From Kordiimonas sp. SCSIO 12610 (GTDB lineage: Bacteria; Pseudomonadota; Alphaproteobacteria; Sphingomonadales; Kordiimonadaceae), in NCBI RefSeq assembly GCF_024398015.1, contig NZ_CP073747.1, positions 1,746,501-1,810,500 on the forward strand: a stretch of 64,000 bases of DNA, given 5' to 3'. A model generated the notes under the pieces. It searched no databases, was not told the DNA's origin, and was given only the letters and a program-made list of their open reading frames with translations. Positions 1-64,000 of this stretch are shown here, one piece after another (position 1 is the first letter of the stretch; each line of letters begins with the position of its first letter). The position numbers and the translations under genes were made by a program.

Positions 1-2
1 TT

Positions 3-773
3 ATCAACCTGGCTGTTAATGCCCGGGATGCGATGGACGAAAGCGGCGAGCTTGAAATCAGGACTAGTTTAATCGGCCCAGACCATGAGATTGTGAATAA
101 GTATGATATCGTTACACCTGACGAATATATAATGGTGCAGGTCATCGATGACGGCTGCGGTATCAGCAAAGATAATCTTGGAAAAATCTTTGAGCCTTTC
201 TTTACAACCAAAGAGGTAGGGCAGGGCACAGGCCTTGGACTTGCAACAGTCTATGGTATCGTCAAGCAAACTGGCGGTTATGTATTTGCCGAATCTGAAG
301 TTGGAAAAGGCACAACCTTCTTCCTGCTATTGAAGGCACACACCCCGTCTGAGCAGGAAGCCATAGAGGCTAATCAAAAAATTGAAGAAGCACCTGCGCG
401 TGATCTCACCGGCAAGGGCACAATCTTGATTGTTGAGGATGAGGACCCCGTGCGAATGTTTGCATCCCGCGCTTTAACAAACAAAGGCTATACCGTTTTA
501 GAGGCAGTGAGCGGCGAACACGGCCTTGAAGTTCTAATTGAACATGAAGGTGAAGTTGACCTTCTTATTTCTGATGTCGTTATGCCCCAAATGGATGGTC
601 CAGCCCTTGTTGCAGAGGCGCGTAAACGCTTACCGAATTTACCGGTCATTTTTGTTTCCGGTTATGCTGAGGATATGGTTCGTAAAGATTTAGAAGATGA
701 AGATTTTCATTTCTTACCAAAGCCATTTTCGCTAAAAGAACTAGCAGAAAATGTAAAAACTATTCTTCAATAA
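3..773 (+). CDS. cckA: CckA-type hybrid histidine kinase, C-terminal part (5' end outside window)
   Basis: The reading frame is open from the window edge, so only the end of the gene is present. It begins in the N box of a HATPase_c domain ([11 protein letters not shown]). The G1 (DDGCGI), F (FEPFFTTK) and G2 ([11 protein letters not shown]) boxes follow. A linker then leads to a receiver domain with the acidic pair (VEDED), the phospho-acceptor Asp in [13 protein letters not shown], and the conserved Lys in LPKPF. HATPase plus C-terminal receiver next to recA matches CckA, the kinase/phosphatase that feeds phosphate through ChpT to CtrA in the alphaproteobacterial cell cycle. The PAS and H-box regions cannot be seen, so the name rests on the C-terminal half. 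Confidence 0.85.
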
Positions 774-813
774 CAACACGTTAGCGTGATATTGTTCTTG
801 TGATAAAGAAAAA

Positions 814-828
814 GAACAAAAATAGAAC
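814..828. promoter_or_regulatory. LexA (SOS) box of recA
   Basis: GAAC-N7-GAAC lies 85 bp upstream of the recA start, in an AT-rich promoter region. This direct repeat is the alphaproteobacterial LexA operator form (equal to GTTC-N7-GTTC on the other strand). Its left half is also the right arm of an 8-bp inverted repeat (792-799 with 812-819), which may act as a weak terminator for cckA. Confidence 0.85.
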
Positions 829-912
829 AATTTATATTGCTATATAAGAACAAATAGAGTACATAACAGTCATTGCAACTTCCAACAGCCTGTGGAATAA
901 GGAGTGATATTT

Positions 913-1980
913 ATGTCTATGCCCGAACTACAATTGGTAAAAGGATCTTCAATGGATAAGACAAAGGCCTTAGAGGCTGCACTCAGTCAGATTGATCGAG
1001 CTTTTGGAAAAGGCTCCGTAATGAAGCTTGGTCAAGGGGGAATGAACGCCGAAATTGAAGCCATATCTACGGGTTCCCTGAATTTGGATATCGCGCTCGG
1101 AATAGGTGGTTTTCCAAAAGGCCGCATCATTGAAATCTACGGCCCTGAAAGTTCCGGTAAGACGACATTGGCGTTGCACGCTGTAGCGGAATGTCAAAAG
1201 GCTGGTGGTATTGCCGCATTCGTTGATGCCGAGCATGCATTAGACCCTGTATACGCGAAGAAAATTGGCGTTGATGTGAATGAATTACTGGTCAGTCAAC
1301 CAGATGCTGGTGAACAAGCGCTCGAAATTGCTGATACCTTGGTACGCTCTGGTGCTGTTGATATTTTGGTTGTGGACTCTGTTGCAGCCCTAACGCCGCG
1401 TGCTGAACTGGAAGGCGAAATGGGGGATAGCCATGTTGGCCTGCAAGCACGTTTGATGAGTCAGGCCTTGAGAAAACTCACTGGGTCAATTTCTCGTTCA
1501 AATACGATTGTTATTTTCATTAACCAGATCAGAATGAAAATCGGCGTTATGTATGGTAGCCCGGAAACGACAACAGGTGGTAATGCACTGAAGTTCTATG
1601 CTTCTGTTCGTTTGGATATCCGCAGAATTGGTCAGATTAAAGACAAAGACGAGATTGTCGGTAATTCAACCCGGGTGAAGGTTGTGAAGAATAAAGTCGC
1701 ACCACCGTTTAAGCAGGTTGAGTTCGATATTATGTACGGCGAGGGCGTTTCCAAAACCGGTGAGATACTAGACCTTGGTGTCAAGGCTGGCGTGGTTGAG
1801 AAATCGGGTTCCTGGTATAGTTACTCGAGCCAGCGTATCGGACAAGGCCGTGAAAACGCGAAACGTTTCCTTACCGAAAATGTCGATATTGCGAATGAAA
1901 TCGAAAATGCGATCCGTGCGAATGCGGGCCTCGTTAACGAAGCAATGTTAACGAAGCCTGGTGATGAGGGCGATGATTAA
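913..1980 (+). CDS. recA: Recombinase RecA
   Basis: RecA is the DNA strand-exchange protein and the co-protease that triggers LexA self-cleavage. The 355-residue product has the Walker A motif GPESSGKTT, Walker [11 protein letters not shown], the L1/L2 region ([33 protein letters not shown]) and the C-terminal domain ending in acidic residues. A GTG at 904 extends the frame by three codons, but AAGGAG at 899-904 sits eight bases before the ATG at 913, which I take as the start. The SOS box at 814-828 and a hairpin terminator at 2010-2036 make it a separate SOS-inducible unit. Confidence 0.97.
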
Positions 1981-2009
1981 ACACATCCAAAACGGGTAGA
2001 TTGGGGAAA

Positions 2010-2036
2010 AGGGCGGCTATAGGGTCGCCTTTTTTA
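2010..2036 (+). terminator. Rho-independent terminator of recA
   Basis: GGGCGGC and GTCGCC form a G-U containing stem around a short loop, followed directly by six T. It lies 30 bases after the recA stop and before alaS. Confidence 0.75.
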
Positions 2037-2138
2037 TGTGCGGATACCCTTTCAGATGAAAAGCACTGGAATTTCTATGCTAATAATACTAAAGCATGGT
2101 TGGAAAATAATAGTAATGTAGAGTGTGAGAGCCAACAC

Positions 2139-4802
2139 ATGACAATTTCACTGACCAGCACAAATGATATCCGTCGGACTTTTCTGGATTATTTTAAGTC
2201 GAATGGACATGAGGTTGTTGCCTCTTCGCCTTTGGTGCCGATTAACGATCCAACTTTGATGTTCACAAATGCTGGCATGGTTCCCTTCAAAAATGTTTTC
2301 ACAGGAGCTGAAACACGGGAATATTCAATCGCAACCTCTTCTCAGAAGTGTGTCCGTGCTGGTGGTAAACATAATGACCTGGATAATGTAGGTTTTACCG
2401 CGCGCCATCATACTTTCTTTGAAATGCTGGGTAACTTCTCTTTTGGCGATTATTTCAAAGAAGAAGCCATTAGTCATGCATGGAATTTGATCACCAAGGA
2501 ATACGGTCTTAATACGGATAAACTATGCGTTACGGTTTATCATGATGATGATGTGGCCTTTGATTTGTGGAAGAAAATTGCTGGCCTTCCTGACGAAAAG
2601 ATTATTCGAATTGCAACAAGTGATAATTTCTGGTCAATGGGTGAAACTGGGCCATGTGGACCGTGTTCTGAGATTTTTTATGACCACGGTGACCACATTT
2701 GGGGTGGCCCTCCGGGCACTCCGGAAGAGGATGGTGATCGATTTGTAGAAATCTGGAACCTCGTCTTTATGCAATATGAACAGATTTCGAAAGATGTTCG
2801 TGAAAACCTTCCGAAGCCAAGCATTGACACAGGCATGGGGTTAGAGCGTATTGCAGCAGTGATGCAAGGCACGCATGACAATTATGAAATCGATACCTTT
2901 CGTAGGCTTATTGAAGCATCGGTTGAGGTCACGGGGGCGAAAGAAACCGATGAAAATAAATCTTCACACCGTGTTATCGCAGACCACTTGCGGGCCACAA
3001 GTTTTCTGATCGCGGACGGTGTTTTACCGTCCAACGAAGGGCGTGGCTATGTTCTTCGCCGGATTATGCGACGCGCTATGCGTCACGCACACATTCTCGG
3101 TGCCAAAGATTTGGTTATGCACCAATTAACCCCTGCGCTCGTGAGTGAAATGGGGCAGGCCTTCCCTGAACTTGTTCGCGCACAGGCATTGATTACAGAA
3201 ACATTGAAATTGGAAGAAGCGCGCTTCCGCTCTATGCTGGCTAACGGGCTTAAGCTTCTGGATGACGAAGTATCAAAGCTTGCTGATAATCAGGCGTTGC
3301 CGGGCGATGTTGCGTTTAAACTGTATGATACATATGGGTTCCCGCTTGATTTGACAGAGGATGCGCTGCGCAGCCAGAAACGTGCTGTGGATGTCGATGG
3401 ATTTAACGCGTCGATGGATGAACAGCGTGCGAAAGCGCGTGCCGCATGGTCCGGTTCTGGCGATAAGGGTACAGAAAAACTTTGGTTTGACCTTGCTGAT
3501 CAATTTGGCGCGACCGAATTTGTTGGATACACATCTGAGGCCGCTGAAGGCCAAATTCTAGCAATTGTAAAAGATGGCGCTTCTGTTGAGACGGCAGAGG
3601 TAGGTGACGAAATTTCCATCATTTTAAATCAGACGCCGTTTTACGGCGAATCTGGTGGTCAAATGGGGGACACTGGAACCTTCACGACAGATACTGTTTC
3701 GGTTCATGTTTCAGATACCACCAAAATGGTTGGTAAGCTGCATGTTCATGTTGCAAATGTGAAGGAAGGCAGCGTTGCAGTTGGTGACACTGTGCAGGCC
3801 ACTATTGACGACGAACGCCGAAGCAGATTGAAGGCAAACCATTCAGCGACCCACGTTCTTCACGAAGTTTTGCGCCGCGAACTCGGCGAACACGTAACTC
3901 AAAAGGGCTCATTGGTTGCACCAGAACGGCTGCGTTTTGACATTTCGCAACCCAAACCGGTATCGGCTGATGAGCTGAAGCGTGTTGAGATTGAAGTGAA
4001 CCGCTTGATCCGTGATAATGGTCGGGTGCAAACGCGTTTGCTCAGCTACGATGATGCGATCGAGGCGGGGGCGATGGCACTCTTCGGTGAAAAATACGGT
4101 GATGAAGTGCGTGTTGTCTCAATGGGTAGCGAGTTTGATACCACAGACCGTGATCATTATTCGGTCGAGCTTTGCGGCGGTACCCATGTTGAGCAGCTTG
4201 GTGAGATTGGATTGTTCACGATTGTTTCTGAAAGTGGTGTATCTGCTGGCGTGCGGCGGATCGAGGCTTTAACGGGCGCAGCTGCGCTGGAGCATTTTCA
4301 TAATCAGCAAGCAATGTTGCTGGAAGCGGCGGGTGCTGCGAAAGCAGCGCCTGATGCGCTTGCAGGTAAAGTTGCTTCACTACTGAATGATCGTAAATCG
4401 CTTGAAAAGCAGTTGGCAGAAGCGAAGAAAAAGGCAGCACTCGGTGGCGGTGCTAGCGAAGGGCCTGCTGCTAAGGAAGTCAACGGCATCAAGTTCCTCG
4501 GCCAGGTACTTGACGGTGTTAGTCCCAAGGACCTACGCGGTATGGCGGATGATGCTAAGAAAGCCCTTGGCTCAGGTGTTGTAGCGTTTGTAGGCGTTAA
4601 CGATGGTAAGGCCGGCCTTCTGATTGGGGTGACGGATGACCTGACGGATAAAATCAGTGCAGTTGATCTGGTGCGTGCTGGCGCGGCAGCAGTTGGCGGC
4701 AAAGGTGGCGGCGGCAGGCCTGATATGGCGCAGGCTGGCGGCCCTGATGGATCAAAGGCTGCTGATGCGATTGCAGCAATAGAAGCAGCCATTACCGCAT
4801 GA
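2139..4802 (+). CDS. alaS: Alanyl-tRNA synthetase
   Basis: AlaRS charges tRNA-Ala and edits mischarged Ser/Gly. The 887-residue protein starts at [15 protein letters not shown], the usual family N-terminus; the frame is open 46 codons further up, but that stretch overlaps the recA terminator and has no family likeness. The class II catalytic core (motif 2 region with [18 protein letters not shown]) is followed by the editing domain with zinc ligands in HSATH and CGGTH, and a C-terminal coiled-coil plus Gly-rich DHHA1 domain ([16 protein letters not shown]). The gene order recA-alaS is common in Alphaproteobacteria. The ribosome-binding site is weak. Confidence 0.96.
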
Positions 4803-4831
4803 TAATCATAATATTTAATCGTTAAGAGATG

Positions 4832-4866
4832 ATGGCCTGTTTATAGTGATGAACAGGCCATTTTCA
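4832..4866 (+). terminator. Terminator of alaS
   Basis: ATGGCCTGTT (4832-4841) and AACAGGCCAT (4852-4861) form a perfect 10-bp stem, followed by a T-rich run. It lies 30 bases after the alaS stop. Confidence 0.8.
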
Positions 4867-4886
4867 TTTTTGAAGATCATCGCATT

Positions 4887-4918
4887 AAAAAAGGCCCGCA
4901 AAATTGCGAGCCTTTTTT
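4887..4918 (-). terminator. Terminator of icd (bidirectional shape)
   Basis: A stem with GGC/GCC and GCAA/TTGC arms is flanked by an A run on the left and six T on the right, so it can work on either strand. It lies about 20 bases past the icd stop. Confidence 0.75.
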
Positions 4919-4937
4919 CAATTATTTTGTAGCGTAT

Positions 4938-6152
4938 TTAGCCGAGTTTAGCTTGCAGGTTGCTGTCGATCTTGTCGAAGAACTGTCCTGTTGTCATCCA
5001 GCTTTGGTTCGGCCCGATGAGAAGCGCGAGGTCTTTGGTCATGAAGCCAGTTTCAACTGTTTCAATACAGGTCTTTTCAACGGCTTCAGCAAACGCAGTA
5101 ACTTCAGGTGTGCCGTCCATTTTGCCGCGGTATTTAAGACCACGTGTCCAGGCGAAGATAGAAGCGATTGGGTTTGTTGATGTTTCCTTGCCTTCCTGAT
5201 GCTGACGGTAGTGGCGAGTTACTGTGCCGTGCGCAGCTTCAGATTCAACAGTTTTCCCATCTGGGGTCATCAATACTGATGTCATAAGGCCTAGTGAACC
5301 AAAACCTTGTGCTACAGTGTCAGACTGAACATCACCGTCGTAGTTCTTACAAGCCCATACAAAGCCACCAGCCCATTTCATTGCGCAAGCAACCATGTCA
5401 TCAATCAGACGGTGTTCGTATGAAATGCCAGCGTCTTTGAACTTGTCTTCAAATTCCGTTTCAAACACTTCCATGAACAGGTCTTTGAAGCGGCCGTCAT
5501 AGGCTTTCATGATTGTGTTTTTGGTAGATAAATACACAGGATAGTTACGAGCAAGGCCATAGTTCATGCAGGCACGTGCGAAATCCTTGATCGACGCATC
5601 GACGTTATACATGCCCATAGCAACGCCTGATTCAGCAAATTCGTAAATTTCACGCTCGATTGCTTCACCACCGTCCGCTGGCTCGAATTTCATAGTCAGT
5701 TTACCAGCACCCGGTACTTTGAAATCAGTTGCACGGTACTGATCACCAAATGCGTGACGGCCGATGATGATTGGCTGTGTCCAGCCTGGAACAAGGCGTG
5801 GTACGTTTTGCATGATGATTGGCTCGCGGAAAACTGTACCGCCCAAGATGTTACGGATCGTGCCGTTAGGGCTGCGCCACATTTTCTTGAGGTCGAATTC
5901 TTCTACACGCTGCTCGTCTGGTGTGATTGTCGCACATTTTACGCCAACACCGTGTTCCTTGATAGCATTTGCAGCATCAATGGTGATCTGATCATCCGTC
6001 TCATCACGTTTCTGAACAGAGAGGTCATAATAAAGAAGTTCAACATCAAGATATGGCTGGATCAAACGCTCTCTAATCCACTGCCAGATGATGCGTGTCA
6101 TTTCATCGCCGTCGATTTCGACGATAGGGTTTTTTACAGATATTTTGCTCAT
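4938..6152 (-). CDS. icd: NADP-dependent isocitrate dehydrogenase (eukaryote-like homodimeric type)
   Basis: The enzyme oxidatively decarboxylates isocitrate to 2-oxoglutarate in the TCA cycle, yielding NADPH. The 404-residue length and the motifs [13 protein letters not shown] near the N-terminus, [28 protein letters not shown] (substrate-binding Ser/Asn/Arg) and [15 protein letters not shown] (NADP site) match the mitochondrial/cytosolic IDH1/2-like subfamily common in Alphaproteobacteria, rather than the E. coli Icd type. It is monocistronic, converging on alaS with back-to-back terminators between them. Confidence 0.96.
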
Positions 6153-6311
6153 TATGTCCCTCGAACTATATATTTATGTTTGCAGGAAGGTCTGCAAGTT
6201 TGGAAAAGCTCCAAAATTCGGCGCACCCTAACACTTAAGCAAAAGAAGTTGAAGGCCTAACAGCGGCAAAACTTCTATTTTTTCGATAAAACACGCCTTT
6301 GTGTGCATGGT

Positions 6312-6920
6312 TCAGAATAAATTACTATTGTTTTCAGTATCCGTTCGATTAAATGCCCTTAAATATGCTAGGGCGTCCTCAGCTGTTTCCACAACATGTA
6401 GCAAGGCTCGATTTGCTTCACTTGCAAAACCATCATCGACAACGTGGTTGATGAGTTCCAGCAAAGGTGACCAATAGTTATTTTGATTGAGAAGGATTAT
6501 GGGTTTCCTGTGCAAACTAAGTTGTGCCCATGTCATGACTTCCAGGGTTTCATCGAGTGTTCCAAGACCACCTGGTAAAACGATGAAGGCGTCAGAACGG
6601 TCAAACATCATCTTCTTACGATCGTGCATATTTCGCGTGATATGCAATTCACTAAGGCCTTCCTGGGTGATTTCAATACTATCAAGATGCTCTGGAATTA
6701 TGCCGACTACTCTGCCACCTTTTTCAATTGCCGCACGCGCCGTTATTCCCATAAGGCCCACGCTGCCTGCGCCGTACACTAAATTCATCCTGTTCTCTGC
6801 AATTAAATGCCCAAGCTCGGTTGCCATTTCAGCAAAATAGGGTTTGTTTCCGGTTCTGGAACCGCAGTAAACACAGACAGATTGAATGGCAAATTTCGCC
6901 GTTTCAGTAGTTTCAGCCAT
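6312..6920 (-). CDS. LOG-family protein (cytokinin riboside 5'-monophosphate phosphoribohydrolase-like)
   Basis: The 202-residue Rossmann-like protein carries the family signature PGGLGTLDETLEVMTW and the upstream VYGAGSVGLMG loop. LOG enzymes hydrolyse nucleoside 5'-monophosphates to base plus ribose 5-phosphate; in bacteria without cytokinin signalling the physiological substrate is often unclear. I place the start at MAETTETAKF because AAGGA sits just before it; an upstream in-frame ATG at 6950 would add ten residues and has no such site. It is transcribed away from the LysM gene across a short AT-rich spacer. Confidence 0.88.
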   Translation of the reverse strand: MAETTETAKFAIQSVCVYCGSRTGNKPYFAEMATELGHLIAENRMNLVYGAGSVGLMGITARAAIEKGGRVVGIIPEHLDSIEITQEGLSELHITRNMHDRKKMMFDRSDAFIVLPGGLGTLDETLEVMTWAQLSLHRKPIILLNQNNYWSPLLELINHVVDDGFASEANRALLHVVETAEDALAYLRAFNRTDTENNSNLF

Positions 6921-7034
6921 AAATATCCTTACCAAAGTTTGTGCTGACAAAGTTTTGACATGTTTTTACGAAATTTATACATATATATAACATGTTGATC
7001 GTTAGTTGTTTGTATTATGAAATGAAAAGAATAC

Positions 7035-8069
7035 ATGATTCAATCTGATAAAAATCAGGATAATAAAACAAAGCCAATTTTTCTTTTGATTGGGGCTTTA
7101 GCTGCTATCGCGGTTGCGGTGTATTTTTTGACTTCAGAAAATGAAAATCAAATAACAGATAACGAGACGACGTCTGAAAAGGTAGAAGTGTTTCCGTCGG
7201 ATACTGTGAATACAGAAGCCGCCTTGGATAGTGCTATCCCTGAGTTCGATTTGGTGCGTATTTCCCGCGGGGGGACAGGCGTTATTGCTGGTAAGGTATC
7301 CCCGGGTTCTGTAGTTGAACTTTATGCTAACGGTGAAAAAATATCCGAGGTGAAAGCCGATACTAACGGTGAATGGGTAATGATCCTGGAACAACCGCTT
7401 GAAAGTGGTTCGGTTGAATTGAACCTTAAGTCGCCGCAAGGCAATGGTGCCTTAAAAGAAGCAAGTGATGTTGTCGTTGTCTCCGTACCAGAGAGGGATA
7501 GTGAACGTTTCATTGAAGCAGAAGAGAACGGCGTTGTTGCGGTTCTTTCGCCGAAGGACGGTGAGGGCCCAAGCAAAATTCTCCAGCGTCCTGGGGTAGG
7601 GGCTTTTTCTGAGGTAGGTGATAGCCTGTCGATAGATACTGTTGATTACGGCGAGGGCGGTGCCCCAGTTGTGAGCGGAAATGCCCTTCCGCGGGTGGAT
7701 GTGCGGTTGTATTTAAACGACAAATTTGTTGGATCAACAAAAGCAAGCGATAACGGCGATTGGACAATCAGGCTTGATACTACAGACACTTTGAGTGGTC
7801 AGCAGACGCTACGCGCCGATCAAACAGTCGCAGAAGGTAAGGTTTCACTGAGGGTGTTACAGCCCTTTAATGCGGGGCTCGAGCTTGACCCTTCAACAGC
7901 GACCAGTGGTGTCATCATAAAACCTGGCAACACATTATGGCAAATTGCCCGCCAGCTTTATGGGTCGGGTGTTCGTTATACCGTTATCTTTAAGGAAAAT
8001 AGTGAACTTATTGAGGACCCGGATGTTATTTATCCGGGACAGATATTCACGTTGCCTAAAGCTGGTTAG
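7035..8069 (+). CDS. Membrane-anchored LysM protein with Ig-like repeats
   Basis: The 344-residue protein has a basic cytoplasmic N-terminus, one membrane segment at about 15-32, and an acidic linker. Two related beta-sandwich repeats follow (around SPGSVVELYANGEKI and LPRVDVRLYLNDKFV, each with a DNGEW/DNGDW turn). A C-terminal LysM domain spans about 294-344 (KPGNTLWQIARQLYGSG ... YPGQIFTLPKAG). LysM binds the glycan strands of peptidoglycan, so the protein probably links inner membrane and cell wall. No catalytic domain is visible. Confidence 0.85.
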   Translation: MIQSDKNQDNKTKPIFLLIGALAAIAVAVYFLTSENENQITDNETTSEKVEVFPSDTVNTEAALDSAIPEFDLVRISRGGTGVIAGKVSPGSVVELYANGEKISEVKADTNGEWVMILEQPLESGSVELNLKSPQGNGALKEASDVVVVSVPERDSERFIEAEENGVVAVLSPKDGEGPSKILQRPGVGAFSEVGDSLSIDTVDYGEGGAPVVSGNALPRVDVRLYLNDKFVGSTKASDNGDWTIRLDTTDTLSGQQTLRADQTVAEGKVSLRVLQPFNAGLELDPSTATSGVIIKPGNTLWQIARQLYGSGVRYTVIFKENSELIEDPDVIYPGQIFTLPKAG

Positions 8070-8130
8070 ATGATAGCGTAATCGCTGCTTTTACATCAAT
8101 AGAATAAAAATCTGTGCCTGTTGGATGCGG

Positions 8131-8541
8131 TTAGTTTATTGGCCTGAGGTGGCTTCTAAGTGCGCGTAGATGATTTTCTGACTCGAGTAATATTAATGTC
8201 AGTGCACTCATCAACTCTGAGCCCAAAAGTTTTTCATCTGTTGTTGTGATGCTTTCAAAGGTGATCTTACCTTGATCACCGATTGAGTATGAAGAATCGA
8301 TGCCGCGGTTTGTTGAATAAAGCCGCTCTATCGCCATCGCACGTTGGTTCGGGTCTTCAACCGTGAGGAATAAACGCCCTAAATTGGCCTGAATATGAAT
8401 ATGCGCACCATTGCTATGATTTTCTTCTGATTTTGCATGAAAACGAATGCCTTCCCATTCAAAATCCAGTTGATCAAATTGCGCGTCGTCAAGTTTTTCT
8501 AGTTGGCCTTGAGCCTGCTCGAGGGTGTCATTGAGTTTCAT
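8131..8541 (-). CDS. Conserved-looking protein of unknown function
   Basis: The 136-residue product is soluble, with no signal peptide or membrane segment. An N-terminal helix rich in Gln and Leu (LEQAQGQLEKLDDAQFDQ) is followed by a strand-rich part (GAHIHIQANLGRLFLTVEDP) and a C-terminal helix rich in Leu. The alternating pattern loosely resembles small chaperone-like folds, but I do not recognise the family. It is divergent from psd, with a CtrA-like box between them. Confidence 0.6.
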   Translation of the reverse strand: MKLNDTLEQAQGQLEKLDDAQFDQLDFEWEGIRFHAKSEENHSNGAHIHIQANLGRLFLTVEDPNQRAMAIERLYSTNRGIDSSYSIGDQGKITFESITTTDEKLLGSELMSALTLILLESENHLRALRSHLRPIN

Positions 8542-8617
8542 ATTGCTGTCTATATCAGGTTGAAAATAAATTAAATAATCAAAACCAAAGCGTTAGCAGC
8601 GATAATGAGTTAATCCA

Positions 8618-8633
8618 GTTAATCTATGGTTAA
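8618..8633. promoter_or_regulatory. CtrA-like box (TTAA-N7-TTAAC)
   Basis: TTAA, seven bases, then TTAAC matches the CtrA consensus. A third TTAA lies five bases to the left. It sits between the divergent gene at 8131-8541 and psd, 122 bp before the psd start. It is short and AT-rich, so a chance match is possible. Confidence 0.4.
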
Positions 8634-8754
8634 CGTTGATTGGAAATTTATTTTTTCTTTGCCTTCCCTTAAAAGAACAGGCAAAACACAAATAATACAT
8701 AATATTTGGTGTGCGCTGACTTATCGTACGCCCTGAAAGGGAAAAGGCTACCCA

Positions 8755-9414
8755 ATGAAATCGAGTGATGCGGTCCAGCTTAAGGTTCATAATGAAGGGC
8801 ATTTGTTTATTGCTATCTTTTTCGTAGCATCGATAGCATTATATTGGCTCTATAGTCCTCTTGGTGTTGTGGGGCTTTTGGCCACTCTATGGTGTATTTA
8901 TTTTTTCCGCGATCCTGACCGTGTTGTACCTGATGATGAAAATATCCTCGTCAGCCCTGCTGACGGTACTGTGTGCGCAATTGTGGAAGCTGACCCGCCT
9001 GCTGAATTAGAAATGGGCGAAGGTAAAAGAACCCGCATCTCTATCTTCCTCTCAGTATTTAATGTTCATGTCAATCGTATGCCCGCTGCTGGTAAAGTAA
9101 CAAATGTTGCTTACGTACCTGGAAAATACCTTGATGCAGCGTCCAATGAAGCCAGTGAGGAAAATGAACGTCAACTCATCCGTATGACGACAGAAGATGG
9201 ATCTGACATTGCGTTTGCTCAGGTCGCTGGATTGATTGCTCGTCGTATTCTTTGTGACCTTGAAGTAGGAAGCGAAATGGCACGCGGTGATCGATTTGGC
9301 CTTATTCGCTTTGGTAGCCGCACGGATATCTATCTGGATACAGATCAGGTACCTGCCGTGAAAATTGGTCAAACAATGATTGGCGGTGAGACCATTATTG
9401 CACGGAAGAAATAA
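8755..9414 (+). CDS. psd: Phosphatidylserine decarboxylase (short, archaeal/alphaproteobacterial type)
   Basis: Psd makes phosphatidylethanolamine from phosphatidylserine at the inner membrane. The 219-residue proenzyme has a hydrophobic N-terminal hairpin (about 17-50), then FFRDPDRVVP, SPADGTV and HVNRMP motifs of the short Psd family. The self-cleavage site is Gly187-Ser188 in IRFGSRTDIYL, where the Ser becomes the pyruvoyl group. AAAGG precedes the ATG. It is followed 57 bases later by pssA, the preceding step of the same pathway. Confidence 0.93.
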   Translation: MKSSDAVQLKVHNEGHLFIAIFFVASIALYWLYSPLGVVGLLATLWCIYFFRDPDRVVPDDENILVSPADGTVCAIVEADPPAELEMGEGKRTRISIFLSVFNVHVNRMPAAGKVTNVAYVPGKYLDAASNEASEENERQLIRMTTEDGSDIAFAQVAGLIARRILCDLEVGSEMARGDRFGLIRFGSRTDIYLDTDQVPAVKIGQTMIGGETIIARKK

Positions 9415-9471
9415 GATCATCGATTTATCCAATGATGTGTCGATGTATCGTTAGGCAGGCAATGAACCAAT

Positions 9472-10239
9472 ATGACCAAAACAAATAAACCACTTTTATT
9501 TCAGGCGATATCAATTCGTACGATCTTGCCTAGTGTTGTAACTTTGTTGGCGTTTATTTCGGGGCTAAGTTCTATTAAATTTGCTCTGGCAGGTAAGTGG
9601 GAGTTCGCAGTCGCAGCCATCTTGTTTGCTGGTATATTTGATGGGTTGGATGGTCATGTTGCCCGGCTATTAAATAGCACTAGCCGGTTTGGTGCGGAAC
9701 TGGATTCGTTATCAGATGTTGTTGCCTTTGGTGTTGCCCCTGCAATCGTTTTATATTTGTGGTCACTTGAAAGCATTGACCGTGTAGGGTGGGCGGCATC
9801 CATTTTATATGCGAGTGCTATGGCTCTGAGGCTCGCACGTTTTAATGCGCGATTGGATGCCGATAATGACCCAAGGAAAAGGTTTGGGTTTTTAACAGGG
9901 ATTCCTGCACCTGTTGGGGCTGCACTGGCACTTGCCCCGATGATGGTTGATTTCAGTCTGGCTGATGTTTCCATTAAAGCGCATGCATATTATATTGCGC
10001 CATATGTCATTGTGATTGCGTTATTGCTGGTCTCAACGCTACCAACCGTCTCTTTGAAGGCAATTCGAATTAAAAAAGAGTATTTTGTGTTGGTAATGCT
10101 TGTCATCGCTGCAATCATTACGGGACTATTTGTGCACACATGGTTAGTGATGTTGATTATTGGTGTCGTTTATCTTGTGTCTTTGCCAATTTGTTTTGTT
10201 GCGTACCAGAAACGCCTGAAGCAAAAAGGGCGACCATGA
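9472..10239 (+). CDS. pssA: CDP-diacylglycerol--serine O-phosphatidyltransferase
   Basis: PssA condenses CDP-diacylglycerol with serine to phosphatidylserine. The 255-residue polytopic protein carries the CDP-alcohol phosphotransferase signature DG-x2-AR-x8-G-x3-D-x3-D in FDGLDGHVARLLNSTSRFG followed by AELDSLSD. About six to eight membrane segments are apparent. It forms a two-gene operon with psd and ends in a hairpin terminator that begins at its stop codon. Confidence 0.93.
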   Translation: MTKTNKPLLFQAISIRTILPSVVTLLAFISGLSSIKFALAGKWEFAVAAILFAGIFDGLDGHVARLLNSTSRFGAELDSLSDVVAFGVAPAIVLYLWSLESIDRVGWAASILYASAMALRLARFNARLDADNDPRKRFGFLTGIPAPVGAALALAPMMVDFSLADVSIKAHAYYIAPYVIVIALLLVSTLPTVSLKAIRIKKEYFVLVMLVIAAIITGLFVHTWLVMLIIGVVYLVSLPICFVAYQKRLKQKGRP

Positions 10240-10265
10240 AAACCTAGCGACCTAGGTTTGTTTAC
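10240..10265 (+). terminator. Terminator of psd-pssA
   Basis: AAACCTAG (10240-10247) and CTAGGTTT (10252-10259) form a perfect 8-bp stem with a four-base loop, followed by GTTTAC. It starts directly after the pssA stop. Confidence 0.6.
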
Positions 10266-10299
10266 ATCCTGCGATATAATAGAAGCAAAACTGTTTGCA

Positions 10300-10809
10300 T
10301 TAATCCGTTAAGGATTTGCTGTTTTCTTGAAGAAATTTAGCAGCAGCACGCTGCATTTCCAGCCCATATTCAATCACAAATTTTGACGCGCCGGTTGGTT
10401 TTTCAGACAATAAATCTTCTAAAACTTTTATTTGGTTCGCGTGATATTCAATACGCTCGTCAACGAGGTTTTGAATACGGTTTGGTGAAATGGCTTCGGC
10501 AAACAGTAAGGCAGCAAGGAACTCAGATCTGTTTTTGTCAGGTTTTGGGCTTTTCTCTAGCGTGCCCTCCAGCTCTTTTACGCCTAGTTTCGTAAGGCTG
10601 TAAATTTTCTTGTCTGGCCGGTTACTTTGGGTTTCTGACCTGCAGGTTATAAAACCTTCATCTGTTAGTTTGGTAAGGGCAGGATAAATAGAGCCAAAGC
10701 TTGCTTCACTAAAAAAACTAAAGCTACCTTCTGCGACCATTTTTTTTATCTCATAGCCGGTAGCGTCGCCCAAGCTAAGTATCCCTAAACAGAGTGTTTT
10801 TATATCCAT
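10300..10809 (-). CDS. PadR-family transcriptional regulator
   Basis: The 169-residue protein has the PadR winged-helix domain at about 1-85 (LGILSLGDATGYEIKKM ... GSIYPALTKLTDEGFI, then KKIYSLTKLGVKELE) and a helical C-terminal PadR_C/Vir-like dimerisation part. PadR proteins are usually repressors, often autoregulated, that respond to small molecules. A perfect 12-bp palindrome lies ten bases before the start codon. The divergent neighbour is the SPOR lipoprotein, whose promoter region carries a 12-bp direct repeat. The ligand cannot be predicted. Confidence 0.9.
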   Translation of the reverse strand: MDIKTLCLGILSLGDATGYEIKKMVAEGSFSFFSEASFGSIYPALTKLTDEGFITCRSETQSNRPDKKIYSLTKLGVKELEGTLEKSPKPDKNRSEFLAALLFAEAISPNRIQNLVDERIEYHANQIKVLEDLLSEKPTGASKFVIEYGLEMQRAAAKFLQENSKSLTD

Positions 10810-10818
10810 TAACCTATT

Positions 10819-10830
10819 CCAAATATTTGG
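10819..10830. promoter_or_regulatory. Palindromic candidate operator of the PadR gene
   Basis: CCAAATATTTGG is a perfect 12-bp palindrome immediately upstream of the padR-like start codon, a position suited to autorepression. No binding data exist; this is inferred from position and symmetry. Confidence 0.4.
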
Positions 10831-10939
10831 ATTATTATTAGCATTGTATATTCACTGTACATACTAACAGTCGCTCTCACCAATATCATTTGGCATCAGA
10901 CTTGCTTAAATATGGCAAGATGAATTCAAATACAAGTGC

Positions 10940-10996
10940 ACATATGTTTAGTGATAACATGTATTGGTAAATATGGACTTAAATACATATGTTTAG
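10940..10996. repeat. 12-bp direct repeat upstream of the SPOR lipoprotein gene
   Basis: ACATATGTTTAG occurs at 10940-10951 and again at 10985-10996, 45 bp apart, roughly four helical turns. The first copy is followed by a matching ACAT half-site (10957-10960), giving ATGT-N9-ACAT, similar in shape to known PadR sites. The second copy ends 16 bp before the start at 11013. Confidence 0.45.
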
Positions 10997-11012
10997 AGCG
11001 AAAGGTACTGCT

Positions 11013-11822
11013 ATGAAACGTCTTCAAGATCAAAGGGTTTTGTGCCTGACATGGGCCAGAAAGGCGGCAGTTTATGCCTTGTTGGCGGTTTTTGTCGTCG
11101 CTTGTTCAAGTTCAAAGCAACCTGATCTTTGGCAATCCGATGAAGTGTTGCTTCAGGCGTGGCAGCAAAAAACAGATCAAAATATTGAGGATGTATCCGA
11201 ACGACAACAAGACCTTCTGGAGCGTTTCCATAAGTTAGAACAGCTCTATGTTTCACTATCGAATGAACACAGTGCAAAGCAAGCTGAGCAAGCAACATTG
11301 TCAGCGGCTCAAAGTCAGAATTCGGCACAAGTGAATGACGAAGAATTTATGAAAATTCAGGAAACTCTTACAGCGATTTCCAAATCATTGGAGCAGTTAG
11401 GGGAACGTGTGTATGCCGTAGAGCTGGCAGCTGCAAAACCAATTGAACGCCCTGTTTCTGACACCTTGGACAAGCAAGCTGATAGTGTCGATGGTAGTTT
11501 TGTTGAAGAAGGATTGCCCAATGTACCAGTTCTTCCGTCCGCAGAAGGAGGAGTGGTCGTTCATGGAATTCATCTAGGCTCATACAGGTCGAGGGAACAG
11601 GTTCCTGGTGCTTGGGAAAACCTAACAAGCACATTCAGTGAGTTGGATTTGCTCAAGCCAAAATTATATGTTCAAAATCAGGAAGGTATTGGCACTTTTC
11701 TTCGGTTGATTGCCGGGCCTTATGAAACAAGTGACGCTGCCGCAGCCGCCTGCGAACGGATTAATCAGGTCGATACTGATCAATATTGCCGGATATCAGA
11801 ATTTCAAGGCGAAGATTTATAG
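11013..11822 (+). CDS. Lipoprotein with C-terminal SPOR domain
   Basis: From the ATG at 11013 (AAAGG ahead of it; an earlier in-frame ATG at 10989 lacks one) the product is 269 residues. It has a positively charged N-terminus, a hydrophobic stretch and a lipobox-like VVAC with Cys31, so it is probably lipidated. A Gln/Glu-rich coiled coil (about 45-140) leads to a SPOR-like domain (about 185-265: VVVHGIHLGSYRSREQV ... RLIAGPYETSDAAAAAC). SPOR domains bind denuded glycan strands at the division site. This suggests a septal or envelope role; the direct partner is unknown. Confidence 0.8.
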   Translation: MKRLQDQRVLCLTWARKAAVYALLAVFVVACSSSKQPDLWQSDEVLLQAWQQKTDQNIEDVSERQQDLLERFHKLEQLYVSLSNEHSAKQAEQATLSAAQSQNSAQVNDEEFMKIQETLTAISKSLEQLGERVYAVELAAAKPIERPVSDTLDKQADSVDGSFVEEGLPNVPVLPSAEGGVVVHGIHLGSYRSREQVPGAWENLTSTFSELDLLKPKLYVQNQEGIGTFLRLIAGPYETSDAAAAACERINQVDTDQYCRISEFQGEDL

Positions 11823-11851
11823 AGGGTAACCAACTGAATAGCGCTAGCGTG

Positions 11852-11876
11852 ACTTTGCTTGTTGGCCAAAGTTTTA
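11852..11876 (+). terminator. Possible terminator of the SPOR lipoprotein gene
   Basis: ACTTTG (11852-11857) and CAAAGT (11866-11871) form a short stem followed by TTTAT. The stem is weak. Confidence 0.4.
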
Positions 11877-11961
11877 TATCCCAAGATTACAATTGTGTGA
11901 CATTTTTGACATATAAAATAATTAATCGAGTGAAACAAAACTGAGACACTATGTCGCTGTA

Positions 11962-12159
11962 TTGACTTAACTGAGTGTTTTGTCAGTAATAACTCTACCT
12001 TTTGTGATTTATAGGTGTTGATTAACTTGGGGAGGTGAAATCGACTAAGTGGCGCTTAATTAGCTGCCTACTATATTTTTAAAAGGCCGGGCTTGTGACT
12101 AGGGGGTCCGCTCGGAATAGACGCGGTGTTATGTTTAGACATTCACCGCGTCTTTTTTT
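11962..12159 (+). ncRNA. Candidate structured small RNA with promoter and terminator
   Basis: No convincing ORF exists here. A promoter-like TTGACT (11962-11967) with TAATAA (11987-11992, 19-bp spacing) would start a transcript near 11999. The following ~160 bases can fold into successive hairpins: ACCT/AGGT; GTTGATT/AATCGAC with a GGGGAGG loop; GGC/GCC around 12051; and CCGGGC/GCTCGG. It ends in a strong terminator (GACGCGGTG 12120-12128, CACCGCGTC 12144-12152, then T7). No known RNA family is recognised: the two ends do not pair as in 6S RNA, and tmRNA, SRP RNA and RNase P signatures are absent. It could also be an untranslated leader or remnant. Confidence 0.45.
12120..12159 (+). terminator. 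Strong rho-independent terminator
   Basis: A perfect 9-bp GC-rich stem (12120-12128 with 12144-12152) with possible inner ATGT/ACAT pairing is followed by seven T. With no gene on the plus strand for 300 bases upstream, it implies an untranslated transcript. Confidence 0.85.
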
Positions 12160-12180
12160 ATTTGCTAATGAATGACAGTT

Positions 12181-12211
12181 AAAATCTATATGGCTAATCG
12201 ATATAGGTTTT
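12181..12211 (-). terminator. Hairpin terminator after the microprotein gene
   Basis: On the minus strand AAAACCTATAT and ATATAGATTTT pair as an 11-bp stem (one G-U) ending in TTTT, three bases past the stop at 12214. It is AT-rich and so only moderately stable. Confidence 0.5.
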
Positions 12212-12213
12212 AT

Positions 12214-12393
12214 TTATGCTGAATATTTACGGCTAAATATCATAACAGGTTTCTTTTCAGTCAGAATATTTCTAACGCTTAAATAGTGCGGGTATATATG
12301 ACGTTTAAGCGGCTCAAATGCATCCTGTATTGCAGCAATGCCAAGTGCCCCAAGTCCAATAAACATTAATAATACCAGCATTGTAATCATCAT
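12214..12393 (-). CDS. SOS-controlled single-pass membrane microprotein (59 aa), new
   Basis: The 59-codon ORF starts at tandem ATGs (12393/12390) with AAGGA six bases upstream, within AAAAAGGAACAAA. Residues 3-22 are a continuous hydrophobic segment rich in Leu, Ile and Gly; residues 29-59 carry Lys/Arg/His pairs, so by the positive-inside rule the C-terminus should be cytoplasmic. Two GAAC-N7-GAAC LexA boxes lie 14 and 54 bp upstream. A promoter-like TTGATT-N17-TAGAAC falls between and within them, so LexA would block initiation. A hairpin follows the stop. I recognise no family. The layout recalls SOS-induced membrane peptides such as Caulobacter SidA (division inhibitor) or E. coli TisB; that parallel is inference. 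Confidence 0.7.
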   Translation of the reverse strand: MMITMLVLLMFIGLGALGIAAIQDAFEPLKRHIYPHYLSVRNILTEKKPVMIFSRKYSA

Positions 12394-12396
12394 TTT

Positions 12397-12461
12397 GTTC
12401 CTTTTTGTTCTTTAAATGTTCTACTTTGTTCTAAAATGAAAATCAAGAACAAAAAAAGAAC
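12397..12461. promoter_or_regulatory. Double LexA (SOS) operator
   Basis: On the plus strand GTTC occurs at 12397, 12407, 12418 and 12428, with gaps of 6, 7 and 6. The 12407-12421 pair is an exact GTTC-N7-GTTC box. A second exact box, GAAC-N7-GAAC, lies at 12447-12461, with an all-A spacer like that of the uvrA box. Both sit in the spacer between the microprotein gene (minus) and ppx (plus), but close to the microprotein start and about 105-160 bp from ppx. Confidence 0.8.
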
Positions 12462-12493
12462 ATTATGACTTTTAAGTGATAACACTCATTTTC

Positions 12494-12523
12494 TTGCGCG
12501 TTAGAACATAATAATGCTATCAT
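12494..12523 (+). promoter_or_regulatory. Candidate promoter of ppx
   Basis: TTGCGC (12494-12499), an 18-bp spacer and TATCAT (12518-12523) lie about 45 bp before the ppx start and downstream of the LexA boxes, so ppx may escape LexA control. Confidence 0.35.
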
Positions 12524-12565
12524 TTGCGCAAGTGAGCAGCCTCATGGGTTTGCGAATAAAATAAT

Positions 12566-13819
12566 ATGAGAAATACCATGTCCTTAGATGATCATGGGGT
12601 TGGGCCTGCTGAAGTAGACAGCGTAAAAAACAGGGATACTGTTAAGCCAAATCCGAAAAGAAATAATAGGCACCGGTCTAGAAATCGGAAACAGCATTCA
12701 AAACCTCGCGGTGATGGTTCGACAGGAAACGATCATCAAATTCCTGCGTCTCATTCAAATCCAAACATTCCTCCTAACCGTGCAAAACGTGGCGTCTACA
12801 GCGCCATCGATTTAGGGACAAATAACTGCCGGTTATTGGTTGCCAAACCAACCTATAATGGGTTTCGCGTTATCGATGCCTTTTCAAGAATTGTAAGACT
12901 TGGCGAAGGACTGGCGACGAGTAAACAATTATCGTCAGGGGCGATGGACCGAACGGTCGAAGCGCTCAAAATATGCGCGGATAAAATTGACCGCCGCAAT
13001 GTAACCTGCATGCGTCATGTCGCTACAGAAGCCTGCCGTGTCGCAACCAATTCAGACGAATTCCTGGAGCGGATTCACAAAGAAACAGGGCTACGCTTGG
13101 ATATTATTTCCCCGGGTGAGGAAGCGCGCCTTGCGGTGATGGGATGCCAGTCGCTCATCGCGAACGGGAACAAGCATGCGCTCGTATTTGATATTGGTGG
13201 TGGCAGTACCGAACTTATATGGGTCAAGGTTCTCGCCAATCAGAGGACTGAAATTCAGGGGTGGACGTCTATTCCTTGGGGTGTAGTGAACCTGACTGAA
13301 AAATTCTCTCAGGGCCAAGCCAGTATTTCCAAGGATACCTATCAAGCGATGGTTCAGGAAGTAACCAAGCATCTTATACCCTTTGAACGGCGTTATCGAA
13401 TTTCGAATGTTGTTAAAAATCAGAAGGTACAGTTTCTTGGGACATCGGGAACGGTAACCACCTTGGCCAGCCTCCATCTTAATTTGCCGCGGTACATTCG
13501 TGACAAAGTGGACGGGGCATGGATGCAGGCGCCGGATATTGAATTACTCTCAAAGCAGGTCGCTATGATGAGCCACGAAGAGCGTTCAGAGCAACCCTGC
13601 ATTGGTAGCGAGCGTGCAGACCTCGTGGTAGCAGGGTGTACTATTTTGAATGCAATTCTGGGCATGTGGAATGTCCCAAGTTTGAGAGTTGCCGATCGTG
13701 GTATTCGCGAGGGGATTTTGCGTGGTTTGATGCAAATGGAAAGACCACCACTTCGTGCAAAGCCCCGTCGTTATAGAAAAAGAAGAAGGCAGAATAATCA
13801 TGTCCAATGGGTGGAATAA
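12566..13819 (+). CDS. Ppx/GppA-family phosphatase (exopolyphosphatase or pppGpp phosphohydrolase)
   Basis: The family removes terminal phosphate from polyphosphate or pppGpp. The actin-like fold begins near residue 77 with YSAIDLGTNNCRLLVA. It is followed by a catalytic-Glu region (SPGEEARLAV), VFDIGGGSTELIW and LGTSGTVTTLASL. At 417 residues it lacks the C-terminal HD domain of long Ppx proteins. An unusual ~75-residue N-terminal extension, rich in Asn, Arg, Lys, His and Pro, precedes the fold, and the C-terminus is also strongly basic (RAKPRRYRKRRRQ). The start may be 12566 or the ATG at 12578; neither has a good ribosome-binding site. It overlaps rlmE by 20 bases, indicating coupling. Confidence 0.85.
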   Translation: MRNTMSLDDHGVGPAEVDSVKNRDTVKPNPKRNNRHRSRNRKQHSKPRGDGSTGNDHQIPASHSNPNIPPNRAKRGVYSAIDLGTNNCRLLVAKPTYNGFRVIDAFSRIVRLGEGLATSKQLSSGAMDRTVEALKICADKIDRRNVTCMRHVATEACRVATNSDEFLERIHKETGLRLDIISPGEEARLAVMGCQSLIANGNKHALVFDIGGGSTELIWVKVLANQRTEIQGWTSIPWGVVNLTEKFSQGQASISKDTYQAMVQEVTKHLIPFERRYRISNVVKNQKVQFLGTSGTVTTLASLHLNLPRYIRDKVDGAWMQAPDIELLSKQVAMMSHEERSEQPCIGSERADLVVAGCTILNAILGMWNVPSLRVADRGIREGILRGLMQMERPPLRAKPRRYRKRRRQNNHVQWVE

Positions 13820-14507
13820 ACAATCGACCACGCGCAGTCGCACACGCGGTGCGAAGGTGCGTGTGAAAACAGCGCGTGGACGGAAAAATTCTTCAACACG
13901 GTGGTTGCAGCGTCAGTTAAATGATCCCTATGTGGCAGAAGCACAAAGATTGGGCTATCGTTCACGGGCGGCGTTTAAGCTGATTGAACTTGATGAAAAG
14001 TATCAATTTTTAAAGGGTGTGCAGCGAGTTGTTGACCTTGGCTGTGCGCCTGGCGGCTGGTGTCAGGTCTTGACACAGCGTTTGAATGATAATGCCCAGA
14101 TTGTTGGCATTGACCTTCAGGAAGTGGAACCTGTGCAGGGTGCGGATATTTGGGTGATGGACTTTCTAGAGCCAAACGCAGAAAAGCGATTGATGGAGCG
14201 CCTGAACGGCCCCGTTGATGTTGTGCTGTCTGATATGGCAAATTCTGCAACCGGGCATAAGCAAACCGATCATATTCGCACTATGGCTCTATGTGAAGCT
14301 GCGCTTGATTTTGCAATAAAAGTCCTCGCAAAAAATGGCACTTTCGTCTCTAAGGTCCTGCAAGGCGGATCGGATAATGAGTTGATGAAACGGATGCAGC
14401 AGCATTTCACAAGCGTTAAGCATGCGAAGCCACCGTCAAGTCGACAAGATTCTGTCGAGTGGTTTGTTGTCGCTAAAGGCTTTAAGGGACGGCCAAACGT
14501 CGAATAA
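13800..14507 (+). CDS. rlmE: 23S rRNA (uridine(2552)-2'-O)-methyltransferase RlmE
   Basis: RlmE (FtsJ/RrmJ) 2'-O-methylates U2552 in the 23S rRNA A-loop late in 50S assembly. The 235-residue protein has a basic N-terminal tail, RSRAAFKLIELDEK (catalytic Lys), the SAM motif VDLGCAPGGWCQ, the catalytic Asp in VLSDMANSATGH, the second Lys in FVSKVLQGG and Glu in SVEWFVVAKGF: a complete K-D-K-E set. I chose the ATG at 13800 with GAAGG upstream; the frame extends 15 codons further up inside ppx. It is co-transcribed with ppx. Confidence 0.94.
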   Translation: MSNGWNKQSTTRSRTRGAKVRVKTARGRKNSSTRWLQRQLNDPYVAEAQRLGYRSRAAFKLIELDEKYQFLKGVQRVVDLGCAPGGWCQVLTQRLNDNAQIVGIDLQEVEPVQGADIWVMDFLEPNAEKRLMERLNGPVDVVLSDMANSATGHKQTDHIRTMALCEAALDFAIKVLAKNGTFVSKVLQGGSDNELMKRMQQHFTSVKHAKPPSSRQDSVEWFVVAKGFKGRPNVE

Positions 14508-14600
14508 AGGGCTGCGGGGTATATAGACCTCTGATCAATAAAACTTGATTTTTAAATATATGTAAGATTCACATTGTTTTTTCGCCCGCAACGCGTTATT

Positions 14601-14656
14601 GAACGGCGAACATTTTAACACGTGGTAACCAGTGCTCGTTATATTTGTTCGCTCCT
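14601..14656. promoter_or_regulatory. Inverted repeats upstream of guaB
   Basis: GCGAAC (near 14607) and GTTCGC (near 14648) form a wide inverted repeat around the compact palindrome TGGTAACCA (14623-14631). These lie 60-115 bp before guaB. They may be operator or leader structure; no known purine regulator site is recognised. Confidence 0.3.
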
Positions 14657-14703
14657 TCCTTGGGTTTTCCAGCATTCAAATATAGCCAGCCACCAGCTGA
14701 TGA

Positions 14704-16182
<1,479 letters not shown>

Positions 16183-16200
16183 TTTGTAAAGTTATCAATT

Positions 16201-17529
16201 ATGCGACCGAGTGCACGGCTGGCTTCTGCGATTGAATTAATCGACCTGATCGAAGTAGAGATTGAAAAGTCAGGCGTGCCAATGGACCGGGTCATTCATG
16301 CCTATTTTCGTACCCGGCGGTATGCGGGCTCAAAGGACCGCCGCGCAGTCACCGAAATGGTCTATTCTGTTTACCGTATGCGTGAGCGGATATTATGGGG
16401 GCTGTGCGAGATAGGACATGAGCCCGTCTCTGGCAGAATGATATTCATTGCATGGATGGTGGAAAATAATATTGAATTTGACGGCTTTGGCGAGGATACC
16501 CCGTTTGCACCGCCTTCCTTATCATCCGAAGAAATTGAGCTGATCGCAGCCTATAAAGGTATCGATTGGTCAAATATTCCAGATTTAGCAAACGCGAATG
16601 TGCCGGCTTACGCCCATGAATATTTTATGGAGCGATATAATGATGGCGTTGCATTACAAGCGAATGCTTTGAATGACAAAGCCGCCTTCACGATCCGCTC
16701 TAATCCCCTTAAACTCTCGACTGGAAATACAAAACACAGCCTTAAAGAAATATCGGAAGACTTTGAAAGCACAAGATTTTCTTCGATAGCGTTTTCGAGT
16801 AAAAAACCGCTTAATATCAGTCAAAATCCGCTTTATAAATCCGGTAAAATTGAAATACAGGACGAGGCTGCGCAGATTGCATCCTACCTTGTTGATGCGG
16901 ACCCTAAGTATACAGTTGTGGACCTTTGCGCTGGTGCAGGGGGAAAATCCCTATTGGTTGGGGCATTGATGCAAAATAAAGGGCAAATTCATGCCTTTGA
17001 TATTTCAAGCGGGCGATTGAATGAGCTGAAAATACGTAGCCAAAGGGCAGGGCTTCGCAATATTCAAGCGAAACCATTGGGTGCTGATACACTGAAGCGC
17101 GCTGAGGTTTTATCGAGCATTGTTGGAAAGGCAGATAGGGTAATTCTGGATGTTCCCTGTTCCGGTAGCGGGACTTGGCGCCGAAGCCCGGACCTTCGCT
17201 GGCGATATAATCCACAAGCTATCGGCGATATTACAAAGATACAATACGATCTTATAAATGAAGGGGCTGTACTTACCAAAATTGGCGGCCGTATGATATA
17301 TATGACATGCTCGGTCTTCGCTTGTGAAAATGAAGAAAATATTGCGAAGTTTCTTCAAAAGAATGCGTTGAATTGGAAAATCATACCATACAGGGATGTA
17401 TGGAAGGATACAGAATTGCAGGATGAAGTCCCTGTTTCCCTAAGCCAAGTACCTGAGTTTTTACAACTTTCTCCCCATACACATGGCACTGACGGTTTCT
17501 TTATCGCTATTTTGGAGCGACTCGCCTGA
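16201..17529 (+). CDS. RsmB/NOL1/NOP2-family RNA m5C methyltransferase
   Basis: The 442-residue protein has an N-terminal helical region, then the SAM site DLCAGAGGKSLLVGALM (about 240-256), the motif IV Cys in LDVPCSGSGTWRRSPDLRW, and the second catalytic Cys in MIYMTCSVFACENEENI. This two-cysteine arrangement is that of RsmB-type cytosine-C5 methyltransferases, which modify C967 of 16S rRNA in E. coli. The exact target here is inferred. It sits directly after guaB, an order common in Alphaproteobacteria. Confidence 0.88.
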   Translation: MRPSARLASAIELIDLIEVEIEKSGVPMDRVIHAYFRTRRYAGSKDRRAVTEMVYSVYRMRERILWGLCEIGHEPVSGRMIFIAWMVENNIEFDGFGEDTPFAPPSLSSEEIELIAAYKGIDWSNIPDLANANVPAYAHEYFMERYNDGVALQANALNDKAAFTIRSNPLKLSTGNTKHSLKEISEDFESTRFSSIAFSSKKPLNISQNPLYKSGKIEIQDEAAQIASYLVDADPKYTVVDLCAGAGGKSLLVGALMQNKGQIHAFDISSGRLNELKIRSQRAGLRNIQAKPLGADTLKRAEVLSSIVGKADRVILDVPCSGSGTWRRSPDLRWRYNPQAIGDITKIQYDLINEGAVLTKIGGRMIYMTCSVFACENEENIAKFLQKNALNWKIIPYRDVWKDTELQDEVPVSLSQVPEFLQLSPHTHGTDGFFIAILERLA

Positions 17530-17605
17530 AAATTAAAGACACATTCATATTTTTGTTGCTAAGATAGCATCAAGATTTAACAGATTAACCTGACAGGTGT
17601 TTTGA

Positions 17606-18124
17606 ATGCGTTACAGAAATATAATCAGCAGTTCGTTCATTGCTGCTACATTGGTAGCACTTCCTATTTCGGCTGATGAGAATAAAACAAGCGAAAAATA
17701 TCAGGTTTTATCAGCGCAACTGATCACAGATGCCAAGCTTGCACTGACGCAAGGCAAGGAAGATGATGCGCAGCTTATGTTCGAACGGGCTTTGGTTGCA
17801 AACCCCGCCAATGTGGAAGCGCTTATTGGGCTTGGGAATACGTATGAAGCCAAGGGGCAAACGGGGCGTGGGCTTCGTTATTACCGCCAGGCCCTGGAAC
17901 TGGACCCGAATGATAAAACGGCGTTACAGGCACAGTCCCTCGCATTTCTGAAGCAAAATCTGTATGATCGCGCTGAACTTAACCGTGACAAGCTCGCGCG
18001 TCTTTGTGCTGCGGGTTGTGACGCTTTGAATGCTGTTGAAATAGCACTTGAGGCCTACAGGGCTGAAGAAGCGGACAAGGATACGCAAAAAATCGCTGAT
18101 GCCGGTGAGGTTTCTTCGAACTAA
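17606..18124 (+). CDS. Exported TPR-repeat protein
   Basis: The 172-residue protein starts with a signal peptide ending near PISADE (about residue 24). At least two tetratricopeptide repeats follow (LALTQGKEDDAQLMFERALVANPANVEAL and the next, with RGLRYYRQALELDPNDKTAL), then a helical part with a CAAGC pair. TPRs mediate protein contacts; the partner is unknown. The stop codon lies inside an inverted repeat (18121-18139) and a strong terminator follows. Confidence 0.8.
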   Translation: MRYRNIISSSFIAATLVALPISADENKTSEKYQVLSAQLITDAKLALTQGKEDDAQLMFERALVANPANVEALIGLGNTYEAKGQTGRGLRYYRQALELDPNDKTALQAQSLAFLKQNLYDRAELNRDKLARLCAAGCDALNAVEIALEAYRAEEADKDTQKIADAGEVSSN

Positions 18125-18143
18125 TATTACAAATATTAGTATG

Positions 18144-18173
18144 AAAAAAGGCGCTCTTAGGAGCGCCTTTTTT
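18144..18173. terminator. Bidirectional terminator between the TPR gene and the M28 peptidase
   Basis: GGCGCTC (from 18150) pairs with GAGCGCC around a TTAG loop, with an A run before and T6 after, so it serves both converging genes. Confidence 0.9.
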
Positions 18174-18193
18174 ATATCTTGTGTTTATGAAAT

Positions 18194-19591
18194 CTACCTG
18201 AAATCACCTGGCCATTCAGCTGCGATGTAAGCAAAGATCGACCAAGCCGCGAGGTTTTGCCTTAGGGCTTCTGGATCAACCTTATCAAGCGTATCATCCG
18301 CCGTGTGATGAAGGTCAAAATAGTCAGTACCATCCTGCTTAAGGTCGACAACAGGCATGCCCTTATCGCCTATGCGTCCAACATCAGGGCCACCGCCAGC
18401 TTCAACCTCTGCGCGGATTACACCAAGTGGCCCCATCAGTTGCGCCATTTTATCGATCACATGCTGCGAATTTGTCGACACCTTTGACGCTAACGCCCAG
18501 ATTTTGCCGGCCCCGAAATCAGATTCTGCGCCGATGATATGTGTGTTCGGAATTTCGTCCTTGTGCGCTTCCGCATATTGACGAGCGCCAACAAGGCCCA
18601 CTTCCTCAGCACCGAACATAATCACGCGGATTGTGCGGCGTGGGCGTTCCTTGATCGTGCGTTTGATCAGATCTGCTGTAGCAACCGTAAGGGCAACACC
18701 CGCACCATCATCAATCGCACCTGTGCCAAGATCCCAGCTATCAAGGTGGCCACCAATGACCACCACTTCATCCGGTTTCTCGCGGCCCGTAATTTCACCA
18801 ATCACATTCGCCGTTTCAATAGGGCCTAAATCCTTGGTTTCTACACGAAGGGAAATTTTAACAGGTTTGCCGCGCTTGAAAATGCGTTCCAAAAGGTCTG
18901 CGTCAGGATTGGAAAGAGCAGCCGCAGGAACTTTCTCAACGTCACCCGCATAAGCCATTTGCCCTGTATGGGGTAAACGGTGGCTATCGGTACCAATCGA
19001 GCGGATCAGAACCGCAAGGCCGCCCTTGCGTGCTGTTTCATCCGCGCCGGACCGACGAGCGATATTCGCTGGACCGTATCCAGAGCCGTCACGGGTGCGG
19101 GCCATGCGGTTGCTAATGAAAACAATCTTGCCTTCAACTTCGCTTCGCTCTGCTGCCTGCAAGTCTTCGAAACTATTGAAATGCACGATTTCCGCGTCCA
19201 AGCCACCTTCAGGCGTGGATACAGAACCACCAAGCGCTGTGATCTGAAGCGGCTGCACAAATGGGGATTTTACAACGGCGCTCTCTAACACACGTGCCCA
19301 GCCTGTATGTTTAACGGGTTCTGTCCATACTTTATCAAAACCAAGGCTTTTGAATTTTTCAATGCCCCACTTGATCGCAAGCTTGTCGGCTTCACTGCCG
19401 GCAGGGCGGGGGCCAACTTCTGTCGTCAGGGATTCCAGAATATCATAAGCACTGTTGTCCCTTAGGGCAGCAGCGCGAAGGGTTTTCGCGTTCTCGATTG
19501 TTTTTTCACTGACTTCCTGCGCAGATAGCATTGGTGAAAGGCTAAAAACCGAAGCCGCGATGGCGCCAGCCATAAATATTGGTTTTCTCAT
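18194..19591 (-). CDS. Exported M28-family metallopeptidase with PA-like insert
   Basis: The 465-residue protein has a signal peptide (cleavage near MLSA-QE, about residue 24). The N-terminal part contains VGPRPAGSEADKLA; a protease-associated-like insert spans about 130-230. The di-zinc aminopeptidase core has GGHLDSWDLGTGAIDDGAG (metal His and Asp), MFGAEEVGLVGARQY (catalytic Glu-Glu), AESDFGAG, and the last metal His in DLHHTADDTLDKVD. It probably trims peptides in the periplasm. It converges on the TPR gene and ends 20 bases before the shared terminator. Confidence 0.92.
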   Translation of the reverse strand: MRKPIFMAGAIAASVFSLSPMLSAQEVSEKTIENAKTLRAAALRDNSAYDILESLTTEVGPRPAGSEADKLAIKWGIEKFKSLGFDKVWTEPVKHTGWARVLESAVVKSPFVQPLQITALGGSVSTPEGGLDAEIVHFNSFEDLQAAERSEVEGKIVFISNRMARTRDGSGYGPANIARRSGADETARKGGLAVLIRSIGTDSHRLPHTGQMAYAGDVEKVPAAALSNPDADLLERIFKRGKPVKISLRVETKDLGPIETANVIGEITGREKPDEVVVIGGHLDSWDLGTGAIDDGAGVALTVATADLIKRTIKERPRRTIRVIMFGAEEVGLVGARQYAEAHKDEIPNTHIIGAESDFGAGKIWALASKVSTNSQHVIDKMAQLMGPLGVIRAEVEAGGGPDVGRIGDKGMPVVDLKQDGTDYFDLHHTADDTLDKVDPEALRQNLAAWSIFAYIAAEWPGDFR

Positions 19592-19626
19592 AAAAATTCT
19601 CCCGATATCCCCATACTCAATCTTAC

Positions 19627-20958
19627 TTATAAATTATTATCGTCCATCCATGCCTGAAGGTCGGCAAGCGCCCGTTTGCTCATCGCGGGTTTGCGCTCAC
19701 GCTTTTTCGTGCGCTGCGCGAGGGGTGGAAACAGGCCAAAGTTTACATTCATAGGTTGGAATGTTTTTGCGTCCGCACCGCCCGTGATATGGCTGATGAG
19801 CGCGCCGAAGGCTGTGGTGTTTGGCGGCAGCGGCATGTTTTTACCGAGGCGCTCGTAGGCTGCCAAGCGACCAGCCATCAGGCCAACTGCCGCACTTTCC
19901 ACATATCCTTCAACGCCAGTGACTTGCCCCGCGAACCGCAGGCGCGGGTCTGCCTTCATTCGAAGCTCATTATCCAGAACAATCGGGCTGTTAATAAACG
20001 TATTTCTGTGAAGTCCACCGAGGCGCGCAAATTCGGCACTCTCAAGGCCAGGAATGGTTTGGAAAATGCGTTTTTGTTCGCCGTATTTCAATTTGGTTTG
20101 AAAACCAACCATATTATAAAGCGTGCCAAGCTTGTTATCTTGGCGAAGTTGCACAACAGCATGATGCGGTTCGTCCTGATGTGGGCTTTGGAGACCAACG
20201 GGCTTCATTGGGCCAAAACGTAGTGTTTCCGGGCCGCGCTCTGCCATAACTTCGATCGGCATACAGCCTTCAAAATAGGGTGTGTTTTCTTCCCATTCCT
20301 TAAAGTCAGTTTTTTCGCCTGTGTTCAGGTCGTTGATGAAAGTTTCATACTGATCTTTGGTCATGGGAAGGTTGATATAATCGGCGCCTTCGCCCTTGTC
20401 ATAACGGCTTTGGAACCATGCAATATCAAAATTAATACTATCCTTATAAACGATAGGGGCAATAGCATCGAAAAAAGCAAGGCTGTCTTCGCCGCAGAGT
20501 TCCAGAACGGCCTCAGATAATGCAGGCGAGGTTAGGGGGCCTGTTGCGATGATAACATTATCCCACTCGCTCGGCGGCAGTCCATCGATCTCTTCACGCT
20601 TGATGGTGATAAGCGGGTGCTCTTCAAGCACCTTGCTAACATCATCGGAAAAGGCATCACGGTCTACCGCAAGGGCAGAGCCCGCTGGTACCTTATGGCG
20701 CTCGGCGGCGGCCATAATGATGGAATTCATCCGGCGCATTTCTTCGTGCAATAAGCCAACGGCGTTATTTTCATAGTCGTCGGAACGGAAAGAGTTTGAG
20801 CAAACAAGTTCAGCGAGCCCTTCGGTGTGATGGGCATCGGTTTTTCTAACGGGGCGCATTTCATGCAGCACAACAGGGACACCCAGTTCTGCCACTTGCC
20901 ACGCTGCTTCGCTACCTGCAAGGCCGCCACCAATGATATGTATTTCTCTTGTTTCCAT
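19627..20958 (-). CDS. trmFO: Methylenetetrahydrofolate--tRNA-(uracil-5-)-methyltransferase TrmFO
   Basis: TrmFO makes m5U54 in the tRNA T-loop using methylene-THF and FADH2. The 443-residue protein starts with [18 protein letters not shown], an FAD-binding dinucleotide motif. It carries the family signatures [30 protein letters not shown], the [28 protein letters not shown] block with its conserved Cys, and [19 protein letters not shown]. ATGs at 21003, 20973 and 20970 extend the frame; I prefer 20958 because the FAD motif follows at once. It lies just upstream of the M28 gene on the same strand. Confidence 0.93.
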
Positions 20959-21078
20959 GTCTATTTCCATCATGACATTTTTATTAAGAGGGCTTTGCCA
21001 CAAGTTCCGTTTGAAGGGAAGGGTAAATCACTCTATGGGTAGTAAAGATAAATTCATCCATAGAGGTGTGTTGCCGGA

Positions 21079-21864
21079 ATGACCATATCGACCAAAGACA
21101 TCATCAGCCTTCTGTCTGAATGGCCCGAGCGCCCTGCGGGCTCTGAGGATGAGATGATGGCACGCGAAGCAATTATGGTGCGCCTGATGGGGGAATACGG
21201 TATTGACGTTAAAGAAGAAGGGATATATGCCCCGCCAAATTTACGGGCGTTTGTTTGTGTGCTTGGTGTGGCTTTGCTCATTGCCTTTGGTTTGTTTGCG
21301 CTATCCAACGTTGTGAGTATAATTTTATTGGGGCTGATAATTTATACAGTGTATGCCGTGTTTACAGGGCGTGGCAGTCCGTTAGTTACTATGTTGAATG
21401 CCAGAATTACAGCCAACCTTATTGCGGTGAATAACGCGCAAGCCCCTCAAAAAATAGCTCTAATTGTTCCCTTTGATAGTTATCAAGATCAATTTAGCTG
21501 TTATCTACCACCCCAGTTTGGTGAAGGGCGCGAGCACTATAAAACTACCCTTATTGCCGCAAGCGTTGCAGCAGCGACAAGGTTATGGAAGACGTATGGT
21601 AGCGATGCAGAAATTCGCTTGTGTTTACTATCCGGTAGCGTTGCCGGGCAGGTAGGTGCCCATCAGTTTATCAAGCAGCACAAAACAGAACTATTGGATG
21701 AGCAAATACATGTGTTTGGACTGCATGACCGTGACCTTATGCCATTTATGCGGCACGGCATACAGGCCAGTTTAATCGATACCAATGAAGAAATGACGCC
21801 TACATCGCTTTCAAATCATATCGAAAACAAGATCGCTGAGTATATCGCGAAACATAAAGGGTAG
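21079..21864 (+). CDS. Membrane protein resembling a catalytically dead M28 peptidase
   Basis: The 261-residue protein has two adjacent membrane segments (about 57-75 and 77-95). Its N-terminus (LLSEWPERPAGSEDEMMARE) closely parallels the M28 peptidase at 18194-19591 (LTTEVGPRPAGSEADKLAI). The later part (LCLLSGSVAGQVGAHQFIKQHKTE) parallels that enzyme's catalytic segment FGAEEVGLVGARQYAEAHKDE, but Ser-Val replaces the catalytic Glu pair. The metal-binding GHLDSWD region corresponds to VPFDSYQDQ, without the His. So the fold is probably M28-like but inactive. Function unknown; a binding or scaffold role is a guess. The DUF924 gene follows after four bases. Confidence 0.7.
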   Translation: MTISTKDIISLLSEWPERPAGSEDEMMAREAIMVRLMGEYGIDVKEEGIYAPPNLRAFVCVLGVALLIAFGLFALSNVVSIILLGLIIYTVYAVFTGRGSPLVTMLNARITANLIAVNNAQAPQKIALIVPFDSYQDQFSCYLPPQFGEGREHYKTTLIAASVAAATRLWKTYGSDAEIRLCLLSGSVAGQVGAHQFIKQHKTELLDEQIHVFGLHDRDLMPFMRHGIQASLIDTNEEMTPTSLSNHIENKIAEYIAKHKG

Positions 21865-21868
21865 CCCA

Positions 21869-22408
21869 ATGCGGTATGAAGATATTTTATATTTCTGGTT
21901 CACGGACGCTGGCCCAAAGAAATGGTGGAAAAAGTCTGATGCTTTTGACGGTGTTATCAAACGCAAATACCAGCAAGTTTATGAAGCGGCCTATCGCGGG
22001 GAATGCGCCAGCTGGCGGGATAGCGCGCGCGGCAGGTTAGCCGAAATTATTGTCCTTGATCAGTTTCCGAGGAATATGTTCAGAAATTCACCACGGTCGT
22101 TTGAAGCTGACGGCCTTGCACTTATGCTATCGCAGGAGGCTGTCCGCCTTGGCGCAGACCAGCTCTTAAACGCCGATGAAAAGGCGTTTCTCTATATGCC
22201 CCATATGCATAGTGAAAGCCTGAAAATTCACCGTGATGCGCTTCGTTTGTTCAATCAACCCGGATTAGAGGATAATTTATCGTCTGAGCATAGGCACCGC
22301 GAAATTATCGAGCGGTTCGGGCGGTATCCACACCGGAATAAAATCCTCGGGCGCAAAAGCACGCCAGAGGAGATTGAATTTTTAAAACAGCCTGGTAGCG
22401 GCTTTTAA
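21869..22408 (+). CDS. DUF924 family protein
   Basis: The 179-residue helical protein matches the DUF924 pattern: ILYFWFTDAGPKKWWKKS at the N-terminus, the central GRLAEIIVLDQFPRNMFR, FLYMPHMHSES and the C-terminal ERFGRYPHRNKILGR. The fold is TPR-like in relatives; no biochemical role is established. It starts five bases after the stop of the M28-like membrane gene and is presumably co-transcribed with it. It converges on the MuiA-family gene, leaving nine bases between stops. Confidence 0.85.
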   Translation: MRYEDILYFWFTDAGPKKWWKKSDAFDGVIKRKYQQVYEAAYRGECASWRDSARGRLAEIIVLDQFPRNMFRNSPRSFEADGLALMLSQEAVRLGADQLLNADEKAFLYMPHMHSESLKIHRDALRLFNQPGLEDNLSSEHRHREIIERFGRYPHRNKILGRKSTPEEIEFLKQPGSGF

Positions 22409-22417
22409 AGGTGTCCG

Positions 22418-24061
22418 TTAGCGCGTATTGCGTTTGGAAATGCGTTGCTTTTCAGGGTAGGTTATCCGGTACTCATGGCGAATTTCCCAAACTTCACCGG
22501 GTTTAAGCGTTTTAACCCACTTTATAACGCCGGGTTTGTTTTCAACATCTGTTTCTGTTGGTTTGGTTGCCGACTTTAGGCTGGTTACCTTAACATCTTC
22601 GTGCGCGGAAACAGGGATACGGTCATAAACCTCAACAGTTTGCTCTGTATTGTGGTTGTTGGTAACGGTGAATAAATAACGTTTTTCCTCAACGCGTTTG
22701 CTAGCGAAAAAGCCCGTATCTCCGTCCTGCGGTGGGATTTCAGTGGAAGAAACCTTAACAAGGGTATCTTCGCCAAAGGGAAGGCGTACAATATTGTCAG
22801 GTAATAGGGTCGGCCAATCTACTGCCCCGAGATAGTTTCCATCTCTTATCAAAGTAGAGCGAACCGTTTCCAGAGGAAATTCCAGATTGTCGAGGTCGGT
22901 TTCAGCATACAAAGAGGCTGTTTCGCCAGAAAATAAAGGGCTAGCAGTGACTACAAATGATTTTACAGGTAATTGATAGTCTGTAAGAGGGAATGTCTGG
23001 GCTTCGCTATCGCTATTTATGGTGATGGGTTTGTCTAGTGTTATACTGGTATCAAAATTGGTTCTTTGGGTTTTTATTCGAGTTCCAGTAACCACGACCT
23101 CTTCAAAATCGTCATTTTCTTCGCCTCTAAAGGCAGGTGCCTCGTTTAGCAACTCTCTAATAGCTATTGTTTCTATTTTGAGTCCCGGCTCTAAAATTGA
23201 TATAAATTCAGATGATGGAATTTCTGTTTCATCCAGATTTGGCAGTGTTGTAGAAAGAGTTAAGCCCACATTTTTCCAATTTTCGTCACTGTCTTGTGTG
23301 ATGTTTGCAGCTAATTTTAATGTAATATTTTTACCTTCACTATCAAGAAAGCTTGTAACACTAGTGTCCCATGTCGCGTCCTCAGTAATATAATATAGCT
23401 CCAAGTCTGCGTCACTATTGCTGTTAGCAGAGACTTTTATTCGGGCTTGATAATAATAATCTTGGGCTTTGCCAGCATTTTCAAGTTCCTGATTTAGTTT
23501 CTTTATTTCTTTTCGGGTTTTTGCCAGATCAGAAATTGCCTTGGTTTTAGTGCTCAAAAGTTCAGGGATGGTGGTGCTGATAAATTGGAATTTTGATTGC
23601 CATTCCTGAAGGTTGTCTTTTTTATCACCACTTTCATTAGAAATTGATTTAATGAAGCCGAGCTGCAAATCAGTGGTTTGTATATTGTTGGTTAGTTCAC
23701 TTAACTTGGATTTTAGTTTTTCAAGTTCATTTTTTATGCGCTCTTGCTCTTGATTTGAAGCAATACCTTTTGTTTTTTCTTCTGTTTTTAAACTGATGAT
23801 ATTGACATTACTGTTCAGTGAAAGCGCGCCAAGACTCTCTAAATCTATCGTATATGGTAAATCAGATACGATAATTTCATGGTTACCCGCTGGCACATTT
23901 ACTTTGATTACTCTGACAATCTCAGCCCCGTCTTCTCGGTAGATACTGACGTTATCTATCTTCGAAGTTGTTTGAATCTCAACGGCGATAATTTGCGTTG
24001 ATAGAAATGAGCTCGTTAAAAGTGCTGTACTGAATAATAGGCCAAGTGTTTGATATTTCAT
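22418..24061 (-). CDS. MuiA/DUF4139-family exported protein
   Basis: The 547-residue protein has a signal peptide (to about residue 27) and an N-terminal DUF4140-like strand region (IDNVSIYREDGAEIVRVIKVNVPAGNHEI). A long coiled coil follows (about 95-200), then a C-terminal DUF4139 beta region ending VEVYDRIPVSAHEDVKV ... WEIRHEYRITYPEK. Relatives are called mucoidy inhibitor A, but their role is not settled. I chose the ATG at 24061, with GGGGG just upstream, over 24073. An acidic segment in the middle (EEVVVTGTRI) looks like the start of a TonB-dependent receptor plug, which is unexpected here. The gene is more AT-rich in its 5' half. Confidence 0.8.
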   Translation of the reverse strand: MKYQTLGLLFSTALLTSSFLSTQIIAVEIQTTSKIDNVSIYREDGAEIVRVIKVNVPAGNHEIIVSDLPYTIDLESLGALSLNSNVNIISLKTEEKTKGIASNQEQERIKNELEKLKSKLSELTNNIQTTDLQLGFIKSISNESGDKKDNLQEWQSKFQFISTTIPELLSTKTKAISDLAKTRKEIKKLNQELENAGKAQDYYYQARIKVSANSNSDADLELYYITEDATWDTSVTSFLDSEGKNITLKLAANITQDSDENWKNVGLTLSTTLPNLDETEIPSSEFISILEPGLKIETIAIRELLNEAPAFRGEENDDFEEVVVTGTRIKTQRTNFDTSITLDKPITINSDSEAQTFPLTDYQLPVKSFVVTASPLFSGETASLYAETDLDNLEFPLETVRSTLIRDGNYLGAVDWPTLLPDNIVRLPFGEDTLVKVSSTEIPPQDGDTGFFASKRVEEKRYLFTVTNNHNTEQTVEVYDRIPVSAHEDVKVTSLKSATKPTETDVENKPGVIKWVKTLKPGEVWEIRHEYRITYPEKQRISKRNTR

Positions 24062-24197
24062 TATATCCCCCATCGGATTTATTGAAGTTAATCCATCTTA
24101 CCACACAATATGGCAATAAGAGGTGGCAATAATGACATAATTCCGGCCTTCAAATGAAGGCCAGATGAATGGAGGGGGGTAGGATAATTGAAAGGTG

Positions 24198-27059
24198 CTA
24201 TTCTGCTGCTTGCCGTTCGAGAATAGGGGCTAGATACTTGCCCGTATAACTCCGCTCAATTTTGGCAACCAGCTCAGGTGTTCCTGTCGCGACGATTTCA
24301 CCGCCGCCGTCACCACCCTCGGGTCCGAGGTCCAAAATCCAGTCCGCTGTTTTGATTACTTCGAGGTTATGTTCAATAACGATAACCGTATTGCCTTGGT
24401 CAACGAGGGCATCCAATACCTCCATTAGTTTCCTGACATCCTCGAAATGCAGGCCTGTAGTTGGTTCATCAAGGATATAGAGGGTTTTTCCTGTGGACCG
24501 TTTTGACAATTCTTTCGCGAGCTTCACCCGCTGGGCTTCACCGCCCGATAGGGTGGTGGCTTGCTGGCCAACACGAATGTAGGAAAGGCCAACCCGTTCC
24601 AGCATTTCGAACTTGTGGCGAATGGCAGGAACAGCCTTGAAGAATTTCACGCCTTCCTCAACGGTCATATCGAGAACATCAGCGATGGATTTGTCCTTAA
24701 ATTTAATTTCCAACGTTTCACGGTTATAGCGTTTGCCCTTACACTGATCGCATTCCACATACACATCGGGAAGGAAATGCATCTCAATCTTGATTACACC
24801 GTCGCCCTGACAGGCCTCACAACGCCCCCCTTTAACGTTGAAGGAAAAACGACCGGGTTTGTATCCGCGCGCCTGCGCCTCGGGTAGGCCAGCAAACCAT
24901 TCACGGATTGGTGTGAAGGCGCCAGTATAGGTCGCGGGGTTGGAGCGCGGTGTGCGCCCGATTGGGCTTTGGTCGATATCAACGATCTTGTCTAAATGTT
25001 CCAACCCTTCGATTGATTTATGCTTGCCGGGGATGGCGCGCGCTTTATTCAAATCACGGGCAACGGCTTTATAAAGCGTTTCGATGGTGAAGGTGGATTT
25101 GCCGGACCCTGAAACGCCCGTAATGCACGTTAGTGTGCCAAGCGGGATAGAACCTGAGACATTCTTCAGGTTATTTGAAGTCGCCCCCTTAACCGTGATT
25201 TTCTTGCCCTTATGGCCCTTGCGACGTGCAGCTGGGATGGGAACAGATTTCACACCCGTTAGATACTGACCTGTCAGGCTCTCGGCTGATTTCATAATAT
25301 CGTTGGGCGTGCCTTCTGCGACGACAGTACCGCCGTGCTCGCCAGCACCGGGTCCCATGTCGATCACATAATCGGCGGTGCGAACGGCATCTTCATCATG
25401 CTCGACAACAAGAACAGTGTTTCCCTGATCACGCAGATTGGTGAGCGTCTCTAACAATCGATCATTATCACGCTGATGGAGGCCAATTGAGGGCTCATCA
25501 AGAACATAAAGCACGCCCGTGAGGCCCGAACCGATTTGGGAAGCAAGGCGGATACGTTGGCTCTCGCCGCCCGATAATGTGCCGCTGGACCGCGAGAGCG
25601 AAAGGTAATCAAGGCCAACGTTTACCAAAAAGCCAAGACGTTCCTGAATTTCCTTGAGGACCTTGTCAGCAATAGCATTTTGTTGACCGGTTAGCTTTTC
25701 AGGGAGCGCGCTGAACCATTCATATGCGCCTTTGACGGAAAGGGCTGTGATCTCGCTAACATGACGGCTATTAATCTTAACCGCGAGCGCTTCCTCCTTC
25801 AGGCGGGCGCCGCCGCATTTGGTGCAGGATGTTGAGGACTGGTATTTGGATAACTCGTCACGCATCCAGTTGCTGTCGGTTTCGCGCCAGCGCCGTTCAA
25901 TGTTATTAATTACACCCTCAAATGGCTTGTTGACCTCAAACTTGCGTTTGCCGTCCGCGTATATGATTGAGATATCTTCGCTGCCTGTACCAAACAAAAA
26001 GGCATCTTGCGCCTTTGAAGGGATATCTTTCCACGGGGTATCAACCGTAACGTCGTAATGTTTGGCAACGGCTTCCAGCGCCTGGAAATAGAAAGGTGAG
26101 GGGTTTTGTGATTTGTTTGACCACGGTGCAATTGCACCCTGACGAATTGATTTTGATTTATCGGGTACACTGAGTTCTGGATCAAAATAAAGCTTGCTAC
26201 CAAGGCCGTCACATTCCGGGCAGGCGCCAAAAGGGTTGTTGAAAGAAAACAGCCTTGGTTCGATTTCTTCGATAGTGAAACCTGATACAGGGCAGGCGAA
26301 TTTTGCGGACATCAGATGGCGCTCTGCCTCATCATCGCCTTTTACCGCGAGCTCAACAACCATTAGGCCATCCGTTAGGTCAAGGGCGGTCTCTACGCTT
26401 TCGGCCAAGCGTTGTTCCAAACCTTCTTTTAAAACCAACCGATCAACAACAACTTCAATATCGTGTTTGAGCTTTTTATTAAGCGCAGGAACATCTTCAA
26501 TCAGGTAAAATTCACCGTCTACCTTAACGCGCTGAAAACCACGTTTCTGAAGTTCCACAAATTCCTTCCGGTATTCGCCCTTGCGGCCCCGAACGATAGG
26601 GGCGAGCAAATAAAGTCGCGTTCCTTCGCCCAGCTCCATAATCCGGTCAACCATCTGGCTAACGGTTTGACTTTCGATCGGGAGCCCAGTTGCAGGAGAA
26701 TAGGGCACACCAATCCTCGCCCACAAGAGCCGCATATAGTCATAGATTTCGGTAACAGTGCCAACAGTTGAACGTGGGTTTTTGCTGGTTGTTTTCTGTT
26801 CAATCGAAATTGCTGGCGATAGGCCTTCAATATGATCAACATCAGGCTTTTGCATCATTTCAAGGAACTGACGAGCGTAAGCACTCAGGCTTTCTACGTA
26901 CCGGCGTTGGCCTTCAGCGTATATTGTGTCGAAGGCGAGTGAGGATTTGCCAGAGCCAGACAGGCCGGTGATCACCACAAGCTTATCGCGCGGAATGTCG
27001 ACATTCACTGACTTTAAGTTATGTTCACGCGCGCCGCGTACTGAAATTTCAGTTAACAT
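24198..27059 (-). CDS. uvrA: Excinuclease ABC subunit A
   Basis: UvrA is the damage-sensing ATPase of nucleotide excision repair. The 953-residue protein has two ABC modules: Walker [15 protein letters not shown] near the N-terminus and [15 protein letters not shown] in the second half. There are two LSGGE signature motifs, and the zinc-binding [16 protein letters not shown] with [14 protein letters not shown]. Length and order match the family. The start has AAGGA upstream. A LexA box lies about 100 bp ahead, so it should be SOS-induced; ssb is nearby but not divergent from it as in E. coli. Confidence 0.97.
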
Positions 27060-27160
27060 CTGAAATCATTCCTTCGCAAATTTACCACCAGATATTTTGT
27101 ATACTGAAGTGGCCTTAATATAGATGTGAGTCAAGGGAATTGATGGTAACAATAGCGCGA

Positions 27161-27175
27161 GAACAAAAAAAGAAC
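27161..27175. promoter_or_regulatory. LexA (SOS) box of uvrA
   Basis: GAAC, seven A, GAAC is an exact alphaproteobacterial LexA box, 102 bp upstream of the uvrA start. The nearest gene on the other side ends at 27273, so uvrA is the only target. Confidence 0.85.
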
Positions 27176-27272
27176 ATTTTTACCTGTTCATATTTGCCTG
27201 ATCACAATCAGGGCCACGATATTCTTACATGAATTTCATGGCCCAGAGCGTGTGACAGGACTTTAGGTATAA

Positions 27273-28448
27273 TTAATTTAAGGTATGACGACCCCCGTCC
27301 TCGGTTAACCTCATAAATTTGCCGTCGCTCGAGATCAATAAGCCTTCTGAACTCTTGGTTGGGAAACTTCCTGAATAATCATCTGGATGATGGACATCAA
27401 TCGCAAATACCTTCTTGTCATATAAGGCCCTGACAGACCATTGTGGTTGATGACCGACTACGATCGCTTTCGCCTCAAATTTTGCGAGCCCTGCGTCAAC
27501 AATTGCCTGCGATAGGTCACTTTTAAAGTAACCACGGTACCAGGATGGACCATTCCGTGTATCCATTAAGATGTTTTCCTTGCCGGCCTCGCGCCACGGC
27601 ATGAACACCTTACGGTAATTTGCGCGAACAATCTGGTTCAAATCGTCAAGTGTATAATCCATGTTGCTCAAATCCGGGTGGATGCCTCCATGCATAAAGA
27701 GAATGCCATTGATCCGCTCAGCCGTATTTTTGCTTGCCATCCAGCGGCCTAAAAACGAATTATCGCTAAAAAGTTCATACTGAGGTTTCCCAAGCGCACC
27801 AGCGACATAGAAATATTTGTCTGCGGCACTCTGAAAATTGCCCTGTAAATTCTTGATTTCATGATTGCCTAAAATGAAATGGACGTTGCCACCAGCGGCG
27901 CGGGCTTCCTGTTCAAGTTTATAAATGAGCCATAGAACTTGCGTGGTTGATGAACCACGGTCGACAAAATCCCCAACAAGAACAAGGTGGCCGCGCCCAA
28001 ATGCCCAATTAAGATCTGTGTCAACAACATCATGAGCAATTAAAAAGTCACGAAATGCACGGTAGTTGCCTTCAATATCAGAGATTGCGACAATGGCTTG
28101 ATCATCATCATATACAGTTTCGGGCGTCGAAAAATTATCGGCAATTTCTATATCGAATTCACTTCCATCCAGCGGGAAGTGAACTGAGGTTTTGAGGGTA
28201 TCGCCTGTTTTAACAAAGTGTTTTTCAATATAAAAGCCATCGTCACGTCCCCCTCGAATAGTCTCTGCCATAAGGCCGTTTTCTTGATAGAAAACATGTG
28301 GCCCCTCATTACCGATTTTGTAGGCGAGGGTACTTTCAGCAAGGCCAATATGCCCGCCGATTGAAACAATAACAGCAACCCCCACCAACAATAGTATCAG
28401 GCTTGTTATAAGAAAATGTTTTAGGTTCGTTAGTATCAGCGACACCAT
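27273..28448 (-). CDS. Membrane-anchored PPP-like metallophosphatase
   Basis: The 391-residue protein has an N-terminal membrane segment (about 11-32). The full calcineurin-type metal set follows: AISDIEGN (124-128 DIEGN), LVGDFVDRGSS, FILGNHE, FMHGGIHPDL and VVGHQPQW. The arrangement fits Shewanella-like (Shelph) serine/threonine-type phosphatases or related nucleotide phosphatases. The catalytic domain would be periplasmic if the N-terminal segment is an anchor. The substrate is unknown. It lies downstream of a PadR-HAAS pair on the same strand, separated by 143 bases with a strong hairpin. Confidence 0.85.
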   Translation of the reverse strand: MVSLILTNLKHFLITSLILLLVGVAVIVSIGGHIGLAESTLAYKIGNEGPHVFYQENGLMAETIRGGRDDGFYIEKHFVKTGDTLKTSVHFPLDGSEFDIEIADNFSTPETVYDDDQAIVAISDIEGNYRAFRDFLIAHDVVDTDLNWAFGRGHLVLVGDFVDRGSSTTQVLWLIYKLEQEARAAGGNVHFILGNHEIKNLQGNFQSAADKYFYVAGALGKPQYELFSDNSFLGRWMASKNTAERINGILFMHGGIHPDLSNMDYTLDDLNQIVRANYRKVFMPWREAGKENILMDTRNGPSWYRGYFKSDLSQAIVDAGLAKFEAKAIVVGHQPQWSVRALYDKKVFAIDVHHPDDYSGSFPTKSSEGLLISSDGKFMRLTEDGGRHTLN

Positions 28449-28537
28449 AGTTTTATCCTCTGATTTAATATTTATATGTCGTAACTCGGGCCATGTTCAT
28501 TGTGTTCTTTCATTGTAATTTGGCCGCATTTCTGGGT

Positions 28538-28559
28538 TTGATGCCACGCATGGCATCAA
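28538..28559. repeat. Perfect hairpin between the HAAS gene and the phosphatase gene
   Basis: TTGATGCCA (28538-28546) and TGGCATCAA (28551-28559) form a 9-bp stem with a CGCA tetraloop and no T run on either side. It could be a partial terminator, an mRNA processing signal or an operator for the phosphatase gene. Confidence 0.5.
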
Positions 28560-28591
28560 GTTGTTTTGGATTGTTTGTGGATCGGTGTAGT

Positions 28592-29152
28592 TTATTGAAT
28601 ATTGAGTTTTAAGGCCGAAAGCAGACGCTTGGTAAAATATGCGCAGGCAATGCCGACAGCGATGAAGGCTGGAATTAACCACCATCCCAAAAGATCAGTT
28701 GTCCCCTCCGGGCCACCATCAATAATCCCGATGACAAAGGAATTACCGCTACCGTCCGACCAAAGGCCTACAGCGTCTGGTGCGAAAGGTTTATAGAGCG
28801 CAAGGAAGACTAAAATTGCAGAAATCATATATCCAAATATAGCAGTCGCATAATAAAGGCCCTTGCTGGCACCTTTTTTGACGCTTTGGATAGCACGGAA
28901 CCCTTTTGGCGGTGGGCTGCCCGAGAGGATATGATCCACGTATGAGGAGGCAAGGTCACGCGGCGTTCCAAAGCCGTCTAATATAGCGTCAATATCCGCT
29001 TTATCGCCCTCTCTATAACCTTGCGCGTCGAGGGCATCATAAATATGGCTTTCTATTTCTTTTATAACCTCGTCACTGTCTGTTTTCTCTAACCGCGCGA
29101 GGTAGGTTGATAATGTTGTGAGGTAATCATGAATTTTATCACGCTGTGTCAT
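28592..29152 (-). CDS. HAAS/DUF1700-like membrane protein paired with PadR
   Basis: The 186-residue protein has an N-terminal helical HAAS-type domain (about 1-75: DYLTTLSTYLARLEK ... EIESHIYDALDAQGY, then ILDGFGTPRDLASSYV) followed by two membrane segments near residues 97-120 and 155-178. Such proteins are typically encoded right after a PadR regulator and may relay signals from the membrane to it. The start at 29152 has GAGAGGG ahead and lies four bases past the padR stop, so the two are translationally linked. Confidence 0.82.
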   Translation of the reverse strand: MTQRDKIHDYLTTLSTYLARLEKTDSDEVIKEIESHIYDALDAQGYREGDKADIDAILDGFGTPRDLASSYVDHILSGSPPPKGFRAIQSVKKGASKGLYYATAIFGYMISAILVFLALYKPFAPDAVGLWSDGSGNSFVIGIIDGGPEGTTDLLGWWLIPAFIAVGIACAYFTKRLLSALKLNIQ

Positions 29153-29156
29153 AAGG

Positions 29157-29531
29157 TTACCCTCTCTTGCTATCATTATTCTGTGGATTATTCTTCAAAA
29201 GGCATTCGATATCCTGAACGGATTTGCGCCATCGGTTTGTTAGGCTTTCAAGCTTATCCGCACCGCTTTCTGTTAATTGATAGTATTTACGTGGGCGTTC
29301 ATCGCCGTTCTGTTGCCATTCTGCCGTAACAACGCCGTCCCGCTTCAGTCGATCCAGAAGCGGATACAGCGTTCCTTCGGTAATTTTCATGGTATCGAGG
29401 GAATGCAAAAGATTAAGAATTTCCAGACCATATAGCCTTCGGTCTTTCAGGGCAGCCAGAACAACAAGCTCGAGCGTGCCCTTTCTTAATTGCACATCCC
29501 ATTTTGTATCTGTCGTAACTTGGGTTTTCAT
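29157..29531 (-). CDS. PadR-family regulator (short type)
   Basis: The 124-residue protein is a PadR winged helix: LRKGTLELVVLAALKDRRLYGLEIL, then the recognition part ITEGTLYPLLDRLKRDGVV and the wing RPRKYYQLTESG. The short C-terminal helix marks the compact subfamily usually co-encoded with HAAS/DUF1700 membrane proteins, as here. Upstream lie CCTTGC/GCAAGG arms (29539-29544, 29565-29570) and repeated TAGTG motifs, likely operator sequence for autoregulation. Confidence 0.9.
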   Translation of the reverse strand: MKTQVTTDTKWDVQLRKGTLELVVLAALKDRRLYGLEILNLLHSLDTMKITEGTLYPLLDRLKRDGVVTAEWQQNGDERPRKYYQLTESGADKLESLTNRWRKSVQDIECLLKNNPQNNDSKRG

Positions 29532-29538
29532 AACGTAT

Positions 29539-29592
29539 CCTTGCTTTGTAATATACTATGTAGTGCAAGGTATAGTGTTGTACAATAGTGTG
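29539..29592. promoter_or_regulatory. Candidate PadR operator region
   Basis: An inverted repeat CCTTGC-N20-GCAAGG encloses ATACTATGTAGTG; TATAGTG and AATAGTG follow at 29571-29590. The cluster lies directly upstream of the short padR gene and also of the truncated oxygenase on the other strand. Confidence 0.4.
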
Positions 29593-29612
29593 ATGTGAGT
29601 TTTTTTGTTTTC

Positions 29613-29963
29613 ATGAAATCTCGTAAGCGTTTTCGATATTATCGTTATAGAAAAGGCCAGCAGTTTGATTGGCATATGGATGGTGCCTTTATGCGGCCAA
29701 ATGGAGAGCGCAGCCTTTTTACCTTAATGTTCTATTTGAATGACGGCTTTGAAGGTGGTGATATCACGTTTTGTGATTGGGGTTCACCGTTGCTATTTGA
29801 CGATTTCGCTATTACGCCGCAGGCTGGCAAGGCGCTTTTATTTTTTCATCCGATAAGTCACAAAGGTGAACCAGTAATATCAGGTGAAAAGTTTGTACTT
29901 CGAACTGATGTTATGTATTCAGCGAAAGCTGGCAGTCAGGACCCTTGGCATAGAGCACGATGA
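29613..29963 (+). pseudogene. 2OG-Fe(II) oxygenase, N-terminally truncated
   Basis: The 116-residue frame is the C-terminal half of a prolyl-4-hydroxylase-like dioxygenase. It shows RFRYYRYRKGQQFDWHMDG (iron ligands His and Asp in HMDG), LMFYLNDGFEGGDITF, the distal His in FFHPISHKGEP and the 2-oxoglutarate Arg in VLRTDVMY. Relatives carry roughly 90-100 more residues before this, but only 80 bases separate it from the divergent padR gene, and no matching sequence is present. All catalytic residues remain, so a minimal active protein cannot be excluded. No good ribosome-binding site is seen; a deletion remnant is likeliest. Confidence 0.55.
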
Positions 29964-29983
29964 AATATACGCGGTAGCAGAGT

Positions 29984-30520
29984 TTAATCCTCTGCTACCC
30001 TCTTGTAGGTACCATCGAACCAATCATCCCAGGTTTCAGTTTCCTTGTTATATTGAAGGAAATGCTGGCGAACGGTTCCATCATCGTTTGGTGTCCAAAT
30101 GCCTTTTATCTGCGCGTCGGTTTTATTGCCATAGTATGAAATGGTGCCTACGAGTTCCATGGAGCCGTCTTTCATGCCGCCGACCATATCAATCGAATAT
30201 CCTCTGGCAACCCAGACCTGTCGCCATTTTTCTGTATTGGGGTTATAATAATTTATGCTTTGGCCTGTGGTCCCATTTGCACTTTGCCATTGCTCCAAAA
30301 GGGCACAACCATCCTCAATAACCGTAATAGTGTTTACGCCTGCGTTTTGCCCGGTTGATTTAACGGAGACATTCCATTTCCCAAGCCAAAAATCAAAGGC
30401 ACGGAAATTCTCATCGGCCTCGCATGGGTTTGGCGGTGGTGATTGTTGTGCATAGAGGGCTTGACTGCCTAAAAAGGCAGCGATCACCAACAATAGAATA
30501 GTAATGCCAAGCGGTTTCAT
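29984..30520 (-). CDS. Exported DUF1579-like protein
   Basis: The 178-residue protein has a signal peptide (cleavage near LYAQQS, about residue 25). The rest looks like a lipocalin-like beta barrel of the DUF1579 type: FRAFDFWLGKWNVSV, a central CALLEQWQSANG, YNPNTEKWRQVWV, and the closing WDDWFDGTYKRV. Relatives have no established activity. It is monocistronic, with its stop close to the truncated oxygenase and its start facing ssb. Confidence 0.72.
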   Translation of the reverse strand: MKPLGITILLLVIAAFLGSQALYAQQSPPPNPCEADENFRAFDFWLGKWNVSVKSTGQNAGVNTITVIEDGCALLEQWQSANGTTGQSINYYNPNTEKWRQVWVARGYSIDMVGGMKDGSMELVGTISYYGNKTDAQIKGIWTPNDDGTVRQHFLQYNKETETWDDWFDGTYKRVAED

Positions 30521-30688
30521 GATATCTCCCCATCAAAATACCTGTAATAGAACGTAGCCTGCAGGGTAAAATGCCCGCTTGAAAACTATTTGAGACTAAT
30601 GGTTTCACAGCCGCGATAAATGTGCTTTAAAGTCTCATAAAGTGACTCGTTAGGGTCAAAATCGAATAAAAGATCAAGGGAACTCAAC

Positions 30689-31213
30689 ATGGCTGGTAGT
30701 GTAAATAAGGTAATTTTGGTTGGAAATCTGGGGCGTGATCCAGAGGTTAGAACCATGCAGGACGGCTCTCCTGTCGTGAATCTGTCGATTGCCACCAGCG
30801 ATACATGGAAAGATCGAAATACTGGTGAGCGCCGTGAGCGCACAGAGTGGCACCGTGTTGTTATTTTCAATGAGGCGCTGGCTAAGGTCGCGCAAAATTA
30901 CCTGAAAAAAGGGTCAACTGTGTACTTGGAAGGCGCACTTCAAACCCGCAAATGGACTGATCAGTCAGGCATGGAAAAATACACAACAGAAATCGTTCTA
31001 CAGCGTTACCGCGGTGAATTAACGATGCTGGGTGGTCGCGGTGGCAATGACGGTGGCTATGGCGGTGATCAGGGCGGCTACGGCGGCGGTAATGATTTTG
31101 GTGGATCATCTGGCGGTAACCAGGGCGGCGGCTTTGGTGGTGGAAATCAAGGCGGTGGTCAGTCCGGCGGTTTCGGTGGTGGTAACGACCTTGATGATGA
31201 GATTCCATTTTAA
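30689..31213 (+). CDS. ssb: Single-stranded DNA-binding protein
   Basis: SSB coats single-stranded DNA in replication, recombination and repair. The 174-residue protein has an OB fold at about 1-110 ([52 protein letters not shown]). A Gly-rich low-complexity tail leads to the acidic tip DLDDEIPF, which docks RecO, exonucleases and PriA-type partners. Unlike many relatives it has no GAAC-N7-GAAC box in the 168-base upstream region. A terminator follows at 31289. Confidence 0.97.
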
Positions 31214-31288
31214 CTTGTAGCGACAATAGTAATGTTGCGGTTTAGCCAAGATAAACCAATTAAATAATTGTCATCAAACCTATATTGG

Positions 31289-31330
31289 TAGCCCACGCTT
31301 GATAGATAAAGTGTGGGCTATTTTTGTATT
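31289..31330 (+). terminator. Terminator of ssb
   Basis: TAGCCCACGCTT pairs with AAGTGTGGGCTA (one G-U) around an eight-base loop and is followed by TTTTTGTA and a further T-rich run. Confidence 0.8.
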
Positions 31331-31439
31331 TTTTTTCTTTGATGATGATGTGATCTATAATCATAAACAGAGGTAAGTTGTTGTATAGCTAAGTATTTTG
31401 CCTTGGGAATTGGTGATATAGGCTTTTTGGGAAACCACG

Positions 31440-31907
31440 ATGAAAAGATTGTTGATAATTTTTACGATAATTTGGTCCATACTACTTCCGGAAGCGAATA
31501 GCATACCTAGTAATACTGACAAATTTTTAGTTATTGCCAATCCTTTGGAGCTCAAATTTTTAATGCTTGAAGGTGACTTACCTGAAAATCAAAATAGTGA
31601 GGATTTATATGTTGGGGGCGTTTATTCAGCCAAATTCCATATTCAAGAGGTTCTTGATGGTGATTTTCCCCATAAAAGATTAACGGCTAAGATTATAGCT
31701 GTACATAAAGGATCGCTGAAGAAAGATAGAGAATATATTCTTCTAATTAATAAAAACGAACACGGAGAATATATAGTTGTAGATTGGCGAGATATTAAGA
31801 GGCTTGCTTGTTTATCTAAGGAAACGATTGTTAAAGAAGAAATAGAGGGTTTGTTTGACAACAGCGTTTCATATTTAGAGGACGATTGTTTAGTTTTGCC
31901 GCAGTGA
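31440..31907 (+). CDS. Orphan exported protein, AT-rich gene
   Basis: The 155-residue product begins with a clear signal peptide (KRLLIIFTIIWSILLPEANS). The mature part is strand-rich: VGGVYSAKFHIQEVLDGDF, LTAKIIAVHKG, YILLINKNEHGEYIVVDW. The pattern is reminiscent of OB/netrin-like secreted domains with paired Cys late in the chain (two Cys present), but I do not recognise a family. The gene lies in an AT-rich patch with many AAA/ATA/TTA codons, unlike its neighbours, which suggests acquisition from elsewhere. Confidence 0.55.
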   Translation: MKRLLIIFTIIWSILLPEANSIPSNTDKFLVIANPLELKFLMLEGDLPENQNSEDLYVGGVYSAKFHIQEVLDGDFPHKRLTAKIIAVHKGSLKKDREYILLINKNEHGEYIVVDWRDIKRLACLSKETIVKEEIEGLFDNSVSYLEDDCLVLPQ

Positions 31908-32149
31908 CTAGAGAATTTTGTGGGACTAAATACGCTAAGATGTTGGTAGCGACTTGATAGAAGGAACAGCATTCTAAGGATTGCATAAGTCTTTAAATGT
32001 AATTGTTTGATAGTTAAATAGCTGGCAATATTGGGTATTTCCATGTGGTTTGATGATAAAGTTAATGTGAATTAGTATTTTTATTTTGCGTGGTGAGTAT
32101 GTAGATTGTTTCATGTTTTGTTATGGGCAAATTTTAGTTCGAAAAACTC

Positions 32150-32536
32150 TTATTCTACAAAAACATAAAAATCACCACACTGACTAACCCCAACACGACG
32201 GCCGTTTACTTCCAGCGTTTTAATAGTTTCATCCCATTCGCTTCCCGGAAACACTCTGCCTTCTATTTGCATCTTCATTGGTCCGTATTTTTCGATTTGT
32301 TTGATAAGTTTCTTGGGGATAGATACATTTATGCATTTGCCATCTTCACCCAATAAGTGTCCCATACGAACATGATTGACTTGTGTTACATTCAAAACAC
32401 CATTGAGATAACAATAACTCGATGAACTGCATTCATCATAGCTCATAAAATTAGTGCTATCGTCTGCTTTCTTTATTTGGCAGTCTGTACAGCATATTAT
32501 TATCATAACGCGTTGTAAAAAAACTAAAAATCTCAA
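32150..32536 (-). CDS. Orphan Cys-rich exported or lipoprotein-like protein
   Basis: The 128-residue frame starts with a hydrophobic stretch (MRFLVFLQRVMIIICC). Several Cys follow (CTDCQ, ECSSSSYC, GKCINVS, SQCGDF), so disulfides or lipidation are possible. The second half (CINVSIPKKLIKQIEKYG ... LEVNGRRVGVSQCGDFYVFVE) looks like a small beta domain. The true start may be the internal ATG near residue 11. No family recognised. Like its neighbour at 31440 it is AT-rich, and nothing else links it to the flanking genes. The spacers 31908-32149 and 32537-32833 hold no further gene. Confidence 0.5.
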   Translation of the reverse strand: MRFLVFLQRVMIIICCTDCQIKKADDSTNFMSYDECSSSSYCYLNGVLNVTQVNHVRMGHLLGEDGKCINVSIPKKLIKQIEKYGPMKMQIEGRVFPGSEWDETIKTLEVNGRRVGVSQCGDFYVFVE

Positions 32537-32833
32537 GTGTGCTGCCTGTTCCTAGTTAATAATTTAAATCTAACTTTCAGTTAAATGATAACCATTCTCT
32601 AATTATTTTTGCTCGTGGGTAGTTTAAGTCATACTCTTATGCTGTTCAAGAAAAGCTAGGGTAATAAATGCCATTCAATACTTTGATACGGGTATCTACT
32701 TTAATTAATCGTAGACTTAATTTTTCATACTAAATTAAATTATCTAGTCACCTTTCTGAATTAAATAGGCTTGTATCATCCCAACAGATACCCAACTATA
32801 TTCAATAAGATAAAATGACAGGGAGTGTCTTAC

Positions 32834-33658
32834 GTGAAAATTGGTTTGGTTCTTGGGGGTGGTGCAGGGCTTGGATGGGCGCATATTGGCGCCTTCCGCG
32901 TGCTTGAGCATGCTGGAATTCATATCGATGTCGTCGCTGGTACCAGTATAGGCTCTATTGTTGGGGCGTCGATTGCCGCTGGCAAGCTTGATGATCTGGA
33001 AGAAATCGCGCGCGATATCACCATCAAGGAAATCCTGATGATGGGTGAGTTCAGTTTCAAGAAAGGCAGCATCCTTGGGGCCGGTAAAATCGAAAAGGAA
33101 ATGCGCCGTCATTTCGGTAACCACACCATCGAAAGCCTTGATATTCCGTTCGCAGCTATCGCGGCTGATGTATACACGGGTGAGCGCGTTGTTATGGATC
33201 AGGGTGATGTGGTGACCGCGATCCGCGCATCATCGGCGGTTCCCGGAGTTTTGCCTCCAGTTGACACCAACCGTATGATGTTAATTGATGGCGGGGTGGT
33301 TGACCCTGTGCCGGTAGAGGCTGCGCGTGAACTGGGTGCTGATTTCATCATTGCAGTTGACCTGCAAGCTGATTTTCAGGGTAGGGTGAAAAGTATGGGG
33401 TTTGACCCTCTACAGGAAAAACCACGGGCTGCCGCGATGAAAACGGCGCGTGCGGGCCTGTATTTAACACTAAGTACGCTCGGGCGCATACGAAGCGAAG
33501 CGGCGAAGGCTGATGTGATTATTGAACCTAAAATCGGTCATATCGAAGCGAGTGATTTCACAAAAGCAAATGAACTGATTGCGCTCGGCGCTCAGGCAAT
33601 GGACGAGGTCTTGCCTGAGATTGAGATTTTGCTCGAACAACGCTCTATAAAGTTATGA
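32834..33658 (+). CDS. Patatin-like phospholipase (RssA-type)
   Basis: The 274-residue alpha/beta hydrolase has the oxyanion loop LVLGGGAGLGWAHIG, the nucleophile elbow VAGTSIGSIVGA (G-T-S-I-G) and the catalytic Asp in LIDGGVVDPVPV, the Ser-Asp dyad of bacterial patatins. No signal peptide, so it is cytoplasmic or membrane-associated and probably acts on acyl lipids. I start at the GTG at 32834 because AGGGAG lies eight bases before it; a GTG at 32825 inside that motif would add three residues. Its stop is two bases from that of the converging acyl-CoA dehydrogenase gene. Confidence 0.88.
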   Translation: MKIGLVLGGGAGLGWAHIGAFRVLEHAGIHIDVVAGTSIGSIVGASIAAGKLDDLEEIARDITIKEILMMGEFSFKKGSILGAGKIEKEMRRHFGNHTIESLDIPFAAIAADVYTGERVVMDQGDVVTAIRASSAVPGVLPPVDTNRMMLIDGGVVDPVPVEAARELGADFIIAVDLQADFQGRVKSMGFDPLQEKPRAAAMKTARAGLYLTLSTLGRIRSEAAKADVIIEPKIGHIEASDFTKANELIALGAQAMDEVLPEIEILLEQRSIKL

Positions 33659-33660
33659 TA

Positions 33661-34794
33661 TCATTTTATAAGTTCGCGTTGGATGACGATGCGTTGGATG
33701 TCTGACGTACCTTCATAAATTTGGCAAACGCGGACATCACGGTATATCCGTTCCACAGGATATTCGCTTAAGTACCCGTAACCACCAAGGATTTGAATGG
33801 CGTCAGAGCAAATGCGTTCTGCTTCTTCGCTAGCGTAGGCTTTTGCCATGCATGCTTCCTTGAGGCAGGGGATACCTGCATCTTTCTTCGCCGCCGCGTC
33901 CAACACCATTAATTCAGCGGCATGAAGTTTGATCGCCATGTCTGAAAGGCGAAATCCAACTGCCTGATGATTGATGATTTCCTTGCCAAAGGTCTTGCGT
34001 TCCTTGGCGTAAGCAAGCGCGTATTCATACGCGGCCTTCGCCATACCAACCGCCTGTGCGGCAATCCCGATACGGCCTGTTTCCAAATTGGCGAGGGCGA
34101 TTTTATATCCACCCCCTTCTTCACCCAAAAGAAGGTCTGTCGAAATTTCCATGTCTTCAAAAACGATCTGACAGGTATCAGATGATTTCTGACCAAGTTT
34201 GTGTTCAACGCTTGCGACCTTATAACCCGGCGTGTCCGTCGGTACCAAAAACGCAGAGATACCGCGTTTGCCAGCGCTTGGGTCCGTAACCGCAAAAACA
34301 ATAGCCACGCCGCCAATTTTACCGGATGTAATGAACTGCTTAGTGCCGTTCAGTTTCCAGCCGCTGTTCGTGCGCTCCGCCTTGGTGGCTAACATAGAGG
34401 CGTCAGAACCCGCTTGCGGTTCTGTAAGGCAGAAAGCGCCAATCATTTCACCCTTGGCGAGCGGTTTTAGAAAGCGTTCTTTTTGTGCGTCTGTGCCATT
34501 CTGAAGAATAGCGGCGCAAACCGGCGCATTATTCACACTCATCAGGGTCGAAAGACCGCCATCACCTGCAGCAATTTCAATTAGCGCAAGTGCATAGGAA
34601 ACATAATCGGTTTCCGCGCCGTCCCATTCTTCTGGAACCGTCATGCCCATTAAGCCAAGTGCCCCCATTTCCTGTAGGAAGTCAGCAGGAATTTCCCCTG
34701 CTTTTTCCCATGAGGCGGCGTTTGGTTTGATTTGGCCTTCTGCGAAAGAGCGGGCCATATCCTGAACCATTCTTTGTTCTTCGCTTAACTGCAT
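33661..34794 (-). CDS. Acyl-CoA dehydrogenase
   Basis: The 377-residue flavoprotein fits the short/medium-chain acyl-CoA dehydrogenase family, which makes trans-2-enoyl-CoA and passes electrons to ETF. It has FCLTEPQAGSDAS (flavin site), KLNGTKQFITSG, the KLGQKSSDTCQIVFED region, and the catalytic Glu in CQIYEGTSDIQRIVIQREL. The next gene upstream, 37 bases away on the same strand, is a thiolase, so the pair likely works in fatty-acid or branched-chain degradation. Chain-length preference cannot be read from the sequence. Confidence 0.93.
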   Translation of the reverse strand: MQLSEEQRMVQDMARSFAEGQIKPNAASWEKAGEIPADFLQEMGALGLMGMTVPEEWDGAETDYVSYALALIEIAAGDGGLSTLMSVNNAPVCAAILQNGTDAQKERFLKPLAKGEMIGAFCLTEPQAGSDASMLATKAERTNSGWKLNGTKQFITSGKIGGVAIVFAVTDPSAGKRGISAFLVPTDTPGYKVASVEHKLGQKSSDTCQIVFEDMEISTDLLLGEEGGGYKIALANLETGRIGIAAQAVGMAKAAYEYALAYAKERKTFGKEIINHQAVGFRLSDMAIKLHAAELMVLDAAAKKDAGIPCLKEACMAKAYASEEAERICSDAIQILGGYGYLSEYPVERIYRDVRVCQIYEGTSDIQRIVIQRELIK

Positions 34795-34831
34795 AACGTG
34801 CTCCAGATTGATCTGTATGGTTGCGTGCTGA

Positions 34832-36013
34832 TTAATGAACTTCTAAGGCAAGCGCTGTTGCCTCGCCGCCGCCGATGCACAGGCTAGCGACACCGCGCTT
34901 TAGGCCGCGTTTTTTAAGGGCATTAATTAGCGTCACACAGATACGGGCACCAGACGCACCAATCGGGTGGCCAAGTGCACATGCACCGCCGTTTACATTG
35001 ACTTTGTCATGATCGAGGCCAAGTTCCTGCATGGCTGCCATTGGAACAACAGCGAAGGCTTCGTTAAGCTCAAATAGGTCAACATCATCCTTGGTCCAGC
35101 CAGCTTTGTCCAAAACCTTTTCAACGGCCTTCACGGGCGCAGTTGTGAACCACTCTGGCTCGTGTGCGTGATTTGAATGCGCTTTTACGGTTGCAAGTGG
35201 TGTCAGACCGCGTTTTTCGGCTTCTGAAGCGCGCATCATTACAACTGCAGCAGCACCATCCGAAATAGAGCTAGCATTTGCGGCAGTTACTGTGCCGTCT
35301 TTCTTAAAGGCAGGGCGAAGGCCAGGGATTTTATCAAGGCGTGCTTTGCCTGGTTGCTCATCGATCCTGATTTCAGTGTCGCCACGGCGTGATTTTACGG
35401 TTACTGGTACGACTTCACCTTCGAAATCACCATTTTCGATCGCGCGCTGCGCACGCTTCAGCGATTCAATCGCATATGCGTCCTGTGCTTCACGGGTAAA
35501 CTGATAATGTTCGGCACATTTCTCTGCAAATACACCCATTGGCTCGCCAGCGTAGGCGTCTGTAAGGCCATCAAGTGCCATATGGTCAAGGACCTGCATG
35601 CTACCGTATTTCGTGCCTGTACGGCTTGTTGGCATAATGTGCGGCGCGAGCGACATGCTTTCCATACCGCCGGCCACAATAACATCGCCAGACCCCGCAA
35701 CGAGCGCATCATGCGCTTGCATCATCGCCTTCATGCCAGAACCACACATTTTATTAATCGTAACGGCGCCTGTCGCATCTGGAATACCAGCTTTCTTGCT
35801 AGCCTGACGGGCAGGGGCCTGACTTTGGCCAGCAGGTAAGACACAGCCCATGATCGTTTCGTCGATGCTTTCGCCGTCAACACCAGCACTATCAAGCGCC
35901 CCTTTAATCGCTGTTGCACCCAAATCAGAAGCAACTGTTGTAGAGAGGTCACCCAAGAGGCCGCCCATTGGGGTGCGTGCCATACCGACGATAACAATAG
36001 GATCTTTAGACAT
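34832..36013 (-). CDS. Acetyl-CoA acetyltransferase (thiolase)
   Basis: The 393-residue thiolase carries all three catalytic signatures: [13 protein letters not shown] (acyl-carrying Cys), [17 protein letters not shown] (His) and [15 protein letters not shown] (second Cys). It either condenses two acetyl-CoA or cleaves acetoacetyl-CoA / 3-ketoacyl-CoA. The start at 36013 has a strong AAGGAG; the frame extends six codons upstream. It forms an operon with the acyl-CoA dehydrogenase. Confidence 0.93.
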
Positions 36014-36196
36014 GAACTGTCTCCTTTTCATAAAATATGATAGAATCTATCCAGTTTTGGCGACAATTTGGCAAAATTCCCAGAATAAGCAAGTGTTAAA
36101 TAGCCGCATATCGTTGACGATCATGTGTTGTCCCGCTTATACAGTCGGCAGATTATCTGATTGGCTGATCCTGAACTATTTTGCTGGAGTGAAAAA

Positions 36197-36397
36197 ATGA
36201 CAACTCGAATTGGTTTCTATTTGTTCGTTGGCTTGATACTTGGGGCAGTTATTGGAAACTGGTTACCCTATACAGCCAGTTTGGAAACGATAGCTGGCGG
36301 TATTATTGCAGTTATTATTGGTATCGTGATCGACCGTTTATCACCAGAAAATCGTGATGATATTGACGATAGAGGCGATACTGACAAAACAGAGTAA
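36197..36397 (+). CDS. Small two-helix membrane protein (66 aa)
   Basis: The 66-residue product has two hydrophobic helices (about 6-24 and 28-46) rich in Gly, with a short WLPYTASLE loop. A very acidic, charged tail (SPENRDDIDDRGDTDKTE) follows. GGAG lies six bases before the ATG. Function unknown; size and layout suit a membrane-complex accessory. It lies alone between the thiolase operon and the converging hydroxylase gene. Confidence 0.6.
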   Translation: MTTRIGFYLFVGLILGAVIGNWLPYTASLETIAGGIIAVIIGIVIDRLSPENRDDIDDRGDTDKTE

Positions 36398-36408
36398 AAG
36401 CTTTTCGA

Positions 36409-37329
36409 CTACTCAGCAGCAACCTGATCAGCTTTGCTCATTTCCAGCCGCTTCGCGCGTTCTTTGATCATTTCGCTTGTTAACCGACTGCCATCGGGGG
36501 TCCAGCCTGGAGGGGCAATCAGAAACATGATTTTGTTTTTGATACCTTTGGCTGCCCACATATCCTTAAAAATACCGACCCATTCATGTACGGCAACACG
36601 AAGCGGGTTAAAGGTGCCAAGGTCGGATACTAGACCATAGCGACAAGGCTCGGCTTTATCTTCGGGAACGAAACTCCCGAAAACTCTGTCCCACACCATC
36701 AGGACACCAGCATAATTCGCATCCAGATATTGTGGGTTGTTTGAATGATGAACGCGGTGATGGCTGGGGGTATTGAAAAGATATTCGAACCAGCGAGGGC
36801 ATTTATCAATGGCTTCTGTATGAATCCAGAATTGATAAATCAGGTTTAATCCAGCGACAAAGGCAACAATTAACGGATCGATCCCAAGGATGAAAATAGG
36901 TAGCTTAAACAATATCCCCGGTGTCAGGCTTCCTGTCCATGTCTGTCTGAGGGCTGTACTGAGGTTATAATGTTGGCTCGAATGATGGATCACATGCGCG
37001 GCCCACATCCAGCGCATCCTGTGCCCCATCCGGTGGATCCAGTAATAGGCGAGGTCATCAAGAACGAAGGCTACTACAAAAACCCACCACGCGTATCCCC
37101 AGTCAAAAAGTCTAAAACTATCCCAGACCCAATAAACGAAAGCGAAAGTAAATGTGGCACTAAGGGCGCCAGCTATCGTACTGCCCGTTCCCATTATCAA
37201 AGATGTAAGGGTATCTTTCGCTTCAAAGCGGGCTTTGCCAGTGCGCCAGCCGTATATCAATTCAATGAGCATTAGCACAATGAATAATGGCACTGCTAGT
37301 TCGGTTGGTTTTGGCAAATCAATTGGCAT
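36409..37329 (-). CDS. Sterol desaturase / fatty-acid hydroxylase superfamily protein
   Basis: The 306-residue membrane protein has about four helices and the three histidine clusters that hold the di-iron centre: HRMGH (HxxxH), HVIHHSSQH (HxxHH) and HRVHHSNN. Such enzymes hydroxylate or desaturate alkyl chains of lipids or carotenoid/hopanoid-like substrates; the substrate is unknown. The start codon overlaps the end of the upstream gene by 11 bases, so the two are translationally coupled. Confidence 0.88.
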   Translation of the reverse strand: MPIDLPKPTELAVPLFIVLMLIELIYGWRTGKARFEAKDTLTSLIMGTGSTIAGALSATFTFAFVYWVWDSFRLFDWGYAWWVFVVAFVLDDLAYYWIHRMGHRMRWMWAAHVIHHSSQHYNLSTALRQTWTGSLTPGILFKLPIFILGIDPLIVAFVAGLNLIYQFWIHTEAIDKCPRWFEYLFNTPSHHRVHHSNNPQYLDANYAGVLMVWDRVFGSFVPEDKAEPCRYGLVSDLGTFNPLRVAVHEWVGIFKDMWAAKGIKNKIMFLIAPPGWTPDGSRLTSEMIKERAKRLEMSKADQVAAE

Positions 37330-37759
37330 TTATCTTTACCTTTGATGCAGTTAGCTCTGACGCTTCTAAATAGTTTTTAAGGCCCGAGTGATCGTCTTCT
37401 GATAAATTAAGGTCCATATGTGGCATGGTGAAATCATTAAAGTCAAATCGGAATTTATGGTCTTCAATGCCAATTCCTAACACATCTTCGAGAGCGAAAA
37501 GTTTCGTAACGGATTTATCGCCCATGATTTCAACGACACCAAAACCATCCAGGTACGAGGCAGGCAAGATAATCGCTGATTTTTGATCTTTGCTCAAAAA
37601 AATGTCTTTCAATGCCGTTTCCGGGTAGCATCGAACAAAATTATCCTGAGCGCGTTTTGCATCAAGCTTTTCGTCTGTGGGGAATAGCCAACGCACCAAT
37701 ATATAAATAAAAAGCACTCCTAGAAGTGATTGCAGTAATTGCATCAGTGCTGGATCCAT
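37319..37759 (-). CDS. Unknown membrane-anchored protein coupled to the hydroxylase
   Basis: The 146-residue protein has one N-terminal membrane helix (about 7-24) and a soluble domain with a Cys-containing helix (FVRCYPETALKDIFLSKDQ) followed by strands (AIILPASYLDGFGVVEIMGDKSVTKLFALEDV). I do not recognise the family. The 11-base overlap with the sterol-desaturase-like gene suggests the two products act together. Confidence 0.65.
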   Translation of the reverse strand: MDPALMQLLQSLLGVLFIYILVRWLFPTDEKLDAKRAQDNFVRCYPETALKDIFLSKDQKSAIILPASYLDGFGVVEIMGDKSVTKLFALEDVLGIGIEDHKFRFDFNDFTMPHMDLNLSEDDHSGLKNYLEASELTASKVKINAN

Positions 37760-37886
37760 AGCGATTTTTATCTCTGAGTAAGAGTTAAAGTTTCAATATC
37801 AAATTCTTGATAAAAATATGTCATACTTTATCGTTAGAAGAAACCTATAAGACTTTGCAGCCAAATTTAACAATAGAGTATTGATC

Positions 37887-38882
37887 ATGTTCAAGAATAT
37901 ATGCGTTCTAATATTGATGGTTGTCTATAACGGGGACATAATGCCATTGAATGCACAGGATGATACACCCATTGTTATCGCGCATCGCGGCGCAAGCGGA
38001 TATTTGCCAGAGCATACGTTAGCGGCCTATCGTTTAGGAATGGAGCAGGGCGCCGATTATATTGAACCAGATTTAGTGTTGACTAAAGACGGTCATCTTG
38101 TTGCGCGTCACGATATTTATTTGTCAACAACAACAGACATCAAGGATCATCCTGAATTTGCAGATAGAAAGCGTAGCTTTAACGGCAAAGAGGATTGGTA
38201 TGTGTTTGATTTTACGCTGAAGGAACTAAAGACCTTATATGCAAAACAACCGTTTGCATCCCGTGATCAATCCCACAATCAAGCGCACCGCATCCCAACA
38301 TTTGATGAAATTCTGTCATTAGTTAACGACTATAATCAAGCCCATGATACAGTGATTGGCCTTTATCCAGAAATGAAACAACCTGAAGTGTTTATCAATG
38401 AAGGCCAAGATCCAACGGATAAACTACTTACCATTTTTGAGGCGATGGATGTTGCCGATATTCCATTTTACTTTCAGTGTTTTGACCCGAATTTCATCGT
38501 TCAGTTGCGACCAAAAACCAAGGCTCAACTCATCATGCTTATGTATGAGGTTAAAGACGAAGTGAATGGTGGTATGAAACAAAATATACCGTTTGCTCTG
38601 GTGCAAAACAGTATCGACGGTATCGGTATCAGTAAAGGTTTACTGGTGGATGATGAAGGGCGACCAACGCCAATTGTCAAAACAGCCCATAATCTGGGGT
38701 TGAAAGTCCATGTGTGGACTATTCGTGATGACATGATTCCAAAGGGGTTTGTGAATAGTGCGCAGGAAATGAAGGCGATCTTTAATATGGGCGTCGACGG
38801 GGTCTTCGCTGACTTCCCTGATACAGCGAGAGCGGTTGTAAATACATTTACTCTAGCGGAAAAGGTGACAGGACTTGAGTAA
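37887..38882 (+). CDS. glpQ: Periplasmic glycerophosphodiester phosphodiesterase
   Basis: GlpQ hydrolyses glycerophosphodiesters from phospholipid turnover to glycerol 3-phosphate and an alcohol. The 331-residue protein has a short signal peptide (to about ...MPLNAQD). The GDPD core follows: IVIAHRGASGYLPEHTLAAY with catalytic His/Arg, DYIEPDLVLTKDGHLVARHD (metal Glu/Asp and second His) and VHVWTIRDD. The long insert with PTFDEILSLV marks the periplasmic GlpQ type. The ATG at 37887 is preferred over a TTG two codons earlier. Confidence 0.9.
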   Translation: MFKNICVLILMVVYNGDIMPLNAQDDTPIVIAHRGASGYLPEHTLAAYRLGMEQGADYIEPDLVLTKDGHLVARHDIYLSTTTDIKDHPEFADRKRSFNGKEDWYVFDFTLKELKTLYAKQPFASRDQSHNQAHRIPTFDEILSLVNDYNQAHDTVIGLYPEMKQPEVFINEGQDPTDKLLTIFEAMDVADIPFYFQCFDPNFIVQLRPKTKAQLIMLMYEVKDEVNGGMKQNIPFALVQNSIDGIGISKGLLVDDEGRPTPIVKTAHNLGLKVHVWTIRDDMIPKGFVNSAQEMKAIFNMGVDGVFADFPDTARAVVNTFTLAEKVTGLE

Positions 38883-38969
38883 TTTTTTGAAAGGGTTTTT
38901 GACAGCGATTGCCTTTGTCATTGTTCTACGAATATCGGTGCAACTGCTGTTCATAGCTGTTGACCTATG

Positions 38970-38993
38970 AAAAAGGCGGCTTAAACGCCGCCA
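38970..38993 (-). terminator. Terminator of the DUF4389 gene
   Basis: On the minus strand GGCGGC and GCCGCC pair around GTTTAA, followed by five T. It lies 41 bases after the stop at 39034. Confidence 0.8.
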
Positions 38994-39033
38994 TGATCAG
39001 AATATAATTGAACGCAAAAGTATAAGTTCAATA

Positions 39034-39651
39034 TTAAATATTCAGTGGATTATCATCTGACTTGAAACTCAGATAGTTAACAACACGGTTGATGAAGTCA
39101 CCCAGTTTCACCATAATGTCTTTAACATCTTCTTGTGGCTTGTCCATGATAACGGTGAGAACCAACTGAACCAACGCAAGCGTCAAGCAAACCCACATTG
39201 CAAGTGAGGCAAGAGAACCCAGCAAAATCATCCAAAACGTACGTGTTAGGATGTTGCTCCAGTCTTTCTCTTTAAGATCGTTTAATTTGATTGTCTCACT
39301 TTCATTAAAGGCGTTTGATTTTGTCTCTTCGGTTTGTTTTGAGAAGTCACTATTCTCTGTTGTTGTACTTTCCATGGTCTCCACCTTTTCCTCTGGTTTC
39401 GCTGTCTTTTCGGCGGTTGTTTTTGTTTTTTTGGTTGTTGTCGTTGACTTTTTAGTCGCTGTTTTAGCCGATGTGGCTTTCGCAGCAGGCTTTTTACGGG
39501 TTGTCGTTTTCTTTGCCGTGCTGCTTTGTGTGGTTTTTTTGGCTGCCGATTTACGCGGCGCTGCTTTTTTAGTAGTGGACTTAGCGGTCACTTTTTTTTC
39601 AGTTCCCGCTTGATCTGTAGTACTATTTTCTTTTTGAGTTTCCTCGCTCAT
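39034..39651 (-). CDS. DUF4389 membrane protein with histone-H1-like N-terminal tail
   Basis: The C-terminal ~70 residues match the DUF4389 pattern: a long hydrophobic region (FWMILLGSLASLAMWVCLTL and beyond) and the closing FINRVVNYLSFKSDDNPLNI. The N-terminal ~90 residues are built almost only of Lys, Ala, Thr, Ser and Pro in KKxxxKK-type repeats, like histone H1 or bacterial AlgP/HctB tails. An acidic linker joins the two. Such tails bind nucleic acids, so the protein may tether DNA or RNA at the membrane; that is inference. Slippage in the repetitive codons could vary the tail length. Confidence 0.72.
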   Translation of the reverse strand: MSEETQKENSTTDQAGTEKKVTAKSTTKKAAPRKSAAKKTTQSSTAKKTTTRKKPAAKATSAKTATKKSTTTTKKTKTTAEKTAKPEEKVETMESTTTENSDFSKQTEETKSNAFNESETIKLNDLKEKDWSNILTRTFWMILLGSLASLAMWVCLTLALVQLVLTVIMDKPQEDVKDIMVKLGDFINRVVNYLSFKSDDNPLNI

Positions 39652-39772
39652 ATTTCACCTTTAATCGGATCGTCTTTAACCATAGTTGGGGATTAATGGA
39701 ACAGGTTCAAGATATATACAGGAATATTCAGTGTTTTGCAGCATTGGGGCTGCTTTTTCCCTGTTGTTTTGA

Positions 39773-41533
39773 TTATTTTTTCCAGGACGGCTTGTCGGTC
39801 AGCATTGGTGTTATTGCATCAGCAGGAAGTGGCGGAGAATAATAGTAACCCTGACCATAATCAAAATTCATTCCGCGAAGCATGGCAAGATGCTCTGGAT
39901 CCTCTAGTCCTTCAGCGACTGTTTCAAGTCCAAGGTTATGAGCAAGCATACCAATCATCTGTAGAATTTTATAAGGGTCGTTATCCCATTCGAGTTTGTT
40001 AATGAAGCTTCTATCGATCTTAATAACATCAAGTGGGAACTGGTGAAGGTAATTCAGCGAAGAATATCCCGTTCCAAAGTCATCAAGGGCGATCTTGATG
40101 CCGCGATCCCTGATAAACTGAAGACTTTCAGATATCACTGTTGGATTGGCCATAATCGCTGATTCAGTAAGTTCAATTCGGAGCATATCACCATTAATTT
40201 TATGATGGTCCAATGTGTTGGCAACAACGGTTTTGACGTCATCGCGGGCAAACTGCACACCTGAAACATTCACATTTATCGGTACAGCCACATCAGCCCA
40301 ATTGTTGATCTGACAACAAGCCTCATCCAGTGCCCAACGCCCAAGATCAACAATGAGGTTTGTTTCCTCGGCGAGTGCAATAAATTCAACTGGGGATACA
40401 AAGCCGCGATCTTTGTGGTTCCAGCGCGTCAATGCCTCCAAAGCGACAATATCGCCAGTTTTAAAATCCACAATCGGTTGATAATATAATTCCAGGTCCC
40501 TGCGCTCAAGCGCACGTCTTAATTCTGTTTCCAAATGGAACTGTGAACGTGCCTTATGGTGGGACGCACGATGATATATTTCAGAGCGTGCTTTACCTGC
40601 CGACTTCGCCTGATGCATGGCAAAGTCTGCGTCGCGGATCAGGTCTTCAGGGTGACCGTCGCTCGAAAGCGTAGTTGTTATGCCGATGGAAACAGAGGTG
40701 TAGATTTCATTTCCATCTAAATCATAAGGCGCTTTGATCGCATCGTGAATAGTGTCGCTGATTGCTTTTATTTCGTCCAAGCTCTCGAAGGAGGGGACGA
40801 GAATTGCAAATTCATCACCTGATAGTCGCGCCAAGATATCAGAGCCACTTATGCAACGACGCAGTGTTGAGGCCATCGCGATCAGGAACCGATCCCCAGC
40901 GCTGTGGCCAAAGCTTTCATTAACTTGCTGAAAGCGGTCGATATTGATGATGAAGACAGCACAGCCAACGATTGCTTCGTTTCGTTCGCACTCATTCACC
41001 GCGTCTTCCAATTTGTTTCTGAAGAGAACACGATTTGGTTGACCCGTTAGCGAATCATGAAAGGCATGATGGAGTAGGTTTTTCTCTGCCATTTTTTCGG
41101 CAGTTTGATCCTCAATCGTACAGATCACCTGATGAATGCGGCCATTTTTTCCGGATAGAGGAATCAGTTGACTTGATAGGAAATGGGTAGCACCCTTTAA
41201 TGTAATTCGCCATTCGAACGAGCCGTGTTTACCAGTTTCAAATGTATCGTGAATTTGATTGCACAAGACATAATTGTCTTCGTGCGGCCATAAGGTTTGA
41301 ATACTGAGTGGAAATTGTTTTTTATTATCAGGGAGTTCGAAAATTTCGGCTGCAAAGCTGTTCAAATAGTGGGCTTCGATGGCATTCGCGTTATTAAGCG
41401 AACATACAAGAATACCAACGGGTAATTTTTCCGTAATTATTGAAGTGTCAATAAAGTTCGTATTTTCGTCTGTCAGGTTACTTTGACCAAACGCTTTATC
41501 AATCAGCGCAACTTTTGCATCGGTAGCTTCCAC
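39773..41533 (-). CDS. PAS-GGDEF-EAL c-di-GMP signalling protein
   Basis: The ~586-residue protein has an N-terminal PAS-like region (about 30-150). A GGDEF domain follows with the active-site variant SGDEF in ILARLSGDEFAIL, then an EAL domain with LEALTRW, NVNVSG, ELTES, LDDFGTGYSSL, KIDRSF and ETVAEGLED. All EAL metal ligands appear present and SGDEF can be active, so it could make, break or sense c-di-GMP. No membrane segment. I prefer a GTG start at 41533, seven bases after GGAG; the frame begins at a TTG at 41551. Confidence 0.88.
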   Translation of the reverse strand: MEATDAKVALIDKAFGQSNLTDENTNFIDTSIITEKLPVGILVCSLNNANAIEAHYLNSFAAEIFELPDNKKQFPLSIQTLWPHEDNYVLCNQIHDTFETGKHGSFEWRITLKGATHFLSSQLIPLSGKNGRIHQVICTIEDQTAEKMAEKNLLHHAFHDSLTGQPNRVLFRNKLEDAVNECERNEAIVGCAVFIINIDRFQQVNESFGHSAGDRFLIAMASTLRRCISGSDILARLSGDEFAILVPSFESLDEIKAISDTIHDAIKAPYDLDGNEIYTSVSIGITTTLSSDGHPEDLIRDADFAMHQAKSAGKARSEIYHRASHHKARSQFHLETELRRALERRDLELYYQPIVDFKTGDIVALEALTRWNHKDRGFVSPVEFIALAEETNLIVDLGRWALDEACCQINNWADVAVPINVNVSGVQFARDDVKTVVANTLDHHKINGDMLRIELTESAIMANPTVISESLQFIRDRGIKIALDDFGTGYSSLNYLHQFPLDVIKIDRSFINKLEWDNDPYKILQMIGMLAHNLGLETVAEGLEDPEHLAMLRGMNFDYGQGYYYSPPLPADAITPMLTDKPSWKK

Positions 41534-41682
41534 CACTAGACTCCAGCCCAATCAGAAAAGTGATTGATGTTTGTTTTTATCAGTTGCTAGCAGAAGAACA
41601 TCTGGGAGTAAATTTTTAGTAAAACAAATTCGATTTTATTTTGTTATTTTCAATAAGCGTCCGATTTAAAGGGTAACCGACA

Positions 41683-41711
41683 TAAAAAAAGGGAAGGCAA
41701 AAGCCTTCCCT
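41683..41711 (-). terminator. Terminator of nrdJ
   Basis: On the minus strand GGGAAGGC and GCCTTCCC form a perfect 8-bp stem with a TTTT loop, followed by seven T, 50 bases past the nrdJ stop. Confidence 0.92.
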
Positions 41712-41760
41712 GAAGGTTAACTGCTCACCGGGACGGGTTGGTAAGCAGTGAAACTTTAAA

Positions 41761-44700
41761 TTAACTACATCCGCTCGTTGAGCCGCAGGTATCACACTTC
41801 ATACATGTACCATTACGTACAAGGGTGAAGTTGCCGCATTCGCCGCAGGCATCTCCTTCATAGCCTTTCATGCGTGCTGCAATGCGTGCATCCGGCGTTG
41901 CTTCGGTTGCACCATTGGCCATTGCGGAACCCATGGAAACAGAAGTGGTTGGGCCATCAGTGCCTGTAGCAACAGCTACGGTTTCAAGCTCTTTGTCACT
42001 TTCCTTTGGTTTCTGGTCGCTTGTTGATTTCAGCACAACAAGGTTACTGCCCCTTACATAGCCGGATGAAGCCATTTTCTGAACGCGCTCTAGGGCTTCG
42101 CTTACGCTATCGTCCATTTCAGGAAGGCCGTCTTTGCGGTCACCACGCCCCATGCTGTCATGCATCAAATCTGATGGTGTAGCGTGCGCGAGGTCATCAC
42201 GGCCAAGATAGGAGATCGCAAGTTCACGGAAAATATAATCGAGAAGCGAAGTTGACATTTTAATTGTGTCGTTACCTTCAACGCGGCCAAATGGCTCGAA
42301 GCGAGTGAAGGTGAAGGCATCAACAAACTCTTCCAAAGGAACGCCGTACTGGAGGCCGATTGAGATTGCGATTGCAAAATTATTCATTAACGAGCGGAAA
42401 GCAGCGCCTTCTTTGTGCATATCAATGAAAATCTCGCCAACAGAACCATCGTCATATTCACCTGTACGTAAATAAACTTTGTGTCCGCCAACCATCGCCT
42501 TCTGTGTATAGCCTTTCCGGCGCTCAGGAAGGCGTTTGCGCTTGGCAGGGCCATCGCGCTCTACCTCAACGATTTTCTCTACAATACGTTCCGCAATAAC
42601 AGCAGTTTTTTCGGTTGTTGTCGCGTCCTCGAGTGCCTCCTCCAGGTCTTCATCATCCAGTAGAGCAGCATTCAGAGGCTGGCTAAGTTTTGAGCCATCA
42701 CGGTACAGGGCGTTAGCCTTTAGTGCTAATGACCAGCTAAGCTCATAAGCTGCCATGCAATCATCAACCGAAGCATCGTTTGGCATGTTAATGGTTTTTG
42801 AGATTGCGCCAGAGATAAACGGTTGAGCAGCCGCCATCATACGGATATGGCTTTCCCAGCTCAGGTAACGCTTGCCAACTTTACCGCATGGGTTAGCGCA
42901 ATCAAAGACATGATAATGCTCTTCCTTCAGGTGCGGTGCTTGCTCCAACGTCATCGAACCTGAGCAATAAAGATTTGCTTCGTCGATTTCTTTTTTAGAG
43001 AAACCAAGGGCTGCAAGCATATCAAAGTTAAAATCATTCAGCTGATCATCATTGAAGCCGAGCGTTTCCTTGCAGAAATCAGTACCCAGTGTCCACTGAT
43101 TGAATACAAATTTAATATCAAATGCGTTTTTCAGCTGTTCCTCAAGGGCATCCAGTTCTTTTGATGTAAAGCCTTTTGCTTTCAGGCTTTCATGATTAAT
43201 CACTGGCGCTGATTTAAGTGTGCCATGACCAACTGCATATGCTTCGATATCTTGAATTTCCGCACCGCTATATCCAAGCACCGAAAGAGCCTGTGGAACA
43301 ATCCGGTTGATGATCTTAAAATATCCACCACCAGCAAGTTTCTTGAATTTCACGAGTGCAAAATCGGGTTCGATACCTGTTGTATCACAGTCCATTACGA
43401 GGCCGATTGTGCCAGTCGGCGCAATTACAGTTGCCTGAGCGTTTCGGAAACCGTGTTTTTCACCGAGACCAAGCGCGCGGTCCCAGGCAAGGGCTGCGGC
43501 TACAGCAACAGGCTGATCAGGACAAGCTTCGATATTCAGTGGAACAGGGTTGGTATTCAGGCCGTCATAGCCGTCTTTTTGACCGTATGCCGCTCGGCGG
43601 TGATTTTTAATGACACGAAGCATGTGCTTCGCGTTTTTCTTGTAACCCGGGAAAGCACCAAGCTCGCGCGCCATTTCAGCAGACGTTGCGTAGCTTTCAC
43701 CTGTCATAAGGGCTGTGATCGCCCCGCAAAGCTCGCGGCCGTCTTCACTGTCATAGCCAAGCCCAAGGCTCATCAACAGGCCGCCAATGTTGGCATAGCC
43801 AAGACCAAGGGTGCGATACTCATATGACAATTTTGCAATTTCTTTCGATGGGAACTGCGCCATCAAAACAGAGATTTCGAGAACCATTGTCCAGAGGCGG
43901 ACACCATGCTTGAAATCATCAACCTTGAATGTGCCATCCTCGTTACGGAAGGTCATCAGGTTAAGAGAGGCAAGGTTACAAGCGGTATCATCAAGGAACA
44001 TATATTCTGAGCAGGGGTTAGATGCCCGGATGTCACCTGACGCTTTACAAGTGTGCCAATCATTGATCGTTGTGTGGAATTGAATTCCTGGGTCCGCACA
44101 AGCCCATGCGGCATGACCTACATCGCGCCAGAACTCTTTCGCATCCAGTGTTTTGGTAACACCACCATTCTTTCGAGCGCGTAAATTCCAGTCACCACCT
44201 TCTTCAACCGCTTTCATAAAGTCGTCGCTTACACGGATGGAATTATTGGAGTTTTGCCCTGACACGGTTAGGTAAGCTTCAGAGTCCCAATCCGTATTGT
44301 ACGTTTGGAAATCTATTGAAGTATATCCTTGCTTCGCAAATTGAATGACGCGCTGAATATAGTTTTCAGACAGCATCATTTTGCGTGCAGCAATGATTTC
44401 TTTTTTCAGCGGCTTGTTTGCCTTTGGGTTGAATGCGTCTTCGCCGAGCGATGCTTTCTCGTCGTGACACGCTTTCATGATCCGATTTAGATGGATTTCG
44501 TTTAATTTAGAGCCTGAGACCAGTGAGGCCACTTTTTGTTCTTCAACAACTTTCCAGTTGATAAACTCTTCCACATCAGGGTGGTCGATATCAACCACTA
44601 CCATTTTGGCGGCGCGGCGTGTTGTCCCCCCTGATTTAATGGCACCGGCAGCTCGGTCACCAATCTTGAGGAAACTCATAAGACCGGAAGATGCACCGCC

Positions 44701-45441
44701 GCCCGAGAGCGCTTCACCTGAACCGCGGATATTTGAAAAGTTGGAGCCGGTTCCTGAGCCATATTTGAAAAGACGCGCTTCACGGGTCCAAAGGTCCATG
44801 ATGCCGCCTTCATTAACAAGGTCATCAGCAACGGACTGAATGAAGCAAGCGTGAGGTTGTGGGTGCTCATACGCACTTTTTGACTTTACCAATTTGCCAG
44901 TTTGGAAGTCAACATAGTGGTGCCCCTGAGCCGGGCCATCGATTCCATATGCCCAGTGAAGACCCGTGTTAAACCATTGCGGCGAATTGGGTGCACACAT
45001 TTGGTTCGCAAGCATGAAGCGAAGCTCATCAAAAAATGCACGTGCGTCAGATTCTGCGTCGAAATAGCCGCCACGCCATCCCCAATATGTCCATGTACCT
45101 GCCAGGCGATCAAAAACCTGTTTAGCGCTTTTTTCAGAGCTGAAACGTTTGTCTTCATCAACAGACGAAAGCGCATCTTCATCTGCTTCCTTGCGCCAAA
45201 GCCAGGAAGGAACATCATTTTCTTCTACAGTTTTAAGGGACTGCGGGACGCCTGCTTTGCGGAAGTATTTTTGGGCGATTACATCTGTTGCTACTTGTGA
45301 CCAGCTTTTCGGAACTTCCACATTATCCATATGGAAAACGATCGAGCCGTCTGGATTTCTTATTTCGCTGGTAGCATGCCGCCATTCCATTCCTTCGTAT
45401 GGACATTTACTTTCTTGTGTGAAACGGCGATCTATTTTCAT
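41761..45441 (-). CDS. nrdJ: Adenosylcobalamin-dependent (class II) ribonucleotide reductase
   Basis: NrdJ reduces ribonucleotides to deoxyribonucleotides using a B12-derived thiyl radical, independent of oxygen. The 1226-residue protein has [16 protein letters not shown], the substrate-site [20 protein letters not shown], and [22 protein letters not shown]. Its C-terminal tail carries a zinc-ribbon-like [28 protein letters not shown] with the redox Cys. Size and tail match the alphaproteobacterial NrdJ. No cobalamin riboswitch is seen upstream, but two NrdR-like boxes are. No class I reductase is in the window. Confidence 0.96.
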
Positions 45442-45502
45442 GTGTTGCCCCTAAGTATGACGATTTCCCTCAAGCATCGAAGCATTTATACTCAGTACAC
45501 GA

Positions 45503-45549
45503 ATACTATATTTAGTGATTGTTGCTTCGAACGGCACAACTCTATGTGG
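45503..45549. promoter_or_regulatory. Pair of NrdR-like boxes upstream of nrdJ
   Basis: ATACTATATTTAGTGA (45503-45518) matches 13 of 16 positions of the NrdR consensus ACAC(A/T)ATATAT(A/T)GTGT. GCACAACTCTATGTGG (45534-45549) matches its outer arms. They are 31 bp apart centre to centre, about three helical turns, the usual NrdR arrangement, and lie 60-110 bp before the nrdJ start. Confidence 0.65.
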
Positions 45550-45885
45550 CGAAATCTTGTTCAGCAAGCTCATTTTTAAACAAAGTATATTTGACAGTTA
45601 ATGTAATTTCTCAAGATTTAATCACGAATCGTGGGCGAACAATGAGTCGTCATTTTTTTGTCATTTTAACTATTTTTTTTCATTCAAAATTTAAAAAACG
45701 ACAAGAGTTGAAATCTGGCGATTTCGGAAATGAGATTGAATAGAATCACTTTTATGTGAGAGGCCAAACATAATATTCTGCTGAGCAAAATTCGCTGAAA
45801 AATTGCTTATTTTCTTTTACTTCTCAGGTAATCATGCTAGGTCTCCTGCCAGATAAATATGAATACATGACACGGATTAACCTGT
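45550..45885. other. Non-coding spacer between nrdJ and the NDUFA12 gene
   Basis: This AT-rich spacer holds no convincing gene. It contains a short inverted repeat (CACGAATCGTG near 45625) and long T runs around 45650-45680. A 33-codon ATG frame at 45642 lacks a ribosome-binding site. No riboswitch or tRNA pattern is visible. Confidence 0.5.
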
Positions 45886-46284
45886 ATGTTGAATTTGATA
45901 ATGAAAATCTTTTCGTCACCAATATTTACTTGGTGGAATTCCGCAACGTTCGGCACCAAACTTTTTACAAGCCGCAAAGGTATTAAGGTTGGCGAAGACA
46001 GTCAGGGTAATATTTACTATAAACAAAAAGACGGCCATCGCAGATGGGTGATCTATAAAAACGGTCCTGTCGAAGCGTCACGCGTGCCTGCAGAATGGCA
46101 TGGTTGGTTACATTACACAGTTGATGAACTTCCAAGTGAAAGCAATCAGGTTATCAAAGACTGGGAAAAAGATCATATCCCGAATATGACCGGATCTGAT
46201 GCTGCTTACCTTCCTTCTGGTAGCTTGAGCATGGGCGGTAAACGCGCTGCCAGCTCATCTGATTATGAGCCGTGGACGCCATAG
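45886..46284 (+). CDS. NDUFA12-like NADH:ubiquinone oxidoreductase accessory subunit
   Basis: The 132-residue protein matches the NDUFA12 / B17.2 accessory subunit of complex I, found in mitochondria and Alphaproteobacteria: FTWWNSATFGTKLFTSRKGIKVGEDSQGN, YYKQKDGHRRWVIYKNG, and EASRVPAEWHGWLHYTVDELP. The start may be 45886 or the ATG at 45901. It opens the conserved cluster NDUFA12 - mlaD - DUF2155 on the plus strand, facing aat-accC-accB-aroQ. The rest of the nuo operon is elsewhere. Confidence 0.93.
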   Translation: MLNLIMKIFSSPIFTWWNSATFGTKLFTSRKGIKVGEDSQGNIYYKQKDGHRRWVIYKNGPVEASRVPAEWHGWLHYTVDELPSESNQVIKDWEKDHIPNMTGSDAAYLPSGSLSMGGKRAASSSDYEPWTP

Positions 46285-46348
46285 TTCTGCCGTATAATTT
46301 TGCATTATCGGTAACAGTTTATAGTGAAGCCATAATTGAAAGACCGTT

Positions 46349-46798
46349 ATGTCCAGTAACCTAGTTGAATCATTGATTGGAGCTCTTGTCCTTATTGTAG
46401 CGGGCTGGTTCCTAGTTTTTGCATACGAACGCACAGACGCAATGTCATCAGGTGGTTACTCACTGGTCGCAAAATTTGACCGCATTGACGGTCTGAATGT
46501 CGGTAGTGATGTTCGTATGTCAGGCATTAAAGTCGGAACTGTTATCGATCAGCGACTGGACCCTGTTACATATCAGGCCGTTGTTCAATTTTCCGTTGCA
46601 CCGGGTGTAGAGCTTCCTCTGGATACTGCTGCCGCGATCTCAAGCGCAAGTTTGCTCGGCGGAAGTTATCTATCGCTATTACCTGGCGGGGAAGAAGAGT
46701 ACCTCGTAGAAGGTGATGAGATTGAGGAAACGCAAGACGCGGTAGACCTTGTTGGGTTAATTGGTAAGTTTACCTCTGGCGGCAGCGATAGTGAATAA
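46349..46798 (+). CDS. mlaD: MlaD-type lipid transport protein
   Basis: MlaD is the periplasmic MCE-domain ring of the Mla phospholipid transport system between outer and inner membranes. The 149-residue protein has one N-terminal membrane helix (about 6-25). The MCE domain follows: YSLVAKFDRIDGLNVGSDVRMSGIKVGTV ... ISSASLLGGSYLSLLPGGEEE. The ABC partners MlaE/MlaF are not adjacent, as is usual in this cluster. Its stop overlaps the DUF2155 start by eight bases. Confidence 0.92.
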   Translation: MSSNLVESLIGALVLIVAGWFLVFAYERTDAMSSGGYSLVAKFDRIDGLNVGSDVRMSGIKVGTVIDQRLDPVTYQAVVQFSVAPGVELPLDTAAAISSASLLGGSYLSLLPGGEEEYLVEGDEIEETQDAVDLVGLIGKFTSGGSDSE

Positions 46799-47219
46799 GC
46801 GGCACTATATCTTCTCAGCACTATTTTTATCGATGATATTATCCTTGCACCCAGTTGAGGCGCAAAAGGTCGATGCTGTGCCTGATGATATACTCGGCGA
46901 GAATACAATAAATCAAACACATGTGGTTTTAAGAGCGCTAGATAAAATCACAGCGCGGATTACAGAGCTTGAAATTCCGATTGGACAGGAAGAACGTTTT
47001 GGCACGCTTGCGATCTCTGTAAAATACTGTCGAACACGTTCGCCAATTGAACCGCCAGAAACCTTCGCGTATTTAATCATTGATGATGTGAAACGGGATA
47101 ATAGCCGGGAAAAATCATTTGAAGGCTGGATGGTTGCATCCAGTCCTGCGCTAAATGCGCTAGAGCATCCAATTTATGATGTTTGGGTAATCAACTGTAA
47201 AACCAATTCACCTGAATAA
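46791..47219 (+). CDS. DUF2155 exported protein
   Basis: The 142-residue protein has a signal peptide (to about VEAQ, residue 25) and the DUF2155 core: [69 protein letters not shown] with two Cys. Function is unestablished. I chose the GTG at 46791, which overlaps the mlaD stop. Its 3' end overlaps the converging aat gene by 46 bases. Confidence 0.88.
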
Positions 47220-47833
47220 GTCGCTGGATTGTCTGCGTCAAAAATAACATCATTCTGTTTTAAAGCGTGATTTAACTTTGAATGATAGTCGTCTCTTGAT
47301 ATTTCAATCGCACCAAATTGTTTAAGGTGATCGGTAACAAATTGAGTATCTAAAAGGCTGAAGCCCTTATCGATCATTCTGGCTACCAAATGCGCTAAGG
47401 CCACCTTGCTGGCATCGGTGACTGTGTGAAACATACTTTCACCGAAGAATGCGCCGTTCATGCAAACGCCGTACAGGCCACCAACAAGCTTATCATCCAG
47501 CCAACATTCAACTGAGTGAGCGTTACCTTGCTTGAAGAGGTCATAATATAAATCTTCAATACGGCCACTGATCCACGTGATTTCTCGGTCTTTGGCTGGG
47601 TTCGCACATCCTTTCATCACTTCTTGAAAGGCAGTATCAACCGTTACGGTGAACTTATTTTGCCTTATGATTTTTTTGAGCGATTTTGAAATGCGAAAGC
47701 TACTTAGGGGAATAATACCGCGTTCGTCAGGGTCGACCCAAAAAAGGGTATCATCATCCTTGTCTTCCGACATCGGAAAGATACCGTATGCATAGGCCCT
47801 TAGTAAAATTTCAGGGGTAACAACATCCCGCAT
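47174..47833 (-). CDS. aat: Leucyl/phenylalanyl-tRNA--protein transferase
   Basis: Aat adds Leu or Phe to proteins with N-terminal Arg or Lys, marking them for ClpS/ClpAP degradation (N-degron pathway). The 219-residue protein has the family motifs [57 protein letters not shown] and [24 protein letters not shown]. It is the last gene of a minus-strand group after accC and converges on DUF2155 with a 46-base overlap. Confidence 0.94.
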
Positions 47834-47872
47834 GGTCGGTTTTACCCCTGAAATATATCGTGAAACATAGGT

Positions 47873-49216
47873 TTATTTGTCGCCAGCTAGGAACGCTTCC
47901 AACCAGTGAATATCATAATCGCCGTTTTGGAAATCCTCGTTTTCCATCAAACGAAGATGCAAAGGAATAGTGGTTGTTACACCGTCAATAACATATTCCT
48001 CAAGCGAGCGACGCAAGCGCAGCATACAGCCACTACGGCTGAACCCTGAAACGATCAATTTTGCGATCATACTGTCATAATAGGGCGGGATCTTATACCC
48101 TGCATAAACCGCACTATCGCAGCGTACATTCAGCCCACCTGGTGTGTGATACTGTGTCACTGTTCCTGGGCTTGGCATAAAGGTTTCAGGATGTTCTGCA
48201 TTGATACGACATTCAATCGCGTGACCGAAGAAACGAACCATATCCTGCGTGTAGTAAAGCTTCTTGCCGGAAGCTACGCGAATTTGCTCACGCACGAGGT
48301 CGATACCAGTAATCATCTCAGTTACAGGGTGCTCAACCTGCAGACGGGTATTCATTTCGATGAAATAAAACTCACCGTCTTCATATAGAAATTCGATCGT
48401 ACCTGCGCCCAGATAGCCAAAATCACCCATAGCCTTGGATACAATTCCGCCCATACGCATGCGGGTTTGTTCGTCAATCGCAGGCGAGGGAGCTTCCTCT
48501 AATACCTTTTGGTGACGCCGTTGTAGCGAACAATCCCGTTCACCAAGGTGAATACAATTGCCGTATTTATCACCAATGATCTGGAATTCGATATGGCGTG
48601 GTTTACCAAGATACTTTTCGATGTAGACTGCGTCGTCACCGAAAGCTGCTTTGGCCTCGGTTCGGCAGGCTGTAAGTGCGCCGGATAATTCTTCTTCGGT
48701 ATTCACGACCTTCATACCACGACCACCACCACCAGAGGCAGCTTTTACAATAACCGGGTACCCAATTTCTGAACAAACTTTATAAGCTTCTTCATCTTCG
48801 GTGATGCCACCATCTGAACCAGGCACCACAGGAATACCTAGTTTTTTAACCGTTTCTTTCGCAGTGATCTTGTCACCCATCATCCTGATATGTTCTGGGC
48901 TTGGACCAATGAAAGCTATGCCATGTTCTTCAACAATTTCTGCAAAGCGTGCGTTTTCCGACAAGAACCCATACCCGGGGTGAACAGCGTCAGCACCGGT
49001 TATTTCAGCCGCAGAAATAATCGCAGGAATATTCAAATAACTATCAGTTGATGACGGCGGGCCGATACATACGCTTTCGTCCGCCAGGCGAACATGCATC
49101 GCATCCGCATCTGCAGTGGAGTGAATAGCAACAGTTTTGATACCCATCTCGTGGCATGCACGATGAATCCGAAGGGCAATTTCACCTCTGTTTGCAATAA
49201 GAACCTTTTTAAACAT
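47873..49216 (-). CDS. accC: Biotin carboxylase subunit of acetyl-CoA carboxylase
   Basis: AccC carboxylates the biotin of AccB with ATP and bicarbonate, the first half of malonyl-CoA synthesis. The 447-residue protein has [18 protein letters not shown], the ATP-grasp loop [46 protein letters not shown], and [18 protein letters not shown]. It starts nine bases after accB and forms an operon with it. Confidence 0.96.
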
Positions 49217-49225
49217 GGTTTATCC

Positions 49226-49711
49226 TTATTCGATAATGCAGAGGACTTCGCCGTATTCCACAGGCTGTGAATCAGAGAATAAAATCTCTTTCACTGTGCC
49301 TGATTTGGTCGAAGGAATTTGGTTCATAACCTTCATCGCTTCGATGATTAAAAGAGTGTCGCCTTCTTTAACTTTATCACCAACTTTGACAAATGCTGCT
49401 GCGTCCGGAGAAGGTGATGCATAGGCTGTTCCTACCATCGGCGCTGTAACAGCGCCTGGGTGATCGGCGGCATTGCTTGCGGCTGCTGGAGCCGCTGCAA
49501 CAGGAGTCGCAGGAGCAGCAGCAACTGGCGCCGCTGCAACAGGAGCAACAGGTGCCTGAGGAGGCGCGCTATAACTTAACGTGCTTGGCACATCACGGCC
49601 AACGCGAATACGGAAATCATCTTCCTCAACTTCAATTTCTGAAAGGGTTGATTTATCAAGAAGCTCAGCAAGTTCTCTGATAAGTTCTTTATAATCGTTT
49701 AGTTTTGACAT
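49226..49711 (-). CDS. accB: Biotin carboxyl carrier protein of acetyl-CoA carboxylase
   Basis: The 161-residue protein has an N-terminal helical domain ([28 protein letters not shown]), an Ala/Pro/Val-rich flexible linker (about 50-80), and the C-terminal biotinyl domain. The latter has the biotin Lys in [12 protein letters not shown] and the thumb-like [14 protein letters not shown]. It passes carboxyl groups from AccC to AccAD. Order here: aroQ - accB - accC. Confidence 0.96.
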
Positions 49712-49728
49712 TTGGTATTATCCCTTGA

Positions 49729-50187
49729 TCATGAACCTTGTTGCAGAAGATCGGCAAGAGCCGTAACTGCGAGTTTGTAGCCATTTGCACCGAAGCCACA
49801 AATGACGCCTGCGCTGACATCGGACACAAATGAATGGTGACGATAATCTTCGCGGGCAAAAATGTTTGATAGATGTACCTCAATCACAGGTACATCAATA
49901 GCTGCAATAGCATCGTGTATGGCAACAGATGTATGTGTATAGGCTGCGGCATTTATAATGATGCCAGCGGCACTGCGACCACCTTCCTGAATCCAGTCCA
50001 CCAGTTCACCTTCGGTGTTGGTTTGCCGAAAATCGCAGGCATAGCCGCACTCGGAAGCTTTTGCAGAGGAAATTTCCTGCAAATCAGCGAGTGTGGTTTC
50101 ACCGTATATATCGACTTCTCTGGTTCCAAGGAGGTTTAGATTTGGTCCATTAAGGATATAAATAAGATTATTCTTGTTATCGCTCAT
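49729..50187 (-). CDS. aroQ: Type II 3-dehydroquinate dehydratase
   Basis: AroQ dehydrates 3-dehydroquinate to 3-dehydroshikimate in aromatic amino-acid synthesis. From MSDNKNNLIYILNGPNLNLLG (ATG 50187, GGA ahead) the protein is 152 residues. It has the active-site Tyr in VDIYGETTL, FRQTNTEGELVDWIQ, the AGIIINAAAYTHTSVAIHDA loop, and EVHLSNIFARE. The frame is open 27 codons further upstream without family likeness. It leads the aroQ-accB-accC group. Confidence 0.95.
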   Translation of the reverse strand: MSDNKNNLIYILNGPNLNLLGTREVDIYGETTLADLQEISSAKASECGYACDFRQTNTEGELVDWIQEGGRSAAGIIINAAAYTHTSVAIHDAIAAIDVPVIEVHLSNIFAREDYRHHSFVSDVSAGVICGFGANGYKLAVTALADLLQQGS

Positions 50188-50304
50188 TTTCCAAATCCAA
50201 AAGTTTATAGATCGCTTGATGCATCCTATATAATGCCATATGCATAGTATGCAAAGCCGTAACGGCAAATTAGTTTAATTATTTGATGTCATAAGAAATT
50301 TGAT

Positions 50305-50520
50305 ATGATCACATTGATTATTAATGGTGATGAAAAACGCACAAAGGCTGGGCAAAATCTGGCTGAACTCCTGGAAAGTATGGAAATAAATCCAACGAAG
50401 GTTGCAGTTGAACGCAATAGAGAGATTGTCCCCAAATCTACCTATCATGACGTTATGATCGAAGAAGGTGATCAGTTAGAGATTGTCCATTTCATTGGTG
50501 GGGGCCTTTTAGGTCGATAA
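50305..50520 (+). CDS. thiS: ThiS-like sulfur carrier with C-terminal extension
   Basis: ThiS donates sulfur to ThiG for the thiazole of thiamine. The 71-residue protein has the beta-grasp pattern (ITLIINGDEKRTKAGQNLAELL, VAVERNREIVPKS, EEGDQLEIVHFIGGG). ThiS normally ends at Gly-Gly, whose carboxylate is adenylated by ThiF; here four residues (LLGR) follow the GGG before the stop. They would have to be removed, as for QbsE-like carriers, or activation would fail. thiG follows after 24 bases. No TPP riboswitch is seen upstream. Confidence 0.85.
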   Translation: MITLIINGDEKRTKAGQNLAELLESMEINPTKVAVERNREIVPKSTYHDVMIEEGDQLEIVHFIGGGLLGR

Positions 50521-50544
50521 AAACATAAATATAAGAAGAGTGAT

Positions 50545-51315
50545 ATGAGTGATACTTGGAATATAGCTGGAACCGAATATTCATCTAGATTGATTGTTGG
50601 GACTGGAAAATATAAGGATTTTGAACAAACTGCTGCTGCGGTTGAAGCGTCTGGCGCTGAAATTGTTACGGTTGCTGTCCGTCGCGTTAATGTTAGTAAT
50701 CCTAACGAGCCGATGCTTGTCGATTATTTGGACCCGAAAAAAATCACGTATCTGCCGAATACCGCGGGTTGTTTTACGGCTGATGACGCCGTTCGGACCT
50801 TGCGTTTGGCGCGTGAAGCTGGTGGTTGGGACCTTGTGAAACTTGAAGTGCTTGGAAACCAGAAAACACTGTATCCTGATATGCCTGCAACATTTGAGGC
50901 CGCTGAGGCTCTTATCAAGGATGGCTTCAAAGTTATGGTTTATACTAACGATGACCCGATAGCAGCGAAGCGGCTAGAGGAAATGGGCTGCGTCGCTATT
51001 ATGCCACTCGGTGCTCCGATCGGCTCTGGCTTAGGAGTGCAAAATCCGGTTCAAATTAGGCTTATTATCGAAGAAGCAAAAGTACCTGTGTTGGTAGATG
51101 CAGGTGTTGGAACGGCTTCTGAAGCCTCCGTTGCTATGGAGCTTGGCTGCGACGGTGTGTTGATGAATACGGCAATTGCAGAGGCCAAAGACCCAATTTT
51201 AATGGCACGTGCGATGAAACTGGCAGTAGAAAGTGGTCGTTTGGCCTATCTCGCTGGCCGTATGCCCAAGCGATTATATGCGGACCCAAGTTCGCCTTTA
51301 GCTGGATTGATTTAA
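50545..51315 (+). CDS. thiG: Thiazole synthase ThiG
   Basis: ThiG builds thiamine's thiazole from deoxyxylulose 5-phosphate, a glycine-derived imine and ThiS thiocarboxylate. The 256-residue TIM barrel has [16 protein letters not shown], the Schiff-base Lys region [37 protein letters not shown] and [14 protein letters not shown] phosphate loops, and ends near [18 protein letters not shown]. It pairs with thiS; thiO, thiF, thiE and thiD are not in the window. Confidence 0.96.
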
Positions 51316-51359
51316 AAACCGGTTTTTAGGTACAAGGTTACGCGCAATGCTTCGCATAA

Positions 51360-51384
51360 AAAAAAGGGCCGTTCGGCCCTTTTA
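51360..51384. terminator. Bidirectional terminator between thiG and the DsbA-like gene
   Basis: GGGCCG and CGGCCC pair around TT, flanked by an A run and TTTT, so it serves both converging genes. Confidence 0.9.
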
Positions 51385-51400
51385 ATTTAGCTATTCTATT

Positions 51401-52174
51401 TTACCTACCAGAGGCTTGCTTTGCTTTTGAACGTGCCCTGGCAATCGCAGCCTTCATGCTGCCGATACCTTCTGCTCCCAAAAGAACGCTATCACCGATA
51501 ATATAGCCAGGAGTTCCTTCAAAGCCGATGTCGCGGCCAATCGCCAAAACATTCTCGATCCGTTTGTCGATGAGTTTGCTTTGCATATCAGACTTTAGGC
51601 GGAGAACATCAAGGCCAACTGATTGTGCAATCTGATAAACACCGTCTTCAGTTAATGAGCCAGCTGACGTCATGAGAGCCTTGTGAAATTCACCAAACTT
51701 TCCTTGCTTTTGAGACGCAAGCGCCGCGCGTGCAGCAATCCTGGAAACTGGTGCTGCATCAGGGCGGTCCAGAACCGGGAATTGTTGTGGTACAAACCGA
51801 ATATTTTTGTCTTCTTCCAAAAGTGGAAGGATTGCAGAGGCAAAATGACGGCGACAAAAGCCGCAACGATAATCAAAAAATTCAACAATAGTAACATCAC
51901 CGTTCGGATTGCCAAGCACAGTGGCTTCCGGGTCATTTTCCAGATATCCACGGTAAAGATTTACCTGTGACAACATATTTGCTGTTTGGCGTTGACGCTG
52001 GAATTGTTGAATGGCCTGAATGACGATTTCAGGATTGTTTGCAAGATACTCCTGAATAACAGACTCAATTTTTTGACGCTCGTCATCAGAAACGTTCTGA
52101 GCGAAGGCTGTCTGTAGCGACGTAGCGATAATAAGCAAGGACGCTGTTATTCCAGACAATAGAAACTTTTTCAT
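51401..52174 (-). CDS. DsbA-family periplasmic thiol-disulfide oxidoreductase
   Basis: The 257-residue protein has a signal peptide (to about FAQN, residue 26). An N-terminal helical part (ERQKIESVIQEYLANNPEIV) resembles the oligomerisation region of ScsC/Com1-like proteins. A thioredoxin-fold DsbA domain follows with the redox pair in FFDYRCGFCRRHF and the cis-Pro loop FEGTPGYI. It may oxidise or isomerise disulfides of envelope proteins. It lies downstream of the M48 peptidase gene, with which it may share a transcript. Confidence 0.9.
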   Translation of the reverse strand: MKKFLLSGITASLLIIATSLQTAFAQNVSDDERQKIESVIQEYLANNPEIVIQAIQQFQRQRQTANMLSQVNLYRGYLENDPEATVLGNPNGDVTIVEFFDYRCGFCRRHFASAILPLLEEDKNIRFVPQQFPVLDRPDAAPVSRIAARAALASQKQGKFGEFHKALMTSAGSLTEDGVYQIAQSVGLDVLRLKSDMQSKLIDKRIENVLAIGRDIGFEGTPGYIIGDSVLLGAEGIGSMKAAIARARSKAKQASGR

Positions 52175-52229
52175 AAGTGAGTACTCTTTTATTATTAATT
52201 AGCTATGTAATTGTTTGTGAGAAATGTAG

Positions 52230-53588
52230 TTAGCGCCTGCGGCGACGGCCCTTTTGTCGCTCGATTGCCTGTTCGGCAAATACCAGTATATCCTGTGCTC
52301 TTAGCCATTCTGGCGTCCCTTGCTTAAGGCCTTTCACGGCTTGACTGGCGTGATAAGCTGCTTGTCCGGCACCGCCAACTGCATAGAAGCGCTCGGCTGT
52401 TGCAAGGCTTGCCTCTGGTGTTTTCTCTAGCCAGCTATAGGCTTTCGCTAAATTAAACCAGGCAAACGCATTACCGCGGTCTTTTCTTGTTGCATCTTCA
52501 AGAATTGGAATAGCGCGCTCCATCAAAGCATTGTCTTCCAATGACACAAGCGCCTGACCCAGTGCAGTCATAATCAAGGGTTGGTTATTGGAATAGTGGG
52601 CAGCCCGCTCAAAAACAGGGACCGCTTCCTTAACCTTGCCTTGCTCGAAAAGAATTTGACCTTTTATTTCATAATAATAAGGGTTTTCAGGCTCCTCGCG
52701 CAGCAAAGAATCTACTTCCCGCATCGCTAAATCCCATTCAAGAGCTTTGTGGTAAGCATAAACACGGGCATACCGAGCAGACTGGGACTGATCTGATAAA
52801 GGATATAATCTAAGGGTGCGCTGTGGGCCATAAAGGTAACCGGCCAGCTTAGCTTTGATCCGGTTGAACTGTTCGTTATGTTTTTTATTTGGCGGTGCAC
52901 GGAAATAGGGGCTTTTAGAAACGCCTTCCTGCAAGGATAGAATACGTTGACGGTTCAGTGGGTGGCTTCGCACATATGGGTCTTGACGAATTTGCGCCAA
53001 TATCTCTTGATCACGCAACTTGTCGAAAAACTGTATTAACCCACGACCTGATACACCAGCGGCTTCAAGATATTGAATGCCAGCAATATCAGCCGAGCTT
53101 TCTTGGACACGATTATAAGCGAGATACTGTCGCTGTGCTACCGATTGACCGGCAGAGATGATACCAATGCCTGCATCCGGGCTACCCGCAAGAATTGCGG
53201 CAGCACCCAAGACAAGTGATGTAAGTGCCGTTGCGGTAGACGCTGTGGCATAGTCACTATTGCGTACCAAGTGACCTCCCGCGATATGGCCTGTCTCATG
53301 TGCTATTACGCCGATAAGTTGGTTTACATCATCAGAGGCAAGCATAAGGCCTGAATGGATGAAAATATTTTGCCCGCCCGTTACAAAGGCATTCAAAGAC
53401 TGGTCGCCGAGCAGATACATATTCACTGATGCAGGGGTTAAGCCAGCGGCTTCAAATATTGGGTCGGACACATCCCTGAAAAAGGCTTCTGTTTCTGCGT
53501 CACGGAGAAGGCTTTGTGCGTGGCTTGGTAGTACGAATACTAGTATAGCCAAAATACTGTATAAAAATTTACGCGGCGTATATTTCAA
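52230..53588 (-). CDS. BepA-like M48 metallopeptidase with TPR repeats
   Basis: The 452-residue protein has a signal peptide (to about SHAQ). The M48 zinc site HETGH lies in GVIAHETGHIAGGHLVRN, with the distal Glu in RVQESSADIAGIQYL. A glycine-rich membrane-proximal loop follows, then C-terminal TPRs (ENPYYYEIKGQILFEQGKVKEA, AFAWFNLAKAYSWLEKTPEA). This is the BepA layout: a periplasmic protease/chaperone that monitors outer-membrane protein assembly. It precedes the DsbA-like gene and follows rne on the same strand. Confidence 0.9.
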   Translation of the reverse strand: MKYTPRKFLYSILAILVFVLPSHAQSLLRDAETEAFFRDVSDPIFEAAGLTPASVNMYLLGDQSLNAFVTGGQNIFIHSGLMLASDDVNQLIGVIAHETGHIAGGHLVRNSDYATASTATALTSLVLGAAAILAGSPDAGIGIISAGQSVAQRQYLAYNRVQESSADIAGIQYLEAAGVSGRGLIQFFDKLRDQEILAQIRQDPYVRSHPLNRQRILSLQEGVSKSPYFRAPPNKKHNEQFNRIKAKLAGYLYGPQRTLRLYPLSDQSQSARYARVYAYHKALEWDLAMREVDSLLREEPENPYYYEIKGQILFEQGKVKEAVPVFERAAHYSNNQPLIMTALGQALVSLEDNALMERAIPILEDATRKDRGNAFAWFNLAKAYSWLEKTPEASLATAERFYAVGGAGQAAYHASQAVKGLKQGTPEWLRAQDILVFAEQAIERQKGRRRRR

Positions 53589-53707
53589 CAGGCCTCTCCA
53601 TAGTTTTAAGTGTATAAACTATTCGCTTCATTCCTTAAGGTCAATGTGCATCCCTTGACAAGCGTGTGATCAGTATATGAACAAATCATGGCATAGATAT
53701 GGAGTAG

Positions 53708-53735
53708 AAAAAAGGCGCTAAAAATAGCGCCTTTT
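53708..53735 (-). terminator. Terminator of rne
   Basis: GGCGCTA pairs with TAGCGCC around AAAA; on the minus strand a run of T follows. It lies 20 bases after the rne stop. Confidence 0.85.
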
Positions 53736-53755
53736 GATTGAGTAAGGATGTTGGC

Positions 53756-56700
53756 CTAGCCAAACGTTCGTTGCCACCAGCCTTTTCGTTTTGGCTTGTC
53801 TTCGCTCGGTACATCGTCAACCGATTTAGCTTCTGGCTTGGGTGCTGACGCTGCTTTGGGTTCTGTTTCAGTTTTTACAGGTTCAGAACCCGAAGATTTT
53901 GATGTAGACTTTTCTGCACCCTCAGTTTTTGCAGAAGCAATTTCCTTCCGCGATGCGCTATCAGCACTATCTGCTTCAGGTTTTGCCTTCTTTGTACTTC
54001 TGCGCCTGCGAGGTTTAGGGGCTTCTTCGGTTTTTGCTTCCGTATCTGTGCCAGCGTTTTCTGAAACGGTATTTTCCTTATTACCCTCATTATCATCAGT
54101 TTTCTTACGGCGTGTACGCGGTTTGCGCTTAGGCTTTTCTTCTGATGTTGATGCCTCTTCTGGCGAGTCAGATTTGGCTTCTGATTCTGTCAATTGTGCA
54201 TCGTTGCTATCGTCAGACTTTTTAACACGGCGACGTCGGCGTCTGGGTTTTTCCTCTGAAGGGGTTTCTTCCGAAGAGTCAGCGTTTTCAGTAGGTTTCT
54301 CATTGTCTGAAACCTCAGCAGTTTTTTCAGCTTTTGGCTTACGGACTCTTCTGCGGCGAGGTTTAGGCTGGCTACCATCAGTTTCTTCGCTTGGGGCTTC
54401 CTGCGTAACTTGCTCGTTTTCTGATGGCAGGTTCGTACCTGAAGTTTCGGCAGCGTCGCTAGCGTCAGCAGAGTTTGAGCTATCAGTTTCATTCTCGCCC
54501 GAGGTTTCATTTTGCTGTTGATCACGATCCTGACGATTGCGGTTTCTGCCGCCACGACGTCCGCGACGCCTGCGTGAGCGCTCCCGCTTGTTCTCATCGT
54601 TATTCTCTTCAGAACTATCAGCTTCTGTAGTCTCTGGCTCTTCGTCATTTGAAGCTACGTCAGAGGCTTGCTGATTATCTGTGCGATTATCGTCGCCTCT
54701 TCTTTTCCTGCGACGACGGCGGCGCTTACGCTGCGGCTTATCGCTATCATTGTCACCTGACTTAGATTGTGCTCCATCGCTACTACCATCGGTTTCGTCG
54801 GCGTCGATACTTCCGATAGATACAACTGTTTCCTTAGCGGCATTGGCGGCAGATTGTTGCTCTGCGGTTGCGGCTTCACGTGTAATTTCTAGGTTTGATG
54901 GACCAAAATCAGATTTTGCCAGAACCTCTACATAAAAATTATAACGTTTCTCTAGGTCTGCGATAATTTTGCGTTTCTTGTTCAATAGGTAAACGGCAAC
55001 ATCTGGGCATACCGTTACCCGAACCACTGAACTTCTGGCACGGATACCTTCTTCCTCAAGGTTACGAAGCACGGTAAGTGCCGCAGACTCGATCGAACGA
55101 ACAACCCCGGTTCCTTCGCATGACGGGCATGTTTCCATGCTGGCTTCGAGTAGGTTAGGGCGAAGGCGCTGGCGTGACATTTCCATTAGGCCAAAGCTCG
55201 AAATACGACCAACTTGAATACGGGCGCGATCCGATTTTAGAACTTCCTTCATCCGGCGTTCAACGGCGCGGTTGTTGCTGCGCTCTTCCATATCGATGAA
55301 GTCGATCACAACAAGGCCAGCCATATCGCGAAGTTTAAGCTGACGTGCAACTTCTTCCGCCGCTTCTAGGTTGGTTTTAATCGCGGTTTCTTCGATATTA
55401 TGTTCTTTGGTCGAACGGCCAGAATTCACATCAATCGATATCAGCGCCTCGGTTGGGTTGATGACAATATACCCACCCGACTTAAGCTGAACGATCGGCT
55501 GATACATTGCCTCAAGGTGGCTCTCGACCTGATAGCGATGGAAGAGGGGGATATGATCTTTATAATGCTGAACCTTTTTGGAGTGGCTTGGCATAAGAAG
55601 CTTCATAAAGTCTTTTGCTGCGCGGTAACCCCGCTCCCCTTCAACTAATACTTCGTCAATATCACGCGTATATTGATCACGGATGGTCCGCTTGATCAGG
55701 TTGGCTTCTTCGTAAACCAGCGTTGGTGCGATTGACTGTAGTGTGAGGTCGCGGATTTCATTCCAAAGACGCAATAGATATTCGTAATCACGCTTGATTT
55801 CACTTTTGGTGCGTTTCAAGCCCGCTGTTCTGATGATCAGCCCCATATCATCATCAACATTCAGGCTATTGATAATGCTTTTGAGTTTTCTACGATCTGA
55901 TGAATTTGAAATTTTTCTGCTGATACCACCTGAATGTGTTGAATTTGGCATCAGTACACAGTACCGGCCCGCAAGCGATAGGTAGGTTGTTAGCGCAGCG
56001 CCTTTGTTTCCGCGTTCTTCCTTGGCAACCTGTATCAAGAGTACCTGACGTTTTTTGATAACTTCCTGGATACTATATTTGCGCTTCATCGCCTTCAGGG
56101 CATAACGACGGGCGCGGGCTTCTGCGATTTCCTGATCACGTTCGGCATCGTCGGTTTCTTGTGTTTCAACTTCTTCAGCTTCGTCGTCGATATCGTCCGA
56201 GTTATCTTCAGTTTCATCTTCGTCACCGCTAGACGTTTCTTCGTCGTCAGAAGAATCTTCATCTTCAACTGAAGTGTTATCGTCTACTGTATCTAAAGCG
56301 CTGTCTCCGTTATCAGAACCATCAACTTCTTCAGTTATGACCTCAGTTGAGGCAGCTTCTGCGACAGTATTATTTTCTGCGTTATCTTCAGTATCTTCTT
56401 CGCTCTCTTCAGTAGACGAAGTTTCTTTTGAACGTGCTTTCTCAAATGCAGCGTCCTCTTCGGCTTGCTGCTGCTGAATAGCTGCAAGTTCAGCCGCAAC
56501 TAATTCTGCGCGGTCTTCTGCTGGAATTTGATAATAGTCTGGGTGGATTTCACTAAAAGCAAGAAACCCATGGCGGTTACCACCGTATTCAACAAAGGCA
56601 GCTTGAAGCGAAGGCTCTATTCGCGTCACGCGCGCTAGATAAATATTTCCTTTCAGTTGTCTTCTTGTTGATGATTCGTAATCAAAATCCTCTACGCGGT

Positions 56701-56767
56701 TACCTTTAACAATAGTAACCCGGGTCTCCTCAGAGTGCCGGGCATCAATAAGCATACGTGTTGACAT
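53756..56767 (-). CDS. rne: Ribonuclease E
   Basis: RNase E is the core endonuclease of RNA decay and processing. The 1003-residue protein starts at MSTRMLIDARHSEETRV (GGAGAG ahead). The S1 domain is split by a long acidic insert (about residues 105-220, mostly Glu, Asp, Ser, Thr), typical of Alphaproteobacteria. The catalytic DNase I-like region has DMAGLVVIDFIDMEERSNNR with VVIDFIDM, and the zinc link is in ETCPSCEGTG. The C-terminal ~400 residues are disordered, alternating acidic stretches with Arg-rich clusters (RKRRRRRRKRR) that would bind RNA and degradosome partners. A long structured leader precedes the gene. Confidence 0.96.
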   Translation of the reverse strand: MSTRMLIDARHSEETRVTIVKGNRVEDFDYESSTRRQLKGNIYLARVTRIEPSLQAAFVEYGGNRHGFLAFSEIHPDYYQIPAEDRAELVAAELAAIQQQQAEEDAAFEKARSKETSSTEESEEDTEDNAENNTVAEAASTEVITEEVDGSDNGDSALDTVDDNTSVEDEDSSDDEETSSGDEDETEDNSDDIDDEAEEVETQETDDAERDQEIAEARARRYALKAMKRKYSIQEVIKKRQVLLIQVAKEERGNKGAALTTYLSLAGRYCVLMPNSTHSGGISRKISNSSDRRKLKSIINSLNVDDDMGLIIRTAGLKRTKSEIKRDYEYLLRLWNEIRDLTLQSIAPTLVYEEANLIKRTIRDQYTRDIDEVLVEGERGYRAAKDFMKLLMPSHSKKVQHYKDHIPLFHRYQVESHLEAMYQPIVQLKSGGYIVINPTEALISIDVNSGRSTKEHNIEETAIKTNLEAAEEVARQLKLRDMAGLVVIDFIDMEERSNNRAVERRMKEVLKSDRARIQVGRISSFGLMEMSRQRLRPNLLEASMETCPSCEGTGVVRSIESAALTVLRNLEEEGIRARSSVVRVTVCPDVAVYLLNKKRKIIADLEKRYNFYVEVLAKSDFGPSNLEITREAATAEQQSAANAAKETVVSIGSIDADETDGSSDGAQSKSGDNDSDKPQRKRRRRRRKRRGDDNRTDNQQASDVASNDEEPETTEADSSEENNDENKRERSRRRRGRRGGRNRNRQDRDQQQNETSGENETDSSNSADASDAAETSGTNLPSENEQVTQEAPSEETDGSQPKPRRRRVRKPKAEKTAEVSDNEKPTENADSSEETPSEEKPRRRRRRVKKSDDSNDAQLTESEAKSDSPEEASTSEEKPKRKPRTRRKKTDDNEGNKENTVSENAGTDTEAKTEEAPKPRRRRSTKKAKPEADSADSASRKEIASAKTEGAEKSTSKSSGSEPVKTETEPKAASAPKPEAKSVDDVPSEDKPKRKGWWQRTFG

Positions 56768-57310
56768 AAAGTGTCTCTCCAAACAGAAAAACGCGCCTGC
56801 AACCTCTGAATTCTATGAGGGGCGTCTGTTTTTCCGGGCGTGGTAAATAATATGTATCGAGATACAGTGTGATAGTGCCGTTCAGAATTTGGAACGGTTT
56901 GGACAAGTCTTTGATGCGAGTAGGCCGTAAAAAGGTTTTGATGCAACAAATATGAATGCAGCATCATTGCAATATGATAAACAGGTGCGCAAAGCCTTGG
57001 GGCCATTGCCGTTTCTTGTCCTTTGTTGGGCTTTGGTATCCATCCCGCCAGCATTCAGCATAAATATAGCTGGCAGCGATTGGTTTCTTCAAAGCCGGGT
57101 CCGGCAAATAATTGCCAAACCGATAAACTCGCAATTGAAAGATAAGCATATATTCTGTCTATTACAATGGAAATAAACGCTATTCGTGCTTTTTATTTTA
57201 ACTTTAATGCAATAATCATTATGTTAATGAAAAAAGCGATAATGTTTGTCCATATTTTTGACACATAAAAGCGAACTATATGCAGGATAGTAAAGTTAGG
57301 ATAAGTAAAA
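56768..57310 (-). promoter_or_regulatory. Long structured leader of rne / divergent promoter region
   Basis: This 543-base spacer between divergent rne and the amidase gene holds no credible gene. Reading toward rne it can form several perfect hairpins: GCCGG/CCGGC (57094-57105), CCGTTC/GAACGG (56878-56897), TGTATC/GATACA (56853-56866) and a bipartite CGCC..CCTC/GAGG..GGCG stem (56794-56824) just before the ribosome-binding site. RNase E genes often autoregulate through cleavage of such leaders. The amidase promoter presumably lies in the AT-rich 57180-57290 part. Confidence 0.5.
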
Positions 57311-58504
57311 GTGCATAGATACTTTAGGCAAATTGCAGTCTTTGTTTGCCTTACACACATCCTCAGCTATTTGGCTTACGGGGATGTAACGGGTATTCGT
57401 TTTGGTCAAAACGGCGACACAACTCGTGTTGTTCTGGACATGACTGTTAAAGTTGAACCTGGAATATTCCTGCTAGCAAATCCTAATCGTGTTGTTATCG
57501 ACCTTCCGGCCAATGATTGGCGGGCTTCTGACAATGTGAATACACCGGGTATAGTTGACGGCTATCGCCATGGGCTCTTTAATACAGGTACATATAGAAT
57601 TGTATTGGACCTTAATGGCCCCGCAACTGTAAAGAAGTCATTCTATATTCCGCCGCGAAGTGGCTACAGTCACCGATTAGTCCTTGACCTTCAAACAAGT
57701 TCAGAAAGTAATTTCCTGAGGGCTGTTGAAGATAGTAAGGAAAAACGGCGAAAATTGATCGCAAAGGCGGTTAAACAATCACCGTCAGTAGCGACTATTC
57801 CAAGAACAAATGGAAAAAGATTAATTGTTATCGATCCGGGGCACGGCGGTGTTGACCCTGGCACACTTGGCGTTTTGGGTGTGAACGAAAATGTTATTGT
57901 TCTGAAAATTGCCAAAATGATCAAAGAGGTTTTGGAAGCAACTGGGCGATATGATGTTCACCTAACCCGTTCCACGAATGTTTATATTCCCCACCGACAG
58001 CGCTATGATATTGCAAAACGCATGAATGCAGACTTGTTTGTAAGTATTCATGCAGATGCGATAGCTAACCCAAAAGTTCGGGGAGGAACCATATACACCC
58101 TTAGCGAAAAGGCCTCTGACCGTGAAGCCGCTCGTTTAGCCGCGAAAGAAAACAGATCAGATATTATAGCGGGGTTGGATTTGGCGACCGCTAATGATGA
58201 TGTATCAAATATTCTTATTGACCTTGCGCAGCGGGAGACGATGAATTTGTCTGCCCAGTTCGCTGAGACACTGTTGCCAGAAATGCGGGCACAGGTAAAA
58301 ATGCTCAAGCGTGGGCACAGATATGCGAACCTCTTGGTTCTGAAGTCACCAGATGTTCCTTCAATTTTGCTTGAAACTGGCTATCTGACCAATAGGGAGG
58401 ATGCGCGGCTTCTCAATAGTCGTGATGGTCAGCGCCGCATAGCCTTGGCGCTCCGCAGAGGCTTAGACAAATATTTTACTGAGCAAGCTGCCCTTGGCCG
58501 CTAA
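57311..58504 (+). CDS. N-acetylmuramoyl-L-alanine amidase (AmiC type)
   Basis: The enzyme cuts septal peptidoglycan between muramic acid and the peptide. The 397-residue protein starts at a GTG with AGGATAAGT ahead and has a signal peptide (to about LAYG). An AMIN domain (about 25-140) targets it to the division site. The zinc-dependent Amidase_3 domain follows: VIDPGHGGVDPGTLG (His, Glu region), FVSIHADAIANPKVRGGTIYTL and SILLETGYLTNREDARLL (catalytic Glu). It precedes mrcA, as in many Alphaproteobacteria. Confidence 0.94.
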   Translation: MHRYFRQIAVFVCLTHILSYLAYGDVTGIRFGQNGDTTRVVLDMTVKVEPGIFLLANPNRVVIDLPANDWRASDNVNTPGIVDGYRHGLFNTGTYRIVLDLNGPATVKKSFYIPPRSGYSHRLVLDLQTSSESNFLRAVEDSKEKRRKLIAKAVKQSPSVATIPRTNGKRLIVIDPGHGGVDPGTLGVLGVNENVIVLKIAKMIKEVLEATGRYDVHLTRSTNVYIPHRQRYDIAKRMNADLFVSIHADAIANPKVRGGTIYTLSEKASDREAARLAAKENRSDIIAGLDLATANDDVSNILIDLAQRETMNLSAQFAETLLPEMRAQVKMLKRGHRYANLLVLKSPDVPSILLETGYLTNREDARLLNSRDGQRRIALALRRGLDKYFTEQAALGR

Positions 58505-58658
58505 CTAGAATATAAGTATTTATTCTCTGTATTTGTCACGTCGTTGCCGTATTTGCAGGCTAATCAACAGGAAGAAAAATTAGGAACTCAGGCACTGCCA
58601 AGATTATAGCGTAGCTTTGCCTTGTTCATCCGATAGAAGCGATATATGAATAACAGCT

Positions 58659-61190
58659 ATGTCTGGCACTAAACAAAATACAAATACGGCGCATAAAAAG
58701 CCGCTTTGGCGACGGTTGTTAAAGTTTGCTATGGTCACGAGCCTAGTGGGTTTCGTTTCGGTTGGTGTTCTTATCCTGTGGGCGATTATTCACTATGGTC
58801 GTGATTTGCCGGATTATAGACAATTGGAAAGTTACGAACCCGCAGTTGTTACCCGGGTGCATGCTGGCGATGGTTCTTTGCTCAAGGAATATTCGACGAA
58901 ACCGCGTATATTCGTTCCAATCAATGCAGTTCCGGATGAGTTAATTGAAGCATTTTTGTCGGCTGAAGATAAAAACTTTTATAATCATAGTGGACTTGAT
59001 TATTTGGGAATGATCAGGGGTAACCTTAGAAACATTTATAATCTTGCTTCAGGGCGACCGCTTCAAGGTGGCTCAACAATAACCCAGCAAGTTGCCAAGA
59101 ATTTCCTTTTGACATCAGATCAAAAGCTTGACCGAAAAATCAAAGAAATGATTTTGACGCTCAGGATTGAGCGTGCGTTCAGCAAGGATCATATCCTCGA
59201 ATTATATTTGAATGAAATTAATTTTGGAAATCGTTCGTACGGGGTTGCGGCGGCTGCGTTGAATTACTTCAATAAAGCCCTGAATGAACTAACAACTGCT
59301 GAGATGGCGTTTTTGGCGGCATTGCCGAAAGCACCGAACAGGTACCATCCAGTGCGCCGGAAAGCACGCGCCAAAGGCAGGCGTGATTGGGTTCTAAGCC
59401 GTATGTTTGCAAATGGCTATATTGATGAAGCCGAGTATAATCAGGCTTTAGCGGAAGACCTGGTTGTAAGGCCAAGGTCGGGACATTCTGAATTTAAAGC
59501 AGAATATTTTACTGAGGCCGTGCGTCGAAAAGTGAATAGTTTTTATGGCAATACAGTCCTTTATGAAGGTGGACTGTCTGTAAGGACATCCTTAGAACCG
59601 CGACTACAGGCTGTTGCGGAAAAAACACTGCGTGATGGTTTGGTTAGCTATGACCGCAGGCATGGCTGGCGCGGACGGATATCAAAAATAACAATAGATG
59701 ATAATTGGATCGATAGCTTAAAGTCTAAAAAACGATCGCTTGGAATTCCTTCATGGCAACTTGCTGCGGTGCATGAAGTGCGCGAGGAAGGAGCTCTGAT
59801 AGGCCTTATGGATGGCGGCTTTGGGTTCGTTCCGTTCGAGCAAGTTGAATGGGCAAGGAAATGGCGTACCGGCGAGCGCTTAGGCCCCAAGGTTAAAGAT
59901 ACAGCCGAAGTATTGGCCTTGGGCGATGTTATTGTTGTCGAAGCCCTATCAAATAGGGAACCAGTAACCATTGATGATTTTTGGGATCAGTCTGGAAACC
60001 CGATAACTGACGTTCCTGTTTATTCACTTCAGCAAATCCCGGCAATCGAAGGGGCGCTTGTTGCCATGGATCCACACACGGGGCGTGTGCTGGCGATGGT
60101 TGGTGGCTTTGATTATAATTCCAGTCAATATAACCGCGCAGTTCAGGCAAAACGCCAACCGGGTTCCGCCTTCAAACCCTTTGTTTATGCAGCTGCGCTT
60201 GATAAAGGTTTTACACCAGCGAGCTTGGTTCTGGATGCCCCGTTTGTTATTAATCAAGGGCAGGGCTTAGGACGATGGAAGCCGAAAAATAGCTCAAATA
60301 AATTTTATGGTCCAAGCACCCTCCGGCTGGGTATCGAGAAATCAAGAAATTTGATGACTGTGCGGTTGGCGCAAAATATTGGTATGCGCAGTGTGTTTGA
60401 ATATGCGGATCGATTTGGTCTTGCAGATAACATGGAACCAAATCTCGCGGCGTCGCTTGGAGCAGCAGAAGTGACCGTTATGGATATTACGGCAGCTTAT
60501 GGCATGCTTGTAAATGGCGGGAAAAAAATCACTCCTTCCCTTATTGACCGAATTCAGGATCGCCGCGGCGCTACAATATATAAACATGATGAGCGTGAAT
60601 GCGGTGATTGCACACTTAATCTCTCTGTTGGGGAAGAGCTAGGTTACGACGTTAGTCGTAGTTTCGAAGAACCAAGGCTTCCTGAAAATCGTGATCAAAT
60701 TATTGATCCTAAAACTGCTTTTCAGCTCGTCACGATGATGCAGGGTGTTGTTGAAAATGGAACGGGTCGTAAAATTAAAGTGCTCAGAAAACCACTAGCA
60801 GGCAAAACAGGAACAACCGACGATTCCTTTGATGCATGGTTTGTTGGATTTTCCGCCGATATGGTTGTTGGCGTTTTCACTGGTTTTGACCGCCCGCGTT
60901 CGCTTGGCCGTTTTGAAGAGGGTTCGAGCGTTGCAGTTCCGATTTTCCGCGATTTCATGCAAGGGGCCCTTAAGGATACACCAGGTATTCCCTTTCGCAT
61001 GCCATCGGGTATTCGTCTCGTCAGGATTAACGCTGAAACTGGCGCTCCTGCTAAGCCTGGGGACAAGAATGTGATCCTTGAAGCCTTTAAGCCTGGAACC
61101 GAACCACGGCCCGGACAGGTTGCAGTACTTGACGGCTCGCTCCCAGTTGGTAAAACCACCATAAGAAAAGGGTCCGGCGGCGTTTATTAA
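58659..61190 (+). CDS. mrcA: Penicillin-binding protein 1A
   Basis: This bifunctional class A PBP polymerises and cross-links peptidoglycan. The 843-residue protein has an N-terminal membrane anchor (about 22-45) and a GT51 glycosyltransferase domain with AEDKNFYNHSGLDY (catalytic Glu), GGSTITQQVAKNFLL and KIKEMILTLRIER. An OB-like insert follows, then the transpeptidase with SxxK in RQPGSAFKPFVYAA, SRN in IEKSRNLMTVRLA and KTGT in AGKTGTTDDSFDAWF. It is the middle gene of the amidase-mrcA-prfB cluster. Confidence 0.95.
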   Translation: MSGTKQNTNTAHKKPLWRRLLKFAMVTSLVGFVSVGVLILWAIIHYGRDLPDYRQLESYEPAVVTRVHAGDGSLLKEYSTKPRIFVPINAVPDELIEAFLSAEDKNFYNHSGLDYLGMIRGNLRNIYNLASGRPLQGGSTITQQVAKNFLLTSDQKLDRKIKEMILTLRIERAFSKDHILELYLNEINFGNRSYGVAAAALNYFNKALNELTTAEMAFLAALPKAPNRYHPVRRKARAKGRRDWVLSRMFANGYIDEAEYNQALAEDLVVRPRSGHSEFKAEYFTEAVRRKVNSFYGNTVLYEGGLSVRTSLEPRLQAVAEKTLRDGLVSYDRRHGWRGRISKITIDDNWIDSLKSKKRSLGIPSWQLAAVHEVREEGALIGLMDGGFGFVPFEQVEWARKWRTGERLGPKVKDTAEVLALGDVIVVEALSNREPVTIDDFWDQSGNPITDVPVYSLQQIPAIEGALVAMDPHTGRVLAMVGGFDYNSSQYNRAVQAKRQPGSAFKPFVYAAALDKGFTPASLVLDAPFVINQGQGLGRWKPKNSSNKFYGPSTLRLGIEKSRNLMTVRLAQNIGMRSVFEYADRFGLADNMEPNLAASLGAAEVTVMDITAAYGMLVNGGKKITPSLIDRIQDRRGATIYKHDERECGDCTLNLSVGEELGYDVSRSFEEPRLPENRDQIIDPKTAFQLVTMMQGVVENGTGRKIKVLRKPLAGKTGTTDDSFDAWFVGFSADMVVGVFTGFDRPRSLGRFEEGSSVAVPIFRDFMQGALKDTPGIPFRMPSGIRLVRINAETGAPAKPGDKNVILEAFKPGTEPRPGQVAVLDGSLPVGKTTIRKGSGGVY

Positions 61191-61241
61191 AACGAAGCCA
61201 GGCTTTCCACAAAATACCACTCTATTATAGAAAGAGAATTT

Positions 61242-62370
61242 ATGCGCGCGGAAGCACAGGCTATCGTCGACAACCTCAAGCAGTCACTTGCACTGCTGAG
61301 GAGGCATCTTTGACTGGGATCAAGCTATACTAAGACTTGATGAGTTAAATACACTCGCGGAAGACCCTGACCTTTGGAATGATCCTGCAAATGCCCAGAA
61401 GCTAATGCGTGAGCGCACTCGCCTGGACGACGCAATCGGGGCTGTTCAGGAAATCGAGCAAGACCTCGCTGACAATCAGGAAATTATCGAACTCGCCGAT
61501 ATGGAAGGCGATAGTGATATGGCGATGGAAGCTGAGGAAGCGCTCTCTGGTTTGCTGGACCGTGCTAAAACAGCAGAGCTTGCGGCGCTCCTTTCAGGTG
61601 AAGCAGACGGCAATGATACATACATCGAAATTAATTCTGGCGCAGGTGGTACGGAATCACAGGACTGGGCCAGTATGTTATTCAGAATGTATTTCCGCTG
61701 GGCAGAGAAAAAAGGACATAAAGTCGAAACCGTTGAATATTCAGATGGCGAGGAAGCGGGGATAAAATCCGCAACCTTGCTCGTGAAGGGTGAGAACGCT
61801 TTTGGCTGGTTAAAGACCGAATCTGGCGTGCATCGATTGGTGCGTATTTCACCGTTTGATTCGAATGCGCGGCGTCATACAAGCTTTGCTTCTGTGTGGG
61901 TATATCCGGTAATTGACGATTCTATCGATATTGAAATCAGCGAATCTGATCTTAAAATTGATACCTACCGTGCAAGCGGTGCTGGTGGTCAGCACGTGAA
62001 TACAACAGACTCGGCGGTTCGTATTACACACCTGCCGTCCAAGATTGTTGTTCAGTGTCAGAATGAGCGATCACAGCATAAGAATAAAGCAACTGCGATG
62101 GGAATGCTGAAGGCGCGGCTTTATGAAGAAGAACTGCGCCGCCGTGAAGAAGAAGCAAATGCTGTTCATTCGCAAAAGACAGAGATCGGATGGGGGCATC
62201 AAATCCGTTCTTATGTGCTACAGCCGTATCAAATGGTGAAAGACCTTAGGACAGGCGAAGAATCGACACAGCCGCAGAATGTTCTGGATGGTGATCTTGA
62301 TAAATTTATGGCTGCTGCACTTGCCGCCCGCGTTCACGGCGAAAATGCTGACGTGAGTGATATCGAATAA
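61242..62370 (+). CDS. prfB: Peptide chain release factor 2 (programmed +1 frameshift)
   Basis: RF2 ends translation at UGA and UAA. The gene starts at the ATG at 61242 and runs 23 codons to an in-frame TGA (61311-61313). A +1 shift at CTT-TGA-C joins the main frame (GAC at 61312) to 62370, giving 375 residues. An internal AGGAGG three bases before CTT drives the shift, as in E. coli. The main frame has the stop-codon-reading tripeptide in [12 protein letters not shown] and the catalytic GGQ in [16 protein letters not shown]. Translating only the open frame would lose the N-terminus. Confidence 0.96.
61299..61314 (+). other. RF2 autoregulatory frameshift site
   Basis: AGGAGG, CAT, CTT, TGA, C: a Shine-Dalgarno-like element, slippery CTT and in-frame stop with the same spacing as the E. 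coli prfB site. When RF2 is scarce, ribosomes pause at TGA and slip forward by one base, restoring RF2 synthesis. Confidence 0.95.
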
Positions 62371-62395
62371 TTTTAAATTGATTGGGAGTTATGAA

Positions 62396-62971
62396 ATGGC
62401 AGAAGAAAAAAGTGAAAAACAGGAACAACAATCCGAGCAACTGAGTAGAACGCTGTTTGATGCGCGGAAGGTGTTCATTGTTGGAGAGATTGATAAGGAT
62501 ATAGCCCTTAAAACCTGTGCGACTTTGCATGCTATGGCGCATATTTCAAACGATCCGATCACTGTAATTCTTTCGTCTCCCGGCGGCCATGTGGAGTCTG
62601 GCGATATGATCCATGATACAATCAAGTTTATAACGCCTGACGTTCGGATTTTAGCGACCGGTTGGGCAGCGAGTGCAGGGGCCTTGATTTTTGCGGCTGC
62701 TAACAGAGAAAATAGACTCTCAACACCTAACACCAGGTTTTTGCTGCATCAGCCAAGTGGCGGTGTTGCTGGAGATGCAACCAATATTGATATTCAAGCT
62801 AAACAGATTGTTATTATGCGTTCGCGCTTGAACCAGATTTTCGCAGATGCAACAGGTCAAACAATTGAGAAAATTGAAGCTGATATGGACCGTGATTACT
62901 GGATGACTGCTTCAGAAGCGGTTGAATATGGGCTTGTTGGTAAAATTGTCGATAGTGAAGCGAATATGTAG
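62396..62971 (+). CDS. Divergent ClpP-family serine protease subunit
   Basis: The 191-residue protein (ATG 62396, GGGAG ahead) has the ClpP fold with catalytic Ser in TGWAASAGALIF (usual form GQAASMGA), His in RFLLHQPSGGVAGDATNIDI and Asp in DMDRDYWMTASEAVEYGLV. A charged, Gln/Glu-rich N-terminal tail replaces the usual axial-loop sequence. It sits after prfB rather than next to clpX, so it is probably a second ClpP whose partner ATPase or ring is not evident. Stop at 62971, then a strong terminator. Confidence 0.87.
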   Translation: MAEEKSEKQEQQSEQLSRTLFDARKVFIVGEIDKDIALKTCATLHAMAHISNDPITVILSSPGGHVESGDMIHDTIKFITPDVRILATGWAASAGALIFAAANRENRLSTPNTRFLLHQPSGGVAGDATNIDIQAKQIVIMRSRLNQIFADATGQTIEKIEADMDRDYWMTASEAVEYGLVGKIVDSEANM

Positions 62972-62994
62972 TAATTAAGTTCTTAGAAAATAAG

Positions 62995-63026
62995 AAAAAA
63001 GCCCGCGAAAGATTGCGGGCTTTTTT
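62995..63026. terminator. Bidirectional terminator between the ClpP-like and bactofilin genes
   Basis: GCCCGC (63001-63006) pairs with GCGGGC (63015-63020), flanked by six A and six T. Confidence 0.93.
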
Positions 63027-63047
63027 ATAAGTGTAGAATTTTCTGAT

Positions 63048-63434
63048 TTATTCAGCGGCTTTTTTTGCGATGAAAGAAGGCGATTCTTCAACTTTCTTTG
63101 CAGCAGCGCTTTTGTCCATTGGGTTATCAGTATGGGCAAAACGGCCAGATAACTTGGCGCCAGCTTCGACCGAGAGGTTTTCATGATAAACATCGCCGTT
63201 CACTACGGCGCTTTTCTCAAGGCGAACAGTTTTTGAGCGAATTTCCCCTTCAACATTACCGCGAATAGTAACATTGTCTGCTTTGACGAGGCCTTTAACA
63301 GATCCTGTTTCACCCATAACAAGGCTACCACAGTTAATATCGCCCATCACTTTACCATCAAGTTGAAGTTCACCTGAAGTTTTTACATTGCCTTCGATTT
63401 GTACATCTGAACCAATAATTGACGGCGCGGCCAT
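63048..63434 (-). CDS. Bactofilin
   Basis: Bactofilins are beta-helical polymer-forming cytoskeletal proteins that position cell-wall enzymes. The 128-residue product has the repeated six-strand pattern (SDVQIEGNVKTSGELQLDGKVMGDI, SLVMGETGSVKGLVKADNVTIRGNVEGEI, VVNGDVYHENLSVEAGAKLSGRF). I start at 63434 because AGGAGG lies seven bases before that ATG; the frame is open for 32 more codons to 63530, overlapping the upstream M23 gene. It follows an M23 peptidase gene, the common bactofilin-hydrolase pairing. Confidence 0.9.
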   Translation of the reverse strand: MAAPSIIGSDVQIEGNVKTSGELQLDGKVMGDINCGSLVMGETGSVKGLVKADNVTIRGNVEGEIRSKTVRLEKSAVVNGDVYHENLSVEAGAKLSGRFAHTDNPMDKSAAAKKVEESPSFIAKKAAE

Positions 63435-63483
63435 ATTGCTTCCTCCTAGATTAGTTACGTTTCTTGTGCGGGTAGCCTGACCA

Positions 63484-64000
63484 TCAGGTTTCGCTTGTTT
63501 CTTTGTGTCTTCGTTGGATTTCGAGAACATCTTTTCCTGCCTTTATAAAGGGTAGTGGGTCGATTACCTTTCCATCAAACCATACTTCATAGTGAAGATG
63601 TGTATCAGTTACACGACCCGTTTTACCCATATCACCAATTCTATGGCCAAGTTCGACGATATCGCCTTTCTTAACTCTTAATTTTCTCATGTGGCCGTAA
63701 CGGGTCCGAAAACCGTTCCCGTGATCAATTTCAACCATACGGCCATAGGGCCCCAACCATCCTGCTTTCACTACCTTGCCTGGTGCCGCAGCTTGGATTG
63801 CGGTGCCGGGCCAGCCTGCAAGGTCTACAGCATAATGGTTTGACCATGTTTTCTTAATCGGATCTACCCTGCGTCCGTATCGGCTCGAAAGATAATATTT
63901 TGCAGCAGGTTCACCGACTGGGAAGCTTTCTAACATCATTGTGACGATCTTAAGGCGTTCCTGATTTTCGATAATTTGTTCGAAAACCTGCCCGTCATTT
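63484..64000 (-). CDS. M23 peptidoglycan endopeptidase, C-terminal part (5' end outside window)
   Basis: The frame is open to the window edge, so the N-terminus is missing. The visible 171 codons begin in a helical stretch (GQVFEQIIENQERLKIVTMM). The LytM domain follows: LSSRYGRRVDPIKKTWSNHYAVDLAGWPGTAI (zinc His and Asp), TRYGHMRKLRVKKGD, and DTHLHYEVWFDGKVIDPLPFI (HxH). It should cleave peptide cross-links in the cell wall. The downstream bactofilin gene starts 49 bases after its stop and may localise it. Confidence 0.92.
   Translation of the reverse strand, partial: NDGQVFEQIIENQERLKIVTMMLESFPVGEPAAKYYLSSRYGRRVDPIKKTWSNHYAVDLAGWPGTAIQAAAPGKVVKAGWLGPYGRMVEIDHGNGFRTRYGHMRKLRVKKGDIVELGHRIGDMGKTGRVTDTHLHYEVWFDGKVIDPLPFIKAGKDVLEIQRRHKETSET

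What the first reader, a model, noticed from the sequence alone, without database searches (positions are those of the whole stretch)
12214..12461. Unlisted SOS-controlled membrane microprotein between a small-RNA candidate and ppx
Seen: a 59-codon ORF on the minus strand with AAGGA, a hydrophobic N-terminal helix, a basic C-terminus, a hairpin after the stop, and two exact GAAC-N7-GAAC boxes upstream. One box overlaps the likely -10 region and GTTC/GAAC half-sites recur six times in 65 bp. Only recA and uvrA carry such boxes elsewhere in the intergenic DNA I scanned. Known: alphaproteobacterial LexA binds this repeat, and SOS-induced membrane peptides arrest division (Caulobacter SidA) or depolarise membranes (E. 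coli TisB). Inference: this is a new LexA-regulated checkpoint or toxin peptide. The tight operator would fit a product that is harmful when expressed without damage.
Basis: partly seen in the sequence, partly recalled or inferred. Interest (0 to 1): 0.8.

Follow-up and report, generated by a model that had tools for sequence, protein, structure and literature searches.

The report
SOS-controlled membrane microprotein beside ppx
A tiny, previously unnamed one-helix membrane protein sits behind an unusually tight double switch for the DNA-damage (SOS) repressor and is kept at the same chromosomal spot throughout a family of marine bacteria, which suggests a new damage checkpoint protein, probably one that stops cell division.

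Summary
The 59-codon ORF (12214-12393, minus) has a ribosome site, an N-terminal membrane helix, a basic tail and two exact LexA-type boxes. Orthologues or syntenic counterparts occur at the same ppx-divergent spot in all 27 Kordiimonadaceae genomes whose ppx locus was found. 25 of these carry the strict double operator, with box starts 40-45 bp apart, abutting the -35 and overlapping the -10. Close pairs show synonymous bias (pS about 0.16, pN about 0.03). F11, G15, G18 and Q23 are invariant; the tail varies. Recognised SOS genes in the same genome (lexA, recA, uvrA, a Y-family polymerase) carry the same box. No curated family names the protein. So it is a real, very probably SOS-regulated microprotein.

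Function is inferred: best guess a SidA/YneA-like inhibitor of septal wall synthesis; main rival a depolarising toxin. It is not demonstrably homologous to SidA-locus microproteins and has the opposite predicted topology. A scan of 84,980 genomes for the double operator found 99 places (about 6 expected); 78 precede a 25-100 aa ORF with a hydrophobic segment, in several unrelated gene contexts. The operator largely marks a broader class of SOS microproteins.

The parts
12214..12393 (-). 59-codon ORF for the membrane microprotein (stop included)
   Evidence: syntenic orthologues; synonymous bias
12394..12403 (-). Ribosome binding site: AAGGA at 12403-12399 and the 5-nt gap to the ATG
   Evidence: sequence; purine-rich sites before orthologous starts
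12407..12421 (-). LexA-type box 2, GAACATTTAAAGAAC, overlapping the -10
   Evidence: strict box 2 in all 27 family loci
12418..12423 (-). -10 hexamer TAGAAC, 17 bp from the -35
   Evidence: 17-bp spacing fits most orthologues, within 1 bp in a few
12428..12431 (-). Extra GAAC half-site, 6 bp before box 2's first half-site
   Evidence: sequence; not conserved
12441..12446 (-). -35 hexamer TTGATT (TTGAC in most relatives), directly after box 1
12447..12461 (-). LexA-type box 1, GTTCTTTTTTTGTTC
   Evidence: strict in 25 of 27 family loci, near-match in the other two
12566..13819 (+). ppx/gppA, divergent neighbour; context only, linkage probably not functional
   Evidence: synteny
10989..11822 (+). 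SPOR-domain protein gene, convergent neighbour; context only
   Evidence: synteny

Best explanation
An SOS-induced, single-helix inner-membrane microprotein. In undamaged cells LexA sits on two boxes that bracket the promoter, so expression is almost nil. After DNA damage RecA triggers LexA self-cleavage and the promoter opens (inferred from motif, position and conservation). The short protein inserts with its N-terminus outside and its basic tail in the cytoplasm (predicted). A conserved face of the helix (position 4, F11, G15, G18) packs against a transmembrane helix of a membrane target (inferred). The most likely target is the septal wall synthesis complex FtsW/FtsI/FtsN, which would pause division until repair, as SidA and YneA do (inference by analogy). 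Confidence by step: protein-coding gene 0.95; LexA-regulated 0.93; membrane-inserted 0.93; specific helix-helix contact 0.6; target is the divisome 0.5. The score below is for the whole statement.
For: Same spot and same operator geometry in 27 of 27 family genomes with a detected ppx locus, 25 strictly. Synonymous bias in two close pairs. Invariant F11, G15, G18, Q23 and a conserved helix face, p = 0.017. Hydrophobic window plus basic tail in all 26 sequences checked; confident helix 2-33. Same box before lexA, recA, uvrA, a Y-family polymerase and others. Caulobacter: about 97% of SOS promoters have one box, and the lexA mutant filaments because of sidA (PMC12700426), so a double box suits a product that is harmful when leaky. 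SidA, DidA and YneA are small membrane proteins acting on FtsW/FtsN (PMC4211646, PMC13396833).
Against: No expression, phenotype or partner data. No homology to SidA-type microproteins and the opposite predicted topology. The double layout also precedes some genes that are not microproteins. Helix-face test is modest (p = 0.017). Substitution counts are small.
Confidence: 0.5

Rival explanations
1. A TisB/DinQ-like SOS peptide that lowers membrane potential or ATP and induces dormancy, rather than a specific division block.
For: Size, single hydrophobic helix, net positive charge and very tight repression fit. Single-helix toxic SOS peptides are known in E. coli (DinQ, PMC3567139).
Against: The helix carries an invariant glycine face and Q rather than a charged amphipathic pattern. 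TisB and DinQ are held by antisense RNAs; no antisense transcript over this ORF is evident, and the plus-strand RNA candidate ends before it.
Confidence: 0.2
2. An SOS-induced regulator of another membrane machine (protease, transporter, envelope sensor or respiratory complex).
For: Many small membrane proteins act by binding larger membrane complexes (general knowledge); the invariant helix face fits any such partner.
Against: Nothing points to a particular partner; the best-known SOS membrane microproteins of Alphaproteobacteria and Gram-positives act on division.
Confidence: 0.22
3. A regulator of polyphosphate metabolism acting on its divergent neighbour ppx.
For: The linkage to ppx is conserved throughout Kordiimonadaceae.
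Against: Double-operator microproteins in Emcibacter-type genomes and Rhodobacterales have other neighbours. The boxes are placed on the microprotein's own promoter.
Confidence: 0.06
4. A chance ORF with chance boxes.
For: Single boxes are no more frequent than chance in the window or genome, and the same-genus orthologue is only 31% identical.
Against: Family-wide synteny, operator, invariant residues and synonymous bias.
Confidence: 0.02

Closest known systems
SidA (Caulobacter crescentus, 29 aa SOS-induced division inhibitor, binds FtsW and FtsN; PMC4211646)
   Same: LexA-controlled, tiny, single-helix inner-membrane protein whose leaky expression would be harmful.
   Different: Different locus. 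dnaE-linked SidA-type microproteins, used as proxies, show no profile similarity (P = 0.25) and most have a single box. Predicted topology is opposite. C. crescentus SidA itself was not available for comparison.
DidA (Caulobacter, 71 aa, FtsN-binding; PMC4211646)
   Same: Similar length, one transmembrane helix, damage-induced.
   Different: [quoted passage not shown] here the operator is LexA-type. Sequences were not compared.
YneA, SosA, ChiZ (Gram-positive SOS division inhibitors; PMC13396833, PMC6851548)
   Same: SOS-induced small membrane proteins with an N-terminal transmembrane helix; YneA's helix contacts FtsW.
   Different: No LysM domain here; tail predicted cytoplasmic; different LexA motif and phylum.
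TisB and DinQ (E. coli SOS single-helix toxic peptides)
   Same: LexA-controlled single-helix peptides.
   Different: Longer, with an invariant glycine face, no antisense RNA seen, different sequence.
recG-linked Rhodobacterales microproteins (31-47 aa; unnamed, found here)
   Same: Same double-operator layout; one hydrophobic segment.
   Different: Hydrophobic segment at the C-terminal end with a D-hhG-hAA motif; opposite predicted topology; hhalign to the present family P = 0.015 over 5 columns only.

Membership tests
Alphaproteobacterial LexA (SOS) regulon | GTTC-N7-GTTC operator at the promoter | tested here: met
   Two exact boxes at the -35 and -10
Alphaproteobacterial LexA (SOS) regulon | Operator conserved across relatives and shared with lexA, recA and uvrA of the same genome | tested here: met
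   25 of 27 strict; regulon
Alphaproteobacterial LexA (SOS) regulon | LexA binding and RecA-dependent induction | not testable with these tools
   needs EMSA or ChIP and RNA-seq
SidA family | Sequence similarity to SidA-type microproteins | tested here: not met
   A4 against A3, hhalign P = 0.25; A3 holds dnaE-upstream LexA-boxed ORFs as proxies, not C. crescentus SidA itself
SidA family | Locus directly upstream of dnaE (placement of sidA from memory) | tested here: not met
   No LexA box within 900 bp upstream of dnaE in 7 Kordiimonadaceae
SidA family | Inner-membrane single-helix protein | tested here: met
   By prediction only
SidA family | Binds FtsW and blocks septation | not testable with these tools
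   needs two-hybrid, suppressors and microscopy
YneA/SosA/ChiZ-type inhibitors | Recognisable extracytoplasmic domain such as LysM | tested here: not met
   No Pfam domain above cut-off; tail basic and predicted cytoplasmic
TisB-type I toxin | Repressed by an overlapping or adjacent antisense RNA | tested here: inconclusive
   No antisense promoter or terminator found over the ORF; plus-strand RNA candidate ends about 55 bp short of the ORF's stop
TisB-type I toxin | Depolarises the membrane | not testable with these tools
   needs a membrane-potential assay
Any curated protein family | Match above cut-off in Pfam or NCBIfam | tested here: not met

The most novel reading that the evidence does not exclude
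One operator layout (two opposed LexA boxes bracketing a sigma-70 promoter) marks a widespread class of Alphaproteobacterial SOS microproteins made of at least two sequence types with opposite topology, sitting at different loci in different orders (ppx, recG, dnaE, an Emcibacter locus). They would be independently evolved or repeatedly replaced damage checkpoints acting on the same division machine; the ppx-linked Kordiimonadales family is one unrecognised branch.
Probability: 0.45. Interest if true: 0.78.

Novelty: new variant of a known kind. Interest (0 to 1): 0.62.

Why it matters
SOS division checkpoints have been identified one species at a time because the proteins are tiny, fast-evolving and missed by annotation. 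Here the operator, not the protein, proves to be the searchable signature: it points to candidate checkpoint microproteins in dozens of Alphaproteobacteria, most of which have no named SOS division inhibitor that I know of. If the proteins do act on the divisome, the set would show which surfaces of FtsW/FtsI can be targeted by unrelated helices.

Tried and rejected
Single-sequence search of genome contigs with the 59 aa found nothing, because the protein diverges too fast; whole-genome searches with one sequence and then a profile were needed. An order-wide profile search found no convincing hit outside the family, so relatives there were sought by synteny and operator. The A1 profile could not be used for a collection scan. 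Counting single GAAC-N7-GAAC boxes gives no enrichment, so that argument was dropped in favour of the double operator. Rfam hits in the region are AT-rich chance matches far below gathering scores. Weak Pfam and PHROG hits (DUF2627 E = 0.027, below cut-off; phrog_726 E = 0.0027 in 2 of 24 members) were judged chance among hydrophobic helices. No PDB sequence match. A fold search was not run, since a single helix would be uninformative. Matches of the double pattern in Bacteroidales (a GTTC-rich repeat), Bathyarchaeota and Chloroflexi were treated as chance or unrelated. Searches for papers on LexA in Kordiimonas and for an earlier description of the class found none in the held library.

Full report
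WHAT IS THERE. The minus-strand ORF at 12214-12393 encodes MMITMLVLLMFIGLGALGIAAIQDAFEPLKRHIYPHYLSVRNILTEKKPVMIFSRKYSA. AAGGA lies 5 nt before the ATG. Upstream, in order on the minus strand, are box 1 GTTCTTTTTTTGTTC (12461-12447), -35 TTGATT (12446-12441), a 17-bp spacer, -10 TAGAAC (12423-12418) and box 2 GAACATTTAAAGAAC (12421-12407). The ORF lies between a SPOR-domain gene (10989-11822, plus) and a divergent ppx (12566-13819, plus). No other gene follows it on its strand before the SPOR gene, so it is probably monocistronic.

CHANCE. Single boxes are not enriched: 4 in the window with 1.7 expected, and 97 in the genome against 126 for the reversed control pattern. The argument rests on the double operator. 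In the list this is the only pair of opposed exact boxes within 60 bp. By a uniform-base estimate (mine), GTTC-N7-GTTC-TTKAY-N17-28-GAAC-N7-GAAC is expected about 1e-4 times per genome.

CONSERVATION. The window's genome is a 3.5-Mb contig whose GTDB family contains Kordiimonas sediminis, K. gwangyangensis, Eilatimonas milleporae and Pseudokordiimonas caeni, recognised by matching contig lengths, hence Kordiimonadaceae. A profile search of the 30 held genomes of the family finds the protein at the SPOR-ppx spot in 24, and a weak syntenic match in G007. Reading the spot in G006 and G008 gives two more. In the remaining three (G022, G026, G027) no ppx was found at E <= 1e-40. So all 27 with a detected ppx locus have it. 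The strict double operator is present in 25; box starts are 40-45 bp apart, 41 in twelve of them. G008 has one mismatch in box 1 and G024 a degenerate box 1.

CODING EVIDENCE. Two close pairs (G009/G011, G003/G010) together show 13.5 synonymous changes on 85 sites and 7.5 nonsynonymous on 260; within the first 30 codons 7 against 1. The numbers are small but consistent. In 24 aligned sequences F11, G15, G18 and Q23 never change; position 4 is H in 20; positions 20-21 are mostly A; the tail is variable. Conserved residues cluster on one face of the helix (moment 0.305, p = 0.017). All 26 sequences examined have a hydrophobic 19-residue window starting at residue 1-6, no K or R before it and 3 to 11 after it, hence predicted N-out/C-in. 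AlphaFold2 with the family alignment gives a confident helix 2-33 and a low-confidence tail.

REGULATION. The genome's one LexA (Pfam PF01726 plus PF00717) has a box 42 bp before its ATG. Boxes also precede recA, uvrA, a Y-family polymerase, an HhH-GPD glycosylase, a radical-SAM protein, an ftsK-type gene and an ImuA-like ORF (the last judged from sequence only; no Pfam hit). The motif is the published Alphaproteobacterial LexA motif (PMC3323433, PMC12700426). In Caulobacter about 97% of SOS promoters have a single box, and a lexA mutant filaments because of sidA (PMC12700426). LexA binding and induction here are inferred, not shown.

BEYOND THE FAMILY. A scan of 84,980 genomes with the double-operator pattern gave 99 places (about 6 expected by my uniform-base estimate). 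By an automatic test, 78 have an ORF of 25-100 aa with a hydrophobic window starting within 50 nt of box 2. That test is lenient and had no shuffled control. Four contexts recur: (i) ppx, in Kordiimonadaceae, Iodidimonas and others; (ii) between an enoyl-CoA-hydratase-like gene and a chorismate-mutase-like gene in Emcibacter-type genomes (names judged from sequence, not by Pfam); (iii) directly downstream of a gene read as recG in Rhodobacterales, 31-47 aa; (iv) between lolD- and dnaE-like genes in Robiginitomaculum. Reading upstream of dnaE in 30 Alphaproteobacterial genomes gave LexA-boxed hydrophobic ORFs of 29-47 aa in nearly half, mostly with a single box. I regard these as SidA-type: sidA's place upstream of dnaE is from memory, and Caulobacter dnaE has been reported as SOS-regulated (PMC3323433). 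The Rhodobacterales and dnaE-linked groups may be related (hhalign P = 2.4e-4); the Kordiimonadaceae family matches neither convincingly (P = 0.25 and 0.015). A few double operators precede other genes (radical SAM in Acidiphilium, an imuA-like ORF in Filomicrobium), so the layout is characteristic, not exclusive.

MECHANISM. Shown by computation: conserved coding gene, operator geometry, hydrophobic helix with a conserved face. Inferred from established knowledge: LexA repression and RecA-dependent release. Inferred by analogy: inhibition of septal wall synthesis through a helix-helix contact with FtsW/FtsI/FtsN, as for SidA and YneA (PMC4211646, PMC13396833). The predicted orientation differs from the SidA-like group, so even if the target is shared, the contact must differ. 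The linkage to ppx is unlikely to be functional, because counterparts elsewhere have other neighbours. The main rivals are a depolarising TisB/DinQ-like peptide and a regulator of some other membrane complex.

VERDICT. Observation confirmed; gene reality and SOS control strongly supported; function open. New variant of a known kind (SOS-induced membrane microproteins).

Noticed in passing
window 12000-12160 (+): The plus-strand small-RNA candidate between the SPOR gene and the ORF is conserved in Kordiimonadaceae (blocks such as CTTGGGGAGGTG, CTAGGGGGTCCGCTCGG and a terminator hairpin, L030, L037, L033, L035) and matches no Rfam family.
   Followed up: partly
L083, L091, L092, L102, L104, L119, L122 and other Rhodobacterales loci: Unnamed 31-47 aa hydrophobic microproteins with the same double LexA operator lie directly downstream of a recG-like gene; conserved D-hhG-hAA motif.
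   Followed up: partly
L176, L197-L199, L205-L207, L209, L211-L214, L219-L222 (upstream of dnaE): LexA-boxed hydrophobic ORFs of 29-47 aa, probably SidA-type, lie upstream of dnaE in many genomes.
   Followed up: partly
L094, L143, L161, L112: Emcibacter-type genomes and MAG NAT158 have double-operator microproteins away from ppx.
   Followed up: partly
L105, L140 (Acidiphilium), L116 (Filomicrobium), L137 (Geminicoccaceae): Double operators before a radical-SAM-like gene and large ORFs that look like imuA, so the layout also serves repair genes.
   Followed up: no
G000:C1:155218 (L180): A LexA-type box lies 48-69 bp before an ftsK-type gene (FtsK_4TM), suggesting that ftsK is in this genome's SOS regulon.
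   Followed up: no
G000:C1:3093715 (L189) and 1492233 (L182): Exact boxes precede a 307-aa ORF of unknown function and a gene for an HTH plus S24-peptidase repressor.
   Followed up: no
window 12520-12545: A CTCACTTG element (minus strand) recurs between box 1 and ppx in several relatives; possibly part of the ppx promoter or leader.
   Followed up: no
L080, L081, L096, L121, L141, L158, L165, L171: Bacteroidales MAG RGIG4772 has many GTTCTTTAC-type interspersed repeats that mimic the operator pattern.
   Followed up: no
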